Assembly (NCBI GenBank): GCA_031253495.1
Contig: JAIRWC010000037.1
Coordinates: 51,898 to 115,897, forward strand
DNA length: 64,000 nt
Reading direction: 5' to 3'
Source: Oscillospiraceae bacterium
GTDB taxonomy: Bacteria > Bacillota > Clostridia > Oscillospirales > Ruminococcaceae
Positions 1 to 64,000 of this stretch are shown piece by piece. A program made the position numbers and the translations under genes. The first letter of the stretch is position 1. Every line of letters starts with the position of its first letter. The notes below the pieces were generated by a model, which was not told the origin of the DNA, made no database searches, and worked only from the letters and a program-made list of their open reading frames with translations.

Positions 1-39
1 TATCAAGCATATTATCACCGTCGGAATTGCCGTATAACG

Positions 40-1068
40 TCAAACCGCGACTTTCAAGGCGATGACCTCCATGGAACCGTTGTAATACTTTGAAATCCTG
101 TAACTCACAGGCTCAAACCCGAACCTTCCGAGAAGCGAGTAAAGCGATTCCCTCGAAAAATAATTTACATGGGACGCTTCCCATCTCATTGGGTCTCGAT
201 GTCCCGCAATCGTTGTGAACGCGCTTTGGTAATTAGGGGTGGAAATCCAAAGAACGCCCCCCGCGTTCAACAACTCGTTCGCCTTGCTTATCATAACGGC
301 GGGTTCAAAGACGTGTTCAATCACGTCCCCCATAATAATTACGTCGTATTTTTCGTTCGTTTCAAACGAAGTAAAATCACAGACTTCGACGTTCAGCCCG
401 TATTTGTCGCGGGCGTTTTTTACGTAGCTTTCCATAATGTCGACGCCGAAAACGTCGTATCCCGTTTCACGCGCCGCAAGTATGCACTCGCACCCGCCCA
501 ATCCGACTTCCAACAGCTTTAAGCCTTTTGTATACCGCCTTATTTCCCAAATAACGTCCGAGTACATGGATAAACGAACGCGGTTTGGTTCCCAAACGTG
601 TTCGCCTTTATAGATATTCTCGGTTTTAGGGAAGCTGTCCGCGTACAGATGGTTGCAGCCGGCGCATCTTTTCCAAAGCCGAACGGGATTAAAAAACGGT
701 TTATACGAAGCCGCCTCCACCATTGTGTAACACCAATAAGGCTCGCCGCTTTTGCCGCATAACGGGCAGGCTTTAATCTCAACCTCTTCTTTTTTGCCGC
801 CGAAAAAATAATTCGCGATATTATTATTTCTGAATAACTCGGGGTCGTGTTTCAAAGCCGCGTAATACAAATCGTAAGCCGTCGCGGGGTCGCCCGAAGC
901 GTTGGCAATCGCCGCCAGCCGATAAAGGCACAAACCGCGTATCCGCGTTATTTTTTCAAGGCGCATATAAATATCGGCGGCTTGTGTAAGATTTCCGTCG
1001 CGGTACAACTTCTCCGCGTTTTCAAAAAGGGCGGTGGCTTCATTGTTATCGAAAGAAACATTATCCAT
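40..1068 (-). CDS. SAM-dependent class I methyltransferase with N-terminal TPR-like helices and Cys-rich zinc-binding segment
   Basis: ORF; LLEVGLGGCECILAARETGYDVFGVDI motif I, CPLCGK...CAGC Cys pairs. Confidence 0.8.
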   Translation of the reverse strand: MDNVSFDNNEATALFENAEKLYRDGNLTQAADIYMRLEKITRIRGLCLYRLAAIANASGDPATAYDLYYAALKHDPELFRNNNIANYFFGGKKEEVEIKACPLCGKSGEPYWCYTMVEAASYKPFFNPVRLWKRCAGCNHLYADSFPKTENIYKGEHVWEPNRVRLSMYSDVIWEIRRYTKGLKLLEVGLGGCECILAARETGYDVFGVDIMESYVKNARDKYGLNVEVCDFTSFETNEKYDVIIMGDVIEHVFEPAVMISKANELLNAGGVLWISTPNYQSAFTTIAGHRDPMRWEASHVNYFSRESLYSLLGRFGFEPVSYRISKYYNGSMEVIALKVAV

Positions 1069-1091
1069 ATTTTACATACTCCTTGTTAAAT

Positions 1092-1856
1092 TTAATCCCT
1101 TACGGGTATATTCCTGTCCCGCAAGCTTTTCTTCACATCGCCGACGGTCAGTTCCCCGTAATGGAACAGCGACGCCGCCAAAGCCGCCGAAACCTTGGTT
1201 TTCTCGAACACCTCGCCGAAGTGTTCCAATTTCCCGCACCCGCCGGAAGCGATTACCGGAATATTCACCGCCGCGCAAACGGCGTCGAGCATTTCAATGT
1301 CGAAGCCGCCGCGCGTTCCGTCGGCGTCAATCGAGTTCAGGCATATTTCCCCCGCCCCCAATTTCTCGGCTTTCCGCGCCCATTCGACCAAATCCAAACC
1401 CGCGTCTGTCCTGCCGCCGTTAAGCGTAACGGCAAACCCGCTTTTGCCGTTGCCGAAGCGTTTCGCGTCTATTCCCAAAACCACGCACTGACTCCCGAAC
1501 ACGTCGGCGGCTTCCCTTATAACGGCGGGGTTTTTAACCGCCTGCGAATTTACCGAAACCTTATCCGCGCCCGCCCGCAAAACCTCGCGGAAGTCTTCGA
1601 CCGAACCTATCCCCCCGCCGACGGAAAGCGGAACAAAAACCTTTCTCGCCGTTTCCCTTACCACGTCGAGGATAACGCCCCGCCCCTCGTGCGACGCGGT
1701 TATGTCGTAGAACACTATTTCATCCGCGCCCTGACGGTTGTATTCCTCCGCGAGCGCGACGGGTTCGCCCACTTCTTTTATACCCTTGAATTTTACGCCC
1801 TTGACGACTTTCCCGTCGCGAACGTCGAGACATGGGATTATGCGTTTGGCGAGCAT
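1092..1856 (-). CDS. hisF: Imidazole glycerol phosphate synthase cyclase subunit
   Basis: [23 protein letters not shown]; in his cluster. Confidence 0.97.
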
Positions 1857-1868
1857 GCGTCCCTCCTG

Positions 1869-2594
1869 TTATTTCCCCGCGGCAATCGCCTCTTTCAGGT
1901 TCAGCGTCCCGCTGTACAGCGACTTTCCGCATATGGCTCCGTATATGTTGTTTTTCTTAAGCGTCTTTATGTTGTTGAGTGTCTTTATCCCGCCGGAAGC
2001 GATGATTTTCCCGCCGAAAACGCCCGTTTCTTCCTGCAACCGCTTGGTTTTGCCGTGGTTGGGGCGGGAAAGCGTCCCGTCCTTGTCTATATCCGTGAAA
2101 ATGAAATATCGCACCCCCGCTTTGCCCATTTCCATGGCCAATTCAAGATAACAGACCGAACTGGTTTCAAGCCAACCGTCCGTGGCGACAAACCCGTTCT
2201 TCGCGTCGACGCCGACCGCCACGCGCCGCGCGCCGAACTCGCGGACGGCCGCTCTGACCAATTCGGGGTTTTTAACCGCCGCCGAACCGATTATAATCCT
2301 TGAAACGCCGCCGCTCAAATACATTTCGGCGGTTTCAAGCGAACGGATTCCCCCGCCTATCTGGATTTTGCAGGGGATATTTTCCGCCGCTTCAAGGAAT
2401 ATGTCTTTATTGGATTTTTTTCCGCCCTTCGCGCCGTCAAGGTCAACCATGTGAATCCATTCCGCGCCCGCCGAAACGAATCCGCGCGCCGCGTCCATGT
2501 AACTGTCGGCGACTTTCGCGGCGGTGCCGAAGTCGCCGCGTATAAGCCGAACGCACTTACCGCCTTTGATGTCGATTGCGGGGAAGATAATCAT
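1869..2594 (-). CDS. hisA: Phosphoribosylformimino-5-aminoimidazole carboxamide ribotide isomerase; start set at MIIFPAIDIKGGKCVRL, not the longer ORF start
   Basis: Family N-terminus; RBS-like aaggttt upstream; N-terminal extension overlaps hisH. Confidence 0.95.
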   Translation of the reverse strand: MIIFPAIDIKGGKCVRLIRGDFGTAAKVADSYMDAARGFVSAGAEWIHMVDLDGAKGGKKSNKDIFLEAAENIPCKIQIGGGIRSLETAEMYLSGGVSRIIIGSAAVKNPELVRAAVREFGARRVAVGVDAKNGFVATDGWLETSSVCYLELAMEMGKAGVRYFIFTDIDKDGTLSRPNHGKTKRLQEETGVFGGKIIASGGIKTLNNIKTLKKNNIYGAICGKSLYSGTLNLKEAIAAGK

Positions 2595-2629
2595 GTTAAG
2601 GTTTCCTTTTTTGCGATAATACGGCCGCG

Positions 2630-3247
2630 TTACGCGACGACGGGCAATTCCGCGAAGGCTTTCAGCATACTCAACCCGACGCCGCCGCTTTTTTCGGGGT
2701 GGAACTGACAGCCGAACACGCTTTCCCGCTCCCCGCCGAACACCAGCGCGGGGATTTTCCCGCCGTAATCGCTGTAAGCCGCGACGTTGGCGGTTGAACA
2801 CACCGCCGCGTATGAATGAACAAAGTAGACGTATTCCCCGTCGCGAAAGCTTTCGGACAAGGCGCAGGGGGTTTCTTTCTCAAGGGCGTTCCAGCCCATG
2901 TGCGGAACAACCAAGTCCGCGGGGTTCATAAGCTCGACGGTTCCTTTTATAAGCCCCAGCCCGTCGGTTTCCCCGAACTCGAAGCTTTTATCGAACAGCA
3001 TCTGCATTCCGAGGCATATCCCCATAAGCGGCTTGACCCGCGCCTGTTCTTTGATAACCTCGGTCAACCCCCGCCCGTCAAGCATTTTCATGGCGTCGGG
3101 AAACGCCCCTACGCCGGGCAAAATCAGTTTGTCGGCTTTTCGCAACTCGTCGGGGTTGTCGGAGAATTTGCACCCGACGCCGATAAATTCCAGCGCGTTC
3201 CTGACACTGAACATATTCCCCGCGCCGTAGTCAATTATAACAATCAT
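2630..3247 (-). CDS. hisH: Imidazole glycerol phosphate synthase glutaminase subunit
   Basis: MIVIIDYGAGNMFSVRNAL, GICLGMQMLF, FHPEKSG. Confidence 0.97.
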   Translation of the reverse strand: MIVIIDYGAGNMFSVRNALEFIGVGCKFSDNPDELRKADKLILPGVGAFPDAMKMLDGRGLTEVIKEQARVKPLMGICLGMQMLFDKSFEFGETDGLGLIKGTVELMNPADLVVPHMGWNALEKETPCALSESFRDGEYVYFVHSYAAVCSTANVAAYSDYGGKIPALVFGGERESVFGCQFHPEKSGGVGLSMLKAFAELPVVA

Positions 3248-3825
3248 AAGACGCCTTTCGCGGAAATAACATCGCCGCCCTTAACCTCAACCGCTTTTTT
3301 AAGCGCGTAGGCGAGAGCCTTGAACATTGATTCTATTTTATGGTGGTCGTTGTCGCCGTAATCCGCGCCTATGTGCAGGGTTATCCCCGAATTAAAGGCG
3401 AAAGCCCGCATGAATTCCTCAATTAAGCAGGTGTCAAGCTCGCCCGCTTTCCCCCCCGAAAACTCCGCCTTAAACACAAGGAACGGGCGGGCGCATATGT
3501 CCAAATCGCAGTAACCGAGCGCCTCGTCCATCGGAATCCGCGCCGAACCGTATCGGGCAATCGTCGGCTTTTCGCCAAGCGCCGCCTTAACCGCGCTCCC
3601 AAGAACAATTCCCACGTCCTCGGCTGTGTGGTGGGAATCGACGTTCAGGTCGCCGTCGCACTTCAGCGTTAAATCGAAATTCCCGTGAACCGCGAACGAT
3701 ATAAGCATATGGTCGAGGAACCCTATTCCCGTTGAAACGTCGCGGTTCCCCGAACCGTCTATGTTCAGGGTAAGGGATATTTCGGTTTCGCGGGTTTCGC
3801 GGTTAATTGTCGCTGTTCTCGGCAT
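3244..3825 (-). CDS. hisB: Imidazoleglycerol-phosphate dehydratase
   Basis: DHMLISFAVHG, DSHHTAEDVGI, DNDHHKIE. Confidence 0.97.
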   Translation of the reverse strand: MPRTATINRETRETEISLTLNIDGSGNRDVSTGIGFLDHMLISFAVHGNFDLTLKCDGDLNVDSHHTAEDVGIVLGSAVKAALGEKPTIARYGSARIPMDEALGYCDLDICARPFLVFKAEFSGGKAGELDTCLIEEFMRAFAFNSGITLHIGADYGDNDHHKIESMFKALAYALKKAVEVKGGDVISAKGVL

Positions 3826-3838
3826 AATTCCTCCTTTT

Positions 3839-5107
3839 TTAACCGTTTACCAAATCGTTCCACATTTGCCATGCCTTTATGTGTTCGGGCAATTCGCGGG
3901 ACGTGTTTTTATAGTCGGGCAGTTTTTTCCACGTAACGACCCGTTCGTCGGCGAACGCCGATTTTAAAAATTCCTCCGACATTCTGTCGGGGTTAACCGA
4001 CGGCGTGCCGTTTATGTCGGTAATCGCCGTTCCGCCGGGAGAAGACGGCGCGTACACGAAATCGCCGTACCACGGCATATAGTAAAGCCATTTGGCGTCG
4101 GAACCGAAAACCTCGCCCGGGTCGGGGATATACCCGCACTCCGTAAGCGCGAGCATTTTCCCGCCGTAGGTAATTTTCGACAGCTTCTCCCAGTCTGAAA
4201 CCAAGGCGGAATGGTTTTCCCTGTTGGGGTAAACGTCGATACCGGCTATGTCGTAAGTGTTCGGGTGAACGGTCATGTACTTGTCCTGCCCGTTCCACAC
4301 CCAGATTAAATTCGTCAGCTTATGATAATTTTCAAGGCGGTCGAAAATGGTGTACCACAGTTTTTGATAACATTCGTACTCCACGGTTTCCCTGCTTATC
4401 CTCCCCCACCAAAACCACCTGCCGCCCGCTTCATGCAAGGGTCTGAACAAAACGGGGACGCCCGCTTTTTCCATGCGCTGCAGCTGCGCGGCGACCGTGT
4501 CTATATCGCGGATAATTATTTCGTATTCCTTCGTTCCCGGGGTTACGGCGTTTATATAGCTGAAATTTTCGATTTCATCGGCGTAAAAAGCCCTTCCGCC
4601 TTCCGGTTTGCCTATATCTCTCGGAACGTTCCAGTGCCAAGTCATAGCCACAAGCCCGCCGGAGTTGACGTGCCAGTCAATCGCCATATCCACCTGCTCG
4701 TTATTCGCCCGTTCGCCGCCCAAATTGGAAAAAATGAAGTCGAAGCCCTTAATCGCGGGCAAATCGCCGGTAACGGTATAATACACCAGGTCTTCCGTCT
4801 GCTTCGAGTGCATATACTGCTGGGCGGCAAAAATTTTCGTTTTGTAGCTTTCCCTTAAATAACCGAAAACCGCGAGCGTTTTCGCGTTTAAGTTTTCCGA
4901 AACGGGGGCGTTCGGGTCGGTTATTTTTTCGTCAAGCGCGGCTAAAAGCGTTTCCATATCGGTTTCATAAGCCAAAGCGACGCCCATATCCACGTTCCCG
5001 TCCGCATCCAAGGCGACGGGTACGGAAAGTTTTTCGCTTTTATCGGCGCAGGCGGCGGCGGAAAGCGTGAACGCGGCGGCCAACAGCAAAGAAAAAATTT
5101 TTTTCAT
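3839..5107 (-). CDS. GH26-like beta-mannanase lipoprotein
   Basis: Lipobox-like AAACADK; FRPLHEAGGRWFWWG and LALTECGYIP carry the two expected catalytic Glu. Confidence 0.85.
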   Translation of the reverse strand: MKKIFSLLLAAAFTLSAAACADKSEKLSVPVALDADGNVDMGVALAYETDMETLLAALDEKITDPNAPVSENLNAKTLAVFGYLRESYKTKIFAAQQYMHSKQTEDLVYYTVTGDLPAIKGFDFIFSNLGGERANNEQVDMAIDWHVNSGGLVAMTWHWNVPRDIGKPEGGRAFYADEIENFSYINAVTPGTKEYEIIIRDIDTVAAQLQRMEKAGVPVLFRPLHEAGGRWFWWGRISRETVEYECYQKLWYTIFDRLENYHKLTNLIWVWNGQDKYMTVHPNTYDIAGIDVYPNRENHSALVSDWEKLSKITYGGKMLALTECGYIPDPGEVFGSDAKWLYYMPWYGDFVYAPSSPGGTAITDINGTPSVNPDRMSEEFLKSAFADERVVTWKKLPDYKNTSRELPEHIKAWQMWNDLVNG

Positions 5108-5139
5108 TCGTCCTTATACGATTCACCGTTTAAAAACGG

Positions 5140-5234
5140 CGAATCGGGTTTGCGCCGTTGCGACGGCGCGCCGCGCCCGCAGACGCGGAATCCCCGTTTC
5201 TCATTTAACGCGATTAAATTGAGAAACGGTATTA
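5140..5234. repeat. Dispersed intergenic repeat family B, copy 1
   Basis: GCGCCGTTGCGACGGCGC + CCGCG...CGCGG + CCGTTTCTC...GAGAAACGG; near-match to 25490..25575. Confidence 0.8.
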
Positions 5235-6994
5235 ATCCTCAAACTCAATTCGTCCAACTGCTTTTGGTCGACGCTCGCGGGGCAGTCGGACATCAACTCG
5301 CTCGCGTCCTTGACCTTCGGGAACGCCGTAACGTCCCTTAAGCTGTCCGCGCCGCACAAAACCATCGCCAACCTGTCCAAGCCTATTCCCGCGCCGCCGT
5401 GCGGAGGGGCGGCGTAACGGTAGGCTTCCACCAAGAACCCGAACTTGGCGGCAATCTCGGCTTCGGTCAGCCCCAACGCCTTGAACATACGCTCCTGCAA
5501 CTCGTAGTCGGTTATGCGGATTGAACCCGACAACAACTCCACGCCGTTAAGCACAAGGTCGTAGGCTTTGGCGTAAACCTTTTCGCGGGCGGTTTCAATG
5601 TATTGAAGCGTATCGTCTGTCGGGCAGGTGAAAGGGTGGTGCATTGCGTCCCACGTCTTGGTTTCCTCGTTGAACTCGAAAAACGGCATATCGGTTACCC
5701 AAACGTAATTGAACCTGTCGGGGATAATTTCAAGCTTCTCCGCGACGGTTTTTCGCAACGCGCCGAGAACCGGCAGGGTTACCTTGTCCTTGTCGGCGAC
5801 AATAAGCGCGACGCCGCCTTTTTCCAAGCGCAACCCCTCGCATATCGCCGCCAATTCGCCCTCCGCCATGAACTTTCCGAAAGAACAGGAGGGCTGTTCC
5901 TCCGCCGTTCCCCAACGTATAAACGCCAAGCCCTTCGCGCCTATTCCCCGAACGAACTCGGTAAGCTTGTCTATTTCCTTTCTCGTAAGGGTTTCCGCCG
6001 CGTTTTCCGCGACAATCCCCCGAACGCTTCCGCCGCTTTTAACAGCCTCGGCGAACACCGAAAACCCCGAATTCCTCACCGCCTCGGAAATATCGGTAAT
6101 CTTCATGCCGTAGCGGGTGTCGGGCTTGTCCGAGCCGTAAAGGCTCATCGCCTCGTTAAAGGTCAACCGCCGCAACGGCAATTCTATTTCAACCCCCTTG
6201 ATTTCCCGCGTGACATACGCCGCGAACCCCTCAAGCATTTCGAGAATGTCGGGAACGTCCGCGAACGACATTTCAAGGTCGATTTGGGTAAATTCGGGCT
6301 GTCTGTCCGCGCGCAAATCCTCGTCGCGGTAACACCGCGCAAGCTGAATATACCTGTCGAACCCGCTAATCATAAGCAGCTGCTTATAAATCTGCGGCGA
6401 CTGCGGCAGGGCGTAGAACTTCCCCGCGTGCAACCTCGACGGCACAAGGTAATCCCTCGCCCCCTCCGGCGTGGATTTTATAAACGTCGGCGTTTCTATT
6501 TCGATGAAGCCGTTTTTGTAAAAGTAGTCGCGCGCCGCCTTGGCGACGTTGTGGCGGGTTATAATGTTGTCCTGAAGCCGCTTGCGCCTTAGGTCAAGGT
6601 AGCGGTATTTCAAGCGCAACTCTTCCCCGACTTTGGTGTCGTCGGTGATTTCAAACGGCGGCGTCTGCGCTTTGGAAAGTATTCTTAGCTCGGCGACAAG
6701 GATTTCCACATTGCCCGTCTTGATGTCCTTGTTGACGCTTTCCCGTTCGCGCAACAGCCCCCGCGCCATTAAAACATACTCGCTTTTGGCGGTTTTGGCA
6801 AGATCGAAAACTTCCGCGGGTACGGTTTCGTCCAAAACAAGCTGAACAACCCCCGTTCTGTCGCGCAGGTCTATAAAAATAATACCGCCCTTGTCGCGGA
6901 TTCGCCTGACAAAGCCGCCGACGACGACCTCTTCCCCAACCCTCTCGACTTCCCCGCAATAGTGGGTTCGCTTTAAACCGAGCATTACACGCAC
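5201..6994 (-). CDS. aspS: Aspartate--tRNA ligase, standard bacterial type (copy 1)
   Basis: KRTHYCGEV, FRDEDLRADRQPEFTQIDLEMSF-type motif 2, GGAGIGLDRLAMVL motif 3. Confidence 0.95.
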   Translation of the reverse strand: MRVMLGLKRTHYCGEVERVGEEVVVGGFVRRIRDKGGIIFIDLRDRTGVVQLVLDETVPAEVFDLAKTAKSEYVLMARGLLRERESVNKDIKTGNVEILVAELRILSKAQTPPFEITDDTKVGEELRLKYRYLDLRRKRLQDNIITRHNVAKAARDYFYKNGFIEIETPTFIKSTPEGARDYLVPSRLHAGKFYALPQSPQIYKQLLMISGFDRYIQLARCYRDEDLRADRQPEFTQIDLEMSFADVPDILEMLEGFAAYVTREIKGVEIELPLRRLTFNEAMSLYGSDKPDTRYGMKITDISEAVRNSGFSVFAEAVKSGGSVRGIVAENAAETLTRKEIDKLTEFVRGIGAKGLAFIRWGTAEEQPSCSFGKFMAEGELAAICEGLRLEKGGVALIVADKDKVTLPVLGALRKTVAEKLEIIPDRFNYVWVTDMPFFEFNEETKTWDAMHHPFTCPTDDTLQYIETAREKVYAKAYDLVLNGVELLSGSIRITDYELQERMFKALGLTEAEIAAKFGFLVEAYRYAAPPHGGAGIGLDRLAMVLCGADSLRDVTAFPKVKDASELMSDCPASVDQKQLDELSLRINTVSQFNRVK

Positions 6995-7092
6995 CCTTTC
7001 TTTAATTTATCCGAAAACTCGCCTCTCTTTTCCGCGCTAAAAAACAGTTTATCATAATTACCCAAATATTTCAATAGAAAACGATAAATTTA

Positions 7093-7122
7093 TTGACAAA
7101 TCGGTAGAAACTGTGCTAAAAT
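7093..7122 (+). promoter_or_regulatory. Predicted sigma70-type promoter of HD-domain gene
   Basis: TTGACA - 18 bp - TAAAAT. Confidence 0.65.
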
Positions 7123-7135
7123 GAGATATTATAGT

Positions 7136-7174
7136 CGTTTAAATTCAAAACGCAAAGCATTTTGAGTTTAAACG
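7136..7174. repeat. Dispersed hairpin repeat family A, copy 1 (hairpin module only)
   Basis: CGTTTAAATTCAAAA...TTTTGAGTTTAAACG. Confidence 0.8.
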
Positions 7175-7206
7175 GTTATACAATCATTTTGTATGAGGTA
7201 ATCTCG

Positions 7207-7761
7207 ATGCAGCCCGACAATTTTATCACAACCTACACCAAGCGCCGTTTTTCCCCGCATAATCCCGTCGCGGAGGATATAGACATACGGGATATAGCGC
7301 ACGCCCTTTCGCTGATATGCAGGGCTAACGGGCATTTCACGCGGTTTTTCTCGGTGGCGCGGCATTGTATAAATTGCTGTTTGGAGGGCCGGGCGAGGGG
7401 CGAGACGGGCAAGGTTCTTCCGGCGTTGCTGCTGCACGACGCCTGCGAGGCTTATATCTCCGACGTAACCCGCCCCGTTAAACTGGGGCTGCCCGACTAT
7501 GTAAAAGCCGAAAAACGGATGCAATCCGCGATATGGAAAAAATTTGAAATAACCCCGACGGATTCAATAATGAAAATTGTCGGGGAAATAGACGACATGA
7601 TGTTAAAACTTGAATTTGAGGAGTTCGCGGGGGAGACTGTCAGGATTAAAACCTGCCCGCCGGCGATAAGGCCCGATTTCGGGGTTAAGGCGTTCGGGGA
7701 GGACGAAAGGGAGTTCCTCGCGCTGTTCAAAGAGATAACGGGCGGTGCGCGGGCGACGTAG
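7207..7761 (+). CDS. HD-domain phosphohydrolase (YfbR-like)
   Basis: HxxxH/HD pattern: SVARHCINC, LLLHDACEAYISD; ATG at 7207 preferred over 7162. Confidence 0.75.
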   Translation: MQPDNFITTYTKRRFSPHNPVAEDIDIRDIAHALSLICRANGHFTRFFSVARHCINCCLEGRARGETGKVLPALLLHDACEAYISDVTRPVKLGLPDYVKAEKRMQSAIWKKFEITPTDSIMKIVGEIDDMMLKLEFEEFAGETVRIKTCPPAIRPDFGVKAFGEDEREFLALFKEITGGARAT

Positions 7762-7814
7762 GCGTTTCCGCGAAAAAGCGGATGTTTTTAGCGGATATTT
7801 TTTCATTTTAACTA

Positions 7815-7844
7815 TTGACAGCCGGCGAAAAAATATTATATAAT
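7815..7844 (+). promoter_or_regulatory. Predicted promoter of pckG
   Basis: TTGACA - 18 bp - TATAAT. Confidence 0.7.
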
Positions 7845-7859
7845 TAACGTTGGCGGCGG

Positions 7860-7921
7860 GCGCTGTCGCGACGGCGCAACCCCGTTTAAGTTCAAAATGC
7901 GAAGCGTTTGGAATTTAAACG
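7860..7921. repeat. Dispersed repeat family A, copy 2
   Basis: GCGCTGTCGCGACGGCGC + AACCCC + CGTTTAAG...TTTAAACG. Confidence 0.82.
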
Positions 7922-7946
7922 ACTATAAAGACTAAGGAGAAATGTT

Positions 7947-9716
7947 ATGACGGCCAATAAAAATGTTCTTAACTGGATTGAGGAAGTAAAGTCGCTGACA
8001 AATCCCGACAAAATCGTTTGGATTGACGGGAGCGAGGCGCAGATTGAAAAGCTTCGCGAAGAGGCTGTCGACGAGGGCGTAATCAAGCCGCTCAACCAAG
8101 AAAAACTGCCCGGCTGTTACATTCACCGCACCGCCCTCAACGACGTCGCCCGCGTGGAGCATCGCACTTTCATCTGTTCAAAGAAAGAAGAGGATGCGGG
8201 GCCCACCAACAACTGGTGCGCTCCCGATGAAATGTACGGCAAGCTCCGCAAACTTTTCAACGGGGTTATGAAGGGGCGCACCATGTATGTAATTCCGTTT
8301 TGCATGGGTCCCATCGGCTCGAAGCTGAGCAAGGTCGGCGTCGAGGTTACCGACAGCGTTTACGTCGTGTTGAACATGGTTATCATGGCGAGATGCGGCG
8401 ACGAGGCGCTTGAGTTTCTCGGCGACAGCGACGACTGGGTTCGCGGGCTCCATTCCACCGGAGAATTGGACGACGAAAACAGATATATCACGCACTTCCC
8501 GGAAGACAACGCCATTTGGTCAATCAACTCCGGTTACGGCGGCAACGTCCTTTTGGGCAAAAAATGCTTCGCGCTTCGCATAGCCTCCTGCCAAGGGAGG
8601 AAAGAGGGCTGGATGGCGGAGCATATGCTTATACTGGGAATTGAGAAACCTGACGGCAAAACGACTTATATCGCCGCCGCTTTCCCCTCGCAGTGCGGGA
8701 AAACCAACCTCGCCATGCTTATCCCGCCGGAAAGCTACAAAAAAGCGGGTTACAAGGTATGGTGCGTGGGCGACGACATCGCGTGGCTGAGACAGGGCGA
8801 CGACGGGCGGCTGTGGGCGATTAACCCGGAAACCGGTTTCTTCGGCGTGGCGCCCGGCACCAACATGAAATCCAACCCCAACGCGCTGATTTCGACGCAG
8901 AAAAACACCATATTCGCCAACGTGGTTCACAACTTGGACGACAACACCGTATGGTGGGAGGGTCTGAACAAGGAACGCGTTTCCAACGGTCTTGACTGGA
9001 AAGGCAACCCGTGGAATTCCGACAGCCCCGAAAAGGGGGCGCACACCAACGGGCGTTTTACCTCCCACGTTTCAAACTGCCCTTGCATTTCCCCGGAATA
9101 CGACAATCCCGCGGGCGTTCCCATATCCGCCATTGTTTTCGGCGGCAGGCGCGCCAAAACGGCTCCGTTGGTTTATCAGGCGTTCGACTGGGAACACGGC
9201 GTGTTCGTGGGTTCGATTATGGGTTCCGAAACCACTTCCGCGGCGATTGGGCTGGCGGCGGGGGTGCGCAGGGACCCGATGGCGATGCTTCCGTTTTGCG
9301 GGTACAATATGGCGGATTATTGGCGGCATTGGCTTGATATGGGCAAAAAGCTGGGCAAAAACGCGCCCAAGATATTCAACGTTAACTGGTTCCGCTCCAA
9401 CGAGGACGGCAACTTTATATGGCCCGGATACGGCGATAATTTGCGCGTCCTTGACTGGATTGTCGAACGCGTCAACGGTAAGGCGGGCGCGGTTGAAACG
9501 GCCATAGGCTACGAACCGAAGCCGGAGGACATAAATATAGAGGGTCTCGAGGAAGACGGGATTACCCTCGAAAGGGTAACGGAGCTGCTTCAGGTCGATA
9601 AGGCGCTCTGGAAAGAGGACGTCAACGGAATTAAACAGTTTTATACGAAATTCGGGGACAGGCTGCCCGAGGAATTAAGGGAGCAGCTTTCGGATTTGGA
9701 AAAAAGACTGGTGTAG
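7947..9716 (+). CDS. pckG: Phosphoenolpyruvate carboxykinase (GTP)
   Basis: FPSQCGKTNLAML P-loop, GTP-PEPCK family layout over full length. Confidence 0.95.
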   Translation: MTANKNVLNWIEEVKSLTNPDKIVWIDGSEAQIEKLREEAVDEGVIKPLNQEKLPGCYIHRTALNDVARVEHRTFICSKKEEDAGPTNNWCAPDEMYGKLRKLFNGVMKGRTMYVIPFCMGPIGSKLSKVGVEVTDSVYVVLNMVIMARCGDEALEFLGDSDDWVRGLHSTGELDDENRYITHFPEDNAIWSINSGYGGNVLLGKKCFALRIASCQGRKEGWMAEHMLILGIEKPDGKTTYIAAAFPSQCGKTNLAMLIPPESYKKAGYKVWCVGDDIAWLRQGDDGRLWAINPETGFFGVAPGTNMKSNPNALISTQKNTIFANVVHNLDDNTVWWEGLNKERVSNGLDWKGNPWNSDSPEKGAHTNGRFTSHVSNCPCISPEYDNPAGVPISAIVFGGRRAKTAPLVYQAFDWEHGVFVGSIMGSETTSAAIGLAAGVRRDPMAMLPFCGYNMADYWRHWLDMGKKLGKNAPKIFNVNWFRSNEDGNFIWPGYGDNLRVLDWIVERVNGKAGAVETAIGYEPKPEDINIEGLEEDGITLERVTELLQVDKALWKEDVNGIKQFYTKFGDRLPEELREQLSDLEKRLV

Positions 9717-9859
9717 TTTAGCCGGACGAAACAAGAAGCGAAGCCCGGCGGCGGCGGGACCCGTCCCCCCAATCAAGGTTGCGCCGCGATAATTACCGCC
9801 CTTGACGTTGTTACGGCGTCGGGGGCGTTTTCGTCCGTTCGCGTCGAAAGGAGAATCTT

Positions 9860-11269
9860 ATGACATACAAACCGGATTTGCGGGAAGCGCGGGCGTTATC
9901 GGCGGGATATAAGACCGTTCCCGTCTCGTGCGAAATCTATTCCGACGGAACCACCCCAATCGAGGTTATGCGGAGATTGAAAAACGTCAGCAAGCAGTGT
10001 TTTATCCTTGAAAGCGCGGAGGACAGAACGAGGTGGGGGCGTTACACCTTCCTCGGTTACGACCCGAAATTAACGGTTGATTCGGACGTTGAACTGCTGA
10101 AAAAAACAATCGCCGATAACGTTTCCCCGAAAATCGAGGGGCTTCCCCCTTTTACGGGCGGGCTGGTCGGATATTTTTCCTATGAGTTTATCACCCTCGC
10201 CGAACCCGATTTAAAACTTGACGCGAACGACGCGGAAAACTTCAAAATCTTTGATTTGATGCTGTTCGACAAGGTAATCGCTTTCGACAATTTAAAGCAA
10301 AAAATTATACTCGTCGCCAACGCCGAAACCGACAACCTTGAGGAAAATTATCAAAGCGCGGTAACGGCGCTTGAGGAAATGCGCGGCGTTATCGCAAACG
10401 GGGAAGCCGCCGTTATCCCCCCGCTTAAAATTCTGTCGCCGTTTCGGGAGCTTTTCAGCAAGGAACAATACTGCGAAATGGTAAAACGGGCGAAAAGGCG
10501 CATATACGACGGCGACATATTCCAAGTGGTGCTGTCCAATCGGCTTGACGCCGACGCGAAAGGCAGTTTGTTCGACGCTTACCGGGTGTTGCGGACTGTC
10601 AACCCGTCGCCGTATATGTTTTATTTCGGGAGCGACGATATAGAGATAGCCGGCGCTTCCCCGGAGACGCTCGTCAAGCTGACGGGCGGAAAATTATACA
10701 CCTACCCGTTGGCAGGAACCCGTCCGCGCGGCGTTACCGACGAAGAGGACGCGCTCCTCGAAAAGGAACTGCTTTCCGACGCGAAAGAATTGGCGGAACA
10801 TAATATGCTGGTGGATTTGGGGCGCAACGATTTGGGGAAAATCAGCCGTTTTGGCACTGTGGAGGTGGAAAATTACCTGCATATCGTCAGGTTTTCACAC
10901 GTAATGCACATAGCTTCCGCCGTTAAGGGGGAAATCCGCACGGATAAAACGGCTCTCGACGCCGTAAGCGCGGTGATTCCGGCGGGGACGCTCTCGGGCG
11001 CGCCTAAACTTCGCGCCTGCGAAATCATCGCCGAACTTGAAGACAACCGCCGCGGAATTTACGGCGGCGCGCTCGGATATATCGCCTTTAACGGGGATAT
11101 GGACGTCTGCATTTCAATCCGGCTGTGCTTTAAAAAGGACGGTAAGGTTTTCGCGCGGTCGGGGGCGGGGATTGTCGCCGACAGCGTTCCCGAAAGGGAA
11201 TACGAGGAATGCGCGAATAAGGCGAAAGCCGTGATTAACGCCCTGCTTGAGTCGGAGGGGGGGATTTAA
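9860..11269 (+). CDS. trpE: Anthranilate synthase component I
   Basis: FQVVLSNRL, GASPETLVKL, PLAGTRPRG, GTLSGAPKLRA. Confidence 0.96.
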   Translation: MTYKPDLREARALSAGYKTVPVSCEIYSDGTTPIEVMRRLKNVSKQCFILESAEDRTRWGRYTFLGYDPKLTVDSDVELLKKTIADNVSPKIEGLPPFTGGLVGYFSYEFITLAEPDLKLDANDAENFKIFDLMLFDKVIAFDNLKQKIILVANAETDNLEENYQSAVTALEEMRGVIANGEAAVIPPLKILSPFRELFSKEQYCEMVKRAKRRIYDGDIFQVVLSNRLDADAKGSLFDAYRVLRTVNPSPYMFYFGSDDIEIAGASPETLVKLTGGKLYTYPLAGTRPRGVTDEEDALLEKELLSDAKELAEHNMLVDLGRNDLGKISRFGTVEVENYLHIVRFSHVMHIASAVKGEIRTDKTALDAVSAVIPAGTLSGAPKLRACEIIAELEDNRRGIYGGALGYIAFNGDMDVCISIRLCFKKDGKVFARSGAGIVADSVPEREYEECANKAKAVINALLESEGGI

Positions 11270-11270
11270 T

Positions 11271-11864
11271 TTGATTTTGCTGATTGACAATTACGACAGT
11301 TTTTCGTATAATCTTTATCAGGCGGTGGGGGCGGTTATGCCCGAAACCGAGGAAATCGAGGTTAGGCGCAACGATAAAATCACCCTTGAGGAAATCGCCG
11401 CCATGAACCCCGAAAGGATTATACTGTCGCCCGGTCCCGGCAAGCCTTCCGATGCGGGAATCTGCGTTGACGTTATAAAAAGTTTCGGGGCGGCAATCCC
11501 CGTTTTGGGCGTGTGCTTGGGTCATCAGGCGATTTGCGAGGCTTACGGGGCGACGGTTTCCCACGCCGATGAATTGATGCACGGGAAGCAGTCGGAAATT
11601 GAGATAGATTCCGGCTGCCCGATTTTCAAGGGGCTGCCCCCCGTCATAAAAGCGGCGCGGTATCACTCGCTGGCGGCAATACCGGAAACCGTTCCCCGCG
11701 CGCTGACAATTACCGCGAGGGTAAGGGGCGGCGGGGAAATCATGGCGGTGAAACACGCGAATTACAAGGTTTACGGGGTGCAGTTCCACCCCGAATCCAT
11801 ATTAACCCCGCGCGGAAACGAGATAATCAAAAACTTTTTAACGGGAGAAAAACCAAATGATTAA
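11271..11864 (+). CDS. trpG: Anthranilate synthase component II (TTG start)
   Basis: [30 protein letters not shown]. Confidence 0.96.
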
Positions 11865-12867
11865 AGAAGCGATTGTAAAAGCCTCGAAAAAAGAAACCCT
11901 TTCTTTTGAGGAAGCGCGGGCTGTAATGGACGAGATTATGGAAGGGAAGGCGAGCGATATTCAAATGGCGGCTTACCTCACGGCGATGTCGGTCAAAGGG
12001 GAAACGATTGACGAAATCACCGGTTCCGCGGCGGGTATGAGAAGCCATTGTATAAGGCTGTTGCACGATATGGACGTCCTCGAGATAGTAGGCACGGGGG
12101 GAGACCGTTCCAACAGCTTTAATATTTCCACCACGTCGGCGATTGTAATTTCGGCGGCGGGAATACCCGTCGCGAAGCACGGCAACCGCGCCGCTTCAAG
12201 TAAATGCGGGGCGGCGGACGTACTTGAAGCCCTCGGCGTGAACATAATCGCCACCCCCGAAAAAAGCCTTGAAACGCTTAAGGAAATCAATATCTGCTTT
12301 CTTTTCGCCCAAAACTATCACATAGCGATGAAATACGTCGCGCCGGTCCGCAGGGAATTAGGCATACGCACGATTTTCAACATTCTCGGTCCGCTTGTCA
12401 ATCCGGCGGGCGCGAACAACGAGCTCCTCGGCGTTTATGAAGAGGATATGGTGGAGCCCATGGCGCGGGTTCTCTCCAATTTGGGGGTAAAGAACGCTTT
12501 CGTGGTGTACGGGCGGGACGGGCTTGACGAAATTTCCATGAGTTCCGAAACCTGCGTTTGCGAAATAAGGAACGGCGAATTAAAGTCGTTCGTCATCGCC
12601 CCGGAGGAATTCGGGTTCACGCGTTGCGACAAATCCGAGTTAATCGGCGGCGACCCCGAGGAGAACGCCTCGATAACGAGGGAAATCCTGTCCGGAAAGG
12701 GCGGCGCGAAAAAAGACGCGGTCATACTCAACTCGGCGGCCGCCATTCACATAGCGAAGCCGGAAATAAGCCTGCCAGAGGGTGTAGAAATCGCCAAAGG
12801 GATTATAGAAAGCGGCAAGGGCTTAAAACAGCTTGAACGCTTTATCGAATGTTCCAACAAAAGTTAG
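11857..12867 (+). CDS. trpD: Anthranilate phosphoribosyltransferase
   Basis: [31 protein letters not shown]. Confidence 0.97.
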
Positions 12868-12900
12868 CCGATAAAAAAGCGAAGAAAGCGTGGTCAGGTT

Positions 12901-13668
12901 ATGATACTCGACGATATAGCCGCGAAAACCCGCGAACGGGTCGAAATTTCCAAAAAGCAAAATCCGCTGAAAAAAAAGGGAGTCAAAGCCGCGAACCCTT
13001 TCGCGTTTGAAAAAGCCGTTTCAAAGAACGGGGTTTCGTTTATCTGCGAAGTCAAGAAAGGCTCGCCGTCGAAGGGTGTAATAGTCGAAGATTTCCCTTA
13101 CGTCGAAATTGCGAAAGAATACGAGGCGGCGGGCGCCGACGCGATTTCCGTGCTTACCGAACCGTTTTTCTTCCTCGGGAAAAACGAATATCTCGCCGAA
13201 ATATCGAAGACCGTAAATATCCCCGTTTTACGCAAGGATTTTATAATCGACGGGTACCAGATTTACGAGGCGGCTGAAATCGGCGCTTCGGCGGTTCTGT
13301 TAATCGCGGCTTTGCTCGACGCGAAAACGCTCGAAAAATTCATAAAAATCGCCGACGGTTTGGGTTTGTCCGCTTTGGTTGAAACCCGCGACGGTGACGA
13401 AATAAATTCCGCGTTAAAGGCGGGGGCGCGGATTATCGGAGTGAACAACCGCGATTTAAAAACCTTTGAGACGGACGTGAAAACAAGCGCGAGATTGCGC
13501 GGGCTTGTCCCCCGCGATGTTTTGTTCGTTGCGGAAAGCGGGATAAAGACGCGAAAGGATATATTGGAGCTGGGCGAAATCGACGCGGTGTTAATCGGGG
13601 AAACGCTTATGCGAAGCGCGGATAAAAAGCGCTCGCTCGACGAATTGAAGGGGATAACGCGAACATGA
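12901..13668 (+). CDS. trpC: Indole-3-glycerol-phosphate synthase
   Basis: FICEVKKGSPSKGVI, VLRKDFIIDGYQIYEA. Confidence 0.97.
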   Translation: MILDDIAAKTRERVEISKKQNPLKKKGVKAANPFAFEKAVSKNGVSFICEVKKGSPSKGVIVEDFPYVEIAKEYEAAGADAISVLTEPFFFLGKNEYLAEISKTVNIPVLRKDFIIDGYQIYEAAEIGASAVLLIAALLDAKTLEKFIKIADGLGLSALVETRDGDEINSALKAGARIIGVNNRDLKTFETDVKTSARLRGLVPRDVLFVAESGIKTRKDILELGEIDAVLIGETLMRSADKKRSLDELKGITRT

Positions 13669-14240
13669 AAATCAAGATATGCGGTCTGTTCAACCCCTCC
13701 GATATCGATTACGTGAACCGCGCGTTACCGGACTACATTGGGTTTGTTTTCACCGAAAGCCGTCGGCGCATTTCGTTTGAAACCGCCCGCGAGTACAAGA
13801 AGATGCTGAATCCGCGAATAACTCCCGTCGGCGTTTTCGTCAACGCGGAAATTTCCGACATAGCGCGGCTTTACGAGGAAGAAACGATTGACCTTGCGCA
13901 GTTGCACGGGAGCGAGAGCAGGGAATATATAGAAAGGCTCAAAGCGACCTGTCCGATTACGGTAATCAAGGCGGTAACGGTGGGGCAGACCTGCCCCGAC
14001 AACGCCGATTACATGATGTTTGACAGCGGCGGGGGCGGAACGGGGAAGGTGTTCGACTGGCGGCTTTTGCCCGAATGGAGCAACCCGTTTTTCTTAGCCG
14101 GGGGTATAAACATTGAAAATATCAAGTTTGCCGCGAGAATGAACCCCTACTGCATAGACTTAAGCTCAGGGGCGGAGGAAAACGGGGTTAAAAGCGAGGA
14201 GAAAATCATTGAGCTTGTAAAGGCGGTAAGGGAGTTTTAG
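13665..14240 (+). CDS. trpF: Phosphoribosylanthranilate isomerase
   Basis: [28 protein letters not shown]. Confidence 0.95.
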
Positions 14241-14268
14241 CAAAAACAAAGCAAAAACAGGAGGCGGC

Positions 14269-15462
14269 ATGGCAGACGAAACAAGGGGCAGGTTTGGCGA
14301 ATACGGGGGGCAATACATTCCCGAAACGCTTATGAACGAGGTTCACGCTTTGGAGAGGGCGTATAATTTCTACAAAGACGACGCGGCGTTCAACGGTGAA
14401 TTGGGCGCGCTTTTACGGGATTACGCGGGCAGACCGTCGCTGTTGTACTTTGCGGGGAAGATGACGGCGGACTTGGGCGGCGCGAGGATTTACCTGAAGC
14501 GCGAGGACTTGAACCACACGGGTTCGCACAAAATCAACAACGTGCTGGGGCAGTGTCTTTTGGCTAAAAAGATGGGCAAAACCCGTGTAATCGCCGAAAC
14601 GGGGGCGGGGCAGCACGGCGTTGCGACGGCGACGGCGGCGGCGCTTCTCGGCTTGGAATGTGAGATTTTCATGGGCAAGGAGGACACCGAGCGGCAGTCG
14701 TTGAACGTCTACCGAATGGAGCTTCTCGGCTCGAAGGTGGTTGCCGTGACGTCGGGGACAATGACGTTGAAAGACGCGGTGAACGAAACCATGCGCGAGT
14801 GGACGCGGCGGGTTCACGACACCCACTATGTTTTGGGTTCGGTAATGGGACCGCACCCGTTCCCGCAGATTGTCGGCGATTTCCAGAGTGTGATAAGCAG
14901 GGAGGCGCGGGAGCAGATTCTCGAACGCGAGGGCAGGTTGCCGAGCGCGGTGTTGGCTTGCGTCGGCGGCGGCAGCAACGCCATGGGAATGTTCCGCTGT
15001 TTTATCGGGGACAAGGGTGTCCGCTTAATCGGTTGCGAGGCGGCGGGAAAGGGCATAGACACTTCTGAACACGCCGCGGCGATTGCGAGGGGGGAGAAGG
15101 GGGTATTCCACGGGATGAAGTCGTATTTCTGCCAAGACGAGAACGGGCAAATCGCGCCTGTTTACTCAATATCGGCGGGGCTTGACTACCCGGGGATAGG
15201 ACCGGAACACGCCTATCTCAACGACATTGGCAGGGCGGAATACGTTCCCGTTACCGACGACGAAGCGGTTTCGGCGTTTGAGTATTTGGCGCGGACGGAG
15301 GGGATAATAAGCGCGATAGAATCGGCGCACGCGGTGGCGCACATTCGGAAAATCGCGAAAGAGTTTCGCCCCGACGAAAGCGTGATAATCTGTTTATCGG
15401 GGCGCGGCGACAAGGACGTGGCGGCAATTGCGCGTTACAGGGGGGTTAATGTTCATGAGTAG
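14269..15462 (+). CDS. trpB: Tryptophan synthase beta chain
   Basis: [41 protein letters not shown]. Confidence 0.98.
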
Positions 15463-16234
15463 GATACAAAAAGCCTTCGAGGGCGGGAAAGCCTTTATCG
15501 GGTTTTTAACGGGGGGGGACCCGTCGATTGACAAGAGTTTGGAGTTTATATTTGAAATGGAGCGGGCGGGCGCGGACATTATTGAAATAGGGGTGCCTTT
15601 TTCGGACCCGATTGCCGAGGGGGAAGTCATACAGGCGGCGAACATACGGGCGTTAAGCGGCGGCGCGACGGTAAGGGGGATATTCGAGTTGGTTCGGCGA
15701 ACGCGGCAAAAGAGCGAGGTTCCGCTTGTGTTGCTTACTTATCTGAACCCGGTTTACCACTACGGCTACGGGGAATTTTTCGCGGAATGTGAGCTTAGCG
15801 GCGTTGACGGGATAATAATACCCGACCTGCCGTTTGAGGAAAGCGGCGAAGTCGGGGAGGAAGCCGCGAAGCGCGGCGTCGATTTAATTTCGCTTGTTGC
15901 GCCGACCTCCGAGGAACGGGTTGAGATGATAGCCAAGCGGGCAAAGGGGTTTTTGTACGTTGTGTCGTCAATGGGGGTAACCGGGGTTCGCAGCGAGATT
16001 GTGACCGACGTAGGGGCGATTACGGCATTGGCTAAGGCGGCAAGCGAAGTTCCCGTCGCGGTGGGGTTTGGGATAAACACGCCGGAGCAGGCGGCGGAGT
16101 TGGCGAAGTGCGCCGACGGAGTAATCGTGGGCTCGGCGATAGTGCGAATTATCGCGGAGCACGGCGGCAACGCGGGGGAACGCGTTTACGGGTACGTAAA
16201 GAGCATGAAAGAAGCCGTCGGCGCGGTTCGGTAA
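15449..16234 (+). CDS. trpA: Tryptophan synthase alpha chain (overlaps trpB)
   Basis: [29 protein letters not shown]. Confidence 0.96.
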
Positions 16235-16260
16235 GCCGCGAAAACAAACACGCGCCGTCG

Positions 16261-17304
16261 TCAGGAATCCGCTATCGTAACCGCCGCCAACACGACGACC
16301 ATTATCAGTATAAGCGGGTTTTGCGCGATTATCCGCGCTCTGTCCCCCCCGGAAATATACGGGTTCGCGTTTTCTATTTTCAGTTTGCCACGATACGCCA
16401 TAACCGCCGTTGAAACCACGCCGGCGGCTATGACCCCGTAAAACAAAGCCGTCTGTATTTCAGTGCCGACGGGAAGCCGCCTTACCGCCAAGTCAAACGT
16501 ATTATTAAGGCTGTGGACGACCATGGCGGGGACGACGGAATTAGCCTTAACCGCGACGAAGCCGAGAACCAAACCGCCCATCGTCGCGTAAAGGAACTGC
16601 GTGAGGTTGCCGTGGAAAAACCCGAAAAGCAGCGCGGTTATTATCACGGCTTGCAAGTCGCCGTAACGCCGCAGGTGGTTGAGCAAAAAGCGGCGGTATA
16701 TCAGTTCTTCGCACACGGGGGCTATTATCCCCACCGACGCGAACATTATCAGCGTTTGCGTGTCGTTTTTCGGCATAACGCTCTCAAAGACGTTCCGCAG
16801 ACCGTCCCCGCCGAAAACCGGTCTTAGAACCTCCGCCAAAATATTGGATATAATATTTGAAACATAGACGAACGCGTAACCCGCCGCAAAAAACAAAAAA
16901 ACCCAATAAGGCTTAAACTCGTAGGGTATCCCTCGTTTTTTGAAGTTCAGCCGCCCGCGGAACGCGCAGCCGAAAATAAGCAAGGGAACCGTATAAATGA
17001 CGGCGTCGTTCACGAACCATACGAGAGCGTAATAAAAATTCCGCGTAACGACGGGTATGCCGTCGGATTTTAATATATACAAAAAACCGTCGGCGGAATA
17101 CGCGCGGGGTATGGGCGATTCCGTAATAAACGGGAAAAGCCGGAATAAATGACGGGCTAATTCCGACGTCAGCTTTTCGCCGACGACGGAAGCGATTACC
17201 GTAACGGCGAGAAGGTATAAATCCTTAGTGAACGCCGCCGCTTCGCCTTTTTTCGCTTCAAGCGCCTCTTTGCCGTTTGCGGCGTTCCGGTCAAACTCCG
17301 TCAA
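16261..17304 (-). CDS. CPBP-family intramembrane metalloprotease; TTG start overlapping the upstream stop
   Basis: CEELIYRR, FGFFHGN, HSLNN motifs. Confidence 0.85.
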   Translation of the reverse strand: MTEFDRNAANGKEALEAKKGEAAAFTKDLYLLAVTVIASVVGEKLTSELARHLFRLFPFITESPIPRAYSADGFLYILKSDGIPVVTRNFYYALVWFVNDAVIYTVPLLIFGCAFRGRLNFKKRGIPYEFKPYWVFLFFAAGYAFVYVSNIISNILAEVLRPVFGGDGLRNVFESVMPKNDTQTLIMFASVGIIAPVCEELIYRRFLLNHLRRYGDLQAVIITALLFGFFHGNLTQFLYATMGGLVLGFVAVKANSVVPAMVVHSLNNTFDLAVRRLPVGTEIQTALFYGVIAAGVVSTAVMAYRGKLKIENANPYISGGDRARIIAQNPLILIMVVVLAAVTIADS

Positions 17305-18320
17305 AATCCGTCCCCCCGTATGGCGTCGAATATTTTGTTCGCTATTATTTCCCCGGCGAAAGCGTCGGCCGCCAAAGCGAACATGATTATCACCGAAAAC
17401 CTTGTAATGAAAACCGCCGTTTTCTTGCCCGCGGTTATTTCCGTCCAACCGTTCGGAACCTTGTAAACGCGCCACCTTGACAGCTTTTTGAAAGCGAGGA
17501 TTATCCCGCAGATTAACAGCCCCGCGAACATTACGGAAAACATTCCGTAAAACGCCAAGACAATCATGTTCTCGTCGGGGATTTTACCTTTATAATTGAT
17601 GTAATTCGACGATTCGGTCGACATGAACAGAATTGCAAAAGCGGCGAGGGAGTTAAACATGGCGTGCAGAACGGTCGAAGCCAATATGGAGCCGGTTTGA
17701 ACGGCGATATAGCCCAAAACAATTCCCAATACGAACGCGTAGAAGAATTGTTCAAAATTCCCGTGCATTATACCGAACAGGAACGCCGACGCCGTTATCG
17801 CGAAGCCGGTTCCGTAGGGTCTCAACGCTTCCAAGAATATCCCGCGCGTGATAAATTCCTCAAAAAACGCGGCGCAAACGACGGCGTAAACCGCCATGGC
17901 GACCCCGCAGGCGACGTTTTGCGGAACGCCCGTGTCAACGGGGTTAAACGACCTGTTGAAATTAACGAATTTCATAATCAACCAAAAAACCAAAAGCGTC
18001 AGCAACCTCGCCAACTGCCCCAAACCGTACATAGCGGGGAAATTGCCCAACGCTTTCGCCAGGCGCGGCGGTTTTCTGTAAAGTTCGCGGGGGGATTTCA
18101 CCCCCAACAGCACGACCGCCGTCATTATCGGGATTATATAATTGGCGGCCACGTTGATAAGCAAAACCGCGATAAAGCGCGCCGTTTCGCTTAACTCATC
18201 CGAAAAATCGGCGTGCAGGAACGAAATGACGAGCCCGCCGAGCATCCTGAACGAAAAAAACACCGTCATTATAACGCCGATTTTAAAACAAACGGTTTTA
18301 AAATTTTTGATTTTTTCCAT
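17301..18320 (-). CDS. CPBP-family intramembrane metalloprotease
   Basis: FEEFITRG, FGIMHGN, HAMFN motifs; multiple TM segments. Confidence 0.87.
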   Translation of the reverse strand: MEKIKNFKTVCFKIGVIMTVFFSFRMLGGLVISFLHADFSDELSETARFIAVLLINVAANYIIPIMTAVVLLGVKSPRELYRKPPRLAKALGNFPAMYGLGQLARLLTLLVFWLIMKFVNFNRSFNPVDTGVPQNVACGVAMAVYAVVCAAFFEEFITRGIFLEALRPYGTGFAITASAFLFGIMHGNFEQFFYAFVLGIVLGYIAVQTGSILASTVLHAMFNSLAAFAILFMSTESSNYINYKGKIPDENMIVLAFYGMFSVMFAGLLICGIILAFKKLSRWRVYKVPNGWTEITAGKKTAVFITRFSVIIMFALAADAFAGEIIANKIFDAIRGDGF

Positions 18321-18359
18321 GAGCCCTCTTTTTGCCGATATTTATACGATTCGCCGACG

Positions 18360-19313
18360 CTATATAAACAGCGGCGACACCGGCTTATCCGAATAGATTC
18401 TCTCGATTGCCTGCGCCAGCAATTCCGCGGAGGAAAGCGCTATGATTTTATCAATCAGCTTTTCTTCGGGAATACGGATGGTGTCAAGCAAAATCAATTT
18501 TTTTAAATACGACGCCTCAATCAATTCGACGGCGTTTCCCGACAGGACGCCGTGGGTGGCGGAGGCGTAAACCTCGCTCGCGCCGCCCGTTTCAATAAGC
18601 GCCTTTGCCGCGTTGCATAACGTCCCCGCCGTATCCACCATATCGTCGACGATAATAACGCGCTTGCCCTTAACGTCGCCGATAATGTTCATAACCTCGC
18701 TTGTGTTGGCTTTGTTCCTGCGTTTGTCTATGATTGCGAGACCCGTGCCTATCCTCCGGGCGAAGTTGCGCGCCCTCGTTACCGAGCCGAGGTCGGGCGA
18801 AACGCAAATAAAATTATCCGTTTTGAACAATTCTTTAAAATGCGGCGCCAAAAGCGACACGCCCTGTAAATGGTCGAGAGGAATATTGAAAAATCCTTGA
18901 ATTTGCGGCGAATGTAAGTCCATCGTCAACATTCTGTCCGCGCCCGCCACGGTAATCAAATCCGCCACCAGCCTTGCGGAAATGGCGTCGCGCGCCTTGG
19001 CTTTCCTGTCTTGGCGGGCGTAGCCGTAATACGGCATTACCGCCGTAATCCGCCCCGCGCTCGCCCGTTTGAACGCGTCAATCATAATCAGCAGTTCCAT
19101 TAAATGGTCGTTTACGGGTTCGCTGGTGGACTGCACCACGAAAACGTCGGAACCGCGCACGCTTTCCTTTATATTAACCGAAATTTCCCCGTCGCTGAAC
19201 GTGCCCACCTCCGCCTCGCCCAAAGGAAGCCCCAGATTGCTCGCTATGTTTTGAGCTACTTTCGGGTTTGAATTGGCGGTGAAAATTTTAATGTCTTTAC
19301 CGTGCAGATTCAT
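18360..19313 (-). CDS. prs: Ribose-phosphate pyrophosphokinase
   Basis: RQDRKAKARDAISARLVADL, VIIVDDMVDTAGTL. Confidence 0.97.
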   Translation of the reverse strand: MNLHGKDIKIFTANSNPKVAQNIASNLGLPLGEAEVGTFSDGEISVNIKESVRGSDVFVVQSTSEPVNDHLMELLIMIDAFKRASAGRITAVMPYYGYARQDRKAKARDAISARLVADLITVAGADRMLTMDLHSPQIQGFFNIPLDHLQGVSLLAPHFKELFKTDNFICVSPDLGSVTRARNFARRIGTGLAIIDKRRNKANTSEVMNIIGDVKGKRVIIVDDMVDTAGTLCNAAKALIETGGASEVYASATHGVLSGNAVELIEASYLKKLILLDTIRIPEEKLIDKIIALSSAELLAQAIERIYSDKPVSPLFI

Positions 19314-19325
19314 TTCGCGGCTCCT

Positions 19326-20705
19326 TTATTTGTCTTTCCTTTCGTAATTCCTTCCCCAGTTCTCCTTTATATTCATCTGCGCGCGCTCTATGGCGAGGCT
19401 TCCGTCGGGAACGTCGCGGGTTATCGTGGAACCCGCCGCGGTGGTCGCGTCCGCCCCCACTTTTACGGGGGCAATCAAATTGGTGTTGCACCCGATGAAA
19501 GCGTTATCCCCTATGACCGTGCGATGCTTCTTTACCCCGTCATAATTGGCGGTAACGCTCCCGCACCCGAAATTGACGCCGCCGCCCACGTCGCTGTCCC
19601 CGATATAGGTCAAATGCGCGATTGCCGTTTTTTCGCCTATTGAGGAATTTTTCACCTCGACAAAATCCCCTATTTTCACGTCTTTCCCCAAAACCGTTTT
19701 AGGGCGCAAATGCACGAAAGGACCGGCTTTCACGTTATCCTCTATAACCGATTCGTACGCCTGCACGTTGTTCAGCGTTACGTTTTTTCCTATTTCACAG
19801 CTATCGATAAGCGTGTTGGGTCCGATGACGCAACCGCTGCCGATAACCGTTTCGCCTTTGATAATCGTGTTGGGCATAATCAGCGTATCCTTCCCGATAA
19901 CCGCGCTGCGCCCGATAATGGAGCTTTCGCCGATTATGTCCACGCCGTTGTCCAAATGGCTGTCTATTATCATTTCGGCGGCGATTTTATTGAGCAGGCG
20001 CAGCGCCCGCCGGCTGTTCGCGCCCAACGTAACGTTGCCGTTTGCGGTTTTATAGGCGCCTATACCGGTTCCGGCGCGTTCGGCGAGCAGTTCGACGGTG
20101 TCCGTCAGATAATATTCGCCGCTTTTATTGTCGTTGTCAAGTTTGGGCAGAACGTCAAGCAGACTCCCCGCGTTAAACCAATACGCGCCCGAGTTGACCT
20201 CGGTGATTTCCCTTTGTTTGTCCGTGCAGTCCGCTTCCTCGATTATACCGATTACCCGGTCGCCTTTACCCCGCAAAATTCTGCCGTAACCCGTCGGCGC
20301 GGGCGTTTCCGCCGTGATGACCGTAACGGCGTTGCCCTGACTTTTATGAAGCTCGTAAGCGCCGTTAATCGTTTCCTCATCCATAAAAGGCGCGTCCCCG
20401 CACACCACCAAAACGTCGCCTTGCCGCTCCCGCAGAAGGCTTTCCGCCTGCATAACGGCGTGTCCCGTCCCCTTGCGTTCCGCCTGCAGAAAGGTTTCGC
20501 ATTTGTATTTTTCAAGACGCTTTTCTATCAATTCGGCGTTGTTCCCGATAATAACGCCTATCCTTTTTATACCGGAAGCCTTTACGCTGTCAAGCACCCA
20601 CACCAGCATGGGCTCAAAAGCGACTTCCATAAGCACTTTCGGTTTTTCGGTCTTTAACCGCTTGCCGTCGCCCGCCGCAAGCACGATACAGGTTTTTTTA
20701 GCCAT
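19326..20705 (-). CDS. glmU: Bifunctional GlcNAc-1-P uridyltransferase / GlcN-1-P acetyltransferase
   Basis: VLAAGDGKRLKTEKPKVL, left-handed beta-helix hexapeptides. Confidence 0.96.
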   Translation of the reverse strand: MAKKTCIVLAAGDGKRLKTEKPKVLMEVAFEPMLVWVLDSVKASGIKRIGVIIGNNAELIEKRLEKYKCETFLQAERKGTGHAVMQAESLLRERQGDVLVVCGDAPFMDEETINGAYELHKSQGNAVTVITAETPAPTGYGRILRGKGDRVIGIIEEADCTDKQREITEVNSGAYWFNAGSLLDVLPKLDNDNKSGEYYLTDTVELLAERAGTGIGAYKTANGNVTLGANSRRALRLLNKIAAEMIIDSHLDNGVDIIGESSIIGRSAVIGKDTLIMPNTIIKGETVIGSGCVIGPNTLIDSCEIGKNVTLNNVQAYESVIEDNVKAGPFVHLRPKTVLGKDVKIGDFVEVKNSSIGEKTAIAHLTYIGDSDVGGGVNFGCGSVTANYDGVKKHRTVIGDNAFIGCNTNLIAPVKVGADATTAAGSTITRDVPDGSLAIERAQMNIKENWGRNYERKDK

Positions 20706-20730
20706 ACGGTTCTCCTTGAATGTGTTATTT

Positions 20731-21492
20731 TCACTTTTTCACGCATACGAACGCCGCTTTTTCGCAATTTTCGCCGCCCTCGTCCCTTGTCATAAAATCA
20801 TAAACCGCCTTAACCTCAAACCCCGCCTCTTCCGAAACGGCGCGGATTAAGCCGAGCGGATAAGCCTTTTCGCGGATTTTCTCCGTATAACGGTCGTACA
20901 CGCCGTTTTCGCGCTCGTTGAATATATCCAGCGTTATGTCAACGACGCCGTTATTTTTATAACGATTGCTCCACACGCAATAAACGCCGCCCGAGCGTTT
21001 GACGAACACGTTGTCGCCCAAAACCGACTTATGCTTGAAAATCGTATTCACGTCGAAGACAAACGCCCCGCCCGCGTTCATAAACAGGGAAACGCGGTTA
21101 AAGGTCTTTGACAGCGCGGCTTCGCCCGGCAAGTGATTTAACCCGTCCAAAGAACAAACCGCCGCGTCAACGGTTCCGTAAAGGTCTAATTCCCTCATGT
21201 CCTGGCATATATAAGCCACGCCGTTCGACGGTTTCCCCGCCGCCGCGCCGAGCATTTCCGGGGAAGCGTCCGCGCCTATCACGTTCCAACCGCGTTCCGC
21301 CATAAGAAGCGACAGCGTTCCCGTGCCGCACGCCAAATCAAGCAGTATGCCGAAACCGCCGGAAACGGATTCGGCAAGCGCGGAAAATTCCTTAATCAAG
21401 CCGTGGTAGTATTCCGCCAAGGCGGGATAACGGACGTCGCCCGTCAAAACGTCGTAGAACCTCGCGAAATCCCCGTAACCCTCACTCCTCAT
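20731..21492 (-). CDS. Class I SAM-dependent methyltransferase
   Basis: LLDLACGTGTLSLLMAERGWNVIGADAS. Confidence 0.85.
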   Translation of the reverse strand: MRSEGYGDFARFYDVLTGDVRYPALAEYYHGLIKEFSALAESVSGGFGILLDLACGTGTLSLLMAERGWNVIGADASPEMLGAAAGKPSNGVAYICQDMRELDLYGTVDAAVCSLDGLNHLPGEAALSKTFNRVSLFMNAGGAFVFDVNTIFKHKSVLGDNVFVKRSGGVYCVWSNRYKNNGVVDITLDIFNERENGVYDRYTEKIREKAYPLGLIRAVSEEAGFEVKAVYDFMTRDEGGENCEKAAFVCVKK

Positions 21493-21778
21493 GCTTCTTG
21501 AGCCGCCCGAACACCATATCGTAGCCGTCGTTCCCGAATTGTAAGGAGCGGTTCACGCGGCTGATTGTCGCGGTGGAAGCCCCCGTCTTCCCGACTATGT
21601 CGTTGTAGACGTGCTTCTCGCGCAGCAGCTTCGCCACGTAAAGCCTTTGCGAGATGGATTTCAATTCCCTGACGGTGCAGACGTCCTCAAAAAAAGCGTA
21701 ACACTCATCCTCCGTTTTAAGCTGCATTATCGCCCTAAACAGATAATCGGTGTTCGCGTCCTTTACCCTTTTGTTCAT
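21482..21778 (-). CDS. YerC/YecD family TrpR-related HTH protein
   Basis: ELKSISQRLYVAKLLREKHVYNDIVGKTGASTATISRVNRSL. Confidence 0.85.
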   Translation of the reverse strand: MNKRVKDANTDYLFRAIMQLKTEDECYAFFEDVCTVRELKSISQRLYVAKLLREKHVYNDIVGKTGASTATISRVNRSLQFGNDGYDMVFGRLKKHEE

Positions 21779-21915
21779 AACGCTCGAAAACCGCCTTTCC
21801 GATAAATTTAACGCTCCTCGCTTAATTTTATCACTATAAAGCGGGAAAGTCAATACCCGCCGCCCGTTTTCGCGAAATTTATAAAAATGTTTTTTAGATA
21901 TTTTACAAAATTATA

Positions 21916-21944
21916 TTGACATTCCTCCCGTTATGTGTTAAAAT
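21916..21944 (+). promoter_or_regulatory. Predicted promoter of PilZ gene
   Basis: TTGACA - 17 bp - TAAAAT with TGT upstream of -10. Confidence 0.7.
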
Positions 21945-21962
21945 CTTACAAAAGGAGGGGGG

Positions 21963-22346
21963 ATGGTTTTTATGGCTGGGGCAAGCGAGAGACGCGCGTA
22001 TATACGCGATAATTGCGACGAAGACTCTTTTATAGGCTCTAAAATCAGCGCCGACGGGAGGAATTGGCTTGATGTTGAAGTGTTTGATTTTTCTGCCGGC
22101 GGACTGAAATTTTGCCTGGGCAAGGATTCCGAATATAAAACGGACGACGTTTTATATTTTGAGCTTGTCATTGACGAGTTTCCCACCCAAATCGAAATAA
22201 AGGCTCAGATTATAATCCGCAGGGTCGAGCATCACAGCGACGGGCAGGTCTTTTACGGGGCCGCTTTCACGAAAATAAATCCTAATTTGCGTATCTGCAT
22301 AGATGAAATTATTTTATATAAAAAAAGACAGTATAAACAAGCCTAA
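21963..22346 (+). CDS. PilZ-domain c-di-GMP-binding protein
   Basis: ERRAYIRDN...VEVFDFSAGGLKF pattern (RxxxR, D/NxSxxG). Confidence 0.8.
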   Translation: MVFMAGASERRAYIRDNCDEDSFIGSKISADGRNWLDVEVFDFSAGGLKFCLGKDSEYKTDDVLYFELVIDEFPTQIEIKAQIIIRRVEHHSDGQVFYGAAFTKINPNLRICIDEIILYKKRQYKQA

Positions 22347-22377
22347 ACAGGGGGCGGTCTTGGTCGCTCCTTACGAA

Positions 22378-22414
22378 AAAATGCCCTTTATCCCGCTTTG
22401 GTAAAGGGCATTTT
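22378..22414. terminator. Bidirectional intrinsic terminator between PilZ gene and gpsA
   Basis: 13-bp perfect arms AAAATGCCCTTTA / TAAAGGGCATTTT. Confidence 0.85.
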
Positions 22415-22450
22415 CGATTTTGCTCAATAAACCTCCCCGGAAAAGGAGGC

Positions 22451-23452
22451 CTAATCCGTCCAGAACCGTTCCCGCTCGTCCTTTTGCGGCCGTTCCATAA
22501 GCGCGCGCAAAGCGTCCTTCGGTTTCGCCCCTTCGTAGCACAGCCCGTAAAGCTGCTCAAAAATAGGGACGTCAACCCCTTTTTCCCTCGCTAACCGCAA
22601 AGCTATCCTTACGCAGTCGTATCCCTCGACCGTCCCCACGCTTTTTACCGCCTCCTCGGCGGACATCCCGCGCCCTATCAAAATCCCCGCGCGATGATTG
22701 CGCGAATGTTTTGACGTGCAGGTTACTATTAAATCGCCCACGCCCGCCAATCCGGTGAAGGTTTGCCATTTCGCGCCGAGCGCGGTTCCCAAACGCTTTA
22801 TCTCGGCTAACCCCCTTGTCATAAGCGCGGCGACGGTGTTGTCGCCCAACCCCATTCCCAAAGCTATTCCGCAGCAAAGGGCGATGGGGTTTTTTAACGC
22901 GCCGCCCAGTTCGCAGCCGATTAAGTCGTCGTTGACGTATATGCGAAAACTGTTCGTCTGTAACGTCCTTTGAATGTATTCGGCGCTTTCCCTGTTTGAA
23001 CTCGCCGAAACCACCGTCGTCGGAATCCCCCGCCCGACCTCTTCGGCGTGGCAGGGACCCGTCAGCGCCACAATGGGATTGCCGGGTATGCGCGAACCGA
23101 TTACCTCGGAGAACCGCCCCCCGCTTTCCCCGGCGAAGCCTTTCCCCGCGTTTACGATTACGGCGTTTTCGGGAATGTACGGGGCGGCTTCTTCCGCTAC
23201 TTCCCTCACAAATTTTGAAGGAATGGCGAATATTATTATCCGGGCTTTCTTTATGAGGGAAATATCGGTGGTAAATTCAATGCCTTCGGGGATTTTCACG
23301 CCGGGCAAAAGCCGTTTATGCTCCCCGTCGCGCCTGATTTCCTCTATTTCGCCGGAGAATTTGGTATAAGCGGTAATTTTATGCCCCGCCCCGTGCCATA
23401 AAACCGAAAGCGCGGTTCCGAAACCGCAGCCTAAAATCATTATATCGGCCAT
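22451..23452 (-). CDS. gpsA: NAD(P)H-dependent glycerol-3-phosphate dehydrogenase
   Basis: ILGCGFGTALSVLW, GALKNPIALCCGIALGMG, GVGDLIVTCTSKHSRN. Confidence 0.96.
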   Translation of the reverse strand: MADIMILGCGFGTALSVLWHGAGHKITAYTKFSGEIEEIRRDGEHKRLLPGVKIPEGIEFTTDISLIKKARIIIFAIPSKFVREVAEEAAPYIPENAVIVNAGKGFAGESGGRFSEVIGSRIPGNPIVALTGPCHAEEVGRGIPTTVVSASSNRESAEYIQRTLQTNSFRIYVNDDLIGCELGGALKNPIALCCGIALGMGLGDNTVAALMTRGLAEIKRLGTALGAKWQTFTGLAGVGDLIVTCTSKHSRNHRAGILIGRGMSAEEAVKSVGTVEGYDCVRIALRLAREKGVDVPIFEQLYGLCYEGAKPKDALRALMERPQKDERERFWTD

Positions 23453-23464
23453 AATACCTCCGCG

Positions 23465-24124
23465 TTATGCTTTTTCGCCTAATTTCTTCTCTTTTTTATC
23501 GATGAGACGGCGAATGTTTTTCTTGTGTTTTACAATCAGAAGCAACGCGATTACCGCCGTGAAGATTGCCGCCGTTAAAGAATCCGCTCTTGATTCCACG
23601 AGCCCCCGCTTCACATAAACGCATACCGGAAGCGCCGCCGCCGCTATTACCGAACCGAGCGAGACGTATCGCGTAAGCACGACGATAAGGATAAACAGCG
23701 AAAGTAAAATCAAGGCGGAAATCCAATCAACCACGAACAAAGCCGAAACCGTTACCAAAACGGCTTTCCCGCCTTTGAACCCGTAATAAACGGGGAATAT
23801 ATGCCCCGTCACCGCCATAAGCGCGGCAAGCCAGCTTACATAAGACAAAGAGCCGCCGCGGTAAAAGACGTCAATACCAAGCGCGTAATAAAACGCCAGC
23901 CGCGCGAGCATAACGGATATTACCCCCTTGAGCGCGTCGAACGTCAAAACGGCTAAGGCGGCGGTTTTCCCTTGCGTGCGGAAAGTATTTGTAAGCCCGG
24001 GGTTGCCGGAGCCTTGCTTGCGTATGTCGCTTCCGCTTTTCAGTTTGGCGACGATTATCGCGGGGTTTACGGAGCAGATAAGATAAGGCGCGATTATCGC
24101 GAACGCGACGCAGGCGTATAACAT
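23465..24124 (-). CDS. plsY: Acyl-phosphate glycerol-3-phosphate acyltransferase
   Basis: IRKQGSGNPGLTNTFRTQG, GHIFPVYYGFKGGKAV. Confidence 0.94.
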   Translation of the reverse strand: MLYACVAFAIIAPYLICSVNPAIIVAKLKSGSDIRKQGSGNPGLTNTFRTQGKTAALAVLTFDALKGVISVMLARLAFYYALGIDVFYRGGSLSYVSWLAALMAVTGHIFPVYYGFKGGKAVLVTVSALFVVDWISALILLSLFILIVVLTRYVSLGSVIAAAALPVCVYVKRGLVESRADSLTAAIFTAVIALLLIVKHKKNIRRLIDKKEKKLGEKA

Positions 24125-24152
24125 GAATTGTCTCCTTTTATCCGGTTTCGGT

Positions 24153-25472
24153 TCAGTCTCCCCTCTCGCGGGGAATTATTTTTATGGGGGTGGCGTTCAA
24201 TCCGAACGCCTCCCTTATTTGGTTTTCAATGTACCTCATGTACGAAAAATGGAACAAACCCAATTTGTTGCAGAACACCACGAACGTCGGCGGTTTTACG
24301 CCCGCCTGCGTCATATAGTACAGCTTGAGCCTGCGCCCGCGGTCGGACGGCGGCTGAACCCGCGCCGTCGCGCGGGCAAGCAGTTCGTTCAGTCTGCCGG
24401 TGCCGATACGCGTCAGGTTCTGCTCGTACGTCAGTTTGATAAGCTCGAAGAGCTTATCAATTCTTTGTCCCGTTTTCGCCGAGATAAACACGGACGGCGC
24501 GTAGGACATGAACGAAAAAACCTCGGCTGATTTTTTGCGGTACGCGTCCATGGTTTTGCCGTCTTTTTCGATAATGTCCCATTTATTGACGGCGATTACG
24601 CTCGCCTTGCCCCTTTCGTGGGCGAACCCGCTGATTTTGCTGTCCTGTTCGGTGAACCCCGCTTCGGCGTCCGTCATAATTACGCAGACGTCGGCGCGCT
24701 CTATCGCCGACAAAGCCCGCAAAACACTGTAATATTCCACGTTTTCGCTGACCCTTGACTTACGCCTCACCCCCGCCGTGTCAATCAGCAGGAATTTTTC
24801 GCCGTTCCTCTCTATAACCGCGTCAATCGCGTCCCTCGTCGTTCCCGCCATATCCGAAACGATTGAACGCTCCTCCCCCGCGATTTTATTGACAAGCGAG
24901 GATTTTCCGGAATTAGGTTTGCCGATTACCGCGATTTTTATCAAATCGTCAAAAACGCCGGGCTTTGCGTCTTCCGGCGGCAACAAATCCACAACGGCGT
25001 CAAGCAGGTCCCCCGTCCCGTGCCCGTGGACGGACGAAACGGCGTAAGGTTCCCCCAAGCCGAGGTTGTAAAATTCATAGAAATCCGGAACGGTATCCCC
25101 GACGTTATCGCATTTATTGACGCATAACACCACCGGTTTCCCGCTTTTTTGCAAAATGGCGGCGACATCCTTGTCGTTTGCCGTAACCCCCCCGCGAACG
25201 TCCGCCACGAAGACGATGACGTCCGCGCTGTCAATGGCGAGCCGCGCCTGTTCCCTCATTTTCGCGAGGAGCGCGTCTTTTGAAAGGGGTTCAATCCCGC
25301 CCGTGTCAATCAGCGTGAGTTCGCGCCCGCGCCAGTCGCTTTTCCCGTACAGTCTGTCGCGGGTTACTCCGGGCGCGTCGTCCACGATTGCTTGGCGCGT
25401 TCCGGTTAATTTATTGAAAAGGGTCGATTTCCCGACGTTGGGGCGTCCGACGACAGCGATTAAATTACCCAT
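24153..25472 (-). CDS. der: Ribosome biogenesis GTPase Der (EngA)
   Basis: Two GTPase domains GRPNVGKST and GKPNSGKSS, KH domain. Confidence 0.97.
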   Translation of the reverse strand: MGNLIAVVGRPNVGKSTLFNKLTGTRQAIVDDAPGVTRDRLYGKSDWRGRELTLIDTGGIEPLSKDALLAKMREQARLAIDSADVIVFVADVRGGVTANDKDVAAILQKSGKPVVLCVNKCDNVGDTVPDFYEFYNLGLGEPYAVSSVHGHGTGDLLDAVVDLLPPEDAKPGVFDDLIKIAVIGKPNSGKSSLVNKIAGEERSIVSDMAGTTRDAIDAVIERNGEKFLLIDTAGVRRKSRVSENVEYYSVLRALSAIERADVCVIMTDAEAGFTEQDSKISGFAHERGKASVIAVNKWDIIEKDGKTMDAYRKKSAEVFSFMSYAPSVFISAKTGQRIDKLFELIKLTYEQNLTRIGTGRLNELLARATARVQPPSDRGRRLKLYYMTQAGVKPPTFVVFCNKLGLFHFSYMRYIENQIREAFGLNATPIKIIPRERGD

Positions 25473-25489
25473 TGCAAATTTCCTTTACC

Positions 25490-25575
25490 GGCGAACCGGG
25501 TTTGCGCCGTCGCGGCAGCGCACCGCGCCCACAGGCGCGGAATCCCCGTTTCTCATAAACGAGAAACGGTATTAG
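25490..25575. repeat. Dispersed intergenic repeat family B, copy 2
   Basis: GCGCCGTCGCGGCAGCGC + CCGCGCC...GGCGCGG + CCGTTTCTC...GAGAAACGG. Confidence 0.8.
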
Positions 25576-26238
25576 TCACGGTATAAGCGCGCGTTCCCGC
25601 GGGTAAAAACGGTTTGCCCTTTTCAGATACGCCTCTATCGGAACGCGGTACTTTTCAAGGAGTTCGCGCCGCAGATACGGCGAAAGGCGGCGTTTCCCGC
25701 TTAACGCGGCGATTCTTGAACAAGCCGCTTTCATCGACACGTTGAACAGGCGGCTTATCTCAACCGCCGTAATCCCTTTATTCAACCCCGAAGCCAAAGC
25801 CGATATAACGGGTTCCGGCATGAGCAGCTCCGCCGCGAAGCCGTTCGCCTCGCGCTCTTCCGCCTCGCCGTCGCCGCGATGCCCCAAAACGATATGCCCC
25901 ACTTCATGCGCCAGCGTCCAGTTGAGCCGCTTGTTTTCGGGGTTTACGGCGTTCGTTGAACGGTGGGCGTTCGGCTTGTAGGAAGAACGCGCGTCGGTTA
26001 AAATCAAAAAAACGCCGTTATAAGCGACCGTGTAACCGTCGCGGAAACAGGGCGATGGCAACAGCGCCTTCAGCGGAACACCCGTCAGTTTCGAGTAATT
26101 TTGAAAGGTATCGAAATAGATTTTCCCGTCGAACCGCATTTCGGAAACGTCAGGCGAAAAACTCGCGGTATCTTGCGTTAAAAGCAACTCGCGCGCCGCG
26201 TCCCCGTAATTTTCGCGCCTTAAAAATCCTGTCGTCAT
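25576..26238 (-). CDS. ImmA/IrrE-family metallopeptidase
   Basis: LAHEVGHIVLGHRGDGEAEEREANGFAAELLMP. Confidence 0.92.
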   Translation of the reverse strand: MTTGFLRRENYGDAARELLLTQDTASFSPDVSEMRFDGKIYFDTFQNYSKLTGVPLKALLPSPCFRDGYTVAYNGVFLILTDARSSYKPNAHRSTNAVNPENKRLNWTLAHEVGHIVLGHRGDGEAEEREANGFAAELLMPEPVISALASGLNKGITAVEISRLFNVSMKAACSRIAALSGKRRLSPYLRRELLEKYRVPIEAYLKRANRFYPRERALIP

Positions 26239-26244
26239 TTTTAT

Positions 26245-26562
26245 CTACAATCCCTTTGCTTTTAAATAATTGTCAATGGTATCCCTGAACGTTTCCAAAA
26301 GGAAACGCCTGTCCGTTTCGGGAACGAAAGCGAGATGCCGCGCCAAAAGCACGATTTCGGGATTGTCGGTATCGTGTCCCAGCAAAAAGTCGACGGACAC
26401 CGAAAAATAATCGGCGAGCCTTTGCAGCGTTCCGGTATCGGGGGTGCGCTTGCCCGTTTCCCAATTCCCAACGGTTCCCTGCGTTACTCCCATTTCGCGC
26501 GCCAACCGGGTTTGGCTTATATTCTTCAGTTCCCTTAACTGTTTTAATCTTTGTGCGAACAT
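26245..26562 (-). CDS. XRE-family transcriptional repressor (start MFAQRLKQL)
   Basis: HTH RLAREMGVTQGTVGNWETGKRTPD; RBS aaggggag. Confidence 0.92.
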   Translation of the reverse strand: MFAQRLKQLRELKNISQTRLAREMGVTQGTVGNWETGKRTPDTGTLQRLADYFSVSVDFLLGHDTDNPEIVLLARHLAFVPETDRRFLLETFRDTIDNYLKAKGL

Positions 26563-26584
26563 AAAAATCTCCCCTTTTCCGGTG

Positions 26585-26613
26585 ATTATATCACATTTTG
26601 TGATAAATGTCAA
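26585..26613 (-). promoter_or_regulatory. Promoter of XRE gene with operator TATCACA-TTT-TGTGATA (26589..26605) between -35 and -10
   Basis: TTGACA - 17 bp - TATAAT on minus strand; spacer holds the palindrome. Confidence 0.8.
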
Positions 26614-26660
26614 CAGATTATATAAAAAAATGTGCGATATCACGAAAAGAAATAATGTTA

Positions 26661-26689
26661 TTGACTAATATGTCGATGTGTGATATAAT
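26661..26689 (+). promoter_or_regulatory. Divergent promoter with TGTGATA half-site fused to -10
   Basis: TTGACT - 17 bp - TATAAT; TGTGATATAAT shared with XRE promoter. Confidence 0.75.
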
Positions 26690-26719
26690 AATCAAAAACA
26701 CCGCGAAAAGGAGCATTTT

Positions 26720-27178
26720 ATGAGAAAAAAAACCACCCCGCCCAAAGACGTCATGCGACTGTGCGAGGAAATCGCGAAAGGGCACGAACGGCGGAAGAAG
26801 GCGTATGAAAGAAAACGCCTCGACATAATCTATTCAACGGGCGGCGGGTTCGTCGAATTAGGGAGAAATTCGGATATTTCCGACCCCGTCGCGAAAAAAA
26901 CGGAAAGGCTTGAAAACCTTGAAAAGGGGTTGGACGCCAAATTCATACGGGCGGTGGAGCAGTCGCTTTCGGCGTCGGGAACGGACGTCTCGTGGGAATC
27001 GCGGGAAAAACTGCGTAAGGCGCTGATGTTAAACTGTGAAAGCGGGCGCGATTATCCTTACGAACTGCTGGGAATAGACGAGTTTTCGCGGCGCGATTTT
27101 TACAGGAGGAAGGGGCGGTTTATCGCGGAGATAGCGTCGGCGCTCGGGCTGGCGGATTACGGCGCCGAAAGCGAATAG
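26720..27178 (+). CDS. Hypothetical protein resembling phage-type transcriptional activators
   Basis: C-terminal GIDEFSRRDFYRRKGRFIAEIASALGL, HTH-like, similar to phage ArpU/RinA-type tails from memory. Confidence 0.5.
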   Translation: MRKKTTPPKDVMRLCEEIAKGHERRKKAYERKRLDIIYSTGGGFVELGRNSDISDPVAKKTERLENLEKGLDAKFIRAVEQSLSASGTDVSWESREKLRKALMLNCESGRDYPYELLGIDEFSRRDFYRRKGRFIAEIASALGLADYGAESE

Positions 27179-27185
27179 GTCCGCC

Positions 27186-28940
27186 TTATCTGATTTTTAT
27201 GTGCGTTTCACGCAGCTGCGTTTCGCTCGCCTCGCCCGGCGCGCCCAATAAAACGTCCTGCGCGTTGGAATTGAGAGGGAACGCGATTACCTCCCTCACG
27301 TTTTCCTCGCCCGATAAAATCATCAACAGCCTGTCAATCCCGAACGCCATACCCGCGTGGGGCGGCGCGCCAAACTTAAACGCCGAGTACAAAGCCCCGA
27401 ACTTCGCCTTGACGTCCTCTTCGGAAAACCCGGCTATCTCAAACGCCTTGACCATGACTTCGGCGTTGTGGTTGCGAACCGCCCCCGAAGCCAATTCCGT
27501 CCCGTTCAGCACAAAATCGTACTGATGGGCGAGAATATCGAACGGGTTCTTGTTATTGAGCGCGTCAAGCTCGCCTTGCGGCATTGAAAACGGATTATGC
27601 CCGAATTGCGGTTTCCCCCCGTCGCCCTCCTCGTAAAAGGGGAAGTCGGTTATCCAACAGGCGGCGAAACCGTCTTTTTTTATTATTCCCAAACGCGCCG
27701 CGACTTCGGCGCGGATTTCCCCCGCGAATTTCGCGGCGCGGGTTTCGGAGCCGTCGGCGATGAAATAAAGCGCGTCGTCGGGTTTCAGCCCCGCGCGGGC
27801 GCGGATTTCCTCCCGCGCCCCGTCGGTCAGGAATTTGTCGATGGGACCGAGGTACGCGCCGTCCCCGTCGACTTTAACGTAGCCTAAGCCCTTCATGCCT
27901 ATCGACAGGGCGAAGTCTTCCATGTTCTTGAAAAACGTCTTGGACCGAACCCCCATTCCCGGAACGCGAACGGCGCGGACGGTCTTGCCCGCGAAAGGTT
28001 TAAAATCGCTGTCGGCAAAAATATCGGAAACGTCGATTATAAACAGCGGGTTGCGCAAATCCGGCTTGTCCGTGCCGTATTTGAGCAAGGCTTCTTTAAA
28101 AGTTATCCTCGGAAAGGGGGCGGGGTTGTCAAAAGCGTTTTTGCCGCCGAACTTTTCGATAGCGGCCGATATGACCGCTTCGCCCGCGTCAAACACGTCG
28201 TCTTGCGTCGCGTACGCCATTTCAAGGTCAAGCTGATAAAATTCCCCCGCCGTTCTGTCGGCTCGCGCGTCTTCGTCGCGAAAGCAGGGAGCGATTTGAT
28301 AATAACGGTCAAAGCCCGAAACCATCAGCAACTGTTTAAAAATTTGCGGCGCTTGCGGCAACGCGTAGAATTTCCCGCGGTGTTTGCGGCTGGGAATGAG
28401 GAAATCCCTCGCCCCTTCCGGTGACGAAGCGGTGAGGATGGGCGTCTGCATTTCAAGGAATCCGAGGGCGTCCATTTGCTTTCGCATAAACGAGATTAGT
28501 TTTGAGCGCAGGACGACGGCGTCGTGTACCGCTTTGTTCCGCAGGTCAAGGAAGCGGTATTTCAGCCGCGTTTCCTCGTTCGTTTCCTTTGACGCGGAGG
28601 GTTCAAACGGCAGGTTTTCATACACCTGCCCTAAAATATCAAGCGTTTCGGCGACAATTTCAATCTCCCCGGTGCCGATTTTCGGGTTGAAGGTTTCGGG
28701 GGCGCGCCGTACAACCTTGCCGCTTATGCCGACCGAAGCCTCGCGGCGAACGTTTTCAAGCAGGGATTCGTTTTGCACGGTAATCTGTACCGACCCGTAA
28801 TGGTCGCGCAAATCAATGAACATTATCCCGCCGTGGTCGCGGATATTCTCCACCCATCCGGCGACGCGGACGGTTTTGCCCACGCTGCCGGAATTTAACG
28901 TCGCGGTGGTGTTGTCGCGGTACTTGTTGGGTTTAATCAT
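27186..28940 (-). CDS. aspS: Aspartate--tRNA ligase, second divergent copy (possibly nondiscriminating)
   Basis: SSPEGARDFLIPSRKHRGKFYALPQAPQ, FRDEDARADRTAGEFYQLDLEM; adjacent to gatCA. Confidence 0.93.
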   Translation of the reverse strand: MIKPNKYRDNTTATLNSGSVGKTVRVAGWVENIRDHGGIMFIDLRDHYGSVQITVQNESLLENVRREASVGISGKVVRRAPETFNPKIGTGEIEIVAETLDILGQVYENLPFEPSASKETNEETRLKYRFLDLRNKAVHDAVVLRSKLISFMRKQMDALGFLEMQTPILTASSPEGARDFLIPSRKHRGKFYALPQAPQIFKQLLMVSGFDRYYQIAPCFRDEDARADRTAGEFYQLDLEMAYATQDDVFDAGEAVISAAIEKFGGKNAFDNPAPFPRITFKEALLKYGTDKPDLRNPLFIIDVSDIFADSDFKPFAGKTVRAVRVPGMGVRSKTFFKNMEDFALSIGMKGLGYVKVDGDGAYLGPIDKFLTDGAREEIRARAGLKPDDALYFIADGSETRAAKFAGEIRAEVAARLGIIKKDGFAACWITDFPFYEEGDGGKPQFGHNPFSMPQGELDALNNKNPFDILAHQYDFVLNGTELASGAVRNHNAEVMVKAFEIAGFSEEDVKAKFGALYSAFKFGAPPHAGMAFGIDRLLMILSGEENVREVIAFPLNSNAQDVLLGAPGEASETQLRETHIKIR

Positions 28941-28983
28941 TTTCGCCGTCCTCTCGGTTTGTTTACGCCGCGATATAATCTTT

Positions 28984-30423
28984 TCATTTTAAAAGGGTTT
29001 CCGCCGCGGACGGCGGGCAGTCCCACACGCCGGTCTCCCTTTCAAGGAAATCGGCTATTTGCAAGATTCTCGCCTCGTCAAATTCCCTCCCCGTTATCGA
29101 CATCCCTATGGGCAAGCCGTCCTTGTCCTTGCCGCAAGGGACGGAAACGCAGGGCAAACCCGTTATGTTCGCGAAAGCGGTGTACATGGAAGAGGAATAG
29201 TTTTTCATCAAATCAATCTTTTCGCCTATTTTGAAAGCGGTGCGCGGGAACGTAGGGGAAACAATCGCGTCGGCTTTTTCAAAAACCCCGTTAAACTCGC
29301 GAATTAACCGCCGCTTAACCGCCAAAGCCTTTTGGAAATACACGCCGCCGTCCGAAAGCATGATACCGCCGAGCATAAGTCTGCGCTTTACCTCGTCGCC
29401 GAACCCGCGCGTTCTGCTGTCGCGTATTCTCTCGTCACGCGCGCCCCCCGAGCCGCGCAGCCCGTATTCTTCGCCGTCGAAACGCGATAACGCCGATACC
29501 GCCTCGGCGCAGGATATTATCAAAAAAGCGGCGACGACGTAAGATAACGAGGGTATGGAAACCTCGGTCAGCTTAACGCCGTTTTTCTCCAACGCTTTGG
29601 CGGCGTTTAAAACCGCTTCGCGTATTTCGCCGTTTACGTCGTCGGAGAACAACTCTTTCGGCGTCGCGACCGTCAGCCCCGAAACGCCTTTCCCTATCTT
29701 CGCCGAGCAGGAACCGCGCGAGCCGCCGAGCAGCGCGTCCACCACGACGCCGCAGTCCTCCGCGCGTTTCGCCAACGGACCGACCACGTCGAAAGATTTT
29801 GAAAATTCCGTTATGCCTGTCCGTGAAATTCTGCCGTAGGTAGGCTTTAACCCCGTAATTCCGCAAAATGAGGCGGGCTGTCTGATTGAAGCGCCCGTAT
29901 CGGTTCCCAAAGCGAACGCGCAGCACGACGAAGCCACCGCCGCCGCGCTTCCGCCGGACGAACCGCCCGGAACGCGTTCGGGGGCAATCGGGTTGCGCAC
30001 GGCCCCGAACGCCGAGGTTTCGTTGGACTTACCCATGGCGAACTCGTCAAGGTTGGTTTTACCGATAAGCGCGTACCCCTGCTCTTTCAGGAGTTTCACA
30101 ACCTCGGCATCGCGGGAAGGCGTGAAGTTTTCGAGCATTTTCGAGCCGCAGGTCGTTTTTATACCGTCGGTGCATATATTGTCCTTAATCGCGGCGGGTA
30201 TTCCCGTAAGGGCGCGGGATTCGCCGGAATTTATAATTTTCTGGGCGGTTTCGGCGTTGGCAAGCGCCTCTTCCTCGGTTACGGAGATAAACGCGTTAAG
30301 CTCGGGGTTAAGCGTTTTGGCGCGGTTAAGGTATTCGCGGGTTAATTCCCCCGCGCCGATTAGCCTTTTGTCAAGGGCGGCGCGAAGCTGTTTCAGCGTA
30401 AGTTTGATAACGTCCATTGTCAA
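28984..30423 (-). CDS. gatA: Asp-tRNA(Asn)/Glu-tRNA(Gln) amidotransferase subunit A
   Basis: AAIKDNIC, PGGSSGGSAAAVASS, GTDTGASIRQPASFCG. Confidence 0.96.
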   Translation of the reverse strand: MTMDVIKLTLKQLRAALDKRLIGAGELTREYLNRAKTLNPELNAFISVTEEEALANAETAQKIINSGESRALTGIPAAIKDNICTDGIKTTCGSKMLENFTPSRDAEVVKLLKEQGYALIGKTNLDEFAMGKSNETSAFGAVRNPIAPERVPGGSSGGSAAAVASSCCAFALGTDTGASIRQPASFCGITGLKPTYGRISRTGITEFSKSFDVVGPLAKRAEDCGVVVDALLGGSRGSCSAKIGKGVSGLTVATPKELFSDDVNGEIREAVLNAAKALEKNGVKLTEVSIPSLSYVVAAFLIISCAEAVSALSRFDGEEYGLRGSGGARDERIRDSRTRGFGDEVKRRLMLGGIMLSDGGVYFQKALAVKRRLIREFNGVFEKADAIVSPTFPRTAFKIGEKIDLMKNYSSSMYTAFANITGLPCVSVPCGKDKDGLPIGMSITGREFDEARILQIADFLERETGVWDCPPSAAETLLK

Positions 30424-30608
30424 TCCGCAACTTTCGGTATAATACGGCGTACGCCGCCGTCCGCGGTTTCGTCGAACTTTTTGATTTTCTCGATAATCGA
30501 AATTAAGGCGCCCAGCTCCCCGGCGAGCTTTTCCTCCTCGCTTTCGGTGAAATTTAATTTTGACAGCTCCGACAATCTCGCGAAGGTGTGCTTGTCTATT
30601 CCGCTCAT
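30420..30608 (-). CDS. gatC: Amidotransferase subunit C, unusually short (62 aa)
   Basis: Position before gatA; IDKHTFARLSELSKLNFTESEEEKLAGELGALISIIEKIKKFDE; start MSGIDKH. Confidence 0.8.
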   Translation of the reverse strand: MSGIDKHTFARLSELSKLNFTESEEEKLAGELGALISIIEKIKKFDETADGGVRRIIPKVAD

Positions 30609-31099
30609 ACGCTCTCCTCGAAAATTTCTTTCGCCTTTTCGCCGTCGCCGCAAATAAACATCACGACATAATCGCCGTTCGTTTCGATAACCGCGTTTTC
30701 AAGTTTATAAACCTCGGCGGGCAGATAATCCCGCCAAGATTTCAGCCGTTCTTGCGCGTATTTCTCAAAAAACTCCGCGGCTTCGGCGGCTTTATCCGCC
30801 GAAGCCATTTTTAAAACAACTATCTCGTCGGGGTTGGTTCCGGCGGGGTTGACGTAAAAAGACGCTTCGACGACGCCGTCGGCGTCAAGACCGTACTTGT
30901 ATTCCAAATCGTCGGCGGTCTTCGCCGTCATTTCGGGGAAATCGCCCCCCTCTATGATTGCCGCCGTAATCTCAGAAACGGGCTTCGACTCTTTTTCAGG
31001 CGCGACGCCGTCCGAAGCGAAAACGTCTTCAGCCGGTTTGCAGGAAGTCAATAACGATATAAATATTACCGAGAGTAACAGCGTCTTAATTCTTTTCAT
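30605..31099 (-). CDS. Lipoprotein, DUF4358-like
   Basis: Signal plus lipobox LLTSCK; DEIVVLKMASADKAAEAAEFFEKYAQERLKSW. Confidence 0.65.
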   Translation of the reverse strand: MKRIKTLLLSVIFISLLTSCKPAEDVFASDGVAPEKESKPVSEITAAIIEGGDFPEMTAKTADDLEYKYGLDADGVVEASFYVNPAGTNPDEIVVLKMASADKAAEAAEFFEKYAQERLKSWRDYLPAEVYKLENAVIETNGDYVVMFICGDGEKAKEIFEESV

Positions 31100-31125
31100 G
31101 GAATTCCTTTCCTTAACAGCCGTTC

Positions 31126-32061
31126 CTATTCCAGTTCTGTCTGAACATACGACAGCAGCGCCTTATACGCCGAAACGGTGAGGTGCATCCCGTCCGGCTG
31201 AGCGTAATCGCCGCGCAAGTATCCCCCGTCGTCTTTCAAGAGGGCGGAAACGTCAATCAGAATACATCCGGTCTCTCTCGCCGCGCCGCGCAACAGGGAA
31301 TTGTACTCGTTAATCATGTCTATGGTAACGCTGTAATCGCTGCTCACGCTCGAAGCGACGGGCGGCACGGTGAGAATTACGGTTTCAATGCCCGGATAAG
31401 CCGATTTCAAGGAATTTACCAGCGTTTTCATGCTTTCCGATATCGAAGAGGCGTTCGCGGCGGCAAGCCCGTTGGTTCCGAGCATAATTACGACGCGGTC
31501 AAAATCCGCCGCCGTTTCAATCACGCCGCGGTTGTTGATTGTTTTAGACAAAGCCCCCGCCGGAGACAACCCGATATCCGCGAACACGTTTCCGGCGAAA
31601 ATCAGCCCGTATCCGCTCAATCCCGTAAAAATGGAATCGCCCACGAACAGCGTACCGGAGAAGAAACCCGCTTCATAATCGGTTCGCGGCGGAGACCCGT
31701 CGCCGCTTTCGCCGGGTTCGACAATCTCGCCGGGTTCGCCGGTCTCGCCGGGTTCGTCTGTTTCGCCGGGTTCGGAATCCGACGTAAGCGGAGCCTTCGT
31801 CATTTCGGGAACGAAAGTAGTATCGGCGGTTTCTTCCGATTCCGCGGATTCCGTTTCGTCGGGGGACGCCACAATCGTGGGGGACGTTTCCCCGCGCGAG
31901 GGTTCCGTACTTTGCGCGGGCAGGGGCGACGTCATATAAACGTACAGGAAAATGCCCAGCATTATCAAAATAACCGCAATCAGCAAATTTAACGCGACGA
32001 CGGCGGGCGTAAGCGACGTTTCCCGTTTGCTGTTTGAAAGACTGTGATTGTTCCGAGACAC
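31126..32061 (-). CDS. Membrane-anchored SGNH/GDSL hydrolase with PGE-repeat linker
   Basis: N-terminal TM, LFVGDSIFTGLSGYG, MLGTNG, DGMHLT. Confidence 0.82.
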   Translation of the reverse strand: MSRNNHSLSNSKRETSLTPAVVALNLLIAVILIMLGIFLYVYMTSPLPAQSTEPSRGETSPTIVASPDETESAESEETADTTFVPEMTKAPLTSDSEPGETDEPGETGEPGEIVEPGESGDGSPPRTDYEAGFFSGTLFVGDSIFTGLSGYGLIFAGNVFADIGLSPAGALSKTINNRGVIETAADFDRVVIMLGTNGLAAANASSISESMKTLVNSLKSAYPGIETVILTVPPVASSVSSDYSVTIDMINEYNSLLRGAARETGCILIDVSALLKDDGGYLRGDYAQPDGMHLTVSAYKALLSYVQTELE

Positions 32062-32150
32062 GGCGCGCCCCCCTTACGGAAATCATATGGGTTATTATAC
32101 ATTATTTTCACCGGATATTCAAGTATTTTTTACAAATTTCGGGAAAACGG

Positions 32151-32212
32151 GCGCCGCCGCGACGGCGCAACCCCGTTTAAATTCAAAACGCGAAGCATTT
32201 TGAATTTAAACG
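32151..32212. repeat. Dispersed repeat family A, copy 3
   Basis: GCGCCGCCGCGACGGCGC + AACCCC + CGTTTAAATTCAAAA...TTTTGAATTTAAACG. Confidence 0.85.
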
Positions 32213-32288
32213 ACCGTAATATCTATTGCAATTTCGGCGAGTATGTGTTATCATGGTACTATGCGGAAATGACGGGAGGAACGGTAAA

Positions 32289-33533
32289 ATGAGTGAAATT
32301 CGCGACGGGGGTCTGTGGGAAAGCGGAAAACGCAAGATTGACTGGGTGGAAAACAATATGCCTTTGCTTCGCGGGATAAAAGCCGAGTTTGAGAGGACTA
32401 AACCGTTCGCCGGGCTGAAGGTCGCCCTGTCGGTTCATTTGGAAGCGAAAACCGCCTATTTGTGTAAAACCTTCGCGGCGGGCGGCGCCGAAATGTTTAT
32501 AACGGGTTCAAATCCGCTTTCAACCCAAGACGACGTGGCGGCGGCGCTGGTCCGCGAAGGGCTCGGCGTCTACGCGTGGCACGGCGCCACCGACGACGAA
32601 TACCGCAGGCACGTCTCAAAGGTTATCGAAGCCGCCCCGAACATAATAATAGACGACGGCGGCGACTTAGTGAACCTTATCCATACGAAATACCCCGAAC
32701 TGCTTAAAAACGTCATAGGCGGCTGCGAGGAAACCACGACGGGCATCATCCGCCTGATTGCCATGAACAGGGTGGGCAAGCTCAAATTCCCGATGGCGCT
32801 GGTCAACGACGCGGATTGCAAGCATTTATTCGATAACCGCTACGGCACCGGGCAGTCGGTGTGGGACGGGATTAACCGTTCGACCAACCTGATTGTCGCG
32901 GGGAAAAACGTCGTCGTCGCCGGTTACGGCTGGTGCGGAAAGGGCGTCGCCATGCGCGCGAAAGGGTTGGGCGCGTCGGTAATCGTTACCGAAATCAACC
33001 CCGTCAAAGCGATGGAAGCGGTTATGGACGGTTTCAAGGTCATGCCCATGAACGAAGCGGCGAAAATCGGCGATTTTTTCATCACGGTAACGGGTTGCAA
33101 AGACGTCATAACAAAACCGGACTTTAACGTGATGAAAGACGGGGCGATTTGCTGCAACGCCGGGCACTTCGACGTGGAAGTCGACGTGGCGGGACTGAAA
33201 GCAATCGCGGTCGAGGAAAAACCGGCGCGCGACAATATAATGGGCTATCGCCTTAAAAACAACAACCGAATTTATATAATAGCCGAGGGCAGATTGGTGA
33301 ACCTTGCCGCGGGCGACGGGCATCCCGCCGAGATTATGGATATGTCGTTCGCCATCCAAGCGTTATCCGCGCTGTATATAATCAATAACAGGGACAAATT
33401 GAACGATATGATAATTCGCGTTCCGCGCGAGGTAGACCAAGAAGTGGCGAGAAAGCAACTGGGCTTCTGGGGCGCGAAAATCGATACGCTCACGCAAGAG
33501 CAGGAAAGGTATCTGGACAGTTGGGAAGCGTGA
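32289..33533 (+). CDS. ahcY: Adenosylhomocysteinase
   Basis: LSVHLEAKTAYLCKTFAAGGAEM, GYGWCGKGVAMRAKGLGASVIVTEINPVKA. Confidence 0.93.
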   Translation: MSEIRDGGLWESGKRKIDWVENNMPLLRGIKAEFERTKPFAGLKVALSVHLEAKTAYLCKTFAAGGAEMFITGSNPLSTQDDVAAALVREGLGVYAWHGATDDEYRRHVSKVIEAAPNIIIDDGGDLVNLIHTKYPELLKNVIGGCEETTTGIIRLIAMNRVGKLKFPMALVNDADCKHLFDNRYGTGQSVWDGINRSTNLIVAGKNVVVAGYGWCGKGVAMRAKGLGASVIVTEINPVKAMEAVMDGFKVMPMNEAAKIGDFFITVTGCKDVITKPDFNVMKDGAICCNAGHFDVEVDVAGLKAIAVEEKPARDNIMGYRLKNNNRIYIIAEGRLVNLAAGDGHPAEIMDMSFAIQALSALYIINNRDKLNDMIIRVPREVDQEVARKQLGFWGAKIDTLTQEQERYLDSWEA

Positions 33534-33578
33534 AACGCGCGGCGGCAATGATACGGATTATGAGGGGGGCGCGGAATA

Positions 33579-34589
33579 TTGACGGAAAGAACCGTTGTTC
33601 CGGACAGTCTTGAAGAGGTTCGGTCGCTTTTCGGCGATTTTGACGAAAATATAAAGATTGTCAGCGGGCGTTTCGGCGTGAAAATCGTCGGGAGGGGCGG
33701 CGAAATCAAGATTAACGGCGAAGACGAAAGCGTTTTCAGAGCCGCCGCGACCATTGAGAATATGCTCGGTCTTTTAAGGCGCGGGGAAACGCTTAACGAG
33801 CAAAGCGTCCGCTATATCGCGGACATGACGGGCGACGGTCGGGATGAGGAGCTTTCCGCGCTTGGCGGCGACTGCGTTTGCGTAACTTTCACCGGGAAGC
33901 CCGTCCGCCCGAAAACCGTGGGGCAAAAGCGCTATATTGAGAAAATCAGGAAAAACACCGTGATATTCGGGGTGGGGCCCGCCGGAACGGGCAAAACCTA
34001 TCTCGCCGTCGCGGAAGCCGTCCGCGCTTTCAAAGCGAGGGAGGCGCACAAGATTATCCTCACCCGCCCCGCCGTTGAAGCGGGGGAGAAATTAGGGTTT
34101 CTGCCGGGCGACCTGCAAAACAAAGTAGACCCTTACCTAAGACCGCTTTACGACGCGCTGTTCGATATGCTGGGGGCGGAATCGTTCGCCAAACACACGG
34201 AAAAAAACGTCATAGAGGTCGCCCCGCTCGCTTACATGAGGGGCAGAACGCTCGACGACAGTTTCATCATTCTCGACGAGGCGCAAAACACCACCCCCGA
34301 ACAAATGAAAATGTTTCTTACACGGCTGGGTTTTAACAGTAAAATGGTAATCACGGGCGATATAACCCAAATCGACCTCCCCGACGCGAAACGTTCCGGG
34401 CTCGTCGAGGCGGTCGGCGTTCTCGACGGTATAGAAGGCATAGCGCAATGCCGCCTGACCGATAAGGACGTGGTGCGGCACAGGCTGATTCAAGAAATAG
34501 TAAAGGCTTATGAAAAACGCGCGAACAAGGGGAATTTGCCCGTAAAAAACGGCGTGAAACGGTTTTATAAACTCAAAGGAAAGAAGTAA
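33579..34589 (+). CDS. phoH: PhoH family protein (TTG start)
   Basis: FGVGPAGTGKTYLAVA, RPAVEAGEKLGFLPGDLQNKVDPYLRPLYD. Confidence 0.95.
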   Translation: MTERTVVPDSLEEVRSLFGDFDENIKIVSGRFGVKIVGRGGEIKINGEDESVFRAAATIENMLGLLRRGETLNEQSVRYIADMTGDGRDEELSALGGDCVCVTFTGKPVRPKTVGQKRYIEKIRKNTVIFGVGPAGTGKTYLAVAEAVRAFKAREAHKIILTRPAVEAGEKLGFLPGDLQNKVDPYLRPLYDALFDMLGAESFAKHTEKNVIEVAPLAYMRGRTLDDSFIILDEAQNTTPEQMKMFLTRLGFNSKMVITGDITQIDLPDAKRSGLVEAVGVLDGIEGIAQCRLTDKDVVRHRLIQEIVKAYEKRANKGNLPVKNGVKRFYKLKGKK

Positions 34590-35041
34590 TGGCAAATTTT
34601 AGGCTGATGTACGGCGACAGGGCGAAATCCGGGCTTAATTTCCGGCCGCTCGCTTTCAAATGCTGCGGCGCGGTCTTGGCTTCGGAACGTTTTCCCCATC
34701 TTTCCGAAGCGTCCCTTACCCTCGTTTCCGACGGGGAAATCCGTGCGCTTAACCGCAAATTCCGAAACGCCGACCGCCCGACGGACGTGCTTTCTTTTCT
34801 GTCCGGCGACCCCAACCCCGACACCGGCGCCGTCGTTCTCGGCGACGTCGTTATCTCGGCTGAAACGGCGGTCAGGCAGGCTTCGGAGTATGGGCATACC
34901 GTAAGGCGCGAATTGGCGTTCTTGACGGTTCACGGAATGTTGCACCTGTTGGGGTACGACCACGTTCGGCAAGACGACGAACGCGCCATGCTGGCGAAAC
35001 AGGAAGCGATAATGGGAAAACTGGGAATAAACCGACAGTGA
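34589..35041 (+). CDS. ybeY: rRNA maturation RNase YbeY
   Basis: HGMLHLLGYDH, ATGs/TAA overlap with phoH. Confidence 0.95.
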   Translation: MANFRLMYGDRAKSGLNFRPLAFKCCGAVLASERFPHLSEASLTLVSDGEIRALNRKFRNADRPTDVLSFLSGDPNPDTGAVVLGDVVISAETAVRQASEYGHTVRRELAFLTVHGMLHLLGYDHVRQDDERAMLAKQEAIMGKLGINRQ

Positions 35042-35541
35042 TTTATATGAACGAAAAACTACGCGGTTTGAGAAAAAGCTTCGCGCATGCGGCGGGCGGA
35101 ATAGTTTTTTGCGCGCGTTACGAGCGGAATATGCGCGCGCATATCGCGGCGGCCGCGTACGCGCTGTTCTTCGCTCTGTATTTCTACGGCCTTGCCGGAG
35201 CAAAACTGGCTGTGTTGATTATTACGTGCGTTTTGGTGATTTCCCTTGAAATGCTCAACACCGCCGTCGAGGTTCTCGCCGACAAAGCCTCGCCCGAATA
35301 TTCCGCCCTCGCCAAAGCCGCGAAAGACGTCGCGGCGGGAGCGGTTTTAATCGCGGCGGCGGGGGCCGTCGCCGTCGGCGTGATACTTTTCTTTGACGTC
35401 GGGAAATTTAAGGAAATAGCGGCGTTTTTCGGGGGGAACGCGTTCGCGGCGTTCGCGTTGGCCGCCTCGCTGGCGTTAAGCGTCATATTTGTTTTTTTCA
35501 CGGGGAAAGAAAGACGGAAAAGGGGTCGCGGGAAAGAATGA
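35038..35541 (+). CDS. dgkA: Diacylglycerol/undecaprenol kinase family protein with extra C-terminal TM
   Basis: EMLNTAVEVLADKASPEYSALAKAAKDVAAGAVLIAA. Confidence 0.88.
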   Translation: MIYMNEKLRGLRKSFAHAAGGIVFCARYERNMRAHIAAAAYALFFALYFYGLAGAKLAVLIITCVLVISLEMLNTAVEVLADKASPEYSALAKAAKDVAAGAVLIAAAGAVAVGVILFFDVGKFKEIAAFFGGNAFAAFALAASLALSVIFVFFTGKERRKRGRGKE

Positions 35542-36443
35542 CAAAAACCGTGTTCGCCGCGGTTTGCGGAAAGGCGAACGCCGGAAAATCCTCGCTCGTA
35601 AATTTGCTCGTGGGCGAAAAGGTTGCCATAACCGGCGAAAAACCGCAGACCACCCGCGCACGTATTAACGGCGTCCTCACGCGGGGCGAAATTCAATACG
35701 TTTTTACGGATACGCCGGGACTGCACAAACCCGAAAACACGCTGTCAAGGCACATGCTGAAATCAATCAGGAGCGGTGCCGCCGGCGCCGACGCGATTCT
35801 TTTCGTGGCGGACTGTTCAAAGAAAAGCGGCGGCGCCGACGCTTCGGTTTTGGAGTTTCTGGAAAACGTTCGCGGTTCGGACGTGATTTTATTGCTTAAC
35901 AAAATCGACTTGGTTAAAGACAAGTCGGCGCTTCTCGGAATAATCGACGAATACCGCAAGATATACGGCTTCGCCCAGATTATCCCGATAAGCGTGAAAG
36001 ACGGGACGAATACCGAAAAGATTCTGCCTTTACTCTCGTCTTACGCCAAGAAGAGCGAATTTTTCTTTGAACCCGGCTTGTCCACCGACCAATCCGAACG
36101 GGTATGGCTGTCCGAAATTATCCGCGAGAAGCTGTTGAACGCGCTTCGCGAGGAGGTTCCGCACGGAATAGCGGTCGGCGTCGAAAGCGTCGCGGACGGC
36201 AAAACAAAAAAAGGCGAGGAAATCGTCGACGTTTCCGCCGTTATCGTATGCGAAAAGCAATCCCACAAGGGCATGGTCATAGGGAAAGGCGGCGCGCTTT
36301 TGAAGAAAATCGGCGAATCCGCCCGAATGGAAACGGAGGAGTATTTCGGGCGCAAGGTTAATCTGAAATTATGGGTGAAAGTCGCCGAGGATTGGCGGAA
36401 CAGGGAAAATTTAATCAACAAATTCGGGCTGAAATCGGAATAA
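35538..36443 (+). CDS. era: GTPase Era
   Basis: GKANAGKSSLVNLLVGEKVAITGEKPQTTR, KH domain. Confidence 0.96.
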   Translation: MTKTVFAAVCGKANAGKSSLVNLLVGEKVAITGEKPQTTRARINGVLTRGEIQYVFTDTPGLHKPENTLSRHMLKSIRSGAAGADAILFVADCSKKSGGADASVLEFLENVRGSDVILLLNKIDLVKDKSALLGIIDEYRKIYGFAQIIPISVKDGTNTEKILPLLSSYAKKSEFFFEPGLSTDQSERVWLSEIIREKLLNALREEVPHGIAVGVESVADGKTKKGEEIVDVSAVIVCEKQSHKGMVIGKGGALLKKIGESARMETEEYFGRKVNLKLWVKVAEDWRNRENLINKFGLKSE

Positions 36444-36447
36444 AATT

Positions 36448-37206
36448 ATGTTAATCACAGTTGACGGCTTGGTAATCGCGCGTCGCGACGCGGGCGACTC
36501 TTCCTGTTACGTCGATATTTTGACCGAGGAATACGGCGTTATCGAGATACTTGCGCGCGGCGTAAAGAAAATTACCAGCCAAAACGCCCCGAGCGCCGCG
36601 ATTTTCACATACGCGGTCTTTTGCCTTGACAAAAAGGCTTTAACCTATACCCTTAATTCCGCGCGTTCAAAATACAGTTTCCATAACCTTTCGGCGGATA
36701 TGCGCACCCTTTCGCTCGCGGCGTATTTTTCCGAGGTGATAAAGTACGCGTCGGCCTCCGAACAAAACAACGGGGGCGCCCTGCGGCTTATGCTGATGGC
36801 GCTGTACGAACTGGAAAAAGGGCGAACCCCCGCCTTAATCAAGGCGGTTTTCGAGCTTAGGGCGTCGTCGGAGTTGGGGATGGCTCCGAACCTCGTCGCC
36901 TGCGCGAATTGCGCCCGTTACGCGGGCGGGAATATGTTTTTGCCCGTTAAAGACGGCGTGATATTTTGCGAGGACTGTTACGGCGCGGCGGGCGCGGCGG
37001 GCGCGGTCTTCAAAATGCCGCCGGAAGTTTTGAAAGCGGCGCGGTATACGCTGTATTCCCCGCCGGAACGGATATTCAAATTCAGGGCGCCCGAAAACGT
37101 TTTAAAGGAGTTTTCGGCAATCGCCGAGGAATATCTGCTGTACCACCTGGGGAGGGGTTTCAAGACGCTGGAATATTATAAGGGGCTGAACAAAATAAAT
37201 GATTGA
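36448..37206 (+). CDS. recO: DNA repair protein RecO
   Basis: Family N-terminal OB fold, CANCAR/CEDC; position after era. Confidence 0.9.
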   Translation: MLITVDGLVIARRDAGDSSCYVDILTEEYGVIEILARGVKKITSQNAPSAAIFTYAVFCLDKKALTYTLNSARSKYSFHNLSADMRTLSLAAYFSEVIKYASASEQNNGGALRLMLMALYELEKGRTPALIKAVFELRASSELGMAPNLVACANCARYAGGNMFLPVKDGVIFCEDCYGAAGAAGAVFKMPPEVLKAARYTLYSPPERIFKFRAPENVLKEFSAIAEEYLLYHLGRGFKTLEYYKGLNKIND

Positions 37207-37268
37207 CTTTGCCCATGCTTTTGTGTTAAAATAAAGCGATTGCACCGAAAACTAAAAGAGCGGATTTA

Positions 37269-37757
37269 ATGACAATGAAAATCACGGTTATCTCGGACAG
37301 CCACAGAAATTTTCACAGGTTGAAAAGCGTGGTTGAAAGGAACATGGATTCGGAACTGTTTATACATCTCGGCGACGGTATGCTTGAAGTCATAGACGTG
37401 GCGAAGCTCTACCCCGAAAAGCCGTTCGTGTTTGTCAAGGGCAATTCCGACTTCATAAAATACAGGGAAGAACGCGTCGTAAACGCCGGCGGGCACAGGA
37501 TATTTTGCACCCACGGGCATAATTACAACGTCCATTGGGAAACGGACCCGATTATCCGCAAGGCTTATTCCATGCGCTGCAACATCGTTTTGTTCGGGCA
37601 CACGCATATTTATCGGACGGAGTGCGTCAACGGGATGTACATAATGAACCCCGGCAGCCTTGACCGCCCGCGAGGGAAAAACCGCCCCTCTTACGGGATT
37701 ATCACAATAAACCCGGAGGGGAGCGTTTCGATGAATATCGTGGCGTTTAAGCCATGA
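37269..37757 (+). CDS. YfcE/MJ0936-type metallophosphoesterase
   Basis: ISDSHRN, HLGDG, KGNSD, THGH, FGHTH. Confidence 0.92.
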   Translation: MTMKITVISDSHRNFHRLKSVVERNMDSELFIHLGDGMLEVIDVAKLYPEKPFVFVKGNSDFIKYREERVVNAGGHRIFCTHGHNYNVHWETDPIIRKAYSMRCNIVLFGHTHIYRTECVNGMYIMNPGSLDRPRGKNRPSYGIITINPEGSVSMNIVAFKP

Positions 37758-37787
37758 CGGCAAATCGCCGCCCAAGCGAAAAAACGC

Positions 37788-37816
37788 TTGACAAACCTTA
37801 AAAACCGTGTTATAAT
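37788..37816 (+). promoter_or_regulatory. Promoter of riboswitch-ATPase transcript
   Basis: TTGACA - 17 bp - TATAAT. Confidence 0.8.
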
Positions 37817-37825
37817 TCGGTTATG

Positions 37826-37920
37826 CTCGTGGGGGAGTAGTTGGCGCGGGATTAGGCGCGCGTTATACCAACAATCTCGATTGGAAACAATCTGGTATAA
37901 CTTAATTAATGAGACCCATA
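37826..37920 (+). promoter_or_regulatory. yybP-ykoY (Mn2+) riboswitch aptamer
   Basis: GGGGAGTAG ... GAGACCC signature; upstream of P-type cation ATPase; P1 TGGG/CCCA. Confidence 0.82.
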
Positions 37921-37970
37921 TATGGCTTTTTCGGCGGGGGCGCCCGCTTTGAGCCGTATATGGGCTTTTT
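37915..37970 (+). terminator. Intrinsic terminator overlapping riboswitch P1 3' strand
   Basis: CCCATATATGGCT ... AGCCGTATATGGG CTTTTT. Confidence 0.88.
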
Positions 37971-37992
37971 GTTCGGGAAGGAGAATTAACAA

Positions 37993-40656
37993 ATGAACGC
38001 TTTTATGATGGAAAAAGAACAAATCCTCGAAACGCTCAAAACCGACCCGGACGCCGGGCTGACCTGTTCGCAGGTTATCGAAAACGCCCGGGAACACGGC
38101 GCGAACGTATTGTCGGGGAGCAAGCCCGTATCGCTTTTCAGCCGCGTAATCGGCTCGGTAAAGGAGCCTATGCTGATTATGCTGATTTTGGCGGCGGTTA
38201 TATCCGTCGCCGTCAACGTCGTGCTGCAGGCGACGGGGGAACACGCGGATTTTCTGGAGTGCGCCGGTATTTTGGCGGCAATCGCGCTGTCGGTGGCGAT
38301 AACCGTCGTTATGGAAGGCAAAAGCGCGAAAGCCTTCGAGGCGCTCGCGAAAATAACCGAGGATACCGTCGTTAAGGCAATCAGGGACGGACGGCCCCTG
38401 CTTTTGCATCAAAGAGAAATCGTGGCCGGCGATATAATCATGGTCGAAACCGGCGACAAAGTCCCCGCCGACGGGCGGCTTCTCGAAAGTTCGTCCCTGC
38501 AGGCGGACGAATCCTCGCTGACCGGTGAGAGCGTCCCCGCCGAAAAGAGCGCCGGCGCCGTTTATACCGATGCGAAAACGCCCGTCGCGGAACGCGCGAA
38601 TATGCTGTATTCCGGCAGTTTCATCACAAACGGGAGCGGAAAAATGGCGGTTACCGGCGTCGGGTTTAACACCGAGTTCGGGAAAATCGCGGCGGAGCTT
38701 TCCGTTACCGAAAAAACGACCACCCCGCTGCAGGAAAAACTCGCGAAAATGGGTAAACTCATAGCGTTTTTCGGAACGGCGGCGGCGGCGGTCGCGTTTG
38801 TCGCGCAACTGCTGATATTCATCGCGCGGGGGGAAGCCACTTTCGCCGGAACGGCGGACGCTTTCATAACGAGCATCGTGCTGATAGTCGCCGCCGTTCC
38901 GGAGGGGCTGCCCACGATTGTAGCCGTTTCCCTTGCCATTAACATCATAAAGATGTCAAAGCATAACGCGCTTGTAAAAAAGATGGTCGCCTGCGAAACC
39001 ATCGGCTGCATCAACGTAATATGCTCCGATAAAACGGGAACGCTCACCGAAAACCGCATGACGGTCGTCGGCGTTTACGACGGGAAGGGCGTCGTTAAGC
39101 CCGAAGCGTTGAAAAACGGCGCGTTAATTGACAATTTTTGCCTAAACGGCACCGCCGACGTAAATTTCGGGGACGGCGCCCCGAAACCCATAGGCAACCC
39201 CACGGAATGCGCCCTGCTTTTCGCGGCGAACGCTTCCGGGCATGATTACAGAGCAATCCGTTTTGAGCATGTCGCGGAACACGTCTTCCCGTTCTCGTCG
39301 GAAAACAAAAACATGACCTCAATATTCAAAACCGAGGACGGGTACACGGCGTTTTCAAAGGGGAGCCCGGAGAAAATATTTTCAATGTGCGACATTTCTG
39401 AAAAAGAAAAGGCCGAGGCGGCGCGGCAAATCGTTTTGTTTCAGGAGAAAGCCTGCCGCGTAATCGCTTTCGCGCGAAAAACAATCGCCGCCCCGGCGAA
39501 CGGCGATTACGACGCGGCAAGGGAGGAAATTGAAAAAGGCATGACCTTCGACGGGTTCGCGGCGATTACCGACCCGGTTCGCGGGGAAGTGCGCGAAGCC
39601 CTGAATCGATGCCGAAGCGCGGGGATAAACGTGAAAATATTGACCGGCGACAATATAATCACCGCGAAAGCGATTGCCGACGAGCTTGACCTGCTTGACG
39701 GGGGCGTCGCCGCCGAAGCGCGGGAATTGGAGCATTTATCCGATGAAGAGCTTACAAAAGCGCTCGCGAAAATCCGTATAATCGCCCGAAGCACCCCCGC
39801 CGTAAAAATGCGGGTGGTAAAGCTGCTGAAAGCCGGCGGAAACGTGGTCGCCGTCACGGGCGACGGCATAAACGACGCCCCCGCCATAAAGAACGCCGAC
39901 GCGGGAATAGCCATGGGCGTTACCGGAACGGAAGTCTCGAAAGAGGCGGCGGACATCGTGCTTTTGGACGACTCGTTCGCCACCATAGTGAAAGCGGTTC
40001 AGTGGGGGCGCGGCATTTACGAGAACTTTCAAAGGTTTATCGTGTTTCAGCTGACTGTGAACCTTTCGTCCGTCATGGTCGTGCTCGCTTCCGTTCTGCT
40101 CGGTTTAGGCGCGCCTTTCACCGCGCTGCAGCTGCTGTGGATTAACATTATCATGGACGGGCCGCCCGCGCTTACGTTGGGATTGGAACCCATACGGGAC
40201 GACCTTATGAAACGCGCCCCGACCAAAAGGAACGCGAGCATCGTTTCACGGGGGATGCTGGCGAAAATCGTAACGAACGGCGTGTTTATCTTCGCGGTTT
40301 CGCTGTCGCAGCATAAATTTGATTTTCTGGGAGCGGGCCCCGAACGGGAGCCGACGGTTTTCTTCACGCTTTTCGTGATGTTTCAGCTTTTTAACGCCTT
40401 TAACAGCCGCGAAACCGGCGACGCGAGCATATTTGAAAACTTTACGCGCAACAAGATGATGATTTTGGCCGCGGGCGCGGCGTTCGTCCTGCAAATACTG
40501 ATTACGCAGTTCGGCGGGGCGTTTTTCAAAACCGTCCCCCTGCCGTTCGTCATGTGGCTGAAAATAATCGGGGCGGCGGCGGCAATCGTCGTAATTTCCG
40601 AAGCCGTTAAGCTGATTAAAAGACGGACGGGGAAAACGGCCTCACCCGCGCGTTGA
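37993..40656 (+). CDS. P2-type cation-transporting ATPase
   Basis: CSDKTGTLTENRM, VTGDGINDAPAIKNADAGIAMG, VAAVPEGLPTIV. Confidence 0.95.
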   Translation: MNAFMMEKEQILETLKTDPDAGLTCSQVIENAREHGANVLSGSKPVSLFSRVIGSVKEPMLIMLILAAVISVAVNVVLQATGEHADFLECAGILAAIALSVAITVVMEGKSAKAFEALAKITEDTVVKAIRDGRPLLLHQREIVAGDIIMVETGDKVPADGRLLESSSLQADESSLTGESVPAEKSAGAVYTDAKTPVAERANMLYSGSFITNGSGKMAVTGVGFNTEFGKIAAELSVTEKTTTPLQEKLAKMGKLIAFFGTAAAAVAFVAQLLIFIARGEATFAGTADAFITSIVLIVAAVPEGLPTIVAVSLAINIIKMSKHNALVKKMVACETIGCINVICSDKTGTLTENRMTVVGVYDGKGVVKPEALKNGALIDNFCLNGTADVNFGDGAPKPIGNPTECALLFAANASGHDYRAIRFEHVAEHVFPFSSENKNMTSIFKTEDGYTAFSKGSPEKIFSMCDISEKEKAEAARQIVLFQEKACRVIAFARKTIAAPANGDYDAAREEIEKGMTFDGFAAITDPVRGEVREALNRCRSAGINVKILTGDNIITAKAIADELDLLDGGVAAEARELEHLSDEELTKALAKIRIIARSTPAVKMRVVKLLKAGGNVVAVTGDGINDAPAIKNADAGIAMGVTGTEVSKEAADIVLLDDSFATIVKAVQWGRGIYENFQRFIVFQLTVNLSSVMVVLASVLLGLGAPFTALQLLWINIIMDGPPALTLGLEPIRDDLMKRAPTKRNASIVSRGMLAKIVTNGVFIFAVSLSQHKFDFLGAGPEREPTVFFTLFVMFQLFNAFNSRETGDASIFENFTRNKMMILAAGAAFVLQILITQFGGAFFKTVPLPFVMWLKIIGAAAAIVVISEAVKLIKRRTGKTASPAR

Positions 40657-40660
40657 CGTA

Positions 40661-40689
40661 TTGACTTTACCGCGAAAAGACTGTATAAT
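40661..40689 (+). promoter_or_regulatory. Promoter of GH10 gene
   Basis: TTGACT - 17 bp - TATAAT. Confidence 0.75.
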
Positions 40690-40718
40690 TGTGTCGAGGA
40701 CCAAATCTGACACAATTA
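40686..40718 (+). promoter_or_regulatory. Operator-like inverted repeat overlapping -10/+1 of GH10 gene
   Basis: TAATTGTGTC N13 GACACAATTA, 10-bp perfect arms. Confidence 0.75.
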
Positions 40719-40732
40719 CGGAGGTTACGGAT

Positions 40733-42655
40733 ATGTTTAAAAGAAGGGCGGCGGTTTACGCGTTTATTCTGCTGTTCGCGCTTGTTTCGCCGTCGGGCGC
40801 GGGCATGGGCGCCAAGGCTTCGGAAGAGACCGGGCTGACGGAGATTTACTCTTTTTCGTTTGACGGCGAAACTAAGGTTGACGAATTTTTCAGCGCGAGC
40901 GCGTCGATAGAGATTGAGCGGGTTTCCGAAACGGGCGCGGGGCGCGGCGACGACGGTGCGCTTAAGGTTACGCATATCGAAGGCAAGGGTTACGACAGCT
41001 ACGACAACGCCGTCAGGCTGACGTTCCCCGAACCGCTGTCCGCGGGCGCGTCGTACCGGATTTCCGCGTGGTTTTACGCCCCCGCCGAGGGGAACGAGGA
41101 CAAGAAAACGCTCACCGGACCGGGTATCGTGCTGAACGGGGATTACGCGGGGGCGCAGGGCGTGTCGAAGTTTCCGCCTGATTTCGGGACGCTGCCGATT
41201 GGCGAGTGGAAGGGGATAGACGTTACGCTCCCCGCTTTGGAATCGCCCGTTAATTTCATCGACATCCGCATAGTGGTGAACGACAAACCGAATTATCCCG
41301 ACGTTTGGCTGATAGACGACATAACGGTTTCGCAATCGGGGGAGGCGGAGGAAACGAAAACCCCGGAATGGGATTTGACGCTCCCGCCGCTGAAAGACGT
41401 TTTCGCGGATTATTTTATGATAGGGAACATCATGGAGCCCGCCCAAACTTTCGACGCGGAAACGACGGCGATGTTCAAACACCATTACAACATCGTTACC
41501 GCCGAAAATTCCATGAAGCCGTCTTCGCTGTCAAGGTCGAAGGGGCAGTATAGTTTCTCAAGCGCGGACGCTTTCGTCGACTGGGCGGAGGAAAACGGTC
41601 TGCTTGTTCACGGGCATACCCTCGTGTGGCATTCGCAATCGGCCAAGTGGCTGACTTCCGGTGAAGACGGCGCGCCGCTCACCCGGGAAGAGGCGAGGGC
41701 GAACATGGAGGAATATATAAACGAAGTCGCGGGGCGTTACGCGGGCAGAATCTACTCGTGGGACGTTGTGAACGAGGCGTTCCTCACCAGCGTGAGCGGC
41801 GTCCCCGACGACTGGAAAACCGCGTTAAGGGCGCGGGGCGGCGGTTCCGAGGCGTCGCCGTGGTACGCGGCGTACGAGAACGGCGCGGACGAAAGCAAGG
41901 GCGAACACGCCTCCGACTATATTTATGACGCGTTCGTGTTCGCGCGGCTTGCCGACCCCGCCGCGAAGCTGTATTACAACGATTTTAACGAAACCTATCA
42001 GGGCAAGCGGACGGTTATCGCCATGATGACGGAAGAGCTTAACGAAAAATGGAAAGGCGACTCAAGGAACGCCGAACCCGACCGCCTGTTAATCGAGGGG
42101 ATAGGTATGCAGGCGCATTATTGGACGTCGGACTTAAAACCCGAAGATGTGGAAGCCACTATTAAGCGTTTTGCGGAGACCGGGGCGGCAATCAGCGTTT
42201 CAGAGCTTGATATGCCGCTCGGAAACTGGCAGAAATTCGGCGAACCGACGGAAGCGCAGTTTAAGCGGCAGGCGGACTTATACAGGCAGGTGTTCGAGGT
42301 TTATTTGGATTACGCCGACAGTATCGAGCGCGTTACTTTCTGGGGGAAAGCCGACCCGCAGAGTTGGCGCGGGCGGGGGTATCCGCTTTTGTTCGACAAA
42401 TATTTCGCCGCCAAGGGGGCTTTTTGGGCGGTAATGGATACGGTCGGGGTTTCCGAGGGCGACGTAATCGAGACCAAACCCCCCGTCGAATCCGGGACGG
42501 AACCCGATGATGACGACGATAACGGCGATAACGATGATAACGGCGATAACGGCGGGGATTCCGGCGGCGACGGGATGATATGGGTAATAGTAATAGCCGC
42601 CGGGGTTATGGGCGTCGCGGCGTCGGCGTTCCTCGCGACGAGGGGGAGAAAATAG
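40733..42655 (+). CDS. GH10 endo-1,4-beta-xylanase with N-terminal carbohydrate-binding-like domain, Asp/Gly linker and C-terminal TM
   Basis: WDVVNEAF and VSELDMPL catalytic motifs; HTLVWHSQ; C-terminal MIWVIVIAAGVMGVAASAFLATRGRK. Confidence 0.93.
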   Translation: MFKRRAAVYAFILLFALVSPSGAGMGAKASEETGLTEIYSFSFDGETKVDEFFSASASIEIERVSETGAGRGDDGALKVTHIEGKGYDSYDNAVRLTFPEPLSAGASYRISAWFYAPAEGNEDKKTLTGPGIVLNGDYAGAQGVSKFPPDFGTLPIGEWKGIDVTLPALESPVNFIDIRIVVNDKPNYPDVWLIDDITVSQSGEAEETKTPEWDLTLPPLKDVFADYFMIGNIMEPAQTFDAETTAMFKHHYNIVTAENSMKPSSLSRSKGQYSFSSADAFVDWAEENGLLVHGHTLVWHSQSAKWLTSGEDGAPLTREEARANMEEYINEVAGRYAGRIYSWDVVNEAFLTSVSGVPDDWKTALRARGGGSEASPWYAAYENGADESKGEHASDYIYDAFVFARLADPAAKLYYNDFNETYQGKRTVIAMMTEELNEKWKGDSRNAEPDRLLIEGIGMQAHYWTSDLKPEDVEATIKRFAETGAAISVSELDMPLGNWQKFGEPTEAQFKRQADLYRQVFEVYLDYADSIERVTFWGKADPQSWRGRGYPLLFDKYFAAKGAFWAVMDTVGVSEGDVIETKPPVESGTEPDDDDDNGDNDDNGDNGGDSGGDGMIWVIVIAAGVMGVAASAFLATRGRK

Positions 42656-42763
42656 CCGCCTTTCCGTCGGCGGTTCGGGCAAAAAACGCTTGTAACTTAT
42701 CCGAAAGTATGTTATACTGTTGTAAAAAAAGAATCACGTTGAAAGGCGGGCGTAACGACCGGT

Positions 42764-44020
42764 ATGTTTAAAATCGCGATTTTGGGACACGGGGTAGTCG
42801 GTTCGGGAACGACGGAGGTGTTCTTCAAAAACAAGGAGAGCATTGAAAAAAAATTAGGCGGCGAGGTTGACGTAAAATATATTCTCGATATAAGGGATTT
42901 TTCGGATTTGCCTTACGGCGACAGGTTCGTAAAGGATTTCGGCGTTATTTTGAACGACCCGGAGGTAAGCGTCGCGGCCGAACTAATCGGCGGCTTGAAC
43001 CCCGCTTACGATTTTGTGAAGGCGCTCCTTAACGCGGGGAAAAGCGTCGTAACTTCCAATAAGGAGCTTGTGGCTCAAAAGGGCGCGGAGCTTTTGAAAA
43101 CCGCGCGGGACAACGGCGTACGCTTCTTTTTTGAAGCGAGCGTGGGCGGCGGGATTCCGATAATCCGGCCGCTTCACCAATGCCTTGCCGCCAACGAAAT
43201 CCATGAAATAGCGGGAATCCTCAACGGTACCACCAATTTCATTTTGACTAAGATGTTCCGCGACGGCATGGGCTTCGGCGAAGCGCTCGGGCTGGCGCAG
43301 GAGCGCGGTTACGCCGAACACGACCCTTCCGACGACGTGGACGGGCACGACACCTGCCGGAAAATCTGCATATTGGCGTCCTTGGCGTTCGGGAAACACG
43401 TCTACCCCGACGGAGTTTACACGGAGGGGATAAGGGGCATAACCCGCGAAGACGTGAGTTACTGCGAAAACTGGAGCGGCTCGTCGGGCAAGGGCGCCGT
43501 CAAACTTATAGGGCGGGCCGTCAGGAGCGGCGAAAAAGCCGTCGTTATGGTCTGCCCCGCGTTCGTGAACGGCTCAAGCCAGTTAGCCGGGGTGGACGAC
43601 GTGTTTAACGCCATACTCGTCCGCGGGGACGCGACGGGCGACGTGGTGTTCTACGGGAAAGGCGCCGGGAAATACCCCACCGCAAGCGCGGTGGTGAACG
43701 ATATTGTCAGCGCGCTGAAAAATCCGGGCTCGGGGAAAAGGCGCTCCCTCCACTGGGAAGACGCCCCGAAACAGTCCGAACCGGAGGATTACGGCGGTCT
43801 GACAAGCGGTTTTTACCTAAGGATTAAAGGCTCGAATCCCGAAGCGGCGGCGAACGGCGCGTTCGGGGACGTCGCCTTTTTAAGCGGGAACGGCCGCCCG
43901 GGGGATGAAGCCGCGTTCGTCACCGGTAAAATGAGCGGCGGCGAGTTTGGCGCCAAGTTAGGCGCGTTGAGGGGGAAAGCGGAAATTCTGGGGAGGGCGA
44001 GGGTGTTCGATGATTTGTAG
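42764..44020 (+). CDS. hom: Homoserine dehydrogenase
   Basis: ILGHGVVGSGT, NGTTNFILTKM, DPSDDVDGHDTCRKICIL. Confidence 0.94.
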   Translation: MFKIAILGHGVVGSGTTEVFFKNKESIEKKLGGEVDVKYILDIRDFSDLPYGDRFVKDFGVILNDPEVSVAAELIGGLNPAYDFVKALLNAGKSVVTSNKELVAQKGAELLKTARDNGVRFFFEASVGGGIPIIRPLHQCLAANEIHEIAGILNGTTNFILTKMFRDGMGFGEALGLAQERGYAEHDPSDDVDGHDTCRKICILASLAFGKHVYPDGVYTEGIRGITREDVSYCENWSGSSGKGAVKLIGRAVRSGEKAVVMVCPAFVNGSSQLAGVDDVFNAILVRGDATGDVVFYGKGAGKYPTASAVVNDIVSALKNPGSGKRRSLHWEDAPKQSEPEDYGGLTSGFYLRIKGSNPEAAANGAFGDVAFLSGNGRPGDEAAFVTGKMSGGEFGAKLGALRGKAEILGRARVFDDL

Positions 44021-44030
44021 GGGAAATCGA

Positions 44031-44046
44031 CCGCCGCGCGCGGCGG
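44031..44046. repeat. 16-bp perfect GC palindrome upstream of pyrH
   Basis: CCGCCGCGCGCGGCGG followed by AACCCCTTTTAAAAG. Confidence 0.7.
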
Positions 44047-44085
44047 AACCCCTTTTAAAAGATTATACCGCAAAGGAGCGAACAT

Positions 44086-44813
44086 ATGGGGAATAAGCCT
44101 GTATTCAACCGGATTATCCTGAAGCTTTCGGGCGAGGCTTTGGCGGGCGAAAAGCGGTTCGGGCTGTGTATCGACACCGTTACCGAAATCTGCGGCAGCA
44201 TAAAGAAATGCCGCGACGCCGGGGTTCAAATCGGGATTGTCGTGGGCGGCGGCAATTTTTGGCGGGGGCGTACAAGCGAGAATATGGACAAGGTTCGCGC
44301 CGACCAGATAGGTATGCTCGCCACGACGATGAACGCTTTGGCGGTGGGCGACGTTCTTGAATCGCTCGGGTGCGAGGTAAGGGTTCAGACGGCGATTGAA
44401 ATGCGGCAGCTTACCGAGCCTTACATAAGACAAAAAGCCATCCGCAATTTGGAAAAGGGGCGGATAATGATATTCGGGTGCGGTACGGGGAGTCCGTTTT
44501 TCTCCACCGATTCGGCGGCGGCGTTAAGGGCGGCCGAGATGGAGGCGGATATTTTGCTCAAAGCCACCATGGTGGACGGCGTTTACGACAAAGACCCGCT
44601 GAAATTCGACGATGCGGTTAAGTACGACACCCTCGAGCATAAGGACATTCTCGTGGGGGGGTTGCGAGTCCTCGACGGAACGGCGGCGGCTATGTGTATA
44701 GACTGCGGTATCCCGCTTATCGTGTTCGACCTGCACCGCCCCGATAACATATACGACGCGGTTATGGGCGAAAAAGTGGGAACGACGGTCAATTACGAAA
44801 GGGGGACGGAGCC

Positions 44814-44817
<4 letters not shown>
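44086..44817 (+). CDS. pyrH: UMP kinase
   Basis: RIILKLSGEALAG, GGGNFWRG, KATMVDGVYDKDP. Confidence 0.97.
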
Positions 44818-46433
<1,616 letters not shown>

Positions 46434-46461
46434 TTTTTAAAACGATTAAGGAGGGCTCGTC

Positions 46462-47016
46462 ATGCAAGACGCGATGGAACACGCGAAGGAAAAAATGGAA
46501 AAGATTATTTCCGCCTTGGAAAAGGAGTTTTCGACCATTCGGGCGGGGCGGGCGAACCCCGGCGTTCTCGATAAAATCCAAGTGGATTATTACGGGACTA
46601 TGACGCCGATTAACGCCTTGGCCGCCGTTTCCGTGGCGGAAGCGCGCATTTTGGTGGTTTCGCCGTGGGACGCGGGCGCGTTAAAAGCCGTCGAAAAAGC
46701 CATTATGGCCTCCGACATAGGCATCACCCCCACAAACGACGGAAAATGCCTGCGCATAGTATTTCCGCAACTGACCGAGGAACGCAGGAAAGAGCTTGTC
46801 AAACAGATAGGGAAATACGGCGAGGAGGCTAAGGTTTCCGTTCGCGGCGCGCGCCGCGACGCCGTGGATAAGTTCAAGGCGATGAAAAAAACGTCGGAAA
46901 TTACGGAAGACGACTTGAAAGACTGCGAAAAGGACATACAAAAGCTCACGGACAAAAATATCGAGCGCATCGACGGAATTTGCGCGGCGAAAGAAAAAGA
47001 GATTATGACGGTGTAA
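46462..47016 (+). CDS. frr: Ribosome recycling factor
   Basis: EFSTIRAGRANPGVLDKIQVDYYG. Confidence 0.97.
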   Translation: MQDAMEHAKEKMEKIISALEKEFSTIRAGRANPGVLDKIQVDYYGTMTPINALAAVSVAEARILVVSPWDAGALKAVEKAIMASDIGITPTNDGKCLRIVFPQLTEERRKELVKQIGKYGEEAKVSVRGARRDAVDKFKAMKKTSEITEDDLKDCEKDIQKLTDKNIERIDGICAAKEKEIMTV

Positions 47017-47066
47017 CCCGCAAAGGCGTCGAAAACGGCGTTTCGGGAACGCGAGAGGACGGGCGA

Positions 47067-47930
47067 ATGGCAAGACGTATTATTTCGGCGCTCATAGCCG
47101 TGCCGGTCGGGATACTTGTTTTGTGGATAGACAATAAAGAGTTGGTTATAACCGCCTGCGCCGTTTTGGCGGTGGCGGCGGTCTATGAGATTCTGCTTGC
47201 CACCAAATATCTTCAAAACCGTTTTTTATCGGTGTTCAGCTTTATTTTCGTGTTTTCCGCCCCGTTTATCCTCAATTACGGCTTTTTGAACACCCGTTAT
47301 ATTTCTTTCGCTTTTATAGTAGGTCTGTTTGTAATAATGCTGTTCAACCACAAAAAAGTAAAATTGGCCGAGGTCGCCTTAGTGGCGTTCGTTTCGATAT
47401 GCATACCGTTTTCGCTGGCGAGCCTGGGTTTTTTTTACAACGCCGACCCAGAACATTTCGGGGCGTTCAGCGCGCACAGAACATTTTGCGTGGTTTACGC
47501 GCTGACGATTACATGGATAAGCGACGCGGGCGCTTATTTCACCGGAACGTTGCTGGGGAAGCATAAGATGGCACCCGATATCAGCCCCAAAAAAACATGG
47601 GAGGGCTTTTTCGGCGGGATTATTACCGCCGCCGTATTCGGCGTCTTATTGGGTAAGGGGTACGAGTTGTGGGAGTTTGTGTTCACGGGGGGGAACACTT
47701 TCTCGACGGACGTGATTTTCCTTTCGGCGCTGGCGGTGTGCTGCTCGCTGCTCGGCGTCCTCGGGGATTTGTCGGCATCGCTGATAAAGCGTGAATGTTC
47801 GGTCAAGGATTTCGGGAACATCATGCCCGGGCACGGCGGGGTTTTGGACCGGTTCGACAGCGTGCTGTTCGTGGCGCCGCTGGTGTATCTCGTGTTTTTA
47901 TGGTATTTCCCCGTTATCGACAAGGTATGA
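47067..47930 (+). CDS. cdsA: Phosphatidate cytidylyltransferase
   Basis: SDAGAYFTGTLLGKHKMAPDISPKKTWEGFFGG, S-x27-DRxDSxxxxxP. Confidence 0.94.
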   Translation: MARRIISALIAVPVGILVLWIDNKELVITACAVLAVAAVYEILLATKYLQNRFLSVFSFIFVFSAPFILNYGFLNTRYISFAFIVGLFVIMLFNHKKVKLAEVALVAFVSICIPFSLASLGFFYNADPEHFGAFSAHRTFCVVYALTITWISDAGAYFTGTLLGKHKMAPDISPKKTWEGFFGGIITAAVFGVLLGKGYELWEFVFTGGNTFSTDVIFLSALAVCCSLLGVLGDLSASLIKRECSVKDFGNIMPGHGGVLDRFDSVLFVAPLVYLVFLWYFPVIDKV

Positions 47931-48994
47931 TTAAACAAATCGTCGTCCTCGGCTCCACCGGTTCCGTAGGCTCGCAAACGCTTCAGGCGGCCAAGGAGCT
48001 TGGCATAAAGGTAAAGGCGCTGTCCGCCCACTCGAATACGAAGCTGCTGGCAAAACAAGCCGCGGAGTTCTCGCCGGAACGCGTTTGCGTTTCAAGCGAA
48101 AATCCCGATATGCTGTGCGAAATAGCGGCTATGCCGGGTTGCGCGGTCGTCAACGCCATAGTGGGTTCGGCGGGGCTGAAGCCGACGTTGGTCGCCGTTA
48201 ACGCGGGCAACGACGTCGCCATAGCCAATAAGGAGGCGTTGGTGGCGGGCGGAGAAATCATTATGGCGTCGGCCAAGGAGAAGAACGTTCGCGTTATCCC
48301 GGTTGACAGCGAACATTCGGCGATTATGCAATGTCTCGACGGGAAAAACGCCGTTCATAAAATCATATTGACGGCTTCGGGCGGGGCGTTTTTCGGTTAC
48401 GGCAAAAAACGGCTGAAAGGCGTTTCCAAAGAGGCGGCGCTTCGCCATCCGAACTGGAATATGGGCGCGAAGGTTACGGTGGACAGCGCCACCTTGATGA
48501 ATAAAGGGCTGGAATTGATAGAAGCCGTAAGGCTTTTCGGCGTGGACGAATCCCAAATAGAAATCGTCGTCCACCCGCAAAGCATAATCCATTCGGCGGT
48601 GGAATTCGCCGACGGGAGCGTTATTGCCCAAATGGGCGTTCCCGATATGCGGCTGCCCATTCGTTACGCGCTGACCTGCCCCGAAAAGCCGCCGTCGCCG
48701 GTAAGGCGGCTTTCGTTGGTTGAAGCGGGGCGGCTGACTTTCGCCGAGGCGGATGAAAAGGCGTTCCCCCTTCTCGGTTTGGCGCGGGAGGCGGTTCGGT
48801 TGGGGGGGAACGCCCCGTGCGTTCTCAACGCGGCGAACGAGGCGGCGGTGGAAATGTTTTTGAGGGATAAAATAAAGTTTTATCAAATCGCGGAAACCGT
48901 CGCGGAAATATTCGCGAAAACGGATAAAACCAAGGACATATCCCTCGAAATTATAGAAGACACGGAAAAACAAATCAAAGGGATAAAATTTTAA
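47927..48994 (+). CDS. dxr: 1-deoxy-D-xylulose-5-phosphate reductoisomerase
   Basis: VVLGSTGSVGSQTL, NKEALVAGGEII, PVDSEHSAI; ATGA overlap with cdsA. Confidence 0.97.
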   Translation: MIKQIVVLGSTGSVGSQTLQAAKELGIKVKALSAHSNTKLLAKQAAEFSPERVCVSSENPDMLCEIAAMPGCAVVNAIVGSAGLKPTLVAVNAGNDVAIANKEALVAGGEIIMASAKEKNVRVIPVDSEHSAIMQCLDGKNAVHKIILTASGGAFFGYGKKRLKGVSKEAALRHPNWNMGAKVTVDSATLMNKGLELIEAVRLFGVDESQIEIVVHPQSIIHSAVEFADGSVIAQMGVPDMRLPIRYALTCPEKPPSPVRRLSLVEAGRLTFAEADEKAFPLLGLAREAVRLGGNAPCVLNAANEAAVEMFLRDKIKFYQIAETVAEIFAKTDKTKDISLEIIEDTEKQIKGIKF

Positions 48995-49060
48995 AAGTTA
49001 AGAAAGGCGGTCGCGCCGCGGATTTCGTCGGTTTTTGCGCGGGGCGGCACGGTCGTAAAA

Positions 49061-50140
49061 ATGTCAGTTTTCATATCGGTCTTAACCACGCTTCTTGTGT
49101 TGGGCGTCATTATATTCGTTCACGAAATCGGCCATTTCTCCGCCGCGAGACTGTTTAAGATGAAGGTCTGCGAGTTCAATATGGGAATGGGTCCCGCGCT
49201 CTTCAAAAAGCGCGGGAAAGAAACGGTTTATTCGTTAAGGATCTTTCCGATAGGCGGTTCGTGCGTTCTCGGCGAGGACGAGAACCCGGGCGACGACCCG
49301 CGCGAGTTCAGGAACAGACCCGTTTGGCAGCGCATGATTGTCATTGTCGCGGGGGCGGCGTTAAATCTTGTTTTGGGGTTTGTTTTCTGCGTTATAATCG
49401 CCTGTTCAATCAATATGCCGTCAACGACGGTGGGGAGGTTTTACGACGGCGCGGTGAGCAACACGGGGTCGAGCGCGTTGCAAGAGGGCGACAAAATCCA
49501 CAGCATAAACGGCATGAGAATCTTCAGTTACACCGATATGAGCTACAAGCTCGGCAGTTCGCCGTCGAAGGGCGGGAATGAGGTTCTCGCCGTTTTCGAG
49601 TTCGTCGTGATAAGGGACGGAGAAAAAATAACCCTGCCGGAAGTGAGTTTCGCCGCCGAGCCGAACGAGCGCGGCGGAATGGCGTACAGGCACGATTTCG
49701 CCGTTTACCGCATACCGAAGAACTTTATAAACGTCATGTCCTATTCCTTTCATTCGGCGGTGAGCCAAGGGCGCATTATCTGGCTTTCAATAATGGATTT
49801 AATCAAGGGCACCTACGGGCTGAACGAACTGTCGGGACCGGTGGGGGTGGCGGCGGTTATCGACGAGGTTACGTCGAGGGCGGAAACTTTAAGGGACAGG
49901 ATGTTCTATATAATATCGCTGTCCGCGCTCATTTCGATAAACCTGGGGATAGTCAACCTGCTGCCCATACCCGCGTTGGACGGCGCCCGCCTTATATTTT
50001 TTGCGGTTGAGGCGGTAAGGCGCAAGCCGCTTAAGGCGGAGGTGGAGGGGACTATTCACTTTGTCGGGTTCGCCTTGCTCATGCTGTTGATGCTGGCGGT
50101 TACCTTCAACGACATACGGAGATTGGTTTTCGGCGGATAA
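49061..50140 (+). CDS. rseP: Site-2 protease RseP
   Basis: FVHEIGHFSAARLFKMKVCEFNMGMGP, LLPIPALDGARL. Confidence 0.95.
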   Translation: MSVFISVLTTLLVLGVIIFVHEIGHFSAARLFKMKVCEFNMGMGPALFKKRGKETVYSLRIFPIGGSCVLGEDENPGDDPREFRNRPVWQRMIVIVAGAALNLVLGFVFCVIIACSINMPSTTVGRFYDGAVSNTGSSALQEGDKIHSINGMRIFSYTDMSYKLGSSPSKGGNEVLAVFEFVVIRDGEKITLPEVSFAAEPNERGGMAYRHDFAVYRIPKNFINVMSYSFHSAVSQGRIIWLSIMDLIKGTYGLNELSGPVGVAAVIDEVTSRAETLRDRMFYIISLSALISINLGIVNLLPIPALDGARLIFFAVEAVRRKPLKAEVEGTIHFVGFALLMLLMLAVTFNDIRRLVFGG

Positions 50141-50141
50141 T

Positions 50142-51173
50142 ATGAGGAAAAAACTTGTTAAATGCGGGGGGATTGTCTTCGGCGACGGGAATATCCACGT
50201 TCAGTCGATGCTGAAAGCCCCGCCGGAAGATATTCAAGCCAACGTGAGGCAGGCGTCGCGCCTCGCGGAAGCGGGGTGCGCGGCCGTCCGCGTCGCCGTT
50301 CCCGAGAAAAAAGACGCGGCGTTGATTTTCGCGCTGAAAAAAAGCGTGAAAGTCCCCATAATCGCCGACATACACAACGATTACAAAACGGCGCTTGAAG
50401 CGGTCGGCGCGGGCGCGGACAAAATCAGGATTAACCCCGGCAATATCGGGGGCGCCGACAGGGTTAAGAAAATCGCGTCCGCCTGTAAAGCCGCCGGCAT
50501 ACCGATTAGGGCGGGCGTGAACTCGGGGAGTTTGAAAAGCGGCGGCGACGCCGTTCAAAGCGCGCTTGAAAGTATCCGCCTGCTGGAACGCTTCGACTTC
50601 GACGACATAGTGGTATCGGTAAAATCGTCAAGCGTTCAAAAAACGGTGGCGGATTACCGGAAATTGGCGGAACTGTGCCCTTACCCGCTGCACGTCGGCG
50701 TTACGGAGTCGGGGACGGCGCGAATCGGCTTAATAAAGTCGGCAATCGGGATAGGCTCGCTTTTATGCGATAACATAGGCGACACGATAAGGGTTTCGCT
50801 GACCGCCGAACCCGAAAGGGAGGTCGAGGCGGCGTATGACATACTGAAAGCGGCGGGGATAAGGCGAAGCGGCGCGTTTCGCGCCCCGTCGGTCGAGGTC
50901 GTTTCCTGCCCCGCTTGCGGCAGAACGAGGATAGACGTCGCTTTTCTCGCCCGGCAAACGGAGGAGTTGACCCGCGGTTTAGGCAAGGATATAAAAATCG
51001 CGGTTATGGGGTGCGCCGTGAACGGTCCCGGCGAGTGCGGGGGCGCGGATTTCGGGATAACGGGCGGCGACGGCGAGGGGCTGATTTATAAGAACGGGAA
51101 AATCGTCGGAAAAGTAACCGAAAGCGAACTGTTGCCCGCGCTTATGGAGGAGATAAAGGGATGGCAAAATTAG
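50142..51173 (+). CDS. ispG: 4-hydroxy-3-methylbut-2-en-1-yl diphosphate synthase
   Basis: VQSMLK, ADIHNDYKTALEA, SCPACGRTRIDV, GCAVNGPGE. Confidence 0.96.
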   Translation: MRKKLVKCGGIVFGDGNIHVQSMLKAPPEDIQANVRQASRLAEAGCAAVRVAVPEKKDAALIFALKKSVKVPIIADIHNDYKTALEAVGAGADKIRINPGNIGGADRVKKIASACKAAGIPIRAGVNSGSLKSGGDAVQSALESIRLLERFDFDDIVVSVKSSSVQKTVADYRKLAELCPYPLHVGVTESGTARIGLIKSAIGIGSLLCDNIGDTIRVSLTAEPEREVEAAYDILKAAGIRRSGAFRAPSVEVVSCPACGRTRIDVAFLARQTEELTRGLGKDIKIAVMGCAVNGPGECGGADFGITGGDGEGLIYKNGKIVGKVTESELLPALMEEIKGWQN

Positions 51174-54100
51174 ACGAACTGTTGAAAAAGGCGGGGATGT
51201 CGGAAAAGACGCTCGACTGCGATTTAATCAGCGCGGATTTTGAGGAGAAAAGGAATGTTTTGACCTTGCGTATAACGTCGGAATCGCCGATTGGCTTCGG
51301 CGAACTGAGCGGTTGCGAAAAAAAAATCAAGGAATTTTTGGGCGCGTCCGACGTAAGGATAATCCCGGAAAGCAAAAGGGAACTTCCCCCCGCTTCGGAT
51401 ATTCCGCCCGTCCACGCCGTTTTGCCCGCCGAGCGAGAACCTGCCGGCGGCGACGTCGTAGTCGTAAAAAAACCGCTTAAAACCGCCGCGCGGTCCGAAA
51501 ACCCCGACCTGCTTTTCGGGCGGGAAATAAAGGAGCCGCCCGTTCCCATGTCGGAATTGACGGCGGACGGGGACGTTACGGTATGGGGCAAGGTTTTTGA
51601 AAAAGAGACGCGAACCCTCAAAAACGGCAAAAACGTCGCGCTTGTCAGTTTTACCGACGGCACATCCTCCCGGATGTTGAAGTTCTTTTCGGACGGGGGC
51701 AAAACCGCCGCCGAAAAGCGGATTAAAAACGGGGTTTCCCTTTTGGCGCAAGGCAAGTACAAATACGATGAATTTGAAAAAACAAACATAATCGAGCCGG
51801 TTTCGCTCACGCTGATTAACCCGCCCGAAAGGGCGGACTGTTCCGAAAAAAAGCGGTGCGAACTCCACCTTCATACGAAGATGTCGGATATGGACGCGGT
51901 CAACTCGGCGGGGGAATACGTCGAACTCGCCTATAAATGGGGGCACAGGGCCGTGGCGATTACCGACCACGGGAACGTTCAGGCGTTCCCCGAGGCTATG
52001 GATACCTATGAAAGAATTAAACAAAAAGACCCCGAAGCCGATTTTAAGGTAATCTACGGGACGGAGGCGTATTTTGTCAACGACGGAACGCCGCTGATAT
52101 CGTCGGGGGCGCGATTCTTGCTTAACGGGGAATTTATAGTTTTGGACGTCGAAACGACGGGGTTGTCCCAGTCTTCGGACAGAATAACGGAAATCGGGGC
52201 GGTAAGGCTCAAGAATATGGAAATCGCCGAAAAATTCCACACCTTCGTCAATCCCGAAACGCCCATACCCGACAGCATAACCGCCCTCACCGGGATAACC
52301 GACGACATGGTCCGCGACGCGCCGTATGAGAAAGAGGCGTTCGCGGAATTTATAAAGTTTTGCGGCGGCGGTTCCGTCGCGCTCATAGCGCATAACGCGC
52401 CGTTCGACGCGGGATTTTTACGGGCGGGCTTCAACCGTTGCGGTTTGGAATACGATTACGCGGAGATTGACACGCTGCCGCTTTGCCGCGCCGCCGTCCC
52501 CAACCGCAAGCACGGTCTGGGCGAAATGGCGAAATATTTCAAATTGGGCGAATTTAACCACCACCGCGCCGTAGACGACGCGGAAACGACCGCGCGGCTG
52601 TTCGTGAAAATCGTCGCCGAAGCGGGCAGGGGCAGGGTTCTCGAAAGGGCGGGCGACCTTAACGCCGCCCTCGGCGGCGTCGACGTAAAGAAGGAAAAGT
52701 ATTTCCACCAGATTATACTCGTGAAAAATAAAACCGGCTTGAAAAACCTATATAAGCTCGTCTCGTTTTCAAACCTGAATTATTTTTATAAAAAACCGCG
52801 CATCCCCCTGTCCGAACTGAAAAACCGCCGCGAAGGGCTTATAATCGGGAGCGCCTGCGAACAAGGAGAACTGTTCCGCGCCGTTTTGGACGGAAAACCG
52901 TGGGAAACGCTCCTCGAAACGGCGAAATTCTACGATTATCTTGAAATACAGCCGTCGTCCAACAACGCTTTTTTGGTAAGGCGCGGCGACGTGGACAGCG
53001 AACTTAAATTACAGGCAATCAACAAAAAAATCTTCGACATAGGAAAGGCTTTGGGCAAACCCGTCGTCGCCACCTGCGACGTGCATTTTATGAACCCCGG
53101 GGATTTCATCTTCCGCGAAATCCTTCAGACGGGGCAGGGGTACTCGGACGCTTCAAGCCAGGCGCCGCTTTATATGAGAACCACAAAGGAAATGCTGGAG
53201 GAGTTCTCGTACTTAGGCGAAGACGGCGCTTATGAAATCGTGGTCGAAAACCCCAATAAAATCGCCGATATGGTCGAGGACGTCCGCCCCGTCCCCAAAG
53301 GCACCTACACGCCGAATATAAAGGGCGCGGATAAAGAGCTGGAACAGCTTTGCAGAAAACGCGCCGAAAAACTGTACGGCGGCGGCGGGGAACTGCCGGA
53401 AACCGTCGCGGCGCGCTTGGATAAAGAGCTGAACGCGATAATAAAATACGGTTTCGCCGTGCTTTACATAATCGCGCATAAGTTAGTGAAAAAATCGGAA
53501 GAAGACGGTTATCTCGTGGGTTCGCGGGGTTCCGTCGGCTCGTCGTTCGTCGCGAACCTCGCGGGGATTTCCGAAGTCAACCCGCTTCCCCCGCATTATC
53601 GCTGTAAAAAATGCGGGCACACCGAATTTGTCGCCGACGGTTCCGTGGGTTCGGGATATGATTTGCCGAAAAAAGCCTGCCCCGCCTGCGGCGAAGACCT
53701 TGAGCGCGACGGGCACGACATCCCGTTTGAAACGTTTTTGGGGTTCAAAGGGGATAAGGCGCCCGATATAGACTTGAATTTCAGCGGGGAATACCAGCCG
53801 AGGGCGCATAAATACACCGAAGAGCTTTTCGGCAGGGATTACGTATTCAGGGCGGGGACAATCTCCGCCATCCAAAGCAAGACGGCGTTCGGCTTCGTGA
53901 AAAAGTTTGAGGAAGAGCGCGGCGTAACGTTCGACAAAGCGGAAATCAACCGCCTCGTGGCGGGTTGCGTCGGCGTTAAGCGGACGACCTCCCAGCATCC
54001 CGGCGGAATGGTGGTAATCCCGAAAGAATACGAGGTTTACGACTTTACCCCCGTTCAGCGGCCGGCGGACGACGATTCAAAGGATATTATCACCACCCAC

Positions 54101-55204
54101 TTCGATTTCCACGCCCTGCACGACACGGTCTTAAAGTTAGACGAGTTGGGGCACGACGTTCCGACCTTGTATAAGCGCCTCGAGGACATGACGGGGGTAA
54201 AGATAGCCGACGTCCCCCCGACGGACGAACGGGTGATGAAGCTGTTCGTTTCCCCCGAACCGCTCAAACTGTCCGAAAACGACGGAACCTTTTCAACGGG
54301 GACTTACGGGCTGCCGGAATTCGGGACGCCGTTCGTCCTGCAAATGCTGAAAGAGGCGCGACCGAAAACGTTCGCCGACCTGCTTCAGATTTCCGGGCTG
54401 TCGCACGGCACGGACGTTTGGATAGGCAACGCGCGGGATTTGATAACCGAAGGAAAACGCTCGATTTCAGAAGTGATAGGGACGCGGGATAATATCATGG
54501 TCTATTTGATACGCAAGGGGATGAAGCCGTCGCTCGCGTTCAAAATTACCGAGATTACAAGGAAAGGGAAAGCGTCGGAGCAGTTTGACGAGGAGATTTA
54601 CAGGGAGTTCAAAGAATGCGGCGTTCCCGCCTGGTACGTCGAAAGCTGCAAGAAAATCAAGTATATGTTCCCTAAGGCGCACGCCGCCGCCTACGTTACC
54701 GGCGCGGTAAAGCTCGGGTGGTTCAAGGTGTATTACCCGCGGGAATTTTACGCGGCGGTACTCGCCAAGCATACGGACAATATCGAGGTCAAGACCGTCC
54801 TTGAAGGGAAAGACGCGGTGAAAGCCAGACTCCGGTCAATCGCCGCCAACCCCGACGTCCAGCCTAAGGAAAAAGCGATTTATGACGCGCTGTTAATCGT
54901 GTATGAAATGCTGCTTCGCGGGATAAAGCTGCTGCCCGCCTGTTACAAAAACTCGCACCCGGTTATGTATAACATAGAAGAAACGCCGGAAAAAGGCTTG
55001 CGTCTGCCTTACGCGGCAATCGAGGGTTGCGGGGAAAGCGCCGCCCGCCGCCTTTCCGAGGTTATAGGGAGCGGGGATTTCGTCTGCGTGGACGATATTC
55101 AAAATAAATCGGGGCTGAACAAAACGGTGATGGAAAAACTGACTGACACAGGCTTCTTCGGGGGACTGCCGCAATCGGCGCAAATTTCGCTGTTTGAACT
55201 GTAA
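51161..55204 (+). CDS. polC: DNA polymerase III alpha subunit, PolC type
   Basis: DVETTGLS exonuclease embedded in PHP/polymerase; GSRGSVGSSFVANLAGI; PDIDLNFSGEYQ. Confidence 0.98.
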   Translation: MAKLDELLKKAGMSEKTLDCDLISADFEEKRNVLTLRITSESPIGFGELSGCEKKIKEFLGASDVRIIPESKRELPPASDIPPVHAVLPAEREPAGGDVVVVKKPLKTAARSENPDLLFGREIKEPPVPMSELTADGDVTVWGKVFEKETRTLKNGKNVALVSFTDGTSSRMLKFFSDGGKTAAEKRIKNGVSLLAQGKYKYDEFEKTNIIEPVSLTLINPPERADCSEKKRCELHLHTKMSDMDAVNSAGEYVELAYKWGHRAVAITDHGNVQAFPEAMDTYERIKQKDPEADFKVIYGTEAYFVNDGTPLISSGARFLLNGEFIVLDVETTGLSQSSDRITEIGAVRLKNMEIAEKFHTFVNPETPIPDSITALTGITDDMVRDAPYEKEAFAEFIKFCGGGSVALIAHNAPFDAGFLRAGFNRCGLEYDYAEIDTLPLCRAAVPNRKHGLGEMAKYFKLGEFNHHRAVDDAETTARLFVKIVAEAGRGRVLERAGDLNAALGGVDVKKEKYFHQIILVKNKTGLKNLYKLVSFSNLNYFYKKPRIPLSELKNRREGLIIGSACEQGELFRAVLDGKPWETLLETAKFYDYLEIQPSSNNAFLVRRGDVDSELKLQAINKKIFDIGKALGKPVVATCDVHFMNPGDFIFREILQTGQGYSDASSQAPLYMRTTKEMLEEFSYLGEDGAYEIVVENPNKIADMVEDVRPVPKGTYTPNIKGADKELEQLCRKRAEKLYGGGGELPETVAARLDKELNAIIKYGFAVLYIIAHKLVKKSEEDGYLVGSRGSVGSSFVANLAGISEVNPLPPHYRCKKCGHTEFVADGSVGSGYDLPKKACPACGEDLERDGHDIPFETFLGFKGDKAPDIDLNFSGEYQPRAHKYTEELFGRDYVFRAGTISAIQSKTAFGFVKKFEEERGVTFDKAEINRLVAGCVGVKRTTSQHPGGMVVIPKEYEVYDFTPVQRPADDDSKDIITTHFDFHALHDTVLKLDELGHDVPTLYKRLEDMTGVKIADVPPTDERVMKLFVSPEPLKLSENDGTFSTGTYGLPEFGTPFVLQMLKEARPKTFADLLQISGLSHGTDVWIGNARDLITEGKRSISEVIGTRDNIMVYLIRKGMKPSLAFKITEITRKGKASEQFDEEIYREFKECGVPAWYVESCKKIKYMFPKAHAAAYVTGAVKLGWFKVYYPREFYAAVLAKHTDNIEVKTVLEGKDAVKARLRSIAANPDVQPKEKAIYDALLIVYEMLLRGIKLLPACYKNSHPVMYNIEETPEKGLRLPYAAIEGCGESAARRLSEVIGSGDFVCVDDIQNKSGLNKTVMEKLTDTGFFGGLPQSAQISLFEL

Positions 55205-55243
55205 AGGCGGTTAAGTTGACATCGTAAATCGAACGGATTTTGT

Positions 55244-56323
55244 TCAAAACGCGTCGGATATGGTTCCGCCCCCGACGACCGTGTCGCCGTCGTACAGCGC
55301 CACCGCCTGACCCTTCGCTATCGCTCTCTGCGGCTCGTCGAACTCGATGTAAACCTTTCCGGGTGAACTCACCTTTGCCGTCGCCCGCCGCTCCTTTTGC
55401 CCGTGCCGCGTCTTCACTTCCACGCGAACGGGGGAACGGGGTTCGTCAATCGCAATCCAGTTAAAATCGACGGCGTTAAGCGACTTCGTAAACAGCCCGC
55501 TTTCCTCGCAGAGCGTTACGGTGTTGTTCTCCGGGTTTTTCGAGCGCACGTATAACGGTTTCGGAAAGGAGAGACCCAGTCCCCTCCGCTGCCCCGCGGT
55601 GTAGCGTATCAGCCCCTTGTGCCTGCCGAGAACGCAGCCGCGCGTATCCGTGAAATCCCCGCTTTCGCAAACCTTGCCCGTGTACCGTTCTATGAACCCC
55701 GCATAATCTCCGTCGCGCACGAAGCAAATATCCTGGCTGTCGCGCTTCTTCGCGTTTAAAAAGCCCTGTTCGGCGGCGATTAAGCGCACATTCGCCTTGT
55801 AAAGCCCGCCGAGGGGGAACATCGCGCCCGCAAGCTGTTCTTGCGTCATGGAATACAGGAAATAGCTTTGGTCCTTGGCTTCGTCCGCCGCTTTTTTCAG
55901 CAGATAGCGCCCCGTTTTTAAATCGCGCTCGATTCTCGCGTAATGCCCCGTCGCCAGATAGTCCGCGCCGAGCTGTTTCGCGCGGGAGAGCAGCTTTTCA
56001 AACTTTATATGGCGGTTGCAGTCGACGCAGGGGTTAGGCGTCGCGCCGTTTTGATAGGCTTCGACAAACCCGCCGATAACCCGTTCCTTAAACTCTTCGG
56101 TAAAGTTAAAGACATAATGCGGGATATCCAACCGATAAGCGACGCTTTTCGCGTCGCTTACGTCCTCAAGGGAACAGCAGGTTCTCCCGCCGGTTCGGGT
56201 TTCCTCCCCGTCGAACAGCTTCATCGTCGCGCCCGCGCAGTCGAAGCCCCGCGCTTTCAGCAGATACGCCGCCACGGAACTGTCAACGCCGCCGCTCATC
56301 GCGATAAGAACCCTGCCGCCCAT
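55244..56323 (-). CDS. mnmA: tRNA-specific 2-thiouridylase
   Basis: IAMSGGVDSSVAAYLL, TPNPCVDCNRHIKF. Confidence 0.97.
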   Translation of the reverse strand: MGGRVLIAMSGGVDSSVAAYLLKARGFDCAGATMKLFDGEETRTGGRTCCSLEDVSDAKSVAYRLDIPHYVFNFTEEFKERVIGGFVEAYQNGATPNPCVDCNRHIKFEKLLSRAKQLGADYLATGHYARIERDLKTGRYLLKKAADEAKDQSYFLYSMTQEQLAGAMFPLGGLYKANVRLIAAEQGFLNAKKRDSQDICFVRDGDYAGFIERYTGKVCESGDFTDTRGCVLGRHKGLIRYTAGQRRGLGLSFPKPLYVRSKNPENNTVTLCEESGLFTKSLNAVDFNWIAIDEPRSPVRVEVKTRHGQKERRATAKVSSPGKVYIEFDEPQRAIAKGQAVALYDGDTVVGGGTISDAF

Positions 56324-56373
56324 AACCGCTCCTCCGGTAATTTCAGAATTTTTTTTATTTTTTTAAAAAGCCA

Positions 56374-56402
56374 TTGCAAACGTTTTTGTTTTGTGTTAAA
56401 AT
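56374..56402 (+). promoter_or_regulatory. Predicted promoter of MetB-like gene
   Basis: TTGCAA - 17 bp - TAAAAT with TGT upstream of -10. Confidence 0.6.
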
Positions 56403-56430
56403 ATATATAAAATATATGTTTAGTAGGGAA

Positions 56431-57588
56431 ATGATGGGAATGAAAACGGAAACTGCTTGCCTGCACGCCGTGCGGGATAAAACCCATAAGACCGGCTCGG
56501 TCGCCGCGCCCATATACCAGACCGCCACGTTCGCCCACCCGTCCGTGGGGGAAAGCACGGGCTACGACTATTCCCGCTCGGGGAACCCCACGCGGGAACA
56601 CGTCGAGAAGCTGTTGAACGCCTTGGAAAAAGGCGCGGGGGCGTTGGCGTTTTCCAGCGGGATGGCGGCAATCGGGACGCTTATGGAACTCTTTTCCCCG
56701 TGCGAGGAGCCGGAAATCATCGCCACCGACGACCTTTACGGCGGAACCGTCCGCCTATTCGACCGAATTTCAAGGAAAAACGGGATAAAGGTCAATTACG
56801 CCGACACATCGAACCTGCCCGAGTTTGAAAGCGCCGTTACGGGCAGAACGAAAGCGGTGTTCATTGAAACCCCCACAAACCCCATGATGAAAGTTACCGA
56901 TATAGCGGCGGTCAGGGAAATAACGGCGGGGAAGGGTATACTGCTTATAGTTGACAACACTTTCCTCACCCCTTATTTCTGCAACCCCGTTTCGCTCGGC
57001 GCGGATATAGTGGTTCACAGCGGGACGAAATACTTAAGCGGGCATAACGACACGTTAAGCGGTTTTTTGGTAGCCGCCGGCGCCGAAATCCTTGAAAGGC
57101 TCCGTTTTATCCAAAAGACCACGGGGGCGGTGCTTTCGCCTTTCGACTCGTTCCTCGTAACACGCGGGATTAAAACCCTCGCGGTTCGTATGGAAAAAGC
57201 GCAGAAAAACGCTTTGAGCGTGGCGAAATGGCTGAAAGAACAGCCGAAAGTAACCGCCGTCCGTTACGTCGGCTTGCCGGAACACCCCGCTTACGAACTG
57301 TCGAGGAAGCAGGCGAGCGGCTTCGGTTCCATGATTTCGTTTTCGGTTGACAGCGCCGAAACCGCGCGAAGCGTCCTCAACAGGGTGGAGCTTATACTGT
57401 TCGCGGAATCCTTGGGCGGGACGGAAACGCTCATAACCTATCCCGTTACGCAGACCCACGCCGACGTGCCGGAGGAACGGCGCCTTTCACGCGGGATTGA
57501 CGAAAGGCTACTACGCCTGTCAGTCGGGATTGAAGCGGAAGAGGATATTATCGCCGACCTTGAAAACGCCTTGAATCTTTCCGCGTGA
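56431..57588 (+). CDS. Cys/Met metabolism PLP enzyme (cystathionine gamma-synthase/lyase-like)
   Basis: YDYSRSGNPTREHVEKLL, DIVVHSGTKYLSGHNDTLSG. Confidence 0.92.
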   Translation: MMGMKTETACLHAVRDKTHKTGSVAAPIYQTATFAHPSVGESTGYDYSRSGNPTREHVEKLLNALEKGAGALAFSSGMAAIGTLMELFSPCEEPEIIATDDLYGGTVRLFDRISRKNGIKVNYADTSNLPEFESAVTGRTKAVFIETPTNPMMKVTDIAAVREITAGKGILLIVDNTFLTPYFCNPVSLGADIVVHSGTKYLSGHNDTLSGFLVAAGAEILERLRFIQKTTGAVLSPFDSFLVTRGIKTLAVRMEKAQKNALSVAKWLKEQPKVTAVRYVGLPEHPAYELSRKQASGFGSMISFSVDSAETARSVLNRVELILFAESLGGTETLITYPVTQTHADVPEERRLSRGIDERLLRLSVGIEAEEDIIADLENALNLSA

Positions 57589-57589
57589 T

Positions 57590-57647
57590 TGCTGTCAACC
57601 TATCAGTATTTACGCATATTCGGTTCGCGTAAATGCTGTCAACCTAT
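57590..57647. repeat. 14-bp direct repeats flanking an 8-bp-arm hairpin
   Basis: TGCTGTCAACCTAT at 57590 and 57634; ATTTACGC...GCGTAAAT between. Confidence 0.75.
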
Positions 57648-58919
57648 AAGGCTTAACGCCTTTTTCCCTATGTCTTTTCTGTAGAACGCCTTTTCAAACT
57701 TGATTTTCCCGACCGCTTCATACGCTTTGCTTAACGCCGTTTCCAAATCGTCGGCTACTCCCGTGACGCCGAGAACCCTGCCCCCCGCCGTTACGTAAGC
57801 GCCGCCTTCCTTTCGCGTGCCCGCGTGGAAGACGCGAACCCCGCTTAATTCCCCCGCGCAATCCAAACCCGTAATCGGGAATCCCGTTTCATACCTTTCG
57901 GGATAGCCGCCGCTCGCCATAACCACGCAGACGGCTTTTTCCGGGGAAAACCTTATCTCCAAAGCGGACAGCCGTTCTTCCCAAACCGCCTCCATTATAT
58001 CCGTTAAATCGGTTTCAAGCAGCGGCAGAATCGTCTGCGCCTCCGGGTCGCCGAAACGGCAATTATACTCGATTACCTTAACGCCCGAACCCGTCAGCGC
58101 CAGCCCGAAATAAAGGCAACCCTTGAAAGCCCTGCCCTCGTCCGCCATACCCTTTACCGTCGGCAGGAATATCTTTTCCATACATTCGGCGGCGATTTCC
58201 TTTGTGTAATAAGGCGCGGGGGCGATAACGCCCATCCCGCCGGTGTTCAAGCCCCCGTCGCCGTCCAAGGCGCGCTTATGGTCGGCGGCGGCGGGCATGG
58301 GTATGACCGTTTTCCCGTCGGTGAACGCCAAAACCGTTACTTCCGCGCCGTCAAGGTATTCCTCGACGACGATTTCCTTTCCGCTGTCCCCGAACCTGCC
58401 CCCCTTCAGAATATCCTTGACGGCTTTTTCGGCTTCGGCAAGGTTTTCCGCGATTATAACGCCTTTGCCGAGCGCCAAGCCGTCGCATTTGATAACGGCG
58501 GGGAACGAGCCGGCGGCCTTTATGTAATCTACGGCTTTTTTCGCGTCGGTAAACGTTTTATAGGCGGCGGTCGGTATGCCGTGCCTTGACATAAAGTTTT
58601 TTGAAAACACCTTGCTCCCCTCTAATTCGGCGGCGGCTTTACGGGGTCCGAACGTCTTAAAACCCGCCGCGTTCAACGCATCGACCGCGCCGAGAACCAG
58701 CGGGTCGTCCGGCGCGACGAACACCCAATCGGGCTTGATTTCATCCGCTAAGGCGACGACACCGGGTATGTCGGTCGCCTTTATGTCGCGGCAGGCGGCG
58801 AGCGACGCTATGCCGCCGTTACCGGGGGCGGCGTTTATTTCGCTTACTTTGGGCGATTTTTTCAACGCGGCGATTATGGCGTGCTCCCTGCCGCCGCCGC
58901 CCGTTACGAGAATTTTCAA
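57639..58919 (-). CDS. purD: Phosphoribosylamine--glycine ligase
   Basis: MKILVTGGGGREHAII, GVIAPAPYYT, YNCRFGDPEAQ. Confidence 0.97.
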   Translation of the reverse strand: MKILVTGGGGREHAIIAALKKSPKVSEINAAPGNGGIASLAACRDIKATDIPGVVALADEIKPDWVFVAPDDPLVLGAVDALNAAGFKTFGPRKAAAELEGSKVFSKNFMSRHGIPTAAYKTFTDAKKAVDYIKAAGSFPAVIKCDGLALGKGVIIAENLAEAEKAVKDILKGGRFGDSGKEIVVEEYLDGAEVTVLAFTDGKTVIPMPAAADHKRALDGDGGLNTGGMGVIAPAPYYTKEIAAECMEKIFLPTVKGMADEGRAFKGCLYFGLALTGSGVKVIEYNCRFGDPEAQTILPLLETDLTDIMEAVWEERLSALEIRFSPEKAVCVVMASGGYPERYETGFPITGLDCAGELSGVRVFHAGTRKEGGAYVTAGGRVLGVTGVADDLETALSKAYEAVGKIKFEKAFYRKDIGKKALSLIG

Positions 58920-58944
58920 ACCGTAATCTCCTTTGTTTCTCGTG

Positions 58945-60153
58945 TCAGCTCAATTCCATGTGGTGGATTTTATAATCGTTCCTGTCGACGTACACCCTGA
59001 TTTTATTGTCCGGCGTAATATAGGGCGCGGGGTCGTTTTTTAAAGACGTTTTCCTGTATTCGTAAACCGTGCCGCCCGCGTCGAAGTATCGGCACCCGAC
59101 GATAAACGAGCCGTCCGCGCTTTGGCGTATCTCAACGACGTCCGCCATTATGAAGCAGCCCTCGGCGATAAGCCGTTCGCCCGTTTCCCGTGATTTGGCG
59201 CGCCCGTAAATCTTGCGAACCGCCCCGAAAAACATTCCCCCCCCGAAGACGATGAACGGCAGCATGGGCAAGAGAACCCTAACCCCGAAGGAAACCGCGG
59301 ACAGCACAACCATTCCGAGAAAGCAGGCGCCCATTATCAAACGGTTCGTGTCGTTTTTGGTTTCGCGGTCTTTTTCCGGCGGGGAATACGAGGTATAGGG
59401 TTCCTGTTGGGCGTAGGGTTCCCGTTGGGCGTAGGCGCCCGGCTGTTTTTCCGGCAGGGTTTTCAGGTCTATGCAATAGTTCTTAAAATCCCTTCGGTCG
59501 ACGTACACCCGGATTTTACCGTCCGCGGTTATGCAGGGCGCCGGGTCGTCGTTCAAAAACTTTTCCGTGAATTCATAGGTTTGCCCGCCCTCGGAGTAGT
59601 CGCACCTTATCATAAAAGGGTAATACCCGTTAATTCGCGTGTTCCTCATCACGCCGTGTTCGATAACGTTCGCCGTTACGTAATAGCCCTCGCTTTCGAG
59701 ACGATTGCGCAGGGCGGCTTTCCCGACCGTCCTCGACAGGTTCCGTATCCCGAAAAAGAGCATGACCATACCGATTGTACCGAAGATGCAAAGCAAAATT
59801 ATCGGAAAAATCAGCGAGCCGCTCATTATCGAGCGGGGGTTGTCGGGGTCGTACCAGACCTCGATGCCCATCCCCGCATACATATCGGACGAATAGTGGG
59901 AGAGCGTCGTGTCTATCTCGTTGCCGTCCTTGTCGTAAAACCGCACGCCGACCGTGTGGGTTTTGTCGTCGCCGCTGCCCGACGTATATATGCCGGTGAT
60001 AACCGCGTCGGCTTTGACGGCGGTTTTCATAAAATCGTCCCTTTCCTTCAGCATAAGGAGCGGTATCGATATTCCGACGGTGAAAAACACAATTCCCATA
60101 ACCAAAACCGTTAAAGACGCCGTCGTGAACGGGTTACGCGTCAGTTTTAACAT
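58945..60153 (-). CDS. DUF3592-like multi-domain membrane protein
   Basis: TM segments with repeated NDPAP-x-IT-x-D-x-KIRVYVDR-x-D-x-K modules; RBS aaggag before MLKLTRN. Confidence 0.6.
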   Translation of the reverse strand: MLKLTRNPFTTASLTVLVMGIVFFTVGISIPLLMLKERDDFMKTAVKADAVITGIYTSGSGDDKTHTVGVRFYDKDGNEIDTTLSHYSSDMYAGMGIEVWYDPDNPRSIMSGSLIFPIILLCIFGTIGMVMLFFGIRNLSRTVGKAALRNRLESEGYYVTANVIEHGVMRNTRINGYYPFMIRCDYSEGGQTYEFTEKFLNDDPAPCITADGKIRVYVDRRDFKNYCIDLKTLPEKQPGAYAQREPYAQQEPYTSYSPPEKDRETKNDTNRLIMGACFLGMVVLSAVSFGVRVLLPMLPFIVFGGGMFFGAVRKIYGRAKSRETGERLIAEGCFIMADVVEIRQSADGSFIVGCRYFDAGGTVYEYRKTSLKNDPAPYITPDNKIRVYVDRNDYKIHHMELS

Positions 60154-60414
60154 AATTTTCTCCTTTGCGGCGTTTTTCGGGCGCGCCATGTATTTAACAG
60201 CATAATTATATAATATTTCCGCGAAAACGTCAACGTTTTTACGGTTGCGAACCGTCTGTGCCCGTTTTTTGTGGAATTTGTTAAAATTACACGGTTTAAA
60301 GCGTATATGATAGTGCAATATGACACTTGAAAAAAAGCCCGAAAATTGATATACTTATACTTGGGGTGCTTTGCTCGGACAAACGCGACGCCCGAACGCC
60401 AAAGGAGAACGGCT

Positions 60415-62739
60415 TTGAAAAAGAGGTTCAAATTAAAATATCTGATTGCCGCCGCCGTCAACGTCGCGACGGTCGCCGCCGTCCTTTTTGCCGAAGCGGT
60501 AAACGCGTCGTCAATCGAGGTTTCCGCTCGCCGCGCCTTTGAGAAATCCTATTCGGAGGTGGCGGCTCAGTCAATCGGCTACGTGCGGAAAGAAATGGAT
60601 ATTTATATGAAGCAGGCGGAAACCGACGCCGCGGCGCTTTCGGGGCATCAGAGCATGAGCGAGGACGAAAAGCTTTCAACGATGAAGCGGCTGACGGCGG
60701 ACGGCGCGTTTTACGACTTGATTTTGCTTGACGCCAACGGAAACTCGCTGTCCGGTTTGAGGGGGAGCGGCGTCGCTTTCCCCGAGAGCGTTTTTATGCG
60801 GGCGATGGACGGTTTTACGGACATATCGGGGAAAAGCAGGATATATTCCGGCTCGGTCGAGTACAACGCCTTTTCCGCGCCCATATACACAAACGGGGAG
60901 ATAACCGGGGTTTTGGCGGGGATTGTCCCAACGGAACGGCTTACGCTTATCCTGACGTCGGTTATATTCGGCGAAAGGACCGACAGCTTCGCGGTTAACC
61001 CGGAAGGGAAAATATACATGATTTCCGCTTATTATGAAAATTCCGCCTTTTACGGCGAAAACATATTCGACTCGTTCGTTATGGAAGAGGACGACTTTTT
61101 CAGCGTTAAGAACGACTTCGTCACTTCCGCACCCGTCGGTATGCACAAAGCCGAAATAGGCGGCGCCGTCCGCGTCGTCAGTTATAACGCGCTCGGGATA
61201 GGCGATTTGATTATCGTCAGGATAGTCCCCGAAAGCGTGATAACCGACGCCATTTCCCCGATAACGGTTCGCCTCGCGGTTTTTAACACGGGGTTTCTGA
61301 TAGCGGCGGTGGCGTTGTCGGTCGCTTTCACCGTATATTATTTCAGGAACGCCGCCGTCGTTTCTTATTACGCGGACGAAAAGGAAAAGCTGACCTCGAC
61401 CGACGCGCTGACCGGCTGTTACGCCATGAGCAAGTTTTTGGAAGAGGCGAAGGGCATATTAAGGTTGGACGACTATTATCTGAAAAACTATGTCGTTTCG
61501 CTGGATATCAACAAGTTCCGCTCGATTAACGATATGCTGGGCTACGACAGGGGGAATCAGATTTTAAAGCAGATGGCGGAGATAATTACCCGCGACACGG
61601 GGAAAAACGATATAGTTACCCGCGTGAACGACGTGTTTTACTTCGTCGTTTCCTGCGAGAACGACAGCCGGCTGATTAAGACGATCGATTCCGTCATAGC
61701 CGACGCGGAATATGTCGCGCCCGACCAAAACTTGGTCCTTTCCATAGGGATTTACGGAATAGACGACAGGAAGTTAAGCGTCCAGTTAGCCATGGACCGC
61801 GCCGATATCGCCCGCCGCATGGTCAAGAACGTTTCGGAAAGCGCCTACGCGTTTTTCGACGACAAGGTTCTGACGAAAATCCGCGAGGAAAAGGAAATAG
61901 AGGACATTATGGACGACGCCCTCGCGCGAGACGAGTTTATCCCTTATCTGCAGCCGAAATACGCGTTGAGGGTTGAAAGCGACATGGTTTTAGACGCGGA
62001 CGGCAATTTGGGCTTCATCGACTTTAACGCGCCGGGCGGGGCGAACACCGCGGTTATGGGGGCGGAAGCCTTGGTGAGATGGAAGAGGAACGGGCAGTTG
62101 GTCCCGCCGTATAAGTTCATACCCCTGTTCGAGTCGAACGGGTTCATAACCAAATTGGACAAATATATTTTCGAGGAGACCTGCAAAAGGCAAAAGCAAT
62201 GGATTAACAGGGGGCTGCCCATAAAGGTGATTTCCGTCAACGCGTCGAGGGTCAACCTTTTCAAGCCTTATTATATACAGGAGCTTTCGGATATATGCCA
62301 AAAGTACAGCGTTCCGACGAGGTATTTCGAGATAGAGATAACCGAGACGATAGCCGGAGACGACCTCGACATACTCAAGGAGAAGATTTTCGAGATAAAA
62401 AAGCTCGGCTTCCACGCTTCGATTGACGACTTCGGTTCGGGTTACTCGTCTTTGAATATGCTCAAGGACCTGCCCGTGGATATACTGAAAATCGACCGCG
62501 GCTTTCTGGCGGAGGATATGCTCAAGAACGAACGCGCCTACAAGGTTCTCGAACACGTCATTTCCCTTGCCGTTTCATTGAATATAAAGACCGTCTGCGA
62601 GGGTCTCGAAACGGAGGGGCAGGTGGAAATTCTGCGGGATTTGGGTTGCGATATGGCGCAGGGGTACTATTTCGCCAAGCCGATGCCGCTTGACGAGTAT
62701 GAGAGGTTAGTTTACGGCAAAGGGGACTTTAACATATGA
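60415..62739 (+). CDS. Membrane sensor with degenerate GGDEF and intact EAL domain (c-di-GMP phosphodiesterase)
   Basis: TTG start with AAAGGAG RBS; two TMs with extracytoplasmic sensor; RVNDVFYF in place of GGDEF; EALVRW, DDFGSGYSSL, LKIDRGF, CEGLET. Confidence 0.88.
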   Translation: MKKRFKLKYLIAAAVNVATVAAVLFAEAVNASSIEVSARRAFEKSYSEVAAQSIGYVRKEMDIYMKQAETDAAALSGHQSMSEDEKLSTMKRLTADGAFYDLILLDANGNSLSGLRGSGVAFPESVFMRAMDGFTDISGKSRIYSGSVEYNAFSAPIYTNGEITGVLAGIVPTERLTLILTSVIFGERTDSFAVNPEGKIYMISAYYENSAFYGENIFDSFVMEEDDFFSVKNDFVTSAPVGMHKAEIGGAVRVVSYNALGIGDLIIVRIVPESVITDAISPITVRLAVFNTGFLIAAVALSVAFTVYYFRNAAVVSYYADEKEKLTSTDALTGCYAMSKFLEEAKGILRLDDYYLKNYVVSLDINKFRSINDMLGYDRGNQILKQMAEIITRDTGKNDIVTRVNDVFYFVVSCENDSRLIKTIDSVIADAEYVAPDQNLVLSIGIYGIDDRKLSVQLAMDRADIARRMVKNVSESAYAFFDDKVLTKIREEKEIEDIMDDALARDEFIPYLQPKYALRVESDMVLDADGNLGFIDFNAPGGANTAVMGAEALVRWKRNGQLVPPYKFIPLFESNGFITKLDKYIFEETCKRQKQWINRGLPIKVISVNASRVNLFKPYYIQELSDICQKYSVPTRYFEIEITETIAGDDLDILKEKIFEIKKLGFHASIDDFGSGYSSLNMLKDLPVDILKIDRGFLAEDMLKNERAYKVLEHVISLAVSLNIKTVCEGLETEGQVEILRDLGCDMAQGYYFAKPMPLDEYERLVYGKGDFNI

Positions 62740-63347
62740 AAGAGAAAGAACAGAACGCCGTTCTGGCGGTGGCGGGCGTTACGGAGAGCGCGAGCCGTTC
62801 CCTGCACAACACGATAAGGTATGTTTACGCAGTCGCGGAACGCGATTTTTACAACATAAACGTCAAGGATTTGTTTAAAATCGCCCTTTCCGACATAACC
62901 GCCCCCGATATCCTTTCCAATCTCGGCGTTTCCGCCGACGTAAAGCCGGAAACTTTCTATTCCGCCGGGTTCAAGCGGCTGGCGAACATGATTTTTTACG
63001 CTTTCGCGGTGAGAATCCCGTTTTTAAGGCGGACTAAAAGCCCGCTGGCGAAGGATACCCTGCTTCGCGGTATGTTCGACGCCTGCGCGGGCAAGGGCGC
63101 CGAAAACTTCGACGATACGGTTTACGGCGATTTCAAGTCGATGATGAGGAGAGCCAAAAGCCGCGAACCCGAACCGCCCTTCACCGCGGAATGGTTCAGG
63201 CGGTGGGCGTATTCCGACGGCGGCGAGTTGGCGTCGATAAACAACAAGAATATGTTCCTTTTAGGCTGTATGGACGCGATGTTCCCTCTGTTTTACGCGG
63301 CGCTGTCGGAAAGGCTGACGGAAATGATAACGGGCGATTTGCTGTAA
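62736..63347 (+). CDS. Protein of unknown function, translationally coupled to EAL gene
   Basis: ATGA overlap with upstream gene; no family recognised. Confidence 0.75.
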   Translation: MKEKEQNAVLAVAGVTESASRSLHNTIRYVYAVAERDFYNINVKDLFKIALSDITAPDILSNLGVSADVKPETFYSAGFKRLANMIFYAFAVRIPFLRRTKSPLAKDTLLRGMFDACAGKGAENFDDTVYGDFKSMMRRAKSREPEPPFTAEWFRRWAYSDGGELASINNKNMFLLGCMDAMFPLFYAALSERLTEMITGDLL

Positions 63348-63366
63348 CCGAAAAAAAAGCCCCGAA

Positions 63367-63393
63367 AAAAAGCGCCCTGTTAGAGCGCTTTTT
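63367..63393. terminator. Bidirectional terminator between EAL operon and rRNA operon
   Basis: AAAAAGCGC CCTGTTAGA GCGCTTTTT. Confidence 0.85.
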
Positions 63394-63399
63394 CTTTGT

Positions 63400-63515
<116 letters not shown>

Positions 63516-63609
63516 TGTAACGACAGAGACCGATTCTCTGAAAATTGAATAGCGAAATAAAAACGAACGACTTTAATTCCGCGAACGGTCGGCAATCGCC
63601 AACCGCCGT

Positions 63610-64000
<391 letters not shown>

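Follow-up and report, generated by a model that had tools for sequence, protein, structure and literature searches.

A putative phage-derived lysogeny switch with an ArpU-like output in a housekeeping region of a Ruminococcaceae clade

Genes, promoters and a predicted operator at the locus

The window analysed in this study, a stretch of 64,000 nucleotides from an Oscillospiraceae bacterium (genome G000), contains a trio of genes in which those for an M78 peptidase and an XRE repressor, both on the minus strand, are oriented divergently to a plus-strand gene for a 152-aa protein (Table 1). The initial annotation had described an XRE gene and an ImmA/IrrE peptidase gene facing a 152-aa gene, and both the genes and the HEVGH motif of the peptidase were confirmed. 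The repressor, an HTH protein, is encoded adjacent to and co-oriented with the HExxH-bearing peptidase, an arrangement of the ImmR/ImmA type. A longer reading of the XRE gene, which starts at a GTG and comprises 132 aa, was rejected because its start codon lies upstream of the gene's own promoter. Ten flanking proteins in the window match housekeeping Pfam families, among them Der/EngA, PlsY, GpsA, a TrpR-like regulator, a GlmU-like protein, a class II tRNA synthetase (AspS by its sequence), an amidase and S-adenosylhomocysteinase. Pfam analysis of these ten proteins revealed no integrase, terminase, structural or transfer gene linked to the trio, in line with the earlier statement that no integrase, terminase or structural gene is visible nearby.

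Table 1. Coordinates of the genes, promoters and predicted operator sites within the window.
Feature	Position	Strand	Evidence
M78 (ImmA/IrrE-type) metallopeptidase, 220 aa, predicted anti-repressor	25576..26238	-	PF06114 E 4.7e-16, HEVGH intact
XRE (HTH_3) repressor, 105 aa from ATG	26245..26562	-	HTH_3 E 1.5e-17
XRE-peptidase promoter TTGACA-17-TATAAT	26585..26613, starts 26613	-	12/12 hexamer match, 17-bp spacer
Predicted main operator TATCACATTTTGTGATA	26589..26605	.	14/14 dyad in spacer and -10 of XRE promoter
Weak middle site, half-site TATCACG	26638..26654	.	10/14 as dyad; G020 has full dyad here
152-aa gene promoter TTGACT-17-TATAAT	26661..26689, starts 26661	+	11/12 hexamer match
Predicted partial operator TATGTCGATGTGTGATA	26669..26685	.	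11/14; overlaps spacer and -10; G020 counterpart 13/14
152-aa ArpU-like regulator gene, predicted switch output	26720..27178	+	Terminase-adjacent relatives, hhalign, AF2 fold

Both divergent promoters are of the sigma-A type and have 17-bp spacers, the repressor being served by TTGACA-TTTATCACAAAATGTGA-TATAAT and the 152-aa gene by TTGACT-AATATGTCGATGTGTGA-TATAAT. The palindrome TATCACA-TTT-TGTGATA (TATCACATTTTGTGATA) previously noted in the XRE promoter is indeed exact and occurs as a single exact copy in the 1.67-Mb genome. It scores 14/14, and among 2000 shuffled versions of the intergenic region not one reached even 13/14. Two further sites proposed for this region held up in part. The sequence at the divergent -10 (TGTGATATAAT), thought to be the same as that in the XRE promoter, has one good half-site but scores only 11/14 as a dyad and is in part simply an extended -10 (TGaTATAAT). 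The third, imperfect site (TGTGCGATATCACG, 26631-26644) is present, but its arms stand in the order opposite to that of the operator, and the good half-site TATCACG at position 26638 forms a 10/14 dyad, a score that is common by chance (14% of the intergenic shuffles).

Conservation of the trio and divergence of its predicted operators

A full-length match to the peptidase was detected in five of 71 genomes of the genus (G000, G006, G020, G064 and G066). In all five species, represented by draft assemblies, the trio lies in the same order upstream of der-plsY-gpsA and retains the two promoters with their 17-bp spacers, and inspection by eye revealed no recognisable phage or mobile genes beside it in the four relatives. 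In a maximum-likelihood tree of Der from 30 genomes, the five carriers form a single clade (support 100/99) that includes none of the 25 non-carriers. Where the flanks of non-carriers are readable, der has different upstream genes, often one for a PDZ-like protein (assigned by eye). Pairwise amino-acid identities among the carriers amount to 47-72% for the activator, 43-58% for the peptidase and 53-65% for the repressor, the last range also being that between the XRE protein of the window and its four relatives. All three reading frames are intact in the five species, with dN values of 0.2-0.6 at saturated dS, and residues H111, E112 and H115 of the peptidase are invariant. As judged from these comparisons, the trio proteins are under purifying selection, and the simplest reading is one gain followed by vertical descent under such selection. 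According to the initial annotation, its reading would be refuted if the trio were never conserved or lay inside a prophage. Instead, the three genes keep their order and slot in five species of one clade and, in these draft assemblies, have no linked phage genes. Shared order and slot within a single clade, together with the signature of purifying selection, thus argue that the trio is vertically inherited and is not an unnoticed prophage. Its conservation points to a functional set of genes, and its relatives (see below) to a phage-derived one.

Two features of the surrounding region were also recorded. The aspS gene adjoins the trio in the window and is found near an activator-like gene in two genomes of other lineages (G109 and G052); this link was set aside as a coincidence, because aspS is not located beside the trio in the other four carriers. 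In these four species, a spoIIR-like gene and a sigma-factor-like gene adjoin gpsA (by eye). Their place in the window is taken by a PilZ-like gene (21963-22451), which may reflect changed sporulation genes in this species.

The predicted operators vary among the carriers. G020 has 13/14 dyads inside the divergent promoter and in the middle of the intergenic region as well as an imperfect 11/14 dyad in the XRE promoter, and TATCACG-N3-TGTGATA occurs in its genome only as the two 13/14 dyads. At the level of sequence, this species provides better support than the window for predicted operators in both promoters. Full TATCACA-type dyads are limited to G000 and G020, and G006, G064 and G066 have TATCACA-type half-sites at most, plus a different dyad. 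In the intergenic regions L018-L021, dyads of the TATTCC-N5-GGAATA type lie, two in tandem, directly after the activator -10 in G006, G066 and G020, with the counterpart TATGCC-N5-GGCATA in G064. In G006, G020, G064 and G066, there is also a third copy, which is only partial (TATGTC-N5-GGAATA) and overlaps the XRE promoter at its -35. Both types of dyad share a 17-bp frame, TATnnC-N5-GnnATA, and the second type may be bound either by the same XRE protein or by the 152-aa protein. G000 lacks this dyad, and residue 33 of its XRE protein is N instead of K, a correlation seen in one species only.

Genome scans for a wider operator regulon, as suggested initially, yielded none. In G000, there is no other exact operator copy beyond the locus, and allowing up to two mismatches added only two other places; in G020, both exact copies are at the locus and none lies outside it. 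A dispersed repressor regulon was therefore rejected for exact sites, the operator being private to the locus in both genomes. Exact copies of TATTCC-N5-GGAATA occur at the locus in G006, G020 and G066, with one unrelated copy in G064 and none in G000, and the tandem form without mismatches is confined to the locus in G006 and G066. This dyad was likewise dismissed as the mark of a wider regulon, since its exact copies are almost confined to the locus.

Relatives of the 152-aa protein and of the XRE-ImmA pair

For the 152-aa protein, Pfam and NCBIfam gave no match and PHROGs no strong one; the protein does not pass the ArpU/RinA cut-offs (NCBIfam TIGR01637/TIGR01636), and a sequence search of solved structures likewise produced no hit. 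Relatives were sought in samples of the order and the family, covering some 400 genomes, with no more than nine candidates being scored in each and several gene names in other genomes assigned by eye. Most of them are phage-region proteins encoded beside terminase genes (L043-L048, L139, L140, L142 and L143). A relative followed by a terS-like gene is also present in the faecal phage MT836871, and searches of viral contigs with the activator returned only close copies of two known relatives. The terminase genes were called by PHROGs for L044 (terS), L047 (terL) and L032 (terS) and by eye in the remaining cases. In phage relatives such as L044, L045, L047 and L032, the gene lies just upstream of the terminase; at the window locus, no terminase is found downstream of it.

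The relative L047 matches PHROG 248 (phrog_248, transcriptional activator; 8e-9) and, below cut-off, both the ArpU and the RinA model. When a 10-sequence family profile, built from an alignment that left out L047, was compared with this protein by hhalign, the two were linked with a probability of 96.9 and an E-value of 1.6e-10, a figure that is indicative only because the target is a single sequence. RinA of 80alpha aligned to the family over just 23 C-terminal columns. AlphaFold2 produced a confident all-helical model from ten sequences (pLDDT 84.5, pTM 0.77), which has one strong viral fold match, to a functionally uncharacterised phage protein (E 7.3e-9); among weaker viral matches (E about 0.01), some are named transcriptional regulator or activator. 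A first model from five sequences was poor (pLDDT 60.9), and its PDB matches were discarded. Given these profile and fold links and the lack of a curated-model match, we therefore describe the 152-aa protein as an ArpU-like regulator by descent, not as a certified ArpU/RinA member. The proposed resemblance of the output to a phage late-gene activator is thus borne out by the terminase-adjacent relatives and the hhalign link to L047. The profile and structure searches recommended for it succeeded in so far as they yielded that link and a fold match, but they led to no curated family.

In viral contigs, relatives of the repressor-peptidase pair are arranged with the XRE gene first and the ImmA gene second. 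A serine recombinase gene lies downstream in all four contigs read in detail (L113-L115 and L117), and at least L113, L115 and L117 have a gene for a Cro-like HTH protein divergent from that of the repressor (names assigned by eye). By these similarities, the pair matches temperate-phage immunity modules. In the window, the divergent slot is held by a late-type regulator instead of a Cro-like HTH protein. The trio resembles a lysogeny switch that has collapsed onto its own late activator. The simplest route to this state would be deletion of the whole stretch from the early promoter to that activator, along with all late genes.

Look-alike sets exist in other lineages. In G511, from another genus of the family, a gene for a 143-aa activator relative (E 1.9e-13) stands opposite an XRE gene, with an M78 peptidase gene (PF06114 8.6e-13) next in line; the set lies between rimO-like and pnp genes (L141:2560-4264, G511:C225), and no phage genes were seen around it. 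The activator promoter, TTGACA-17-TATAAT, has a LexA/SOS-type box (GAACAAATGTTC) just downstream. In housekeeping regions of G109 (L049:7629-9186) and G052 (L050:7649-9146), an activator-like gene is opposite in strand to a gene for an HTH-Peptidase_S24 protein, a self-cleaving kind. These relatives are weaker, with E-values of 1e-4 to 6e-4 per genome, and in a small search the larger profile gave 5.5e-7 and 1e-6. In both genomes, the activator-like gene seems to be immediately preceded by a short, conserved Cys-rich reading frame. In G566 (G566:C11, L138:8584-9009), a lone relative of the 152-aa gene adjoins a sugar kinase gene in a chromosomal setting, and no XRE or M78 relative was found in the 18 kb read around it.

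A proposed reduced phage switch and its alternatives

The PBSX regulatory region of Bacillus subtilis comprises Xre, an ImmA-like peptidase and Xpf. These are regulators of the kinds found in the trio and likewise share a region of phage origin, which, however, belongs to a defective prophage that has intervening as well as structural genes. Deinococcus IrrE/DdrO also pairs an M78 peptidase with an XRE repressor in host use; DdrO, however, controls a dispersed repair regulon, whereas the exact operator of the trio is genome-unique. ICEBs1 shares with the trio an XRE repressor adjoining an M78 peptidase and a divergent output promoter, but is a mobile conjugative element, whereas the trio has no integrase or transfer gene. 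Its repressor ImmR, a protein of 127 aa, is cleaved at F95-M96 (PMC8960796). The best precedent is the Listeria monocin module, in which a vertically inherited cI-like repressor undergoes cleavage dependent on the peptidase MpaR, which also cleaves the repressors of other prophages (PMC6872733). In both, a DUF955/M78 peptidase gene follows that of an XRE-type repressor, the promoters are divergent (lmaD/lmaC in Listeria) and inheritance within a host clade is vertical; some Listeria strains, moreover, have similarly short versions of 3-6 genes (PMC6872733). Unlike the trio, which has no linked structural gene and whose divergent gene encodes a late-type regulator, the monocin normally keeps tail and lysis genes. 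In the XRE protein of the window, a candidate cleavage place is the LLARHL stretch (residues 72-77) behind the HTH, which corresponds by eye to the point at which Listeria MpaR cuts (A74-H75; PMC6872733). The 152-aa protein, for its part, resembles the ArpU/RinA late regulators of Bacillota phages in size, helical fold, terminase-upstream relatives (the 80alpha RinA gene lies beside terS) and its ArpU-like profile match, but has no match to a curated model and is encoded opposite an immunity repressor. RinA is reported to act on the host gene sarA (PMC9867676), so that a late regulator acting on the chromosome has a precedent.

Taken together, the locus is probably a phage-derived lysogeny switch that was reduced to its control end, is inherited as a set of host genes and controls an ArpU-like output. 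The domesticated phage switch envisaged by the initial annotation is supported by the clade-wide vertical inheritance in a housekeeping slot, the phage relatives of all three proteins and the absence of linked phage genes. At rest, an XRE dimer would occupy 17-bp dyads in both divergent promoters, limiting its own synthesis and shutting off the 152-aa gene. Under stress such as DNA damage, the ImmA-type peptidase would be activated and cleave the repressor, as its homologues do, and the ArpU-like protein would then be made. In the ancestral phage, this protein would have turned on the terminase and later genes. The early genes between immunity region and late activator are missing, and the activator would therefore be the direct output, possibly acting in trans on chromosomal genes or resident prophages.

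The search for such targets covered three phage families, terminase, portal and tape measure. Among the five carriers, portal and terminase were found in G000 and G006 only and the tape measure in G066 only, there within an ordinary prophage with a sheath, a recombinase and a ClpP-like protease. A weak tape-measure match in G000 was discarded, as the gene reads as a chemotaxis receptor (by eye). Given the patchy distribution of these three families, a linked tailocin or phage was rejected as a conserved target. One 12.6-kb contig of G000 (G000:C38, L062) represents a separate prophage piece with terminase, portal and serine recombinase genes, and a 72-aa reading frame before its terminase region may be its own late regulator (by eye). 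These findings bear on the idea of a phage-control module, in which phages that are resident or incoming would be targeted by the activator or by the peptidase, for instance through mistimed late genes or repressor cleavage. Such a role would be consistent with activator relatives that are phage late regulators by position, with the activity of MpaR on foreign prophage repressors (PMC6872733) and with the phage genes elsewhere in G000, G006 and G066, but G020 and G064 have no match to any of the families tried and the terminase contig of G000 encodes its own candidate regulator, and we consider it unlikely, if worth keeping in mind.

The same phage ancestry could also mean that the trio consists of three leftover genes of an old, decaying prophage without present function, as might be expected from the unlinked targets of the switch and the lone activator relative in G566. 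This is quite improbable in view of the three frames that stay intact in five species at dN 0.2-0.6 and saturated dS, the promoters kept in all of them, the invariant catalytic residues, and the single origin and retention across a long-branched clade. Pairs of the COG2856/Xre type are reportedly predicted as toxin-antitoxin systems, and the peptidase could accordingly be a toxin, XRE its antitoxin and the 152-aa gene a regulated bystander. A Brucella pair is described in these terms (PMC10538038), and an earlier prediction of this kind is mentioned for the Listeria pair; the latter, however, proved to be a repressor-protease duo (PMC6872733). Since the divergent gene is, moreover, conserved with the pair in all five species, we regard a toxin-antitoxin function as very improbable indeed.

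XRE-ImmA repressor-peptidase pairs are of a known kind, and the variant here is an ArpU-like late activator as their divergent, phage-free output. As a rule, domesticated phage modules retain genes for particles or for lysis, and these account for their maintenance by selection. If the locus is the reduced switch proposed here, all that selection has preserved throughout a deep clade is a decision circuit with its late-gene activator, and the circuit itself must therefore pay its way. The target of the trio is a testable question, and a self-contained switch of three genes is small enough to be transferred as a whole into a laboratory strain. The sets of G511 and of G052/G109 occupy separate chromosomal places and likely represent separate domestications rather than one ancient event. 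It is tempting to speculate, if only tentatively, that there is a recurrent class of host switches free of phage genes, having arisen at least three times in the order, in which one ArpU-like activator commands chromosomal genes or other phages in trans and is itself directly controlled by a repressor cleavable under stress (XRE plus ImmA, or the self-cleaving S24 type). Judging by the look-alikes in other lineages, viral switches of this kind may repeatedly have been put to new use by bacteria.
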